Origin: Akkermansia muciniphila
GTDB taxonomy: Bacteria > Verrucomicrobiota > Verrucomicrobiia > Limisphaerales > UBA9464
Length of the DNA: 35,898 nucleotides
Assembly: GCA_945898055.1 (NCBI GenBank)
Contig: CAMDGV010000043.1
Location: 1 to 35,898, forward strand
Reading direction: 5' to 3'
Part shown: in pieces, positions 1 through 35,898 of the stretch
How positions within the stretch are numbered: the first letter of the stretch is position 1
Layout: every line of letters begins with the position of its first letter
Notes under the pieces: model-generated
Databases searched by the model: none
What the model was told of the DNA's origin: nothing
Seen by the model: only the letters and a program-made list of their open reading frames with translations
Made by a program: the position numbers and the translations under genes

Positions 1-120
1 AAACAGCTTCAAGGCAGACTTCGAGGCTGTGGACAATTTTGGACCCGCGACGGCCTCACTTCCTTGCTCCGGTTGACCGTGCTGGTGAAAAATGACGATT
101 ATTCCCACCTTTGGAACTGA
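1..120 (+). pseudogene. C-terminal remnant of a DDE transposase (window edge)
   Basis: Frame 1 is open from the window edge to a TGA at 118-120. It encodes about 39 residues with the pattern K-Q-L-x-G-R near the start, then QFWTRDG, a leucine-rich stretch (LLRL) and NDD...LWN just before the stop. This resembles the extreme C-terminus of ISKra4/UPF0236-like or related DDE transposases, which often end in a Trp-containing segment after a G-x-x-x-L-L-x-L helix. The rest of the gene lies outside the window, so it cannot be said whether the element is intact to the left. The family assignment rests on a short motif and is tentative. Confidence 0.35.
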
Positions 121-123
121 ACT

Positions 124-330
124 TTGCCAACAACATCGGGATGCACCGAATTTAAAAGCTCGGGACTCTCGAAGACTGAATTTGCTGCGAGATTGGGTTT
201 TCATCCTCTTTCGATGGATCGCTGGCTGCGGATCATTCATCCAACCCAGTTGTGGCGGGTCTCGGCGACACAACAGCGCTCCGGCGACGGACGTTCGGAG
301 CGCGCCGGTGCTGAAAGTCAGTCGCAGTAA
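124..330 (+). pseudogene. Possible IS66-type accessory (OrfA-like) HTH remnant
   Basis: Immediately after the previous stop and in the same frame, a 68-codon open stretch starts with TTG. It contains SGLSKTEFAARLGF followed by SMDRWLR, the layout of a short helix-turn-helix as in IS66 OrfA-like proteins (SGLS...FC/FA...G...RWL). The remainder, with an LWRVS segment, is degenerate and no plausible ATG or downstream TnpB/TnpC is visible. A second open frame over the same bases (92-352) shows no recognisable content. I regard this as insertion-sequence debris rather than a working gene. A chance open frame is the alternative. Confidence 0.25.
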
Positions 331-855
331 TATTGAATCAAAAGAGGAGTGAGAAAAGTCCACGCGACTTTGGTCGACCTTTCGCCCCCCTTCGATCGTG
401 GAATATCCTCCTTTCGGCAACGAGGGAACCATGGGGTTGGGCGTACGCTTACACCCATTTGCGGATCGTGTTTAAAAATCCCCTGAACTGAGATGTTTAT
501 CTCCAGAAGACGCCCCGACTGGCTGCCGGAACCAAGCCCTGCCAACTACGCAATGGAAAAATCCGACATGGAAAAATCAGGAAAAATCAGGCTAGGTCAG
601 GAGGTCTGAAGTCGCTACTTTCATCGTCTGGCCTTCCCCACGATAAATCCGCCTACCCAAAAACCCGCTCAAAACTTAGGAATTTAGACTCGCACCTAGT
701 TCCTAGGCTTTATCCCCATTTTTCTGAGGTCGGAAATCCTAGACCACTGCGTCAAAGCGAGGGGCTTGGCGATAGATTCTCTCAAGCTTTGCTCAGCCTT
801 TTAAAGACAGGTTCAGAGTTGCAGTTCAGCGCTTCGGCCCCAACCTTTTCGCCGG
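331..855. other. Intergenic stretch without recognisable gene
   Basis: No open frame here has recognisable content on either strand. The only structure I can point to is a short direct repeat, GGAAAAATC, occurring three times between 555 and 588. The final 100 bases before the cobalamin adenosyltransferase gene presumably carry its promoter, but no convincing -35/-10 pair is seen. A sequence resembling one cobalamin-riboswitch box was considered and rejected. Confidence 0.4.
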
Positions 856-1392
856 ATGAGTATTGCTACACGCACAGGGGACGCCGGAACTACCGGCTTA
901 ATGTACAATCGTCGGGTGTCTAAATCCGATCCTCGGGTTGAAGCCTATGGATCTGTCGATGAGCTCAATGCCGCCATCGGCATGGCTCGAGCCACCTCGA
1001 CCCTACCTTTTATCTCCGACAACTTACTGCTCATTCAAAAGGACCTTGTTATTCTCATGGGAGAGCTAGCGACTGCTCAAGAGGATATGAAGCGCTATTT
1101 CCAAGACGGCTTCCAAAGGGTTACGCCCGATCTTACGGCTCGACTCGATCAACTCGTGGCGACGATCGAGTCAAAATCAATTACCTTTAAAGGTTGGGCG
1201 ACCCCGGGAATGACCCTGCATTCTGCCGCTGTTGATGTCGCTCGAACGACCTGTCGCCGGGCCGAACGACGGGTGCATGCTCTCAAGGAATTAGGGGGCA
1301 TTGAAAATACCGAAATCCTTATTTTTCTCAACCGACTCAGCGATCTGCTCTGGCTGTTTGCTCGCTGGGTTGAGACTCAAAGTGAAGCCTAA
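856..1392 (+). CDS. pduO: ATP:cob(I)alamin adenosyltransferase, PduO type
   Basis: This 178-residue protein has the hallmarks of the PduO/MMAB-type corrinoid adenosyltransferase, which transfers the 5'-deoxyadenosyl group of ATP to cob(I)alamin to make coenzyme B12. The N-terminal ATP-binding signature TRTGDAGTTGL is at residues 5-15, and the C-terminal helix with the RTTCRRAERRV block is at 130-140. YGSVDELNAAIG at about 31-42 is also typical. Length fits the family (about 180-190). It starts with ATG and stands alone, converging with the WalJ-type gene 48 bases downstream. No cobalamin biosynthesis gene is nearby, so it probably serves salvage or activation of B12 for enzymes encoded elsewhere. 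The symbol is used in the family sense (also cobO/MMAB-like). Confidence 0.93.
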   Translation: MSIATRTGDAGTTGLMYNRRVSKSDPRVEAYGSVDELNAAIGMARATSTLPFISDNLLLIQKDLVILMGELATAQEDMKRYFQDGFQRVTPDLTARLDQLVATIESKSITFKGWATPGMTLHSAAVDVARTTCRRAERRVHALKELGGIENTEILIFLNRLSDLLWLFARWVETQSEA

Positions 1393-1440
1393 AATCGAAG
1401 CATTCGAAGGGCGGATCACCCGTCATCCTGCGACCGTACT

Positions 1441-2232
1441 TTAATCACCCAGACACACGGTCTCGCAGGGTGTATCTTGCGAGGTATTTCGAACGCGGAT
1501 ATGAGTTATTCCCGCCTCGGTCAAGGCCGCTTCCACGGTCCTACGGGCTAATTCCGGTGAGTTACAACCCTGACTCAGGTGACCAAGAAAGATTTGCCTC
1601 AACAACGGCCATGCAACCTCGACAGCCACACCAGCCGCCGCAGTATTGGAAAGATGCCCATGCCGACTTCGAATCCGCTGCTTGATCGAAGGCGGCCGAT
1701 CGGTGTCCTGTTGCAGCATCTGCTCGTCGTAGTTGGATTCTAATACTAATAAATTTGCCTCCCTCATTCGCTCCACAACCAAGCGAGTGGAATGTCCAAG
1801 ATCAGTCAAAAACCCGATAGTCCCGGCCGTTGTTCGAAGGAGAAAGCCCACCGGATCCATGGCATCGTGGGGCACATTGAACGACTTCACCTCGACCTCG
1901 CCGACTTGAAAAGTAGAGCCTGTCTCAAATAAACTGAATTCAAGGCGCGCTGTCGGAAATTTCACCTGAATGGCCTCGACGGTCAGTCGGTTCGCGTAGA
2001 TTCGGGTACCGGTTTGAGAACAAAGCGTCCCTAAACCTCCAATATGGTCCATATGCTCATGGGTCACCAACACGCCTGTAAGCCCTTCGGGGGCTCTTCC
2101 CAAAGTAGCCAATCGACTACGAATCTGTTTAGCACTAAAGCCGGCGTCGATTAACAACCGAGTCTCGCCGGCTTCCAAATAGGCACAGTTACCTTTGGAC
2201 CCACTTCCTAAAATCGTGAAACGAACAGCCAT
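1441..2232 (-). CDS. MBL-fold metallohydrolase, WalJ/YycJ type
   Basis: The 263-residue protein has the metallo-beta-lactamase fold. It starts with a beta strand leading into GSGSKGNC (residues 9-16), the WalJ/YycJ-family variant of the usual SSGSSGN. The metal-binding signature THEHMDHIGG is at 57-66 (H58, H60, D62, H63). NVPHDA in the middle and LESNYDEQML further on are also as expected for this family. In Firmicutes, WalJ/YycJ is a 5'-3' exonuclease associated with the WalRK system; in Verrucomicrobiota it is a stand-alone protein whose substrate is not established. It lies 170 bases downstream of rsmD on the same strand and converges with pduO. Family membership is firm; the biological role is inferred only. 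Confidence 0.85.
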   Translation of the reverse strand: MAVRFTILGSGSKGNCAYLEAGETRLLIDAGFSAKQIRSRLATLGRAPEGLTGVLVTHEHMDHIGGLGTLCSQTGTRIYANRLTVEAIQVKFPTARLEFSLFETGSTFQVGEVEVKSFNVPHDAMDPVGFLLRTTAGTIGFLTDLGHSTRLVVERMREANLLVLESNYDEQMLQQDTDRPPSIKQRIRSRHGHLSNTAAAGVAVEVAWPLLRQIFLGHLSQGCNSPELARRTVEAALTEAGITHIRVRNTSQDTPCETVCLGD

Positions 2233-2402
2233 CCATCAAAACTAAAGTACTCGTTCCTAACTCACAACCTGCATTAGACGAAACCGAGTCATTTTCAAAA
2301 TCAGAAAGTGCGACTCGGATCAATCGGATCACATCTCCTCCAAAGCGGGCTCAGCCAAGACCCAAATCCGAAAAAAGCCGCCGGATCGAAACCCACTTGA
2401 GT

Positions 2403-2981
2403 TCACGAGGGGGAGATAAGAAAACGCATTACGGTATCGCCATGCTTCAACTCCTTACGCTCCTTCCAAAAAGCGGGTATCTCTAAAGTATCCCTCTTGG
2501 TATGGCCCACAATAAAAAGCCCGCCCGGAGCTAGCAATTGAGGGAGTGCCTCATCATCGAGGAGCTTTTGGGCTAATGACACCGAGCGTCGCCCGACATT
2601 TTTCTCACCGTAAGGTGGATCTGCAATGATAAGATCAAAGAAACGTCCGGCCGCTTTCAACTGAGGAAAAGAGGTGAAAACGTCCTGAACACGCAAAAGA
2701 ACGCAAGCGGTCGGAAGACCTGTCGAAGCTAAGTTCTGCCGATAAAATCTGGAATGCTTTTCGGACAGCTCTACGCTGACCATTTCCCTCGCGCCTCGAC
2801 TCAAGCATTCCAAGCCTAATGCCCCGCTTCCGGCAAAAAGATCGAGCACCCGCGCTCCATCGAGGAACGTTCCCAGGCTGTTAAATACCGCCAGCTTCAC
2901 CTTGTCCGGTGTCGGGCGAACTCCAAGGCCCTCCGGAACTTTGAGCAGCCGGCCGGCTGCAAGACCACCAATGATTCTCAA
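2403..2981 (-). CDS. rsmD: 16S rRNA (guanine(966)-N(2))-methyltransferase RsmD
   Basis: The 192-residue protein begins MRIIGGLAAGR, the RsmD N-terminus. It continues with RPTPDKVKLAVFN (residues 22-34), which matches the family's RPT...R/K...FN/NxL signature. The S-adenosylmethionine site VLDLFAGSGALGLE spans residues 45-58, and the catalytic DPPYG is at 121-125, the N6/N2-methyltransferase IV motif (D/N-PP-Y/F). RsmD methylates G966 of 16S rRNA in the assembled 30S subunit. Length is normal. The start codon is ATG. The region upstream (2982-3136) holds no gene, and the WalJ-type gene follows downstream in the same direction. Confidence 0.93.
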   Translation of the reverse strand: MRIIGGLAAGRLLKVPEGLGVRPTPDKVKLAVFNSLGTFLDGARVLDLFAGSGALGLECLSRGAREMVSVELSEKHSRFYRQNLASTGLPTACVLLRVQDVFTSFPQLKAAGRFFDLIIADPPYGEKNVGRRSVSLAQKLLDDEALPQLLAPGGLFIVGHTKRDTLEIPAFWKERKELKHGDTVMRFLISPS

Positions 2982-3136
2982 GCACCTAGAGTGGTGAAGT
3001 GAAGCTAGGTATCAAGACCGGTCTCATCCAATGACTCTAGAGACTCTCTCGATATCCTTCCTTTTTAATTACCTCGAAAATTGATTTGTCGAAAGTGTTC
3101 CCTCCGAATTAGTGGGAATCTAGGCCTACCTGAGGC

Positions 3137-3310
3137 TTAAACGTTAAAAATTTCCTTATCTTTAATCCGACCGAAAGAAAGTTTGTTCCAAATTCGCTCA
3201 TGGACGTAATAGGGAATCAACTGGATCAAGACCTCAACCAAGCCGAATTTCACAGCAAAATTCACTTCACCTAGGATGATCCAATCACTACTTAGGTAGC
3301 CCGTGCGAGG
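3137..3310 (-). pseudogene. 3' remnant of a DUF2061 small membrane protein gene
   Basis: Reading the minus strand from about 3310 to a TAA at 3139-3137 gives one open frame. It contains SDWIILGE, then FGLVEVLIQLIPYY, then VHERIWNKLSFGR, then RIKDKE before the stop. This matches the second half of DUF2061 proteins: a membrane helix followed by YYxHERxWNxxxxGR. The frame is closed by a stop codon just upstream (3311-3313), and neither a start codon nor the N-terminal half of the domain (normally about 70-80 residues in all) is present. The remnant of a transposase begins beyond this point, so the 5' half was probably lost in an insertion/deletion event. The identification rests on the HERxWN motif and helix. 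Confidence 0.55.
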
Positions 3311-3430
3311 TTAGGGGCTGCGTGCGCGTTCTGATGCTGTCGTTCAATTAACCCATTGCCAATCTTAGTCTGGGAGCTTCCTGAAATAGTTACGAAAAGG
3401 TAGAGTCGCTCGGGGATTTGGAGGAGTGCG

Positions 3431-3943
3431 ATGGTGCGGCCCATTCGTTTGGGGGTAGTATTAGACCCGCGGATACCGGAACCACCGCAGAAGCCGGAAC
3501 GAGATGAGCAGGCCCTTTTGGATGGATTGCGCGTCGAGCTGATTGAACCCAAAGAATTGGGGTGAGCCCCTGCCCTTCAGTTTGCCCGGGTGGACCGTCG
3601 GATCGGAGCCGAAGGCAAACTGAACCAAACTTCAATGATGACTTCATGGGCCCAAGGCGACTTGCGTGACGCCGAATGGTTGGACTTCGAACAGGGTCGG
3701 TGGGGCATCGAGAACTGCAGCCACCACCCGCTGGACGTAACTCATCGCGACGATGAAAGCCAAGTGCGCCAGCCTAACGCGGCTTGGGTCCTAGGGATCT
3801 TTCGGCGTCTTTCCAAGGCCTGCAAGCAGGTCAGGGCCAAGGGCCGGGCCAAGCGCGAAACCACTTCTAGGGCCTGGACCGAAGAGAATTAGTTCGACCG
3901 CTGGAAGGCCATCCGTCTCGTTCCACGTCGAGTCGCCCGATGA
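3431..3943 (+). pseudogene. DDE transposase pseudogene (ISAs1/IS4-like), two in-frame stops
   Basis: One reading frame runs from 3431 to 3943, interrupted by TGA at 3563-3565 and TAG at 3890-3892. After the first stop it reads FARVDRRIGAEGK, then a degenerate MTSWAQGD, then GRWGIENCSHHPLDVTHRDD and ESQVR, followed by VLGIFRRLS. This is the C-terminal part of ISAs1/IS4-like transposases: strand, TSL-like segment, HWGIEN-x-LHW-x-xDVTFxED-xSxVR with the catalytic Glu of the DDE triad in GIEN, then the helical tail. Beyond the TAG the frame continues with KAIRLVPRRVAR, still transposase-like. The region before 3563 is less certain. No terminal inverted repeats were identified. The gene is clearly inactive. 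Confidence 0.65.
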
Positions 3944-4019
3944 AATCTCATGCGCGAAAAGCAAATCCTAGCCAAGCCGGCATTGCTCAGACCGAGCTTG
4001 ATGCAACTCTGGGTTGATT

Positions 4020-4072
4020 TTGACATATTGAATAACCCATTGAACTTACTTTAAAAAAATATTTTACTCGCT
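4020..4072 (+). promoter_or_regulatory. Candidate promoter region for the DUF1080 operon
   Basis: A perfect -35 hexamer TTGACA lies at 4020-4025, followed by an AT-rich stretch up to the ATG at 4083. No -10 hexamer with good spacing and sequence is obvious, so this is only a candidate. It is the most promoter-like sequence between the transposase pseudogene and the DUF1080 gene. Confidence 0.25.
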
Positions 4073-4082
4073 CCCTTAAATC

Positions 4083-5534
4083 ATGCTCCTAGCCTTCCCG
4101 CTGAGAAAAGCACCTCTCCGCCGACTTTCCCTGCTTGGTTACTTGGCGTTCTTGGTTGCCGCTCTCGCCGCAGAAGTCAATCCACCAACGTCTAAATGGA
4201 AGTCCTTATTTAACGGTCGGGATTTGTCAAATTGGGACACGTTTCTGGCGACCTCCAGCGGTTCCGCTCCACTCGTGGCAAACTTGGATACCTCGGGAGT
4301 CTTTAGCGTCACCAACCTGATGGGCGAAACTGTGATTCACGTTTCAGGTGAACGATTCGGAGCTATTACCACACGAGAACAGTTCACAAACTTCCATTTT
4401 CGCGTGCAATTTAAGTGGGGAACAGCCCGTTGGGGGGGCCGGACGACGGTTGGGCGCGACTCGGGGATTCTCTACTGCGGCATTGGTCAACCCAATCCAC
4501 GTACGGGCTGGCTCACCTCAATCGAAAACAACGTAATGGAAAAAGGCGTCGGCCAATGGTGGAGCGTCAACGGTGCGATCATTGACTGCGAGGGGGACTG
4601 GGTCACCGCCGAAAACGAGCTTTACGTTCCTTACAAACGAGAGGGTCAAGGGGAGAAGAATATCGTCTGGCGAAAGGGAGGTCCACGCCTCACAGCCACA
4701 GGTGCAACCGGGATCACTCCGCCCTTCGACGTTGAACAAGTCTTTGGCAATTGGAATACGGTAGAAGTTGTCTTTTGGGGTGGTAATTGCCTCCACATCC
4801 TTGATGGCCGCGTCAACCTTGTCGCCTTCAACCCTCGCTACAAAGAGGGCAACCAATGGCACCCGTTCACTCAAGGAAAGATTCAGCTCCAATCCGAGGA
4901 GGCAGAAGTCTTCTATCGTCAGGTTGAAGCACGACCTCTGACCGAACTACCGCCTGAGTATTTCGACTCTATCGTCTCACCCGCCGGCGATGATAGCGGC
5001 TTTATTCCGCTCTTAACCGGCACTGCTTTGAAAAATTGGAGGCAATGCGGTCCCGGTAAGTTTACGGTAACGAACGGAATTGCCACTGGCGAAGGTGGTA
5101 TGGGCTTGTGGTGGTATTCCGGCCAAACATTTACCAACTTTGTTTTCCGTGGTGAATTCCTGCAGGAGCAGGCCACTGCCGATTCCGGACTTTTCCTGCG
5201 CTTCCCAGATCCGGGTAACGATCCATGGGTCGCGGTTAAAAAAGGGCAGGAGATGGAGATTGGTGATCCGAATCCGCAGAACCCAACTTGGCGTACAGGT
5301 TCGATTTATCCCTTTTGCGCATCAATCACTGCAAATACAAAACCGTTCGGGCAATGGAACACTTACGAGATTGTTTGTCGTGGCCATGACTATTCAGTCC
5401 GAATCAACGACCAAATAGTGACCGCCTGGACAGACCTCACCCAACGCACCTTAAGAGGCTTTGTCGGCCTACAAAATTACAACGATAACAAGACTGTCCG
5501 ACATCGAAACCTGCGCCTAAAGGAAATATTGTGA
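4083..5534 (+). CDS. Exported protein with two DUF1080 (3-keto-disaccharide hydrolase) domains
   Basis: The 483-residue product has an N-terminal signal peptide (basic start, hydrophobic core to about residue 30, ending near ALAAEV). Two DUF1080/3-keto-disaccharide hydrolase domains follow. The first opens with SLFNGRDLSNW at 41-51 and runs to about 285. The second opens with FIPLLTGTALKNW at about 308 and runs to the end, closing with RHRNLRLKEIL. DUF1080 is a concanavalin-like fold; characterised members hydrolyse 3-keto-glycosides made by sugar 3-dehydrogenases, others only bind sugar. The stop codon overlaps the GTG start of the next gene (GTGA), so the two are translationally coupled. 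A role in periplasmic sugar breakdown is likely, but neither substrate nor activity can be read from the sequence. Confidence 0.85.
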   Translation: MLLAFPLRKAPLRRLSLLGYLAFLVAALAAEVNPPTSKWKSLFNGRDLSNWDTFLATSSGSAPLVANLDTSGVFSVTNLMGETVIHVSGERFGAITTREQFTNFHFRVQFKWGTARWGGRTTVGRDSGILYCGIGQPNPRTGWLTSIENNVMEKGVGQWWSVNGAIIDCEGDWVTAENELYVPYKREGQGEKNIVWRKGGPRLTATGATGITPPFDVEQVFGNWNTVEVVFWGGNCLHILDGRVNLVAFNPRYKEGNQWHPFTQGKIQLQSEEAEVFYRQVEARPLTELPPEYFDSIVSPAGDDSGFIPLLTGTALKNWRQCGPGKFTVTNGIATGEGGMGLWWYSGQTFTNFVFRGEFLQEQATADSGLFLRFPDPGNDPWVAVKKGQEMEIGDPNPQNPTWRTGSIYPFCASITANTKPFGQWNTYEIVCRGHDYSVRINDQIVTAWTDLTQRTLRGFVGLQNYNDNKTVRHRNLRLKEIL

Positions 5535-8500
5535 TAGGGGATCTCTGCCTTCGAATTTTATTAGTCGCCCTTGCCGTAAACTGTCTTTCGCTCCTTGGGA
5601 GATCAACCGATCGCGCCATATCTCCCCTGCCCCAGCCTGTCGCCAATTGGCGGATTGAACTCATTGCCGAAGCACCCCGCGTCCAGCATCCGACCGTTGT
5701 CGCCTGCGCTCCCGATGGTCGAGTTTTTGTGGCCGAAGACCCTATGGATATTAGGCTAGCAAAAGCGGATGCGGCTGGAGGTCGTATCCTCTGTTTTTAT
5801 CCTGATGGCCACTTCACTGTCTTCGCAGACAAACTCTATGCGGTCTTCGGCCTTCAATACCTCGATGGCAAAGTTTACGTCCTCCATAATCCCAAGTTGA
5901 GCGTCTTCGACGACACCAACGGCATTGGCTCAAACCGCCGAGAACTCATCGACCAAACATTACCCGAACCTTCTGCTCTCAATTGGAACGATCATGTCCC
6001 CGCGAATTTTCACCTCGCGATGGATGGCTTTTTTTATGTGGCCAGCGGTGACAAAGGATTACACGGCGCGAAAGGCACCGATGGGTCACGGGCCGATCTG
6101 TTTACCGGCGGCCTCTTTCGTATCCGACCCGATGGCTCGGAATTAGAAATCGTGTCTCACGGAGTGCGGAATATTTTGGACGTCGCACTGAACGCTGAAG
6201 ACGAGCGATTCACCTACGACAACACCGACGAGCACGACTGGATGGGACGTTTCACGCATATGGTCGATGCGGGCTTCTACGGCTATCCGCACGACTTTAT
6301 TCCACAACGACCCTACACACTCTGGATGATGGATGATTACGGTGCCGGGGCAGCCTGTGGCATTTCCGCCTACACTGAAGATGCCCTTCCGCCTGAATAT
6401 CAGGGGAACATTTTTCTATCTGACTTTGGCAAACGCCAAATTCTGCGTGTCCGGATTGAACGCAGTGGTGCCAGTTTTCGCACCCTTTCCAAGGAGGACA
6501 TCTTTCCGAATCCACCCGCCGACTTCCGACCGGTCGGTATCACTCCTGGATCGGATGGTAAAAGCCTCTACATCTGCGATTGGCAACATCGCGATGAAAA
6601 GGCCGACGTCAGTGTGGGACGCCTTCTTAAACTAACTTGGACCGGTCCCGATGCCAGCACACCCAAGCCTTCTTGGTACATACCCGCTGCAACTGGGAGC
6701 AAATTCCACGCCACCGACAGTGAATTAGGCCGAGGCCTCTCTCATCCCTCACGCGAGGTCAGACTCACCGCCCAACGCCGACTCACCGAACGTCGAGCCA
6801 CCACGGAAGTGACCGCGATCCTTCGGAACACCTCAGCCTCCGCTCTCGCCCGCAGTCACGCCCTTTGGGCTATCGACGCTATCGAAGGCAATCGATCAGA
6901 CTCAGCAGAGATTATCGCTGCCGCCGCCGATCAAAATCCGATCGTTCGCCGGCAAGTTCTCCGTCAACTGGGGACTCGACGCGTCACCAATGCCGCACTC
7001 GCTATCATTGAGCGACTCGGAGACTCCGATACCTCGGTTCGCTTCCAAGCTGCCACCGCGCTGGGCCGTCTCGGTGACCCAAAAAACGTTTCAGCAGTGC
7101 GCAGCGCCTTGGCTGGATCCGACCTATTCCTACGGTACGCTCTTTTTACGGCACTAAACCGGATCGGAACTAACGCCCCGAAGGCCTGGCCTGAAATCGT
7201 TCTGGGATTAGAGAGTTCGAATTCTCGCGTTCGTGAAGATACCTATTTTGCCCTTCGTGAGACCTACGATAGAACCTTGCTCGCGGCACTGATTGCTTTG
7301 TTTCTAGACGCAAATAAGCCTTCAACCGCCCGACAAAGTGCACTGGAGTTAATTGCTGCCCTCCATCATCAGAAGCCGGCGTGGAAAGGCCAATGGTGGG
7401 CTTATCATCCGGCGCTCCAGCAACCCGCAGCGAAGTCGGAAGTTTGGTCAGGTACTGACCTTATTTTGGCCACTCTTCGTGCTGGCTTGCACGAAAGCGA
7501 TCTCAGGCTCCGCCGCGATTGTATCAATGGATTAGCCACTGCACTCGATACCAACTCAGCGCCTTCGCTTCTGGAAATTTTTCCACGCGAAACCGATGCC
7601 ACCAACCGAGCGACTCTGCTTCGGGCCTTAGGCAAAATGAAAATCCCAGAGACTCTCCGATTGATCACCAATGAACTGGACCAACCAAGTCATTCTGAAA
7701 CAACGAGTGCGGCCATTACCGCTGCAGGAGTGTTAAGCAACCCAAAAGCAGTGACCCCATTGACCCGATTTCTCCAATCGCCCAAAGCCCTAGCTCCCTC
7801 TCTAGCTCAAGCCATTATCGCACTCCGAAAGCTTCAAGCGATCTCCTCAATTAGCTCCATCGAACCACTCACCCGCCATGCCGTTGCTTCAGTTCGCGTC
7901 GAGGCCTTTACTGCGCTGGCTGAGTTGCAAGGTGAGGCGTCTTTGCCCTCACTTGAAACCGGACTCAAGGATTCCTCGCCAGAAATCCGCCGAGCCGTGG
8001 TGACGGCACTAGGAAATTTAAAATCCTCGCGGACCGTTCCTCTGCTTCTTCAGGCTTACTTGGATCCAGTCGTGCGGACCGAGGCTTTCGCAGCCCTCAC
8101 CCGCTCCGGTGACCAAAGGGCGATTGGGGTCTTCCTTGCTGGAATTGGCTCCAAAAACCCTCTAGAACGTAACGCTGCGCACCTCGCCATCGGAGGGATG
8201 CGCGGCAAAGTTCTAAAAGCTATTGAGGCAAAAGTCTCTACTCTTTCCTCTCAAGCATTGACCGAACTCCGCCACATTTACGCTGGAAACACGTTGGCTG
8301 AAAGTGGACCTATTTTCGCAAAAGAGTTTAAACAGCCTACCCTTGATCAGTACTTAGCCGCTGCCGTTAAACTCCCGGGCAATCGGGTTCGGGGTAAAGA
8401 ACTCTTCGCCGAGACGGCCGGATTGAACTGCATTGCCTGCCATCGCCGAGACGGTCAAGGCGGCGATCTCGGTCCAGATCTTTCCGGTATTGGTTCGCAA

Positions 8501-8824
8501 TTCGACCGTCGCACTTTGGCTGAATCTATTCTTTATCCAAGCAAAGCCGTCCGCGAAGGCTATCAACAAATCGTGGTTGAAATGACCGATGCGGAACAAT
8601 TTATCGGCCTCGTCCGAGGTGAAACTGCCGAAGTACTTACCTTACGCGATAGTTCCGGACGCGAACACAAACTGCCACGCACCTCCATAAAATCTCGGCA
8701 CAACAGTGAATTTTCGCTAATGCCAGAAGGGCTGCAAGCCGCCCTGACGATCGACGAGTTTTCCGACCTCATCGCCTATCTCGCCTCGCTCTTGGCTAAT
8801 TCTCCCTCAACCCTAATAAAGTAA
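5531..8824 (+). CDS. PVC-type membrane-associated dehydrogenase with HEAT repeats and cytochrome c domain
   Basis: The 1097-residue protein uses a GTG start that overlaps the previous stop by four bases. It has a signal-like hydrophobic N-terminus. A glucose/sorbosone-dehydrogenase-like beta-propeller domain extends to about residue 370 (HLAMDGFFYVASGDKG, HGVRNILDVALN, LSDFGKRQILRV). A long helical HEAT/armadillo region spans about 390-880, with repeated V/I-R-x-x-A-x-x-A-L-G patterns. A C-terminal class I cytochrome c domain carries one heme site CIACH (Cys967, Cys970, His971). This architecture is the PVC-superfamily heme-binding dehydrogenase family, very expanded in Verrucomicrobiota and Planctomycetota. 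Periplasmic sugar or alcohol oxidation coupled to the cytochrome is the likely role. Its operon with a DUF1080 protein supports a sugar substrate, but that is inferred. Confidence 0.88.
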   Translation: MIGDLCLRILLVALAVNCLSLLGRSTDRAISPLPQPVANWRIELIAEAPRVQHPTVVACAPDGRVFVAEDPMDIRLAKADAAGGRILCFYPDGHFTVFADKLYAVFGLQYLDGKVYVLHNPKLSVFDDTNGIGSNRRELIDQTLPEPSALNWNDHVPANFHLAMDGFFYVASGDKGLHGAKGTDGSRADLFTGGLFRIRPDGSELEIVSHGVRNILDVALNAEDERFTYDNTDEHDWMGRFTHMVDAGFYGYPHDFIPQRPYTLWMMDDYGAGAACGISAYTEDALPPEYQGNIFLSDFGKRQILRVRIERSGASFRTLSKEDIFPNPPADFRPVGITPGSDGKSLYICDWQHRDEKADVSVGRLLKLTWTGPDASTPKPSWYIPAATGSKFHATDSELGRGLSHPSREVRLTAQRRLTERRATTEVTAILRNTSASALARSHALWAIDAIEGNRSDSAEIIAAAADQNPIVRRQVLRQLGTRRVTNAALAIIERLGDSDTSVRFQAATALGRLGDPKNVSAVRSALAGSDLFLRYALFTALNRIGTNAPKAWPEIVLGLESSNSRVREDTYFALRETYDRTLLAALIALFLDANKPSTARQSALELIAALHHQKPAWKGQWWAYHPALQQPAAKSEVWSGTDLILATLRAGLHESDLRLRRDCINGLATALDTNSAPSLLEIFPRETDATNRATLLRALGKMKIPETLRLITNELDQPSHSETTSAAITAAGVLSNPKAVTPLTRFLQSPKALAPSLAQAIIALRKLQAISSISSIEPLTRHAVASVRVEAFTALAELQGEASLPSLETGLKDSSPEIRRAVVTALGNLKSSRTVPLLLQAYLDPVVRTEAFAALTRSGDQRAIGVFLAGIGSKNPLERNAAHLAIGGMRGKVLKAIEAKVSTLSSQALTELRHIYAGNTLAESGPIFAKEFKQPTLDQYLAAAVKLPGNRVRGKELFAETAGLNCIACHRRDGQGGDLGPDLSGIGSQFDRRTLAESILYPSKAVREGYQQIVVEMTDAEQFIGLVRGETAEVLTLRDSSGREHKLPRTSIKSRHNSEFSLMPEGLQAALTIDEFSDLIAYLASLLANSPSTLIK

Positions 8825-8926
8825 TTTCAGCCGCAATCGATCGCTGCAGGTTCGTGCTTAGATTACTCGCTCTTTGAAGCGGGCTTGAATCGACATCCCT
8901 CCCCCACTGAGTTAACAAGACCGTGT

Positions 8927-10240
8927 ATGCGCGAATCCAAGGCCACCTTTATAAAGCAAAGTGCTTGGATGGTAGCGGCCAGTCTGGCGGGCGGAGTCGG
9001 GATGATGCTCGTCCATGTGGTGGTAGGCCGTAAGCCTGAAATTTACGCCCAATTTAAATCTCTCCTGAGTATTTTTTACATAGTTGGGGCGGCTCAAGGC
9101 GGGTTGTGGATTCTTTTTGCCCGCCAAGCGGCTTCCGCTCTGACGCCGGAAAATCAGTCACAGGTGATCGCAGCAACTTGGCGGACCTCTTTGTGGATTG
9201 TTGGCGTCATGTTTTTTGCCGGCCTCGGACTAATCGGGGTAGGCTCAAATTTAGCCAATCAACTAAAGCTACCCTCCACTGCCGCGTTATGGGCGACTTG
9301 GGGACTGATTCTCGCGACCCTTTTCGCTTCTCTCCTTCGCGGATTGTTACAAGGCTGCCAAAATTTCACCGGGCTTGGTCTGCTATCCATGGTTGATGGA
9401 TTCGGACGATTAGCAGCGGTGATGATCTGCGTTCTCTGGTTGGGTGGGGGCGCTGCAAGCGCCATCAGCGGTGCTCTGATCGGAAATATAGCCGCCATTT
9501 TCATCGGCCTTTGGACCCTGCGAAAGTGGCTCTTCCAAACCTTCACCCCCCCCGTCTTGGGTGCTGTGCCAAAGGGTTTCTATTCTCTGTTTTTTTCAAT
9601 GATAGCCCTTCAGGTGCTCGGACAATTCGACACTATTTTTCTCCAGTTAGTGATACCCTCTAGTTGGGTTGCCGAATCAGGCGCACGGTATTCGACTGGC
9701 TCCCAAATCGGCTTTGCCCTGACCCAATTCACGGTGCCGGTGGCATTAGTCATGTTCCCAAAAGTCGTCCGTGGCGTGGCAAAAAAACAAGTCACTAATG
9801 CCCTCCAAATGACCTTGGTCAGCACCCTCGGACTAGGGATTCTTGCCGCACTGGCTTGTACAGTGGTGCCTTGGTTACCTGTCCAAATTCTGTTTAGCAA
9901 AATCCCAACCGAAATCTCCGCTCCACTCGTTCCGTGGTTTGCTTGGTCAATGCTTTTTTATACGCTCGCTAATGTCCTCCTAAGCGATCGACTGGCTCGG
10001 GCTGACTTTCGATTTATGCCTTGGATCGTGGCACTGGCCCTGGGTTACATCGCCACACTGCTTGCGCTCAAAGATTATCTGCTTTCTGGCACTCCCCAAG
10101 CAGCTTTCTTCCTCTTGGTCCGAATCCTCGGTGGAGCCAATTTTCTCCTGCTCGCCTTAGCAATTATTTTTAGCCTTCTGGGCAGAACTGATCCCAAAAC
10201 TCTAGCTCCCCCTTCAATCGTTCCACCGGGAGACCAATAA
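8927..10240 (+). CDS. Polytopic membrane protein, oligosaccharide flippase (MOP/Wzx-like)
   Basis: This is a very hydrophobic protein of 437 residues from the ATG at 8927; a TTG start at 8885 would add 14 residues with no clear signal. About 12 membrane segments are visible, beginning with ATFIKQSAWMVAASLAGG and the following helix. A soluble start, an early KQ...W/AxxSLxGG pattern and paired helices throughout are typical of the MOP superfamily (Wzx, polysaccharide_synt). The C-terminus (LLGRTDPKTLAPPSI) is cytoplasmic. Its 3' end overlaps the convergent maf gene by 71 bases. It may move undecaprenyl-linked glycans across the inner membrane together with the GT2 transferase (11625) and the PAP2-GT39 fusion, but there is no operon link. 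Confidence 0.7.
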   Translation: MRESKATFIKQSAWMVAASLAGGVGMMLVHVVVGRKPEIYAQFKSLLSIFYIVGAAQGGLWILFARQAASALTPENQSQVIAATWRTSLWIVGVMFFAGLGLIGVGSNLANQLKLPSTAALWATWGLILATLFASLLRGLLQGCQNFTGLGLLSMVDGFGRLAAVMICVLWLGGGAASAISGALIGNIAAIFIGLWTLRKWLFQTFTPPVLGAVPKGFYSLFFSMIALQVLGQFDTIFLQLVIPSSWVAESGARYSTGSQIGFALTQFTVPVALVMFPKVVRGVAKKQVTNALQMTLVSTLGLGILAALACTVVPWLPVQILFSKIPTEISAPLVPWFAWSMLFYTLANVLLSDRLARADFRFMPWIVALALGYIATLLALKDYLLSGTPQAAFFLLVRILGGANFLLLALAIIFSLLGRTDPKTLAPPSIVPPGDQ

Positions 10241-10760
10241 CATTACTCACCGATCCCTCCACCGATTCGATAAGTAATTCGCCGTGCTCTTGAATGGCAT
10301 AGCCACCCGCCTTGTCGAGGGTGTCGACTTTAGAAAGGTAATCATTAATCACTGTGTCATCGTACGAACGAAATCGAACCTGCGTCGTCTCAGAAAATAT
10401 CCGGATCCAACCTGAGGCCCGATGAATTAAGCACACCCCCGTCACCACTTGGTGAAGCTGACCAGAAAGTCGCAAGAGAAGCGATCTCGCCTCCAAATCG
10501 TCAACCGGCTTGGTCAGCGGTTCACCCTCGAGCCAGACGAGTGTATCTGCACCCACAACAAGAGCCCCCGGATGCAGAAGCGCAACAGAGGTGGCCTTTC
10601 GTTCGGCGTTCACCTCGCAGAGGTGCTGAATCCCGAACGAAGCATCCTGCGATTCAGGGACGTGGCTCGGAATGACTTCAAAAAAGGGTACCAGTTGACG
10701 AAGAAGTTCCACCCGACGAGGGGAAGCGGAGGCGAGAATAACCGGAGGTAAAGTTCGCAT
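10170..10760 (-). CDS. maf: Maf-family nucleoside triphosphate pyrophosphatase
   Basis: The 196-residue protein contains the Maf signature ILASASPRRVELL near the N-terminus (residues 8-20), which includes the conserved SxSPRR. The catalytic-region GADTLV follows further on, and the C-terminal part reads DKAGGYAIQEHGELLIESVEG, the typical YxIQ...G-x-x-x-I...GS-x-N-V-x-GLP ending. Maf proteins hydrolyse non-canonical or specific NTPs (dTTP/UTP or 7-methyl-GTP types) and are linked to septum formation in Bacillus. The subtype cannot be settled by eye. Length is normal. The gene overlaps the end of the flippase gene in a tail-to-tail arrangement. A decayed mutM gene lies directly upstream on the same strand. 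Confidence 0.92.
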   Translation of the reverse strand: MRTLPPVILASASPRRVELLRQLVPFFEVIPSHVPESQDASFGIQHLCEVNAERKATSVALLHPGALVVGADTLVWLEGEPLTKPVDDLEARSLLLRLSGQLHQVVTGVCLIHRASGWIRIFSETTQVRFRSYDDTVINDYLSKVDTLDKAGGYAIQEHGELLIESVEGSVSNVIGLPVERLKGELEFWDQFCPEG

Positions 10761-10934
10761 GAAAATGTGATTTCTTCGGAAGTCGTTTAGTTCAGAGAAA
10801 ACCTCCCGAACTAGGCAGCGGTCGTGTCTGAAGATGTCGGTGAGATCCTGTCAAATTGAGGCGATATAACGTCCATGGTCGACGGCAAGGCTGAAAGACT
10901 CGACTCAAACCAAGCGAGGCTGGAGCTCTTAAAT

Positions 10935-11534
10935 TCACCCCTGGCACGCTGGGCAGAAGAAAATCTGAAGTCCTAATTGGACTCTTTTCTGAATCAAAAT
11001 ACCACAAGACAAACAGGGAAGATCGGGGTCACGGTCGATCTTGAATTCTCGGGCGATTCGACAGGGTTCGCTTTTCCATTGGGGGAATAATAGAAAGGGA
11101 GTTCCACAGTTCAGTAGCCCTTAGATTTTGATCAAGAGCAGAGAGCAAAGTGGCACGAATAGCGGGGTATAAGCAGTCGACTTCATTCAATTGAAGGGAC
11201 TTCGCAGGTCGAACCAGTTAAATACGAGCAAGAAAAAGAAATTCTAACGCGTAAATATTTCCGCTTTTAACCACTCGAGACTGCTCCATCAGGAAAGTCC
11301 ATCAGGAAAGTCTTGATCGAGTGACATAAATTCGCCAAGCGGGTCCGGAGAACTTCCGTTTAATGCAGCATCGAGCGGTTCAGGGCCGAGTCTATCGAGT
11401 TCCGCGCTCAAGTTTCAAGCGGTCCGGTGACGGATCAGGCGAGATTTTAAATTGTCGATACTCACCAACTCCCGCCCTCCTACGATGGAAGCAAGACGTT
11501 GACGAAGAGCTTCGACCGCGGGAAGTTCGGGCAG
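10935..11534 (-). pseudogene. mutM: mutM (Fpg) pseudogene: 8-oxoguanine DNA glycosylase
   Basis: This stretch looks empty but can be read piecewise as formamidopyrimidine-DNA glycosylase. From 11534 it reads PELPAVEALRQRLASIVGG, the Fpg N-terminus with catalytic Pro-Glu, in the frame of a CTG where ATG is expected. After an internal deletion of about 100 codons come an in-frame TGA and then ELDRLGPEPLDAAL. A tandem 13-base duplication (11286-11311) shifts the frame. The next frame reads IKTFLMEQSRV, then GNIYALEFLFLARI, an in-frame TAA at 11220-11218, and LVRPAKSLQLNEVD, then YPAIRATLLSAL. A final frame change gives the zinc finger CLSCG...FFCPACQ with spacing C-X2-C-X16-C-X2-C, exactly that of Fpg, and a TGA at 10937-10935. 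Total length is 600 bases against about 810 for an intact gene. Order and strand of all blocks are preserved, so this is one decayed gene. Confidence 0.88.
11286..11311. repeat. Tandem 13-base duplication inside the mutM pseudogene
   Basis: The unit CCATCAGGAAAGT occurs twice without a gap (11286-11298 and 11299-11311). Thirteen is not a multiple of three, so the duplication alone shifts the mutM reading frame. Removing one copy rejoins the frame through the IKTFLMEQ block. It is a typical replication-slippage scar. Confidence 0.9.
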
Positions 11535-11624
11535 AGATTAACGGAGATCCACAAAGCACAAGGACTTTGCCTCCAGAACATTCGTTGCTGGCATCCGAAA
11601 GGGGTAACGGTCTAGTGTTTTGGA

Positions 11625-12359
11625 GTGGAGTTACAAATCGTTATTGTTGTTCCGGTCTACAACGAGGCTGGAAACATTGAACCGTTAATTCGGGAAGTGA
11701 ATAAGGCCTTTGCGGGTGAATGCCGAGCTTGGCAATTAGTTCTGGTCGACGACGCCTCCACCGATGGTACGTGGGAGGTGATCGATCGGCATCTGGGTTT
11801 AGACCTTCACCTAGCGGCCTTCCGGCATAGCCGCAACCGAGGGCAAAGTGCCGCAGTCTGGACAGGAATCACCCGAACTGCAGCGCCCTTGATCTGCACC
11901 TTGGATGGCGATCTTCAGAATGATCCAGCAGATTTACCCCATTTTCTTAAATTATTAGAAGAAGTAGATTTTGTTTGCGGACGCCGCACCCAAAGACAAG
12001 ACAGCAAACTACGCCGGCTTTCCTCTTGGATGGCCCGAAAAGTCCGTACTTGGAGCTTAGGATGGGATTTCGCCGACACCGGCTGCGCCTTGCGAGCCTT
12101 TAAAAGAACCAGTCTTGCCGGCGTGTTCTTGTTTAATGGAGTCCATCGATTCCTGCCCATTTTAGTCGCTGGAAATGGAAGCAAAGTCCGAGAGATTCCA
12201 GTTTCTCATCGCCCACGCACCTCCGGCGTCTCCAAGTACGGCGTTTGGAACAGGCTTGGACGCGGCCTTTTTGATCTAATCGGCATGGCTTGGTATCAAA
12301 AACGACGAATGGATCGAATTGACATAGAAACTCCTCTTAAAGTACAAAATATAAGCTAA
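11625..12359 (+). CDS. GT2 polyprenyl-phosphate sugar transferase (DPM1/ArnC-like)
   Basis: This is a 244-residue family 2 glycosyltransferase from a GTG start. The N-terminus (VIVVPVYNEAGNI), the nucleotide-binding VDDASTDGTW (41-50), NRGQSAAVWTGI (71-82) and the DxD motif LDGDLQNDP (93-101) are all typical of dolichyl-/undecaprenyl-phosphate mannose or glucose synthases such as DPM1 and ArnC. RPRTSGVSKYG near the C-terminus matches the family's R-x-x-G-x-SK-Y/F block. Unlike ArnC it has no C-terminal membrane pair, so it resembles the short DPM1 type and probably acts peripherally at the inner membrane. Its product could feed the GT39 half of the fusion at 17118-19304. That link is inferred. 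Confidence 0.82.
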   Translation: MELQIVIVVPVYNEAGNIEPLIREVNKAFAGECRAWQLVLVDDASTDGTWEVIDRHLGLDLHLAAFRHSRNRGQSAAVWTGITRTAAPLICTLDGDLQNDPADLPHFLKLLEEVDFVCGRRTQRQDSKLRRLSSWMARKVRTWSLGWDFADTGCALRAFKRTSLAGVFLFNGVHRFLPILVAGNGSKVREIPVSHRPRTSGVSKYGVWNRLGRGLFDLIGMAWYQKRRMDRIDIETPLKVQNIS

Positions 12360-12375
12360 ATAAAAGATTTCCGCA

Positions 12376-12403
12376 TTGACTTAAGGCCTCCAATTTCTAA
12401 TCT
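12376..12403 (+). promoter_or_regulatory. Candidate promoter of the FecR-domain gene
   Basis: TTGACT at 12376-12381 and TAATCT at 12398-12403 are separated by 16 bases and lie about 40 bases before the ATG at 12444. The -35 is close to consensus but the -10 matches only weakly, so this is a candidate only. Confidence 0.25.
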
Positions 12404-12443
12404 CATTGCACTAGGTTTAATTCCACTCACAAAAGGTTTTCAA

Positions 12444-13151
12444 ATGAAACAAATTGGGTCAATTTCACGTTTCGCCGCACTTTTTTCGGTTTTTGCGCTG
12501 GTATCCAGCACCTCAACTTTCGCTGCCGAATCCGGCAAAGCAGAAATCACTAGCCTCAAGGGAGGAGTAACCATTGATGGTCAGGCAGCAAAGGTTGGAG
12601 ATTCAATTGCTCCAGGTCAGGTGGTAGTTACTTCCCCCGATGCTGAACTAAAGCTTTTCCTCGGAGACAATGGTCCGACTATCGTGATGTTTGAACGTTC
12701 CACGGTGGCTTTTTCTGAATTAAATACCGACAAAACCGGTGCCGAACCGATCATTAGCACCCAGTTTGAACTGAAGTCAGGTAAAGTCGCTGGTTTCGTC
12801 AAAAAGACCTCAGCTCAATCGAAATATCTCGTTAAGACCTCCAAAGGAACTGCTTCCTTTCGCGGTACTCAAACCTACGAAATCGATCTGAACGGCAAGG
12901 TATCCATCTGGGAAGGCAAGGCTGTTATGACCTTGATTTCCGGTGCTGCTTTCGAAGTTGTCGCCGGTCAAACCTTTGATCCTGGTATCGGTGCCGTTGT
13001 TGCCAATACCCAACGGATTTCTGCTAACGTTCGGACGACAGTTGACTTTACAAAGAAAACGCCTGCCGAGACCGTCACCGCCATCGTTCCGACTCCTACC
13101 CGCCCTGATCCCCTACCCTCAGATACTAAGGGTCTTCCCAAGGCAGGCTAA
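12444..13151 (+). CDS. Exported FecR-domain protein
   Basis: The 235-residue protein begins with a clear signal peptide (MKQIGSISRF..., hydrophobic core, cleavage near FAAES at about residue 27). A FecR-type beta-sandwich domain follows: GGVTIDGQAAKVGDSIAPGQ, then TSPDAELKLFL, TQFELKSGKV and TASFRGTQTYE. The C-terminal 35 residues are Pro/Thr-rich and probably disordered. FecR domains usually sense or bind in the periplasm and signal to sigma factors, but here there is no sigma factor, TonB receptor or membrane helix. It is therefore a stand-alone exported FecR-domain protein of a kind common in Verrucomicrobiota, with unknown function. A strong terminator follows it, so it is likely monocistronic. 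Confidence 0.82.
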   Translation: MKQIGSISRFAALFSVFALVSSTSTFAAESGKAEITSLKGGVTIDGQAAKVGDSIAPGQVVVTSPDAELKLFLGDNGPTIVMFERSTVAFSELNTDKTGAEPIISTQFELKSGKVAGFVKKTSAQSKYLVKTSKGTASFRGTQTYEIDLNGKVSIWEGKAVMTLISGAAFEVVAGQTFDPGIGAVVANTQRISANVRTTVDFTKKTPAETVTAIVPTPTRPDPLPSDTKGLPKAG

Positions 13152-13166
13152 TTAGTCCATTTCACC

Positions 13167-13199
13167 AAGCCCGGAGCGTTACTCGCTTCGGGTTTTTTT
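13167..13199 (+). terminator. Rho-independent terminator after the FecR-domain gene
   Basis: A nine-pair stem, CCCGGAGCG (13170-13178) with CGCTTCGGG (13184-13192), one G-U pair and a five-base loop, is followed directly by seven Ts (13193-13199). It starts 16 bases after the stop codon. A second, bulged hairpin (arms around 13221-13230 and 13237-13244) follows but lacks a T-run. Confidence 0.9.
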
Positions 13200-13463
13200 G
13201 TTTAAATAGTCCGCCAAAAAGCCGCGCTGATCATTCTCAGCGGCACCTTAGTTTATTGACTGCGCCCAAGTTCACGCTTCTTTTACTGTTCTAGCCACTG
13301 ATTTCCTTAAAGTCATACGGCATACGACATACGGCCAGAAGCCCGCCAAGGTTACCAGTTTTGTGGAATATTCAATTCGTGAGACACGAAGCTGAAGCCC
13401 CCTGAGAATCAGCACTTCAGTCTTCGCGCCATTGCTTCCAACAAACACCAATCACCTTAGTGG

Positions 13464-14264
13464 CTATCGGTTATCACCGTCTAATAACCCACCAATTCCA
13501 CCAAGGATTGAACCCTCATCACGTCGCTTTCCGCCGGCTGCTGGCGACGCAGCAATGATCCTGTCTGCTAATCGGCTCAAGGGAAGAGACTGCAGCCAAA
13601 TTCGCCCGGGGCCTCGCAGTGTCGCAAAGAATAACCCCTCACCACCGAAGACCTTAGATTTAAATCCAGGGACCAATTGAATGTCGAAATCGACCGTACT
13701 TTGATAGGCAACAATGCATCCAGTATCGACCCGTAAAGTTTCCCCAGGAGCTAGGATTCTCTCCATCAAAGTTCCGCTGGCGTGGATAAAAGCCAAACCA
13801 TCACCCTGTAGGCGCTGCATAATGAATCCTTCTCCACCAAAGAGACCGACTCCGATTCGTTTTTGGAAAGCAATTCCAATACTGACACCTTTAGCAGCGC
13901 AGAGAAACGCATCCTTTTGGCAAATCAACTCACCTCCCATTTCTGATAGCTTCACTGGGATAATCTTCCCAGGATAAGGAGCGCCAAAGGCAACTTTACT
14001 CTTTCTTGGGGCTCGATTCATGAACACAGTCATGAATAGGGATTCCCCAGTGAGTAAGCGTTTACCGGCGCCGATCAAGGCATTAAGGAATCCAGTCTGT
14101 TGCTGTGATCCATCTCCAAAGACGGCCTCCATTTCCAAACCCTCTTCCATATACATCATCGCACCCGACTCAGCGACGACCGCTTCCATCGGATCTAAAA
14201 TGATATCCACAAACTGCATATCGTCACCGTGGATTTCATACTCGATTTCGTGCATATTACTCAT
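13464..14264 (-). CDS. AIM24/TIGR00266-family protein
   Basis: From the ATG at 14264 the protein has 266 residues beginning MSNMHEIEYEIHGDDMQ, which fits the AIM24/TIGR00266 family start. The open frame reaches back 41 codons further, but the extra part shows no family similarity. Family features include ILDPMEAVVAESGAMMYME, then LLTGESLFMTVF, PGKIIPVKLSEMGGELICQ, FLCAAKGVSIG and FGGEGFIMQRLQGDGLAFI, ending in a Gly-rich tail (GSILGGIGGLL). These proteins form a double beta-helix like a tryptophan RNA-binding attenuation protein fold. AIM24 itself is a mitochondrial membrane protein, and the bacterial role is unknown. It stands alone on the minus strand. Confidence 0.87.
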   Translation of the reverse strand: MSNMHEIEYEIHGDDMQFVDIILDPMEAVVAESGAMMYMEEGLEMEAVFGDGSQQQTGFLNALIGAGKRLLTGESLFMTVFMNRAPRKSKVAFGAPYPGKIIPVKLSEMGGELICQKDAFLCAAKGVSIGIAFQKRIGVGLFGGEGFIMQRLQGDGLAFIHASGTLMERILAPGETLRVDTGCIVAYQSTVDFDIQLVPGFKSKVFGGEGLFFATLRGPGRIWLQSLPLSRLADRIIAASPAAGGKRRDEGSILGGIGGLLDGDNR

Positions 14265-14867
14265 AGAATTGCCGGTTCTGATACAGTATCTCGCTCTGGC
14301 TTCCAAGCCTTCAATAGCTAATTGTTGACGACGGTTCAAAATCCGACTGTTTGTCTGGATCTGTAAGTCCCTAAAATTGGGTGCCAAACGTCTTTTGGTG
14401 AATGGGCTACAACCAAAATTTTAGTTTTGCTCGTCGTTAGCCACGGAATTTCGGCATAGAAAAGGACGAGTACCGAGGTCATTTGGCAATTCTTTGATCC
14501 CCAGTGTCTGGAGCCTAGTGACCAACTTCCCAAGGCAAAACTTGATAGCCATCGATATGGGGTGAATATCCAAATAACCCCGAAAATAAACTACCGCGCG
14601 CCCCAAAGCATCGCGTTTGTAAATAGTGACCCTCAATCGGCCGGGAATCTGTAATCAAAAATTAACACCGAAAATTCTCCAAATTTAGTTCAAGGACTAA
14701 ACTGTCCCATTAGCCTACGCACAGAGATTTTACCGGATATCTGCTAATTTGATCTAAGTTTAGACCCTTTAAATTCCATGCCTGTGAACTAATCAACCCG
14801 AGACCGGCAAAATCCAAAGGCAACACCTCCCGAAGATCAGGTCCCACTCAAACTCGAGAGTAGTTCA
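14265..14867. other. Intergenic region with one unassigned short open frame
   Basis: Between the AIM24-family gene and the pseudopilin gene about 600 bases lack a convincing gene. The minus strand has a 71-codon open frame at 14421-14636, starting with TTG and preceded in frame by a stop. Its amino-acid text looks protein-like (AVVYFRGYLDIHPISMAIKF, then LVTRLQTLGIKELPNDLGTR) but I do not recognise the family. It may be a real small protein or the remains of a longer gene. Nothing else supported was seen. Confidence 0.3.
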
Positions 14868-15731
14868 CTAGAGTCGCTGAGTCGTTTTGCTCCACAACCA
14901 CTCGATGTCTTTATTATTTGCTTGGTTGCCCGGGCTAAAGCCAGTTCGTTTGACCGGAATAACCGTCCTCTTATCCATCCAGCGTTTAATTTCGGAGTGG
15001 CCGTCGGCAAAAGCAAAACCGCAGGCACCATTGTGGTAACTCGCAGGAAGATCGGGGAGGACTGCCTGAGCCAAGTTCGGCGCAGGCTTCATATCAGTGC
15101 AGAAGAAACCATCATTAATGCTGTCGGGATGCTCATCGACGAAGACCCACGTGTCGGCGGGTTGAACGAAGTCTGTGTCCTTGAGGAACATGCGCCACGG
15201 CGGGCTGTTGCCGAACCAAGTTGGCTTGCCATCATGCATTCCCACCCAAGAGTTAATTGAGTTACTGCGCAATCGCGCGCGCCCGTTGGCGCCCGTAGTC
15301 ATAAACGTGTCCGCTGGGCACTTGTAGATCTTCTGAGTCATACCGGTATATTTCCAGATAGATCCCTTCGCTAATGTATTGGTGACATCCCAATTATCTC
15401 GGTTGGCCGTACTCCAATCGAGGTTCCCGTAGGACCAAGCAGTACTGATCGGGTTATCAGAGTAAGCCGGGGGAATCTTTCCGTTCTGGTCATCGATGTA
15501 CAGCTTCCACGCCATCATCAATTGCTTGGTATTATTCAGACACATAATGCCACTCGCCTTAGCCTTGGCTTTGGCCAAAGATGGTAAAAGCATACCTGCC
15601 AAGATGGCGATGATGGCGATAACCACCAGTAATTCTATCAAAGTGAAACCGGTTCGTGTTCGCCTTAACTGCGGGAGGAAGGGACCAGAGGAACTGCGGA
15701 AAGAAAAGAGGGATTGTAGATTTAGATTCAT
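14868..15731 (-). CDS. Pseudopilin-like protein, prepilin N-terminus and H-X9-DG C-terminus
   Basis: The 287-residue protein carries a type IV prepilin leader ending RTRTG, cleaved before FTLIELLVVIAIIAILAG, with Glu at mature position 5 and a basic, long leader of about 28 residues. After the helix comes LPSLAKAKAKA, the segment typical of Verrucomicrobiota/Planctomycetota type II secretion-like pseudopilins (the DUF1559-like group). The C-terminus contains H-X9-DG (YHNGACGFAFADGHSEI). These proteins are processed by the prepilin peptidase PilD and are expanded in this phylum; whether they form a filament or are exported soluble factors is not known. No other secretion gene is nearby. The start is ATG, and a purine-rich 12-base tandem repeat lies about 100 bases upstream. 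Confidence 0.85.
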   Translation of the reverse strand: MNLNLQSLFSFRSSSGPFLPQLRRTRTGFTLIELLVVIAIIAILAGMLLPSLAKAKAKASGIMCLNNTKQLMMAWKLYIDDQNGKIPPAYSDNPISTAWSYGNLDWSTANRDNWDVTNTLAKGSIWKYTGMTQKIYKCPADTFMTTGANGRARLRSNSINSWVGMHDGKPTWFGNSPPWRMFLKDTDFVQPADTWVFVDEHPDSINDGFFCTDMKPAPNLAQAVLPDLPASYHNGACGFAFADGHSEIKRWMDKRTVIPVKRTGFSPGNQANNKDIEWLWSKTTQRL

Positions 15732-16234
15732 AGAGACCTTGACCCCGATCGAGTGCCCGGATGGGACAATGATCTAACCTTCCCCCCATCACAATCGACA
15801 CATTGCGAACAACATTTTAACGCAGTCAAGCCTTTTCCTCAGCCTTTTCCTCAGCCTAGTGACAGAGATATCGAATCAGTTCGACACCGAAGACCCATCG
15901 CCTGCGAGAGTGCAACGCGCGGCCCTCTTGAGCCTCAAGATAACCGAGTTCTTTCAAGTGCGGCGCGAATCGAAAAAACGTAGTCTTCTAAACGTGCTCG
16001 CAGGGGCAGCGATTAGGTTTTCAGCGGCGCTGTGTAGATGCACCCTTTGTCGCCAGCCAATCTCCAGAAAAACCATTCAACACTCGCAGTCCATACAAAC
16101 TGAAACGAGGGAAACCGAAAATCTTTACCTCACTTATCCACATCTCGATCCCGCTTTGCCTGTTTGCGGTAAAACCCATTCTCATTTTCATTAACGGCTT
16201 TTTGGTCACCGTCACCGAGGCATTGATCTGAATG
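15732..16234. other. Intergenic region with short tandem repeat and a single DnaA-box-like site
   Basis: No gene is supported here. Two adjacent copies of a 12-base unit, AGCCTTTTCCTC, lie at 15829-15852 with a partial third. A perfect TTATCCACA occurs at 16134-16142 but is isolated. A 74-codon minus-strand open frame (16021-16245) overlaps the end of the OGG1-like gene by 11 bases; it shows no recognisable domain and is probably chance. Confidence 0.4.
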
Positions 16235-17092
16235 CTATTTTTCATTAAACCGCCGTCTTATGTAGTGAAAAAGGTATTGCTGCGCATAGCCAGAATAAGC
16301 CCCAAAATAGCTTCGGCTAAACAGTTCTAATTCCGCATCGGTTATTTTTTTAACTTCAGGAAAATACAAATCTTTAAGGGCGCGACGCACCCACACATCA
16401 ATCGGAAAGGCGTCCTGACGCCCATAAGCAAAAAGGAGAACACAATCCGCAATCTTCGGCCCCACGCCGTCGATCAACATCAATGCGTTACGGGCCGCTG
16501 GCGTGGGCAGCGCGTTAATCGCCACCAAATCCAATTGCCCTGTACAGATTCGACGGGCCGCATCCATAAGGTATGGTGCCCGAAACCCCATCTTGCATTC
16601 TCTTAGTACTGTTTCGCCGGCTTGCAAGAATTCGTAGGGGTCCGGAAATGCATATCTCAACTGCTGCCCCTCTGCTCCCATCATCTTCCGCCCTAAACGT
16701 GCGGCTAATGTTTGAACAATCTGACGAATCTGGACGATTTGCTTGGTCGAAGAACAAATGAAACTAGCCAAACATTCCCAAGGCTCCTGCCGAAGAATTC
16801 GTAATCCCCGACTGGAAGCTACCGCTGCTCTCATTGGAATATCCTGAGGGAATCCTGCTAAGATCGCCGAAAAATCTTCGTCGACAGAAAAGTAATCGCG
16901 CACCCATTGGCTCGCACCCGGATCTTTCACCAGTTGCACTTGCAATCCGCCCCTCACCGATTCGACGCGGAGCCAATGTCCGCTCACGATCCCTTCCCAA
17001 CCAAGCCCGACTCGTGTCCAACGAAAGGCTTGCCCACACTCTAGGGTCGATTCCGGATCATAGTCATCCACTGGAAAAAAAAGAGTGTGCAT
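16235..17092 (-). CDS. OGG1-like 8-oxoguanine DNA glycosylase/AP lyase (HhH-GPD)
   Basis: From the ATG at 17092 the protein has 285 residues. The open frame extends further back, but only into the end of the neighbouring gene. The N-terminal OGG1-type beta domain carries ECGQAFRW (18-25). FICSSTKQIVQI at 111-122 corresponds to the OGG1 N-x-N lesion-recognition helix, and GFRAPYL at 169-175 to GYRA-x-Y. The helix-hairpin-helix IDGVGPKIADC (207-217) has the Schiff-base Lys213, and PIDVWVRRAL (230-239) has the catalytic Asp232. It excises 8-oxoguanine and nicks the abasic site. Spacing to the PAP2-GT39 gene is 25 bases on the same strand. Its presence fits the loss of mutM elsewhere in the window. 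Confidence 0.88.
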   Translation of the reverse strand: MHTLFFPVDDYDPESTLECGQAFRWTRVGLGWEGIVSGHWLRVESVRGGLQVQLVKDPGASQWVRDYFSVDEDFSAILAGFPQDIPMRAAVASSRGLRILRQEPWECLASFICSSTKQIVQIRQIVQTLAARLGRKMMGAEGQQLRYAFPDPYEFLQAGETVLRECKMGFRAPYLMDAARRICTGQLDLVAINALPTPAARNALMLIDGVGPKIADCVLLFAYGRQDAFPIDVWVRRALKDLYFPEVKKITDAELELFSRSYFGAYSGYAQQYLFHYIRRRFNEK

Positions 17093-17117
17093 ACTGTCAA
17101 CCCCGTCTTGAAACTGA

Positions 17118-19304
17118 TCATCGCTGATTTCGTAAAATATGCATATGAAGTTGGTGAAACAGTCGACCTCGGTAAAAAATGTCTTTGCCGGCGATCGCTT
17201 CCGCACTCTCAAAGTCTCGACTCATTCTGGCTATTTCTTTCTCCGACGGTTCCCGACTCGTCAGATATAAAACGGTCAAACCCTTCCGATGGCTATATCG
17301 GTACTCGGGCCAGAACCACACTTGATTGATCGGACGCTCTGTCTCACGAACGGTCACCATCGGATCGGTCGTCACTCGGGATGCTGCCCCCGGTAAATAG
17401 AAATTGAGGATACCTGTCCATCCGTAATGGTCGGTCACGATCAACACCGGTCGCCCCTCAGTTTCCAATCGAACTCGATGCGCTTCAACCACCGCGGCAG
17501 CTTCCCGATATCCACGCACTCGACGGTGCAAATCCAGTCCCGGAGGAAGATAACGACCGGTCAACTTGCCGACCAGATTGGTATCAAACAAAACTAGGGC
17601 TATCGGTAAGCCAATAACAAATCCCCAGATTAAGAGTCGGCGACCCGCCTTTGCCCCTGCGCGATGACGCTCATCCCACCACAACAGGGCAAAAGCTCCG
17701 AGAGGTAAAATAGAGGTGGCGACCCAATTGGGTTGAACCCTCGAGTGTAAGGTGTAGGCAAAATAAATCAGAAACACGGGCAACCCCATCGATAGGCAAT
17801 ATACTTGAGCCATTCGACGGGATTCGTCTCCGATCAAGGGTAAACGGCGACGCATTAAAAACCCGATAATTGCCCAAACGATGGCCAAGAAAAACACCGG
17901 ATTCCACAATCCTATTTCGGCCCCCAAAAACTCAGCAATCAGCAGGGGACGAAAGGTCCATTGCTCACCGAGTCCACCTCGCTCTTTTAAATGGGTAAGG
18001 GTGATCCAACCGTTTTGTGCATTCCAGACGAACACCGGAATCACCGCCACCAAACTCATTCCCAAGGCCAACCAAGGGCCTTTCCGTCGCAACTGCCCTC
18101 GAGCACTCGGCCACACGACGAAAAATACCGCAAAGGAGAGAATCAGGAAGGGCGAGAAGTACTTACTCAAAAAGGCGCCGGCCGACGCCAATCCAACCGC
18201 CCCCCACCACAGGGTCGAGTCTTCTCGGATTGCCCTCCAACCAGACACCATCGCCACTGTCCAAAAGGTCACGGTCAGTGGATCAATGGTGATCAGAATG
18301 GAGCCCACCACCAAGAGCGGCACGACATTGGCTGCCGCCGCCATTAGAAATCCCAACCGCCACCCTGCCAAGCTGGCAACAAACCAAGACAGCACGAATG
18401 CGGTCACAGTGGAGAGCAAGGGCGATAGAAAGCGCACTCCCAACTCCGTATTCCCAAAGAGGCTGGTTCCAATCCATTGAGCGTAAGCGATCAATGGAGG
18501 CTTGCTGTAGTACGATAACGCTAGATGTTTCGACCAGAGCCACTGGTAGGCTTCATCCTCGCTTAACTCAATGACTCCGCCCGCCAAATAAACCCAACGG
18601 ATTACCGTGAGCATTCCGAGGGTGAAAAAGGTCAAACGTCGCCAATGGCTTTCCAATTCAGCACTCCGTTTCCCGGGCTCGCTCGGCATTTCCCTTATGC
18701 CTTCTGCTTCACACGAATTCGGCAACAAACTAGGAAAACGCCGCCACCACAACGGAAGCCAACCCCGCCCCAGCCAACCCCAAAAACCATTCAGCAATCG
18801 GGGTAATCCCCATCCGTACAAGGCTCCCCAGAGCCAACCCGCTAAGACATCCGATGGATAATGTACTCCGACGTACACCCGTGAGATCCCGACTCCTAGG
18901 GCCAATGGCCCCATCACTCGGAGACTGCGACGATAATACCCAAACGAAACGACGGCGGCGGCGGCCCAGATCGCCGCGTGACCACTCGGCATTGAGGCAT
19001 TTAACCCTTTCCCGGCCAGCATCCGTGTCTCTAAATGGGTAATAAACGGACGTGGACGCTCTATCGCCTTTTTCAAGCGACCAGTCCCGTATTCTCCCAG
19101 TGCCAAGGTGAGAACCAAAATTAAGACAAAACAACGACCACGCCGTCCCCCTTTCCACAAAAGCCCTCCCGCTACTAAGGCCAAAATAGGCCTAAAAAAG
19201 TCATTTCCGCTCAAAAAAGGCATCAAGAAATCCAAAAATGGGCTCACCCAACCCTCATTGACAAAACGGAAGAGGCGATAATCAAATGCAGTGATAGCAT
19301 CCAT
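17118..19304 (-). CDS. Fusion of PAP2 phosphatase and GT39 (ArnT/PMT-like) glycosyltransferase
   Basis: The start chosen is the ATG at 19304 (728 residues); a TTG at 19451 would add 49 residues without domain similarity. Residues 1 to about 175 form a PAP2 phosphatase with all three motifs: K78-X6-RP (KKAIERPRP), PSGHA at 106-110, and SRVYVGVHYPSD at 141-152. From about residue 210 a polytopic GT39/PMT-family domain follows. It carries the acidic periplasmic loop signature LSEDEAYQWLW near 250, KPPLIAYAQWIG after it, and about ten further membrane helices. PAP2 enzymes dephosphorylate undecaprenyl pyrophosphate or lipid phosphates, and GT39 enzymes use polyprenyl-phosphate sugars. The fusion could couple lipid-carrier recycling with sugar transfer. 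Both parts appear intact. Confidence 0.87.
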   Translation of the reverse strand: MDAITAFDYRLFRFVNEGWVSPFLDFLMPFLSGNDFFRPILALVAGGLLWKGGRRGRCFVLILVLTLALGEYGTGRLKKAIERPRPFITHLETRMLAGKGLNASMPSGHAAIWAAAAVVSFGYYRRSLRVMGPLALGVGISRVYVGVHYPSDVLAGWLWGALYGWGLPRLLNGFWGWLGRGWLPLWWRRFPSLLPNSCEAEGIREMPSEPGKRSAELESHWRRLTFFTLGMLTVIRWVYLAGGVIELSEDEAYQWLWSKHLALSYYSKPPLIAYAQWIGTSLFGNTELGVRFLSPLLSTVTAFVLSWFVASLAGWRLGFLMAAAANVVPLLVVGSILITIDPLTVTFWTVAMVSGWRAIREDSTLWWGAVGLASAGAFLSKYFSPFLILSFAVFFVVWPSARGQLRRKGPWLALGMSLVAVIPVFVWNAQNGWITLTHLKERGGLGEQWTFRPLLIAEFLGAEIGLWNPVFFLAIVWAIIGFLMRRRLPLIGDESRRMAQVYCLSMGLPVFLIYFAYTLHSRVQPNWVATSILPLGAFALLWWDERHRAGAKAGRRLLIWGFVIGLPIALVLFDTNLVGKLTGRYLPPGLDLHRRVRGYREAAAVVEAHRVRLETEGRPVLIVTDHYGWTGILNFYLPGAASRVTTDPMVTVRETERPINQVWFWPEYRYSHRKGLTVLYLTSREPSEKEIARMSRDFESAEAIAGKDIFYRGRLFHQLHMHILRNQR

Positions 19305-19457
19305 GAACGGGAGTGAGAGTGTCTGTGAAACATCGACTTGACCAGTCACGTCGTTGTAACTCGCTGCCTTTCCCACGTCTCCAGCGGAGCTTTCCGCCCC
19401 ACAAACCATAGAAAGATGACTAGGCGCGACTAATCCGCCCAAGGAATTCAACTAAAG

Positions 19458-20063
19458 CTAATCGACAGGTGTTGGGCCTGTTTCGTTTTCAGCCTGCCCT
19501 TCTGCTGATTGACGCCATAGTTCGAAGTGAAAGAGTGCCGTTAAAGCCAGCGCATGTCGAATCCGACCCGAGCTCACTAATTCTCTCAAACGAGAGAGAG
19601 GCACAAGATGCACACGGATGTCTTCCGAGCCATCCAATTCGAGATCGTGGGTTCGGACACAACCACGCACTAAAACGGTCTGACATCGATTATTCTGAAG
19701 CGCTGGATTGGGGAAGACAGTCCCAATGAGAGAGGCTTTTCCACCCGTGAAACCGGTTTCCTCACGCAATTCTCTCACTCCAGTTGTAATGGGATCGACT
19801 TCCTGCGGATCCATGACCCCAGCCGGCACTTCCCACTCAAGGGTCGACGTCCCGTGCCGAAACTGCTCTACTAACACCAAGTGCTCATCCTCAGTAATGG
19901 CCACAACGGTCACCCAGTCAGGACATTCCATCACATAGAAGTCATGCTCTAAACCCGTTCGAGGACTGCGTCGTCGAGCTGTTCGAAGTGAAAAAATCCG
20001 AAAGTTACCGATCGAACTCGTATCAATGTCGACCCAAGGTTGAAGGGGGTAGTGGGGAGTCAT
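19458..20063 (-). CDS. Nudix hydrolase, ADP-ribose pyrophosphatase-like
   Basis: The 201-residue protein has the Nudix box in the form PAGVMDPQE...RELREETGF, with eight instead of seven residues between the first Glu and RE, a spacing common in ADP-ribose-type hydrolases. The preceding VVAITEDEHLVLVEQFRHG is the strand typical of ADP-ribose/NDP-sugar pyrophosphatases, and FPNPALQNNR follows the box. The likely reaction is cleavage of a nucleoside diphosphate-X compound such as ADP-ribose. It has an ATG start. It sits at the head of the run of genes leading to PAP2-GT39 and OGG1-like, 153 bases upstream of the ATG of the former. The substrate remains inferred from the family. Confidence 0.87.
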   Translation of the reverse strand: MTPHYPLQPWVDIDTSSIGNFRIFSLRTARRRSPRTGLEHDFYVMECPDWVTVVAITEDEHLVLVEQFRHGTSTLEWEVPAGVMDPQEVDPITTGVRELREETGFTGGKASLIGTVFPNPALQNNRCQTVLVRGCVRTHDLELDGSEDIRVHLVPLSRLRELVSSGRIRHALALTALFHFELWRQSAEGQAENETGPTPVD

Positions 20064-20083
20064 TGGGAGTGAGTTCTCTGTGT

Positions 20084-20329
20084 CTAAAGTGGTTCCCCTG
20101 ATTCAGATCGAGCCTCACCCAGTGGGGCACTTCCCTCAATCCCTTTGGCCGCCCATCCCCCTGCCATCATTCGCAAAAGATGAACCAAAGCTTCGTCATA
20201 AGTACGTCCCTTAATTTCTGATAACTGACGCGCGCGCCGATCCAATTGCTTAGCCATCTCAAGGGAACGATCTGCTGGACACCCAAGGGCAACCAACGTG
20301 GCAGACAACGGATCTAAATCGGACTGCAT
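20084..20329 (-). CDS. Small conserved-looking protein of unknown function
   Basis: From the ATG at 20329 this encodes 81 residues beginning MQSDLDPLSATLVALGCPAD, followed by MAKQLDRRARQLSEIKGRTY and DEALVHLLRMMAGGWAAKG. The open frame goes back to 20464, but that part overlaps the end of the cyclophilin gene in another frame and reads like noise. The charged helical middle and the repeated AxxL spacing look like a genuine helical protein, and my recollection is that similar small proteins occur in Verrucomicrobiota. It follows the cyclophilin gene by 50 bases and precedes the Nudix gene by 20, so it is likely cotranscribed. No function can be given. Confidence 0.55.
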   Translation of the reverse strand: MQSDLDPLSATLVALGCPADRSLEMAKQLDRRARQLSEIKGRTYDEALVHLLRMMAGGWAAKGIEGSAPLGEARSESGEPL

Positions 20330-20379
20330 ACAAAAAAGGCGGCGGACGGGAGAATCCCGCCGTCGCCATGACTGTTCAA

Positions 20380-20898
20380 TTATTGTAAGGTGGAACGGTC
20401 CACAATGCGGATACTTTCCACGCCCTGCCGGGCTACTGGACGGTCCTGTCCGGCGGTCTTGCAAGTACCCAATGTTTCTAACACATCATCGCCGCGGATC
20501 ACCCGACCAAAAGCTGTGTATTGCCCATTCAAAAAACTGGGATCGCCATGGCAGATAAAAAACTGGCTGCCGGCTGAATCGGGGTCCTGGGACCGGGCCA
20601 TCGAAATGACCCCACGCACGTGTGGACGGCTATTAAACTCGGCCTTTACCTTGTACCCAGGGTCACCCGTACCCCAGCGACTCTCCATCGACTTATCCTT
20701 GGTTAAAGGATCGCCACCTTGGACCATAAAACCTTTGATAATACGATGAAAAGCGGTTCCATCGTAAAATCCTTTTTTGGCAAGAGTCTTGAAGTTTTCG
20801 ACGGTCTTGGGAGCCACATCGGGCCAAAATTCCAAAACCAATTCGCCAGCAGTTGTCTTAATAATAGCCACCTGATCGGCGGCAACGGGGATGCTCAT
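20380..20898 (-). CDS. Cyclophilin-type peptidyl-prolyl cis-trans isomerase, cytoplasmic
   Basis: The 172-residue protein is a single-domain cyclophilin without signal peptide. Residues from VAIIKTTAGELVLEFWPDVAP lead to NFKTLAKKGFYDGTAFHRII, with the catalytic Arg in FHR. MVQGGDPL and ISMARSQDPDSAGSQFFI follow, with Gln and Phe of the active site and FGRVIRGDDVLE near the end. It catalyses proline cis-trans isomerisation in protein folding. The start ATG is supported by the MSIPV beginning. A second, exported cyclophilin is encoded next to it on the same strand. Confidence 0.92.
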   Translation of the reverse strand: MSIPVAADQVAIIKTTAGELVLEFWPDVAPKTVENFKTLAKKGFYDGTAFHRIIKGFMVQGGDPLTKDKSMESRWGTGDPGYKVKAEFNSRPHVRGVISMARSQDPDSAGSQFFICHGDPSFLNGQYTAFGRVIRGDDVLETLGTCKTAGQDRPVARQGVESIRIVDRSTLQ

Positions 20899-20993
20899 AA
20901 AAATTTCTTTAAAAGGTTACTTTATCAAATTTATTTTACTGAATCGGGCCGGTTCTCCCGGCTCAATCCGCTCGAATCCGAGGATCGCTGCGT

Positions 20994-21677
20994 TTACTTC
21001 AAAACCGTTGCCGAGAGAATGTAGTCGAGCTTGGAGAAATCCTTTTTCAAATAGTCATTGCCTTCAGATTGGACGCGACCTTGATCGGGTCCCCGCCCGC
21101 GTGGTGCGCCTTCTCCGTATTCACCGTTGATTTTGCTCACCACGTCCATCCCCTCAACCACCTTGCCAAAAGAGGCAAAGCCCATTCCATCTAAGCGAGA
21201 ATTATCTGCCAAATTGATGAAAAACTGAGTCGTTCGCGTATTAGGCCCCGCCATTGCAAAGGAAATAGCTCCAGTCGGGTTGCCTGACTTCACTGGATCA
21301 TCCTGAATCTTGGCTGCTCGCCAGGAAGAGGCCACCTTCGGATTCCCATGGATACCAAACTGCGCCATAAAACCGGGGATGACGCGGAAAAAGGCGATGT
21401 CCTTAAAGTAACCGGCCTTGACCAAATTATAAAACCGATCTGCACCTAATGGAGCCTGAGCTCGAACGACCTCAATCACCACGTCCCCTTTGGTGGTTTC
21501 AAATTTAGCCTTGAAGGTGGCAGGAGCGGTCTCTTTGAACTTAGATGGATCCGTCAAATCCACTGCGTCCACCCCAACCGGTTGGGTCGCAGTCGGTTTT
21601 CCAACCGCTTTGTCTTCCGCACACAAGCCAGCGCAGCAGATCAACGCCGCAGCTAAGGCACAAGAAAATGTATTCAT
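20994..21677 (-). CDS. Exported cyclophilin-type peptidyl-prolyl isomerase
   Basis: The ATG at 21677 gives 227 residues starting with a signal peptide (MNTFSCALAAALICCAGLCA, cleavage near AEDK). The open frame back to 21740 adds 21 residues that would spoil the signal. The cyclophilin domain runs from about residue 55: FETTKGDVVIEVVRAQAPLG, FYNLVKAGYFKDIAFFRVIP, MAQFGIHGNP, ISFAMAGPNTRTTQFFINL and FGKVVEGMDVV. The usual FHR is FFR here and the catalytic region is otherwise complete, so it should work as a periplasmic foldase. It sits directly upstream of the cytoplasmic cyclophilin gene, about 95 bases apart. Confidence 0.88.
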   Translation of the reverse strand: MNTFSCALAAALICCAGLCAEDKAVGKPTATQPVGVDAVDLTDPSKFKETAPATFKAKFETTKGDVVIEVVRAQAPLGADRFYNLVKAGYFKDIAFFRVIPGFMAQFGIHGNPKVASSWRAAKIQDDPVKSGNPTGAISFAMAGPNTRTTQFFINLADNSRLDGMGFASFGKVVEGMDVVSKINGEYGEGAPRGRGPDQGRVQSEGNDYLKKDFSKLDYILSATVLK

Positions 21678-21863
21678 CGGAGGCGGAATGAGCCACACAC
21701 ATGCCGTCCTGTCACGCCCAGAAAGCAACAACCTCAGCAAAAAAATCGATAAACCCTCAAATTGGGGCTTTTCGGGTGCAGCAAAAGGATCAAGACGCGG
21801 TCACTCCCATTACGATTTCTCCCGATCAACGGCCTTCTCTCCTCAATGAATCTGAGTTGGCCC

Positions 21864-24800
21864 CTATTTACCTCCAGCCGATAGGGCTTCGAGATAGTCT
21901 AGTAGCGAAGCAAACTCCACTAGAGTCAAACCGGAGACAAGCCCCTCAGGCATCAGGGATCGCTCCTGCTTTTCTCGTCGCACAATCTGGGATACCTGCA
22001 CCACCTGTTCCACTGCGGCGATGGTCCTCAAGGTCACTGCATCCGCAGCTTCACGAACGACAAATCCATCCACCTCACTGCCGTCTTTTAGTTCAAAATG
22101 ATTTGCCACAAAGCCTTGCGCCAAGGTCTTGTTGGGATACAAGACCGCTTCTGCCAATTCACGACGTTTATAAAGGGTGGCAATCGATCCGAGATAGGGC
22201 CCTTTAATCGGTTCATCCTGCTTGACCGTATGACATCCGGTGCACCCAACCTGTCCAAAAAGCTGACCTCCACGCCCCGCATCTCCTCGGACTCTCATGA
22301 CCTGTTCCAGGACCTCGTCCAACTTCATCTCCCCCACCTTCGTCAAAGTCGCCCGAGCTCGGTAGATCGCTGGATCGATTTTTAGCGAGGCAAGCGTTTC
22401 CTTGGCGGCCTTGGCTACCGCTGGGTCAGCATCACTCAAAGCCGCAACAAAGGACTCCACTCGTGAAGCATCTCCGACTTGAACTGCCGCCCGTAAGATT
22501 TGTAGTCGCCGCTTAGAATGAGCCCATCCTGCATTTAGTGAAGCCTCAGCGGCTGCTCGGACTTCCGGCGCCCCTAACTTGCGCGATGCCAACCTAAGAA
22601 CCATTCCCTCGGCCAAAACAGACGCAGGCCCGTCAGCCCGGGCCGCAACTTCCTCAAACACGGCGTGGACTTGATCCATCTTCGATGCGCTCCGAAAGGC
22701 CGCTGAAGCTTTCTCGGCTAAATTGTTTTCGCTGACTGTCTTCTGGACCTTTGGCAAGGCTTCCAAGACGGCTCGCCATCCCGAGGCGTCTACCGTCTTA
22801 ATCAAAGCAATCACCGCTTGGGCGCGGGCCGCGTCTAGGGTGTCCGCTCCAGTCGCTGTCCGAATCAAAAGGGGCACCGCTGCTGCCGGCACCTCCTCAG
22901 CTTCCGATAACTGCGCCGCTATTGCTGGTAATAAACTCGCCTCTGTGGCCGCTCTCCGGATCAGTTGAGCCAATCCATCCCCGGCCGGAATCCTATGACG
23001 CGACATCTCACGTCCAATAAATGCAGCTTCGGTCGAGTCTGCACGATTCAACAATCCCCTTAAGGTGGTCACGACGGCCAAAGTTCCGTTCCATGTCTCA
23101 GGTTGATAATACGGCCCTCGGGTGTCGGGGCGTGTCCCCCAAGAGTCCCCCTTCCAAACTCCTTCCTGAGAATGAAGACGACAAAGGGCGGTGAGAATAC
23201 CAGCGCGACGGGTTATTGCAGACTCCGATTCCAATCGACGAATCAACCCTTCTACCACGGGCATTTGATGCATCCGTTGCAGAGCCATTAAGGCGTTAAC
23301 TCGGGCTCTCGAGGACGCTCGATGATCATCCAAAACCGTAAAACAAGAGGAAATTGACTGGGCACCAACGAGGGCACGAATCGTCGCATGGACCACCAGT
23401 GAATCGGAATCGTCAAGCAACCGAACGAGAGCGCTCGCCGAAGTCGGACCAGTCACACGGACCGCTGCATTGACGGCCTCGAGCCGGAGTTTTGGATCTG
23501 TTGATGCCAAATGCCGCTTTAAAAGATCGAGTGAGACAGTCCCCATTGCATCTTTGCGACTGCCCAGCGCGCGCAGGATGGCGGGAGCAAGTTCGATCTC
23601 CTGACTCATCCGAGCCAGACGTGCAGCAACCCCTGGCAAGTTCATCTGGCCCAAGGTGGCTAGAGCCGCTGTTTTCGTCGCCGCACTGCTCCTTTTCCTA
23701 GTCGCAGTATCACACAATAATCCCATCACTTTTTTACCGTCTAATGCGCCGGAATCAACTCGACGCAACAAAGTTCGTTGAGCTTCGAGACGCCTTCGAT
23801 GACTGGTCGACTCCAGTTGTTTAACGAGAGCTTCCGCGTTGAGTGAACCAAAATCTGGCATAGGCTCCGGTCGATGGCCCTTGGGCGTGACCTTGGCAAT
23901 AAATCCCACCTCCGGTCCAACCCAAGTAAAGGAAGCCCCTTTCCAACTCGCCGCATAAATGGCTCCGTTACCATCAACATCTAAATCGGTCACCCGCGGC
24001 AACCGAATGAATTCCTCTTGAGATGCGACAAATGTGGTTCCTTTGCGAGTCAACCCATGATGATAAATCCAATCACGGCCCCAATCTGCGGTAAGGGGCG
24101 CATTATTCCAACGGTCAGGAATGCCGGGTTCACCGATCCAAGCGGCACCACATCCAGATCCCCCACCGTAGTCGGCCAAGGGTTGAATAATTTCGTCACC
24201 GAAGTTCTTGAACAACCTAGGATATCCGTGATCGGTCCAACCGCTAAAATGATGCAAACGAATATCCCACCCACCGCCGTCATTGGTGTTGTCCCGGGTG
24301 AAACCATCCAGCGCCGGACTCATCGCGACCTCCAAAATATTCCGGGTCCCTTCTGCCCACGTTTCTAATCCACTGCCGTCCGGACGAAACCGCACCACGC
24401 CGCCGCCTCGCATTTGTAGCTTCCGCCCATCCGTTCCCACCGCTTCCATAAAGCCAAAATCTCCAATCGCTGCATAAAGCCAACCGTCGATCCCAAGTGT
24501 TAATCCGTTCGACCCGTGATCTGCCGGGCGCTCCTTAAATGTCCACCCAATCCCTTTCACCAAGGTGCGTCGCTCCTCGGCTATCCCGTCGCCATCAGCA
24601 TCGACAAACACGCTCACATCCGGTGGATGCAGCAAATAAAGCCGATCATGATCCCAGACTAATCCACGGGGTGAATCGACGTCCGCCACAAAGGCTTTTA
24701 CCTCGTCCGCTTGGCCATCGCCATTGGTGTCGCGTACCCTCAGGACCCGTCCCAAATGCGGCTTCCGATCGAGAGAACCGTTTCCATCACTCGATACATA

Positions 24801-25067
24801 CAAGGTTCCATCTGTCGATGCGGCGACAAAGACTGGATAGTTTACCGCAGGGGGTGTCGCGAAAATAGTAACCTCGAATTCAGAGGGAACTCGCACTTCT
24901 TTTAAGTCAGCGGCAGCAGTTGCTGGAATCACCGCTGGAAGACGAGACAATTCCGCTGGAGTCGGTTGACGATCTCGCGCTGAAAAAATCTGAGCACTCA
25001 GTGCAGGAAGCCCAAATGCCAGTGCTGTGAGGGTCAGAACACGCGCGGATGAAAGCGATCGAATCAT
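21864..25067 (-). CDS. Second PVC-type dehydrogenase with HEAT repeats and cytochrome c domain
   Basis: From the ATG at 25067 the protein has 1067 residues; 40 further codons back to 25187 precede the signal peptide and are ignored. After the signal peptide (RVLTLTALAFGLPALSAQ), a beta-propeller dehydrogenase-like domain extends to about residue 390. It contains DTNGDGQADEV and DADGDGIAEERR (calcium-loop-like), GLTLGIDGWLYAAIGD, and GTRNILEVAMSPALDGFTRD. A HEAT-like helical region follows to about 900. A cytochrome c domain has the heme site CTGCH (C942, C945, H946), then GPYLGSIATLYKRRELAEAV and LMPEGLVSGLT at the end. It is the same architecture as the protein at 5531-8824 but more like the canonical PVC membrane-bound dehydrogenase. 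It is likely periplasmic and membrane-linked. Confidence 0.88.
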   Translation of the reverse strand: MIRSLSSARVLTLTALAFGLPALSAQIFSARDRQPTPAELSRLPAVIPATAAADLKEVRVPSEFEVTIFATPPAVNYPVFVAASTDGTLYVSSDGNGSLDRKPHLGRVLRVRDTNGDGQADEVKAFVADVDSPRGLVWDHDRLYLLHPPDVSVFVDADGDGIAEERRTLVKGIGWTFKERPADHGSNGLTLGIDGWLYAAIGDFGFMEAVGTDGRKLQMRGGGVVRFRPDGSGLETWAEGTRNILEVAMSPALDGFTRDNTNDGGGWDIRLHHFSGWTDHGYPRLFKNFGDEIIQPLADYGGGSGCGAAWIGEPGIPDRWNNAPLTADWGRDWIYHHGLTRKGTTFVASQEEFIRLPRVTDLDVDGNGAIYAASWKGASFTWVGPEVGFIAKVTPKGHRPEPMPDFGSLNAEALVKQLESTSHRRRLEAQRTLLRRVDSGALDGKKVMGLLCDTATRKRSSAATKTAALATLGQMNLPGVAARLARMSQEIELAPAILRALGSRKDAMGTVSLDLLKRHLASTDPKLRLEAVNAAVRVTGPTSASALVRLLDDSDSLVVHATIRALVGAQSISSCFTVLDDHRASSRARVNALMALQRMHQMPVVEGLIRRLESESAITRRAGILTALCRLHSQEGVWKGDSWGTRPDTRGPYYQPETWNGTLAVVTTLRGLLNRADSTEAAFIGREMSRHRIPAGDGLAQLIRRAATEASLLPAIAAQLSEAEEVPAAAVPLLIRTATGADTLDAARAQAVIALIKTVDASGWRAVLEALPKVQKTVSENNLAEKASAAFRSASKMDQVHAVFEEVAARADGPASVLAEGMVLRLASRKLGAPEVRAAAEASLNAGWAHSKRRLQILRAAVQVGDASRVESFVAALSDADPAVAKAAKETLASLKIDPAIYRARATLTKVGEMKLDEVLEQVMRVRGDAGRGGQLFGQVGCTGCHTVKQDEPIKGPYLGSIATLYKRRELAEAVLYPNKTLAQGFVANHFELKDGSEVDGFVVREAADAVTLRTIAAVEQVVQVSQIVRREKQERSLMPEGLVSGLTLVEFASLLDYLEALSAGGK

Positions 25068-25155
25068 GATAAAAGGCAAGTTTGAGACACTCAGCGACCG
25101 AAGGCAATCTCGGGAATAAACAGAGCGAGACTTGGCTCCATCCGTCTTCACCCAT

Positions 25156-25869
25156 TCAGCCTCCAGGGCGGATGACCAACTCCTCAATCACCGCCCGACG
25201 AGGTAATTGCACCGCGAGCATCACACAAGCTGCGATATCTTCCGGTTGCATCATCCGCGCTCGTGCCGCGGCATCAGGCACAATGGGCCGTTTGGTCAGA
25301 ATAGGAGTGTCGATGTCACCTGGGAAAATGCCAATCGCGCGAATACCTCTCGGGCGTTCCTCGGCATTGATCGCTTGCGTAAGCCCGGCCATTCCAAACT
25401 TCGAGATCACATAACCGGGGCCAGCCTTGGGGGAAGCTTGTTTTCCGGCATCTGAAATAATGTTCACGATCGTTCCGGAACCACGTTCTCGCATACCTGG
25501 AAGAACCGCTTGGACGCAATAATAAGCTCCATCGAGGTTAGCCCCCATCATGGCTCGGTAATCGTCCAATGACAGAACTTCAAGAGAACGTTGGGGCACA
25601 TTGGTCCCAGCAGCATTCACCAGCACCTCCACCCCTCCGATTAATTCCCGAATTCGAGCCATTACTTCGGTGACTTGATTTCCATCGGCGACATCGCAAA
25701 CCCACGGATGAATGCTCGTCTGAACCTCGCCGGCTAAGATTCGGGTTTCTTCCAAGGCCGCAGCGCGGCGCCCCAAAATCGCCACCTGCCAACCCTGCGC
25801 AGCTAAAGCTATTGCCACCGCGCGCCCCACACCCGATCCTCCCCCTGTCACAATTGCGTTTTTGTTCAT
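25156..25869 (-). CDS. SDR-family oxidoreductase
   Basis: The 237-residue short-chain dehydrogenase/reductase has the nucleotide-binding VTGGGSGVGRAVAIALA at residues 7-23, the NAAGTNVP segment (NNAG variant), the catalytic IISDAGKQ Ser region and YVISKFGMAGL with the catalytic Tyr-X3-Lys. VLGRR near residue 33 points to NADP(H). The substrate cannot be read from the sequence; 3-ketoacyl-ACP reductase-like and sugar/polyol oxidoreductases are both possible. The gene ends 88 bases before the ATG of the second PVC dehydrogenase on the same strand and is divergent from yggS, with 134 bases in between. It may share transcription with the dehydrogenase. Confidence 0.88.
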   Translation of the reverse strand: MNKNAIVTGGGSGVGRAVAIALAAQGWQVAILGRRAAALEETRILAGEVQTSIHPWVCDVADGNQVTEVMARIRELIGGVEVLVNAAGTNVPQRSLEVLSLDDYRAMMGANLDGAYYCVQAVLPGMRERGSGTIVNIISDAGKQASPKAGPGYVISKFGMAGLTQAINAEERPRGIRAIGIFPGDIDTPILTKRPIVPDAAARARMMQPEDIAACVMLAVQLPRRAVIEELVIRPGG

Positions 25870-26003
25870 CGGCCATAGCTTAGCTCAAACTGAGGGGACA
25901 GTGCGAGTCAGACTGCCGAGAACTGCATCTTCTCTCCGGTGCATCGGCAACCCTGCCTCACTTCCCAGTTTCCCTTCAGGCTAAACCACTCTAATCTCGA
26001 ACA

Positions 26004-26705
26004 ATGTCTGAAATCGGCTCGAACTTACTGCGTCTCCAAGACCGCATCGCGGCCACCTGCTCAAGGGTCGATCGGACCACGGCTTCGGTCACGCTGATGG
26101 CGGTCAGTAAAAATCAACCTCCAGAACGTATTACGGAAGCCGCTGCCCTCGGCCTGACTGTCTTTGGCGAAAATCGAATTCAAGAAGCGCGCGCTAAAAT
26201 TCACCTCTGCCCCAGTCACCTTCAATGGCAATTCATTGGGCATCTTCAATCTAACAAAGCGCGTGACGCCGTCTCCTTATTTCACACCGTCCAAGGCATC
26301 GATAGTGCCACTCTGGCCAGCGAAATCCAAAAGCATGCGGAAAAACAGTCTCGGCGGATGCGGGTTCTTCTCGAAGTGAACGTCGCCGGTGAAGCCTCTA
26401 AGTTCGGCTGGAATCCAGAACGTCTTCTTTCTGAAATCAGTACACTCCAGATCTTAGATCGACTTGAGATACAGGGCCTAATGACCATCGCCCCTTACTG
26501 TGCGGATCCAGAACGGGTCCGCCCATTTTTTCGACGTCTTCGCGAACTTCGAGATCGGTGTGCTGAACACTTGGATCGCCCTCTGCCCATTCTAAGTATG
26601 GGCATGAGCGGCGATATGGAAATCGCTATTGAAGAAGGCTCGACTCTGGTCCGAATTGGAACAGCTCTTTTCGGGAATCGTCCACCCATCGTGCTCAGCG
26701 AATGA
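26004..26705 (+). CDS. YggS/PLPBP-family pyridoxal phosphate homeostasis protein
   Basis: The 233-residue protein is the single-domain alanine-racemase-like YggS/PROSC family. It has AVSKNQPPE near residue 34 (the PLP-binding Lys in VSK), FGENRIQEA, WQFIGHLQSNKAR, VLLEVNVAGEASKFGW, GLMTIAPY and MGMSGDMEIAIEEGSTLVRIG at the C-terminus. It binds PLP and balances the pool of free PLP rather than acting as a racemase. The end overlaps the start of panB by four bases (ATGA), so the two are translationally coupled. The pairing with pantothenate synthesis is plausible because disturbed PLP homeostasis affects coenzyme A metabolism in bacteria. Confidence 0.9.
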   Translation: MSEIGSNLLRLQDRIAATCSRVDRTTASVTLMAVSKNQPPERITEAAALGLTVFGENRIQEARAKIHLCPSHLQWQFIGHLQSNKARDAVSLFHTVQGIDSATLASEIQKHAEKQSRRMRVLLEVNVAGEASKFGWNPERLLSEISTLQILDRLEIQGLMTIAPYCADPERVRPFFRRLRELRDRCAEHLDRPLPILSMGMSGDMEIAIEEGSTLVRIGTALFGNRPPIVLSE

Positions 26706-27547
26706 ATCCAATCCCCTCTTCGGTGACTGAGACTGTTTTCTGTTCATTAACCGATCTCTCCAGCCAGAATCAGCGGGTGGACCACAAAGTTACCATCGAT
26801 ACGGTGCTCTCTTGGAAAGGATGCCGCCGCTTCGGAGCACTCACCGCTTACGATTATCCCAGCGCTCGCTTGTTGGATGAGGCCGGCGTCCCAATTCTGC
26901 TCGTCGGCGACTCCCTCGGGATGGTGGTCCTTGGCCATCCAGATACCACCCATGTAACACTCGATGATATTTTACATCATCTGCGTGCGGTTGTGCGAGC
27001 CCGCCCTCGGGCCTTGGTGGGAGCCGATATGCCCTATGGCACTTATAAAACTCCCTCAACGGCTCTCGCCACCGCACAGTGCCTAGTCAATGCCGGAGCC
27101 GAGTACGTCAAGGCTGAAGGTGGGACCGAAATTCTTCCACAGATTCAAGCCATTATCGGCGCGGGAATTCCGTTCATGGGGCATCTCGGTATGCTGCCTC
27201 AGCATATCCTTGAGGAAGGGGGCCGTTACCGAATCAAGGGACGCGACGATGCGGGGCATCAACAGCTTTTGCTCGACGGACGCGCGCTTGAGTCCGCCGG
27301 TGCTTTTGCTTGTGTGCTTGAGTTGGTGACACCTCCAGTGGCCGCCGAACTAACCGCTCATTGTCGCCAAATGCTCACCCTTGGAATTGGAAGCGGCTCA
27401 GCATGTGACGCTCAAATCTTGGTGACTCACGATTTGACTGGGGCTTTTCCGTGGTTCACACCGAAGTTTGCTACCCCTCTAGCGCGCACCGGAGAAAGTG
27501 TGCGCTCCGCAGCACTTCAATGGCTCAAGGCTGTGGGCGAGCAGTGA
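26702..27547 (+). CDS. panB: 3-methyl-2-oxobutanoate hydroxymethyltransferase (ketopantoate)
   Basis: The 281-residue enzyme transfers a hydroxymethyl group from methylene-tetrahydrofolate to 3-methyl-2-oxobutanoate, the first step of pantothenate synthesis. The conserved blocks are present: LTAYDYPSARLLDEAG, VGDSLGMVVLGHPDT, DMPYGTYKT, VKAEGG, FMGHLGMLPQH (usual GHIGLTPQ), CVLELVTPPVAAEL and ILVTHDLTGAF. The N-terminal 28 residues before VTIDTVLSWKG are longer than usual; a later start cannot be excluded. The end runs 23 bases into the convergent beta-helix gene. Other pantothenate genes are not in the window. Confidence 0.93.
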   Translation: MNPIPSSVTETVFCSLTDLSSQNQRVDHKVTIDTVLSWKGCRRFGALTAYDYPSARLLDEAGVPILLVGDSLGMVVLGHPDTTHVTLDDILHHLRAVVRARPRALVGADMPYGTYKTPSTALATAQCLVNAGAEYVKAEGGTEILPQIQAIIGAGIPFMGHLGMLPQHILEEGGRYRIKGRDDAGHQQLLLDGRALESAGAFACVLELVTPPVAAELTAHCRQMLTLGIGSGSACDAQILVTHDLTGAFPWFTPKFATPLARTGESVRSAALQWLKAVGEQ

Positions 27548-29405
27548 AGAAAGGGAGCAAGATTCCGCTCAAACGCTCGGGAAGAGGTAAGGTGCCTTTG
27601 GTTGGGATGCTATAAAGTCTCAAAGTCTTACCTCCGCGAACCTCAGTCACGATGGTCTGAAATGGCTGCCCGCTAAAAGAATCTTCGGCTAGGTGAAAGG
27701 TCGCCTCCGAATCATCCACAAAAAACATCGGATCCCGTTTCCAACCGCCTGTCGAAAGGCACACCCCCCCCAAAACTTCAGTACGCCCTCCCCCGACGGT
27801 CCGTACCACTGAGCCTCCCTTTTCTGTGGTCAAGCCCATCACCCACACTGTCGCATTCGTGTTGAGAATTTTCGTTCCTTCAAAGTCGATGTGCAGTTGG
27901 CGAACAAAGACGCGTTGACGCTCAAAGACCCAAGGTCCTAGGGAGCTGACATTCTCCAAAAACAAATCGCCGCTTCCCGGCCGTGATCCTCCCTGGACCC
28001 CAGCACAATCGCGAATGACCAAGGTCCGCTGGCTGATCATTTCAAATAAAGCGGCTCCTTTTTTGCCACCGATATCCAATCGCTCAAAGAGAACAGTCTC
28101 CGCTTTTCCGTCTTCGATGCGGAAGGCCGGTGTCCCAACGCTTTGGTTCAAAACTAATCGTGCTTCGCATCCAATCACTCTGCGAACCTCTCCCCGTAAA
28201 GTAATCGTCCGTTCAATCGTCCAAGTCCCATTGGGAAAATAAAGCGTTTGTGCCCCAGAATTAACCGCGCGCTGCACGGCCTCGGAACAGTCTACCCCCG
28301 GTTTACCTCCAAACAAATGAGGGCCAGACCAAGCAGTCGGTGGATCCCATGGAACAAGCGGGGTCTCTAAGATCGGTAATTTCAAAGAATTGGTCACCGA
28401 AGGAAACAAAGCGAAGGGGTTATGGGAGAGGAACTCCACGATGTCTCGACTCTCAGGCGACAACTTATTTCCCGCCCGATTCTCCACCCCGTTTGTGTAC
28501 CCTGGAAAAGTGACGGCTCGCACAAAAAGCCCCCCTCGATTCAGTACGGCAGCCTCCTGACGCCGCTTGGAAGGGCGCCCCGTCAAAGTCGAATCAATTA
28601 AGGTCGTATAACTGAATGCCCCGTTATTCTCCAATGCTGGCACAGAATTGGTACCCGAAAGGTGCCGCAGATGGATCACCTGACCTCCATTACGAAAGCC
28701 AACGATGCGTTGATGGTTCAGTTGGATATTTTCAAAAGTTTGACCATAACGAGTCCCAGACGATTTGACGCCAAAGTCGAATCCTGAGATCCGAATCCCA
28801 GAGAAAAAAGCGGGCCCATTGTGCTCGGTAAACGCTAGATCTAAACCACTGACCCCGACCCCATCGCCACCGGCAATGATATCAACGTCCCTCATCCCTC
28901 CCTGTGAATTCGAATGAAAACAAACTCCAATGGTTCTCGGATTTCCAATCCCAGTGTGGACGGTGAGATTTCTGATCGAGTTCCGTGGCCGAATCCCCTC
29001 AGAATCCCCAGTCCAAATCATCGGTCGCGGCTTGCTTGATCCTGAATAATTAGGTGAATAATCCGCCAATCTAATCTGGGTACCGTCCCGACTTTGGCCC
29101 TGCAAAATCGTGTTCCTTTGCTGAAACATCTGGTCTGCGCCACTCGGCCAAAGGAGAGGGGCAGAAATCAGGTAGGTTCCGTTGGGAAGGAATATAATCG
29201 TGTTGGAATTTCCGTGTTCAAGCAACGCCTGCTGAAGGGCTGCAGTGTCATCCGATTTCCCGTTTCCCTTCGCCCAATACGGAGACTTTGTCACGTCAAT
29301 CACCCCAGAATCATTGGGAAAAACCTCCTCCTCAGCCCTAACCAGCCCAGAGACTGAAATCAGCAGGATCCCACTAATAAATCGAACCAGAAAAGGTACG
29401 GTCAC
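27525..29405 (-). CDS. Exported right-handed beta-helix protein (pectate-lyase-superfamily type)
   Basis: The 626-residue protein starts at a GTG and has a signal peptide (FLVRFISGILLISVSGLVRA). After DVTKSPYWAKGNGKSDDTAA (the GDGxxDDTxAIQ signature of pectate_lyase_3/GH55-like folds) come LQQALLEHG and FLPNGTYLIS, typical of the N-terminal beta-helix start. A second helix-start-like block, GVDCSEAVQRAVNSG followed by LYFPNGTWTIERTITLRG, occurs around residue 375-410, so two beta-helix units are likely, as in GH55-like or phage-tail-type enzymes. Substrate unknown; carbohydrate lyase or glycosidase activity is inferred. It is convergent with panB (overlap 23 bases) and divergent from the exosortase operon by 196 bases. 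Confidence 0.75.
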   Translation of the reverse strand: MTVPFLVRFISGILLISVSGLVRAEEEVFPNDSGVIDVTKSPYWAKGNGKSDDTAALQQALLEHGNSNTIIFLPNGTYLISAPLLWPSGADQMFQQRNTILQGQSRDGTQIRLADYSPNYSGSSKPRPMIWTGDSEGIRPRNSIRNLTVHTGIGNPRTIGVCFHSNSQGGMRDVDIIAGGDGVGVSGLDLAFTEHNGPAFFSGIRISGFDFGVKSSGTRYGQTFENIQLNHQRIVGFRNGGQVIHLRHLSGTNSVPALENNGAFSYTTLIDSTLTGRPSKRRQEAAVLNRGGLFVRAVTFPGYTNGVENRAGNKLSPESRDIVEFLSHNPFALFPSVTNSLKLPILETPLVPWDPPTAWSGPHLFGGKPGVDCSEAVQRAVNSGAQTLYFPNGTWTIERTITLRGEVRRVIGCEARLVLNQSVGTPAFRIEDGKAETVLFERLDIGGKKGAALFEMISQRTLVIRDCAGVQGGSRPGSGDLFLENVSSLGPWVFERQRVFVRQLHIDFEGTKILNTNATVWVMGLTTEKGGSVVRTVGGGRTEVLGGVCLSTGGWKRDPMFFVDDSEATFHLAEDSFSGQPFQTIVTEVRGGKTLRLYSIPTKGTLPLPERLSGILLPFFTARPQP

Positions 29406-29601
29406 TGGGAAACCTTAGCAGCGACTAGAAAAAAAGGGAGCTAGTAGTTTAGCCACATCTGCCATCGATACCGCCCCGCGATGCAAAGTTTATCACCAGA
29501 AATAGGGTTCGTCTGTTCGCTCTTTCCCAGACTTCATCTTGCACCAGAGAAGCTCAAGCCGTTAACCTTTCAAAGAACGCAACGCTCTCCGTCTCTCCGT
29601 C

Positions 29602-30576
29602 ATGGTTCAAGAACTCCGCTCTCTCTGGAACAGCTTCCCTCACCGGCTGCCGTTTATTATCCTGCTGACCGCATGGTTGGCTCTTTTTCACTTCATCGGT
29701 AATTCAACGCTGGGCTACATTCCGACTGAATCTATTTTTGGTTGGCTTCAGGCCGTCTACGACGGCGGAGCTAAACTGGGGCGCGATGATGAATTAGGGG
29801 TTATTGTTCCTTGGTTGGTGGGCGCGATTCTCATCATTCGGCGCGAGGAATTAACCCAAATTCCGAAGTCACCGTGGGCCCCAGCTCTTTTAATTGTCAT
29901 CGCTGGCCTCTTACTTCATCTCGCGGGTTACACCATTCAACAAACTCGCCTCGGAGTTACTGGCTGCATTATCGGACTTTTCGGTATCACCGGCCTGCTC
30001 TGGGGTCGCCACTGGATGAAAGCCTTCGCTTTCCCCTACTTTCTTCTCTTTTTCTGTATTCCGATCTCCATTTTCTTGGATAGCCTGACGCACGGTCTTC
30101 GGTTGCTTAGCACCTCGCTGTCCACCGGTTTTTGTGAGTGGGTTCTTAATATCAACCTCATTCAATCGGGTACCCAAGTCGTTCACCGAGCCACTGCCAA
30201 CGCACCTGCTTTCAGCTTCGATGTCGCTCCAGCTTGCAGCGGAATCCGCAGTGCCACCGTTGTTCTTCTGCTCACTGTCACTTTTTCTTTCCTGCAATTT
30301 AAGGGCTGGGGCCGCCGATTGCTCCTGATTTTCCTGAGTCCTGTCTTCGCTGTTTTAGCCAATGTGATCCGCTTAATTATTGTCTTTGCCGTGGCCGAGG
30401 CCGCCGGTCAGGCCGCCGGTCAAGCTGTGGAAAACAAATTTGGATTCGTTACCTTCCTCATCGCTCTCTCCTGCGTCTTCTTAACGGCACGTCTCATCCG
30501 TGAATCTGAACCGCCAAAACCTTTGACCACCACGGGTACCACTCCCAACGAGGTAAATCTTGATCTAATTCCATGA
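29602..30576 (+). CDS. Exosortase-family membrane protein with atypical catalytic site
   Basis: The 324-residue protein is an exosortase/archaeosortase family membrane enzyme with about eight membrane helices. The catalytic Cys is C212 in APACSGIRS and the Arg is R257 in NVIRL, with the preceding FCIPISIFLD helix as usual. In exosortases the third residue is normally His in a V-H-D-x-x-G segment after the R helix. Here the aligned sequence is GQAVENKFGF, placing Glu at 277. A 12-base tandem duplication in the DNA (30401-30424) encodes AAGQAAGQ just before. The protein starts a five-gene operon; its stop overlaps the next ATG. It would process or anchor proteins with a C-terminal sorting signal, or act in polysaccharide export, but no PEP-CTERM-type substrate is encoded in this window. 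Confidence 0.85.
   Translation: MVQELRSLWNSFPHRLPFIILLTAWLALFHFIGNSTLGYIPTESIFGWLQAVYDGGAKLGRDDELGVIVPWLVGAILIIRREELTQIPKSPWAPALLIVIAGLLLHLAGYTIQQTRLGVTGCIIGLFGITGLLWGRHWMKAFAFPYFLLFFCIPISIFLDSLTHGLRLLSTSLSTGFCEWVLNINLIQSGTQVVHRATANAPAFSFDVAPACSGIRSATVVLLLTVTFSFLQFKGWGRRLLLIFLSPVFAVLANVIRLIIVFAVAEAAGQAAGQAVENKFGFVTFLIALSCVFLTARLIRESEPPKPLTTTGTTPNEVNLDLIP
30401..30424 (+). repeat. 12-base tandem duplication in the exosortase gene
   Basis: The unit GCCGCCGGTCAG occurs twice (second copy ends in A). It encodes AAGQ twice, next to the position where the family has its third catalytic residue. It keeps the frame, so it adds four residues or replaces an older sequence. Confidence 0.7.
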
Positions 30577-31319
30577 ACTCGACTGTCCTCGCTCTCACCC
30601 TCGCCACTTTAGCTCTGATTGGCAGTACTGCTGGATCTCTTCAATGGCTCAAAGGCCGGGTCAAAATGGGGAACCCTGGCGTTCGGGTGGGCCCAGTCCC
30701 TGTGGTGAGCGATGCCGGTCGATTGGCTGCCACTCATTCCGTTCTGCTCCCCTCAGATATTTCTGGCTTCCAGTCCCGCGTAGAAACAATCGGCGAACTC
30801 GAACTTACTTTTCTCCCTCCCGACACGACTTTCGGCAAACGAGTCTACGCCAGTAGTGATGGTCTCCCCTCTGCAACCGCCACGGTGGTTCTAATGGGAT
30901 CCGACCGCACCAGTATTCATCGCCCAGAATACTGCATGACGGGTGCCGGTTGGCAGATTTTCAAACAAACCGTCCAGACGATTTCAGTGCCCTCCGATCC
31001 CTCATTCCATCTCGATGTTCAACGGTTCGATATGACCCAAGAATTCGAAGTTAACGACGGTCAGAAAAGACGAGTCACTGGGATTTTCCTCTTTTGGTTT
31101 GTGGCCGATGGAATGCGGACTTCGAGTCATTCAGATCGCCAATGGTGGGGAATCCGTGAGGTCCTCTTTCAGGGGCGCAATCCTCGTTGGGCTTATATTT
31201 CTTTTTTTTCGATCTGCGAACCTGGAGCAGAAGAGGCTACCTTTCAGCGACTCGCTCGGCTCGTGGGGGTTGCTGCGCCTCAAATTGAACGTGATCCCAC
31301 CGCCGCCACCCCTCAGTAA
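30573..31319 (+). CDS. EpsI-like (DUF3485) exosortase-associated protein
   Basis: The 248-residue protein has an N-terminal membrane anchor or signal (VLALTLATLALIGSTAGSL). Its EpsI/DUF3485 domain carries the signature SIHRPEYCMTGAGW (114-127), the family's HxPxxCxxGxGW pattern. In EpsH/EpsI systems this protein accompanies the exosortase and polysaccharide export; its biochemical role is not established. Here it begins in a 4-base overlap with the exosortase stop and ends 11 bases before the permease gene, placing it between a sortase-like enzyme and an MCE-type ABC transporter. Confidence 0.85.
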   Translation: MNSTVLALTLATLALIGSTAGSLQWLKGRVKMGNPGVRVGPVPVVSDAGRLAATHSVLLPSDISGFQSRVETIGELELTFLPPDTTFGKRVYASSDGLPSATATVVLMGSDRTSIHRPEYCMTGAGWQIFKQTVQTISVPSDPSFHLDVQRFDMTQEFEVNDGQKRRVTGIFLFWFVADGMRTSSHSDRQWWGIREVLFQGRNPRWAYISFFSICEPGAEEATFQRLARLVGVAAPQIERDPTAATPQ

Positions 31320-31330
31320 CCCTTTATCTC

Positions 31331-32170
31331 TTGCCCACCGTGGACCCTCTTACCTCCACGTTTAATCGAGCTGAAGTCCGCAAGCTCGGTCTTCGCTTCG
31401 CTCCAGCTCTCATCGAAACAATCGAGACGGTTACTCATCTCGCGGCTTTTACTCTCATTACTCTGGCCACCGGTTGGACTCGTTTCGGACAAAATTCACG
31501 GGTGATTCGGCCACGCACTCTGCACGAAATCTATCGCTCCGGGGTTCAACTTCTTCCGATTGTCGGCTTCCTTGGCATCGCTCTCGGGGTGGTTTTCGTC
31601 GGCCAAACTCTCGCTCTGATGCAACAGGTCGGGGCTTCAGGTTTCAGTGGCACACTCATCGTCACGGTCTTTATTCGTGAACTCGCTCCTTTGACCGCCG
31701 GTCTCGTCGTGCTGGCTCGGGTTGGCACTGCCACAGTCATCGAATTAGGGACCGCTCGGGCTCTCGGTGAGGTCGAAGCTCTCGAAGCTCTCGGTGTCGA
31801 CCCAATTCATTATCTCGTCCTTCCACGGGTGGTCGGTTTTACAACCTCAGTCCTTTGCCTGTCGCTTTATCTCATCCTCCTCACTCTCACCAGCGGTTAT
31901 GCCTTTGCCTTCACTCGGGGCCTCAAAATATCTCCAACTGAATTCTTTGGCTCCATTGCGCTCGCTCTGAGTTGGCTCGACTTCCCGGTGCTCTTGGCCA
32001 AAACAACGAGCTTCGGAGCCGTTATCGGTCTCATTATCTGCTACCATGGACTGGCCCGCCCTCTCGCCCTCGATGAAGTCGGCCAAGCCACCACTCGTAC
32101 CGTTGGGCATTGTGTTATCGCTTGCCTCCTCCTCGATGCTCTGTTCATCGCTCTCTACCTCTTTTTGTGA
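31331..32170 (+). CDS. MlaE-type ABC transporter permease (MCE system)
   Basis: The 279-residue protein has the MlaE permease family features: FLGIALGVVFVGQTL, FIRELAPLTAGLVVLARVGT (the conserved ELGPLxxGLLxAGRxG region), LGEVEALEALGVDPIHYLVL (usual ExDALxVMGxxPxxxL), and PRVVGFTTSVLCL. It spans the inner membrane with about five to six helices and forms the channel of an MCE lipid transporter with the following ATPase and MlaD-like proteins. A TTG start is used at 31331; a GTG nine bases later is an alternative. It ends with a TGA that overlaps the GTG of the ATPase gene. Confidence 0.88.
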   Translation: MPTVDPLTSTFNRAEVRKLGLRFAPALIETIETVTHLAAFTLITLATGWTRFGQNSRVIRPRTLHEIYRSGVQLLPIVGFLGIALGVVFVGQTLALMQQVGASGFSGTLIVTVFIRELAPLTAGLVVLARVGTATVIELGTARALGEVEALEALGVDPIHYLVLPRVVGFTTSVLCLSLYLILLTLTSGYAFAFTRGLKISPTEFFGSIALALSWLDFPVLLAKTTSFGAVIGLIICYHGLARPLALDEVGQATTRTVGHCVIACLLLDALFIALYLFL

Positions 32171-32946
32171 GCACTCTCCCTATTATTACTTTGGATGGAG
32201 TTCGGATCTTGCATCCGCACAATCCTAAGACCTCTCTTCTCAATGATGTCTCTTGGCAGGTCGAGGCCGGCTCGTTTTGGGTGGTGGCCGGCCTGCAGGG
32301 CTCTGGCAAATCCGCTCTGCTCGAAACCATCGCCGGGATTCGACCGCAAGCCTCTGGTTCAGTTCAGCTCTTTGGCGAAACAATCCCGGTCCGATCCGAC
32401 GACGCCCTTGCTCTCACCGAAATACGTCGTCGCATGGGCCTTCTCTTTAAGGGGAATGGGCGTTTGTTTCCGTCGCTCAGTGTTCTGGAAAATTTGGCTC
32501 TCCCTCGATGCTATCACCGCAATGAAACTCTCTCCGAGGCCGCCTCTGATCTCGCTCCGCTCATTGACTATCTCGAACTCGACGGACTCCTCGAGCAAAT
32601 CCCCAGTCATCTCGGATCCTCGTGGTCCCGTCGGGTCGCTCTCGGTCGCGCACTCGCTCAACAACCCGAACTGATTCTTCTCGATAACCCTCTCTCGGGA
32701 CTCGACACAACTCAGCTGCGCTGGTGGCGTAATTTTCTCCGCGACGCCAGTCGCGGCCACCCCGCCTTGGGCGGGCACCCTCTCACTCTGGTAATTACTA
32801 CCGATGAACTGACCCCTCTTCTCCCTTTGGGACATCAGTTTGCCCTGACCCACGCCGGTCGCTGGACGGTTCTTGGAGATAGGGCCTCTGTCCATACCGC
32901 CCGTAGCCAAGAGGGTGTTCGGGAAATCCTCGGAGAAATTCACTGA
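32167..32946 (+). CDS. MlaF-type ABC ATPase with degenerate catalytic motifs
   Basis: The GTG start at 32167 overlaps the permease stop (GTGA), giving 259 residues; an earlier start at 32110 would run inside the permease gene. Walker A is GLQGSGKS at 42-49, and the Walker B Asp is D173 in LILLDNPLSGLD, with an intact D-loop. The other elements differ from canonical ABC ATPases: the Q-loop Gln is replaced by Lys95 (GLLFKGNGRLF), the signature LSGG(Q/M) reads SSWSRR (151-156), the catalytic Glu after Walker B is Asn174, and the H-loop His is Thr212 (VITTDE). It is the expected ATPase of the permease, but hydrolysis may be slow or need a partner. The alignment is by eye. Confidence 0.82.
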   Translation: MSTLPIITLDGVRILHPHNPKTSLLNDVSWQVEAGSFWVVAGLQGSGKSALLETIAGIRPQASGSVQLFGETIPVRSDDALALTEIRRRMGLLFKGNGRLFPSLSVLENLALPRCYHRNETLSEAASDLAPLIDYLELDGLLEQIPSHLGSSWSRRVALGRALAQQPELILLDNPLSGLDTTQLRWWRNFLRDASRGHPALGGHPLTLVITTDELTPLLPLGHQFALTHAGRWTVLGDRASVHTARSQEGVREILGEIH

Positions 32947-32948
32947 TT

Positions 32949-34103
32949 ATGGCCCTTCAAGATCTGACTCCTCAACTCCGCACCCGTCTCCGTCGAGTCG
33001 AATGGTTGGTCGTGCTGTTTCTCTCAGGCACGGTGCTCCTCGCTCTGACCGGTTTCGCTTGGTTTATTAAATCCACCGGCGACGCCCGTGGTTGGTGGGT
33101 GACCCAAGTCCCCTACTACACCTACCTAAGCGATGGCGGAACGGTGAAAATAGGTACCCCAGTTAAGATGATGGGCTTCACTATCGGTGAAGTTGTGGAA
33201 TTAAATACCACCGATGATACTGAGTGGAATCGAGCTCAAAACTACAATGTCTTTGTTCGCTTCCTAGTCCGGCATCCCTATCAAGGCTATATCTTCACCG
33301 ATAGTTATGTGAAACTTGGCGGGCTTCCCATCGATTTCGCTGGAGGGAGTTTTCTCGAAGTCGTTCGGACTAGTGGCAAAGGATTTCCCACCACTACTAA
33401 TCTTGCCCAAGGTCAACTCGCTCTCCTTTGGGACAAATATTCTTACAACAAAGACAAAACCAACGTCGCCGACTTTCTTCGTTATTCCGCCTTTACCAAA
33501 AAGGATAACGGCTATTTTCTCACCACGATCCCCTCCAGTGATCTCATTGGAGAACTAACCACTTTATTACCAAAAATCCGGGAAGTTTTTAGTCATCCGG
33601 GTGCCATCGGTAATTTGCTCATTCCCACAAATCTCGCCGCACGGATTGATCGCCCAGGCGGCCTCGGTGACCTCCTCATACCCGCCCAACTCAATTCCTC
33701 TTTAACCGTCACTCTCACCAACCTCAATCGCCAACTCTCAGGGGTTGGATCCTTGGTCGCGCATCTCGATCAATCCGTCCCTCCTCTGGTCACTCATCTG
33801 GATACCACTCTGCCCAAACTGATCACTCAACTAAACGGAACATTACCCCAACTTCTCACCAATCTAAATACCCAACTTAACGGGGTCGGTCCGCTGGTTT
33901 CCAATCTCAATAACACCCTCCCTGCTGCCCTGACTGAAGTCCATCGCACTCTCGAAACGGTCCGCTCTAATACCTTGCCGGCCACCGAAGGGGTCTTAAA
34001 CCATACCGGTGACTTTATGAGCGGCCTCAAACGCCATTGGCTTTTCCGAAGTGCTTTCAAAACCAACGCAGTCAAGTCTAAGCTAAAAGGTTCAGTTCCT
34101 TAA
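32949..34103 (+). CDS. MlaD-type MCE-domain protein
   Basis: The 384-residue protein has a cytoplasmic start, one membrane helix (WLVVLFLSGTVLLALTGFAW) and an MCE domain from about residue 55. The domain reads YLSDGGTVKIGTPVKMMGFT, with the V-K-x-G-x-x-V-x-x-x-G-x-x-I-G signature. The C-terminal third is a helical stalk with an 11-residue repeat, TLPxLxTxLNx (SVPPLVTHLDT, TLPKLITQLNG, TLPQLLTNLNT, then after a 14-residue unit TLPAALTEVHR), predicted to form a right-handed coiled coil or barrel-like tunnel as in PqiB/YebT-type MCE proteins. It carries lipids across the periplasm with the two preceding subunits. A hairpin terminator follows. Confidence 0.85.
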   Translation: MALQDLTPQLRTRLRRVEWLVVLFLSGTVLLALTGFAWFIKSTGDARGWWVTQVPYYTYLSDGGTVKIGTPVKMMGFTIGEVVELNTTDDTEWNRAQNYNVFVRFLVRHPYQGYIFTDSYVKLGGLPIDFAGGSFLEVVRTSGKGFPTTTNLAQGQLALLWDKYSYNKDKTNVADFLRYSAFTKKDNGYFLTTIPSSDLIGELTTLLPKIREVFSHPGAIGNLLIPTNLAARIDRPGGLGDLLIPAQLNSSLTVTLTNLNRQLSGVGSLVAHLDQSVPPLVTHLDTTLPKLITQLNGTLPQLLTNLNTQLNGVGPLVSNLNNTLPAALTEVHRTLETVRSNTLPATEGVLNHTGDFMSGLKRHWLFRSAFKTNAVKSKLKGSVP

Positions 34104-34187
34104 GCTTCTAGGAGCTGGCACCTCTGGGAAATCACCACGGGTGCACTGAGGAGAAACCGCTCGAATTTCAGTCAATCTGAAGGGCAG

Positions 34188-34216
34188 GGCCGGATTCCGC
34201 TTCCCAGAATCCGGCC
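34188..34216. terminator. Hairpin between convergent genes, likely terminator of the exosortase-MCE operon
   Basis: A perfect 10-base inverted repeat, GGCCGGATTC (34188-34197) with GAATCCGGCC (34207-34216) and a nine-base loop, sits between the end of the MlaD-type gene and the end of the cupin gene. TCCTTGTTTG follows on the plus strand, so the T-run is weak. It may serve both directions. Confidence 0.6.
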
Positions 34217-34238
34217 TCCTTGTTTGATCAAACTGGGA

Positions 34239-35504
34239 TCAGAAGGAGTTCGTCCGATAGGCCCCCATTGCCGGGGCATTCGGATTTACTTCTGGTCCAA
34301 AATACCGCAGGCACACCAAGGGTTCGGTCTCACTGGTGTTCTCAAAGGTCACGCCGGCCCGAGCGCCGTCTTCGGTGCAAAAATACTCATCCTCAGTTAA
34401 TTCATGGAAACGAATAAGCTTAGGGCTCACCAACGGTTGCCCATTGATCCGACCCGATCCTTGGACGCAAATCAGACCGTAGGCCCCGGTATCTTTCACC
34501 ACGGCTTTTGTCCCGGGTTCCACGGTTAGTTCCTTCGCTGTAAACAACTGTTCTCCATCCACCTTGCCGTAAACAATCCAACGATCCACATAACCTTCCT
34601 TGCGGGTATCGGCCACGGGCACCGGTTCCATATAATGGTTGTCCTTAAAATTGGGGTCGACATTTTTTTCCCAATCCAATTGATCCACAATGAAATCAAG
34701 GTCCTTGTGTTTATTCTTGGGCATATCTTTCACCAAGAGGCTCCAAGGCACTTCACGCCCTTCAACCAGATTCTGGTACATCCCGAACACGTCGCTGCCC
34801 CACTGGGGTTCATAGGTACAAAGACTCCCTGGAGCATGCAGGATACAGGGATCGATCAACCAACCCGATCCAACCTTGAGCCGATAGGCCTTGGATAGAT
34901 CGAGAATCCCATTGTCACCCTTGTTCCAATTCTCCAAGCACTTCCGAACCTGCGCCTTGGTGGTGCCGGGTTCGAATCCCATGAACGTGTAGGGGAAGTT
35001 GTTCCCGACATTGTTATGTTGCGGCGGGAAATAATAACTCTCTGGCTTCCCTTCCTGACCCACCAAGGCAGCCTGTTTTTTCGATTGATGCATGTGATGG
35101 GGAATCGGGCCCATATTATCGAAGAACTTCGAATAGACCGGCCATTTGCTGTACTTTTTCCAAATGGACTTACCTACCAACGTGGCACCGCAGTCCTCCA
35201 CCGCTTGCGCTAGGGTAAAACGTTCCTTGCCAACTACGCAGTAACTGAGTCCTTCGTCGGCAGCACGACCTTCATTGGCCGTTACTGTCGTCGAGGCAAA
35301 CCAGCGTTCATCGATGCCCCCACGATTCAATCCATAGGCATAGGTGTCGTCAGGATGCAGTTTAATTCGCAATCCTGGCTGAAGGAAGGAACGAGGAACC
35401 CAAGCAGGGGCCAAACGAAGCAGGCCGCCCGTGCGGGAAAGCTCCGCCTCAACCTTGGATTGAGTGTTCTTTTTAATAGTTTTGAGCTGCGTCACTGTGT
35501 TCAT
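34239..35504 (-). CDS. Cupin-fold protein, class I mannose-6-phosphate isomerase-like
   Basis: The 421-residue protein begins MNTVTQLKTIKK. Its central cupin carries PHHMHQ (135-140, H136/H137/H139), followed by KPESYYF (153-159, E155), the metal-binding pattern of RmlC-like/class I phosphomannose isomerase proteins. KLHPDDTYAYG at 48-58 resembles the HPDD-x-Y-A motif of PMI, and GSGWLIDPCILHAPGS later supplies a further His. A C-terminal cupin-like barrel (AVVKDTGAYGLICVQGSGRI) completes it. PMI or another sugar isomerase/epimerase role is plausible but not shown. A strong hairpin lies in its 5' leader. It is convergent with the MCE operon. Confidence 0.65.
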   Translation of the reverse strand: MNTVTQLKTIKKNTQSKVEAELSRTGGLLRLAPAWVPRSFLQPGLRIKLHPDDTYAYGLNRGGIDERWFASTTVTANEGRAADEGLSYCVVGKERFTLAQAVEDCGATLVGKSIWKKYSKWPVYSKFFDNMGPIPHHMHQSKKQAALVGQEGKPESYYFPPQHNNVGNNFPYTFMGFEPGTTKAQVRKCLENWNKGDNGILDLSKAYRLKVGSGWLIDPCILHAPGSLCTYEPQWGSDVFGMYQNLVEGREVPWSLLVKDMPKNKHKDLDFIVDQLDWEKNVDPNFKDNHYMEPVPVADTRKEGYVDRWIVYGKVDGEQLFTAKELTVEPGTKAVVKDTGAYGLICVQGSGRINGQPLVSPKLIRFHELTEDEYFCTEDGARAGVTFENTSETEPLVCLRYFGPEVNPNAPAMGAYRTNSF

Positions 35505-35898
35505 GGAAACGTATTCAATCCGCTCACAGTGAAGACCTAGGTTAGAACGGTACTCAGACCGTCTAGGTCATATTGCTGTGCCGCGGAACCTCCTCAGGGT
35601 AAACGCACCACCCCAAATTTCGCCAATCGAAATCCAAAAAAATCGAAAAACTGAGTCGGCACCTTTGTGACTCGTTTTTCTGCCTAGAGTCGTGGCCAAT
35701 TGGATCAGCTCGATCCTTCAATCAAAAAACCACTTTCTGTCCCCTCCCTCCAGGGCGTTTGGCTGGTGGATGGAAAGGGCCGATGAAAAGGGGGTAAAAG
35801 AAACGGCTAGACATAAGCCGCTGAAAATGTTGTCCTACGTTGGTGAATACACCTGACAATTTGAACAGCGGGACCCAGTCGCAACAACTAGGTAAGCT
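35505..35898. other. Upstream region of the cupin gene, window edge
   Basis: No gene is supported. The first 65 bases form the leader of the cupin gene with an inverted repeat listed separately. At 35729-35744 the sequence ACCACTTTCTGTCCCC resembles strings that flank REP-associated IS200-like transposases, but no transposase is visible before the window ends. The last 150 bases show nothing recognisable. Confidence 0.35.
35534..35569 (-). promoter_or_regulatory. Inverted repeat in the 5' leader of the cupin gene
   Basis: GACCTAG (35534-35540) pairs with CTAGGTC (35563-35569), and the inner ACGGT (35547-35551) pairs with ACCGT (35558-35562), with a six-base loop and a six-base one-sided bulge. 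The 12-base-pair structure lies 30-65 bases before the ATG. It could be an operator or an RNA hairpin controlling the cupin gene; I know no regulator for it. Confidence 0.4.

Follow-up and report, generated by a model that had tools for sequence, protein, structure and literature searches.

Decay of mutM in an Akkermansia muciniphila genome that carries a second, apparently foreign Fpg homolog

The decayed mutM gene and its locus

The window analysed here is the whole stretch of 35,898 nucleotides that forms positions 1-35,898 (forward strand) of contig CAMDGV010000043.1 in the Akkermansia muciniphila assembly GCA_945898055.1; the genome holding it is referred to as G000, and a sister genome, G008, served as DNA and protein reference. 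Positions 10935-11534 of the minus strand hold a dead mutM (fpg) gene, from its former start codon, now CTG, to its former TGA stop. It lies between two intact genes that a previous reading of the sequence had named correctly, a maf-like gene (10170-10760, minus strand; Pfam Maf, E 1.5e-50) and a family-2 glycosyltransferase (GT2) gene (11625-12359, plus strand; Pfam Glycos_transf_2, E 8.1e-26). In G008 the same place is occupied by an intact gene for a 278-aa MutM, and the comparison with relatives proposed by the sequence-only reading bore it out: in 17 of 18 same-genus relatives GT2, mutM and maf follow each other in a segment of about 3 kb of a single contig, while in the remaining one (G006) the contig breaks off at GT2 and mutM and a different contig carries maf, so that GT2 adjoins mutM in 18/18. 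The gene is full length in 16 of the 18, the exceptions being G006, where the contig end cuts it, and G017, which has a deletion of its own. The maf gene is convergent with a membrane-protein gene (8885-10240) and their 3' ends overlap by 71 bp (10170-10240), an overlap of equal length being present in G008.

Several analyses identify the remains. When the intact MutM of G008 was used as tblastn query, three pieces were recovered in order (E 2e-18, 9e-12, and 3e-11), in two frames and not in the three that had been anticipated. A profile of 15 MutM proteins of the genus, from which G008 was left out, was searched against all stop-to-stop frames of the window of at least 15 aa, and its top five frames all fell within 10938-11537 of the minus strand (E 1.3e-6, 2.8e-4, 3.6e-4, 1.7e-3, and 0.33), the best frame outside the mutM remains reaching only E 0.47. 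DNA alignment to G008 mutM gave the same result. The G008 copy has the three domains of MutM/Fpg (Pfam Fapy_DNA_glyco, H2TH, and zf-FPG_IleRS) and scores above the TIGR00577 cut-off; its direct counterpart in the window is left without a long open frame or a start codon, and 81 codons are missing from it.

The alignment also places the lesions. CTG stands at 11532-11534 where G008 reads ATG, stops occur in the old register at 11415-11417 (TGA) and 11218-11220 (TAA), and a 13-bp tandem duplication at 11287-11312 is a single copy in G008, all as the sequence-only reading had described. The large deletion that it reported is also there, at the junction 11407/11408 (alignment columns 221-463), but it removes 243 bp, that is 81 codons and not about 100. 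Three further small deletions (2, 1, and 1 bp), each of them frameshifting, and a third stop among the codons in the old register had been missed. The zinc finger keeps the exact C-X2-C-X16-C-X2-C spacing noted before, although the Arg-Ser-Thr found in the G008 finger has become Leu-Gln-Ile. According to the list of open reading frames, no minus-strand ORF of at least 100 aa exists within 10935-11534, in agreement with the earlier remark that no frame was long enough for annotation.

Divergence between the mutM remains and G008 is similar at the three codon positions (0.164, 0.178, and 0.226 at positions 1, 2, and 3; 195-197 sites each), with a dN/dS of 0.507, whereas four neighbouring genes show 0.13-0.28 and change mainly at third positions. 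Of 61 alignable sites that are invariant in the 15 genus MutMs, G008 keeps 52 and the wreck 40. As the value of 0.507 averages a constrained G008 branch and a near-neutral G000 branch, much of the G000 branch probably passed without selection on mutM.

As a pseudogene, the decayed mutM is ordinary. In G017 the gene (L049, G017:C276, about 2022-2667, minus strand) carries a clean 179-bp deletion with a frameshift, which removes roughly residues 167-220, so that the H2TH domain loses its later half; the DNA is otherwise 94% identical to G014 and 94-97% identical to G005. Unless it is an assembly error, this would be a second and younger inactivation of mutM in the genus. No OGG_N match was found in G017 by domain search, and the second type of Fpg described below is also absent there.

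A second Fpg gene and the OGG1-type glycosylase

The only other Fpg-domain gene found in G000 is intact and is located on contig C49 (1509-2306, minus strand). Its protein is 31% identical to the MutM of G008 and contains the N-terminal catalytic Pro-Glu as well as Fapy and H2TH domains. It scores 141.5 bits against NCBIfam TIGR00577, below the cut-off of 203.3, and for this reason we refer to it as Fpg-like type B and not as MutM. When Fpg proteins were sorted by identity, this protein and 50 others formed the type-B group (51 proteins) and 58 formed type A, the branch between both having an SH-aLRT of 100 in a quick tree. The 51 type-B proteins conserve the N-terminal Pro-Glu, a GK motif, HLGM, D-x-R-x-FG, and GNWMADE. 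Two records in the group (L170 and L172) carry the titles Paceibacterota and Akkermansia muciniphila but are placed by the quick tree among subdivision-6 Verrucomicrobia, so their titles or bins are probably wrong. A further genome shows two adjacent type-B pieces (G110:C3:18211-18421; residues 1-30 and 222-264), as if the middle had been lost.

The closest partner of the G000 protein is that of L152, with 93% identity and a pairing SH-aLRT of 99 (quick tree). An AF2 model of the L152 protein (pLDDT 95.5) has the Fpg/Nei fold and matches bacterial MutM/Fpg (Z 24.3-28.6), Arabidopsis FPG (27.2-27.9), and Escherichia coli Nei (24.1-24.5), while by sequence the best solved chains for type B are Thermus MutM and Arabidopsis FPG.

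Type B differs from the MutM of the order in the stretch between the H2TH Asn and the finger Arg, which contains the 8-oxoG recognition loop. This stretch has a median of 82 residues in type B (range 81-94; 48 of 51 proteins parsed) and 101 in type A (range 79-111; 54 of 58 parsed, the lone 79 being the second gene of G011); counted on alignments, Arabidopsis FPG1 has 81 residues here and Thermus MutM 92. It is thus the segment spanning the loop that is shorter than is usual in the MutM of the order; in the structure 1R2Y the loop corresponds to residues G218-G233, according to PMC3188539. Arabidopsis FPG1 (PDB 3twk and 3twm), which that source places in a plant and fungal group called PFNei, resembles type B in this length and in a finger region that aligns well, but the two share merely 24-26% identity. 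Furthermore, the plant and fungal finger is described there as zincless, whereas Cys 1, 3, and 4 of the finger are kept in 50, 42, and 39 of the 51 type-B proteins; at the second Cys position, 21 have Cys, 11 His, 10 Thr, 7 Asp, and 2 Ser. A second bacterial group, BaFpg2, with a specificity loop of 18 residues against 23 in ordinary bacterial Fpg, is described in the same source for a narrow set that includes Actinomycetes, and was compared with type B by this description only.

Arabidopsis FPG1 hardly excises 8-oxoG, and in PMC6728418 this is blamed on its very short alphaF-beta9/10 loop. Given this precedent and the short segment of type B, we predict that type B would act on Fapy and hydantoin lesions and on AP sites, and that 8-oxoG would be left to an OGG1-type enzyme. 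A candidate for the latter is encoded in the window by an intact gene (16235-17212, minus strand; Pfam OGG_N, 1.1e-16, and HhH-GPD, 8.3e-8), which is likely to be the 8-oxoG back-up of the cell. Its protein matches NCBIfam ogg with an E of 1e-46 but, with 159.5 bits, remains under the TIGR00588 cut-off of 397.85, which is why we call it OGG1-type. It shares the OGG_N and HhH-GPD domains with bacterial OGG1 (PDB 3f0z and 3i0w, of Clostridium acetobutylicum) and aligns with 3f0z across residues 45-320 (E 1.1e-47). Its best solved chain, however, is 4ejy, called a 3-methyladenine DNA glycosylase, with 8-oxoguanine-DNA-glycosylase chains at E 1e-47, and 8-oxoG is its predicted substrate. The catalytic Lys and Asp align with 4ejy. 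OGG_N is present in 54 of 59 genomes, G000 and G008 included, which rules out that OGG1 arrived newly and took the place of MutM. The seven type-B genomes that both the Fpg and the OGG_N surveys covered all have it.

Part of the evidence for a foreign origin of type B is its setting. The left 8.3 kb of C49 have a GC content of 0.589, slightly higher than in 20 other pieces of G000 (0.489-0.582). Copies of the first 48 bp of C49, 93-100% identical, are present in 10 of 18 genus relatives, and this sequence resembles a tRNA 3' end, although ARAGORN, which requires a whole tRNA gene, called none in C49 (L051). At C49:237-1310 there is a disrupted relative of an integrase frame (Pfam Phage_integrase) that is open beside tRNA-Thr in G011. 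The tRNA-like end together with the decayed integrase gives the place of type B the look of a scar left by a tRNA-linked integrative element. A stretch of 26-53 bp near C49:7150 (L051:7125-7177) recurs on seven other contigs of G000 and does not appear among the listed matches to the 18 relatives, with 15 candidates per genome being scored; it is possibly a species-specific dispersed repeat.

The type-B gene block is 88.8% identical in DNA between C49 and the L152 contig over 1122 bp, although L152 belongs to a more distant lineage. When the L152 genome was compared with 20 kb of the window, matches longer than 130 bp were only 67-69% identical; maf and mutM were covered by none of them, and one of 243 bp lay in GT2. 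On one side of the block the similarity fades inside a neighbouring gene for a DAO-type FAD oxidoreductase, which is complete in L152 and of which only an interrupted end is found on C49; on the other side the L152 contig (4.3 kb) ends. A relic of a neighbour gene of the L152 lineage thus adjoins type B on C49, and we read the block as a transferred fragment, the direction being towards G000. The dN/dS between both type-B genes is 0.124 (dS 0.294), which points to a gene under constraint. No DNA match to the left 8.3 kb of C49 was found in G008, but G008 is 86% complete and its contig ends 133 bp past the C49 match, so the absence of type B from G008 is weak evidence.

Replacement, drift, or artefact

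In xenologous gene displacement a native gene is lost once a foreign homolog has assumed its role. The native mutM was lost on the G000 branch after the split from G008, and we propose that something similar may have happened here: a foreign type-B Fpg would have arrived in the apparent tRNA-linked element, now decayed, and together with the resident OGG1-type glycosylase it would have made the native MutM dispensable, so that the chromosomal mutM decayed. Under this proposal there would be a division of labour, with type B taking care of Fapy and hydantoin lesions and OGG1 of 8-oxoG. The case differs from a typical displacement in that remains of the native gene can still be recognised; we infer that the acquisition preceded the loss and caused it, and we give displacement a probability of about 0.6. 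No paper listed in our literature searches describes, in its title or the displayed opening of its abstract, this loss of mutM with a foreign Fpg as stand-in.

The distribution of both types speaks for this reading. Among the 167 genomes of the order that are at least 90% complete, G000 included, type B occurs in six and none of the six has another Fpg match, whereas the other 161, without type B, have an Fpg match in 117 cases (p 5.8e-4, with kinship ignored). In a search for Fpg-domain genes in 47 type-B genomes, 43 had a single one and four had two, the second copies being untyped, and these four count against displacement; the 48th genome of the set, G110, gives only the type-B pieces, and completeness figures are missing for 45. 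Against displacement, with a short 8-oxoG loop type B would replace MutM poorly precisely on 8-oxoG. Furthermore, loss needs no replacement, as any Fpg match is lacking in 13 of 58 relatives and the mutM of G017 is broken although type B is absent there, and it is because of these cases that the estimate for displacement stands at the value given and that drift keeps a substantial share.

A serious rival is therefore plain redundancy, according to which OGG1, together with MutY, covers 8-oxoG and mutM simply drifted away, type B being unrelated or later. We consider this possible though the less probable account. The wide occurrence of OGG_N fits it, and none of the five genomes that lack OGG_N is among the 13 relatives without an Fpg match; MutY is also intact in both G000 and G008, over its family cut-off and with no stops. 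However, the mutual exclusion between type B and ordinary MutM is not predicted by plain drift. The separate deletion in G017 can be cited for loss without type B, but the same genome has no OGG_N match, so redundancy with OGG1 fails to explain it.

It is improbable that the picture results from the assembly or binning, with the lesions being errors or the left part of C49 being chimeric or a contaminant. The genome is a 136-contig assembly, and the left 8.3 kb of C49 combine their high GC with the lack of a match in G008; a chimeric join near C49:8437-8465 is possible. Errors, on the other hand, would not leave the three codon positions almost equally diverged along about 195 codons, and C49 combines a backbone common to G008 with the stretch that recurs on seven other contigs. 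In fact, C49:8465-16084 is 89-92% identical to G008, as compared with 88-93% for the window, and this rules out C49 as pure contamination. The similarity to the 4.3-kb contig of L152 is also limited to 1.1 kb, unlike what a contaminant of that lineage would show. As for a remnant that still functions, for instance as a shortened protein that binds DNA or as a regulatory RNA, nothing was found in its favour, and the lost start, the scattered frames with none of at least 100 aa on the minus strand, the near-neutral codon pattern and the altered Arg-Ser-Thr of the finger make it highly implausible.

The mutation spectrum of G000 and G008

MutM is a classic antimutator, and in its absence G:C-to-T:A changes are expected to increase. 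According to PMC9927291, loss of mutM leads to AT bias under oxidative stress. We have compared G000 and G008 at 11,690 fourfold sites in 60 common genes, and the differences of the 8-oxoG class were strongly skewed in the direction opposite to this expectation: 160 had A or T in G000 and 502 had A or T in G008 (p 5.5e-42). The skew went this way in 55 of the 60 genes, with one opposite and four ties, whereas transitions at the same sites were nearly balanced (511:562, p 0.13). The counts for the 31 genes that lie neither in the window nor on C49 agreed, at 96:283 for the 8-oxoG class and 274:320 for transitions, as did those for noncoding DNA of the window, at 22:53, the wreck itself showing just 15:21. 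In nine control pairs of the genus the ratios ranged from 0.60 to 1.40, as compared with 3.13 for G000 and G008; two of them came near p 0.05 (0.067 and 0.05), and the pair at 0.05 and a third pair were skewed for transitions too. These controls are weaker than the test itself, as they share genomes, cover only the 12-kb mutM loci and have a higher fourfold GC (0.70-0.85).

Given the 160:502 skew with near-balanced transitions, the mutM-less G000 is no 8-oxoG mutator relative to G008, and it shows no mutator signature in this comparison. Such a skew could come from more G:C-to-T:A in G008 or from a mutT-like excess of A:T-to-C:G in G000. When 16 genes were polarised with outgroups, G:C-to-T:A changes (G000 vs G008) numbered 13 vs 18 at positions 1 and 2 and 7 vs 16 at position 3, and A:T-to-C:G changes 6 vs 4 and 2 vs 2. 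With stricter outgroups (13 genes) the corresponding figures were 10 vs 15 and 5 vs 16 for G:C-to-T:A, and 3 vs 4 and 4 vs 2 for A:T-to-C:G; a smaller polarised set gave 4 vs 8 and 0 vs 3. These counts, which are small and carry no formal test, point to more G:C-to-T:A in G008, and the mutT-like effect in G000 finds no support in them. Loss of MutY as the cause of the difference was ruled out by the intact genes in both sequences.

One explanation would be that the turnover of repair enzymes, with a plant-like Fpg of shortened 8-oxoG loop in the place of MutM and the repair of 8-oxoG handed to a bacterial OGG1, has reshaped the spectrum, so that G000, far from turning into a G:C-to-T:A mutator, now makes fewer G:C-to-T:A changes than the MutM-bearing G008. 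We regard this as unlikely; if true, it would mean that the swapping of repair enzymes, besides their loss, drives base composition in these bacteria. It is the apparently foreign, plant-like stand-in and the skewed spectrum, and not the pseudogene itself, that lift the interest of the case to a moderate level. One defined pair offers a natural mutM knock-out alongside a sister in which the gene is intact, a likely foreign replacement and a spectrum that can be measured. As these two genomes differ strongly only in the 8-oxoG class, and in an unexpected direction, they make the relation between repair-gene turnover and base composition testable.

As a separate observation on the window, the start of a prepilin-like gene (15490-15661) resembles many other places in the G008 and L152 genomes, and these many matches indicate that prepilin-like genes form a large family.
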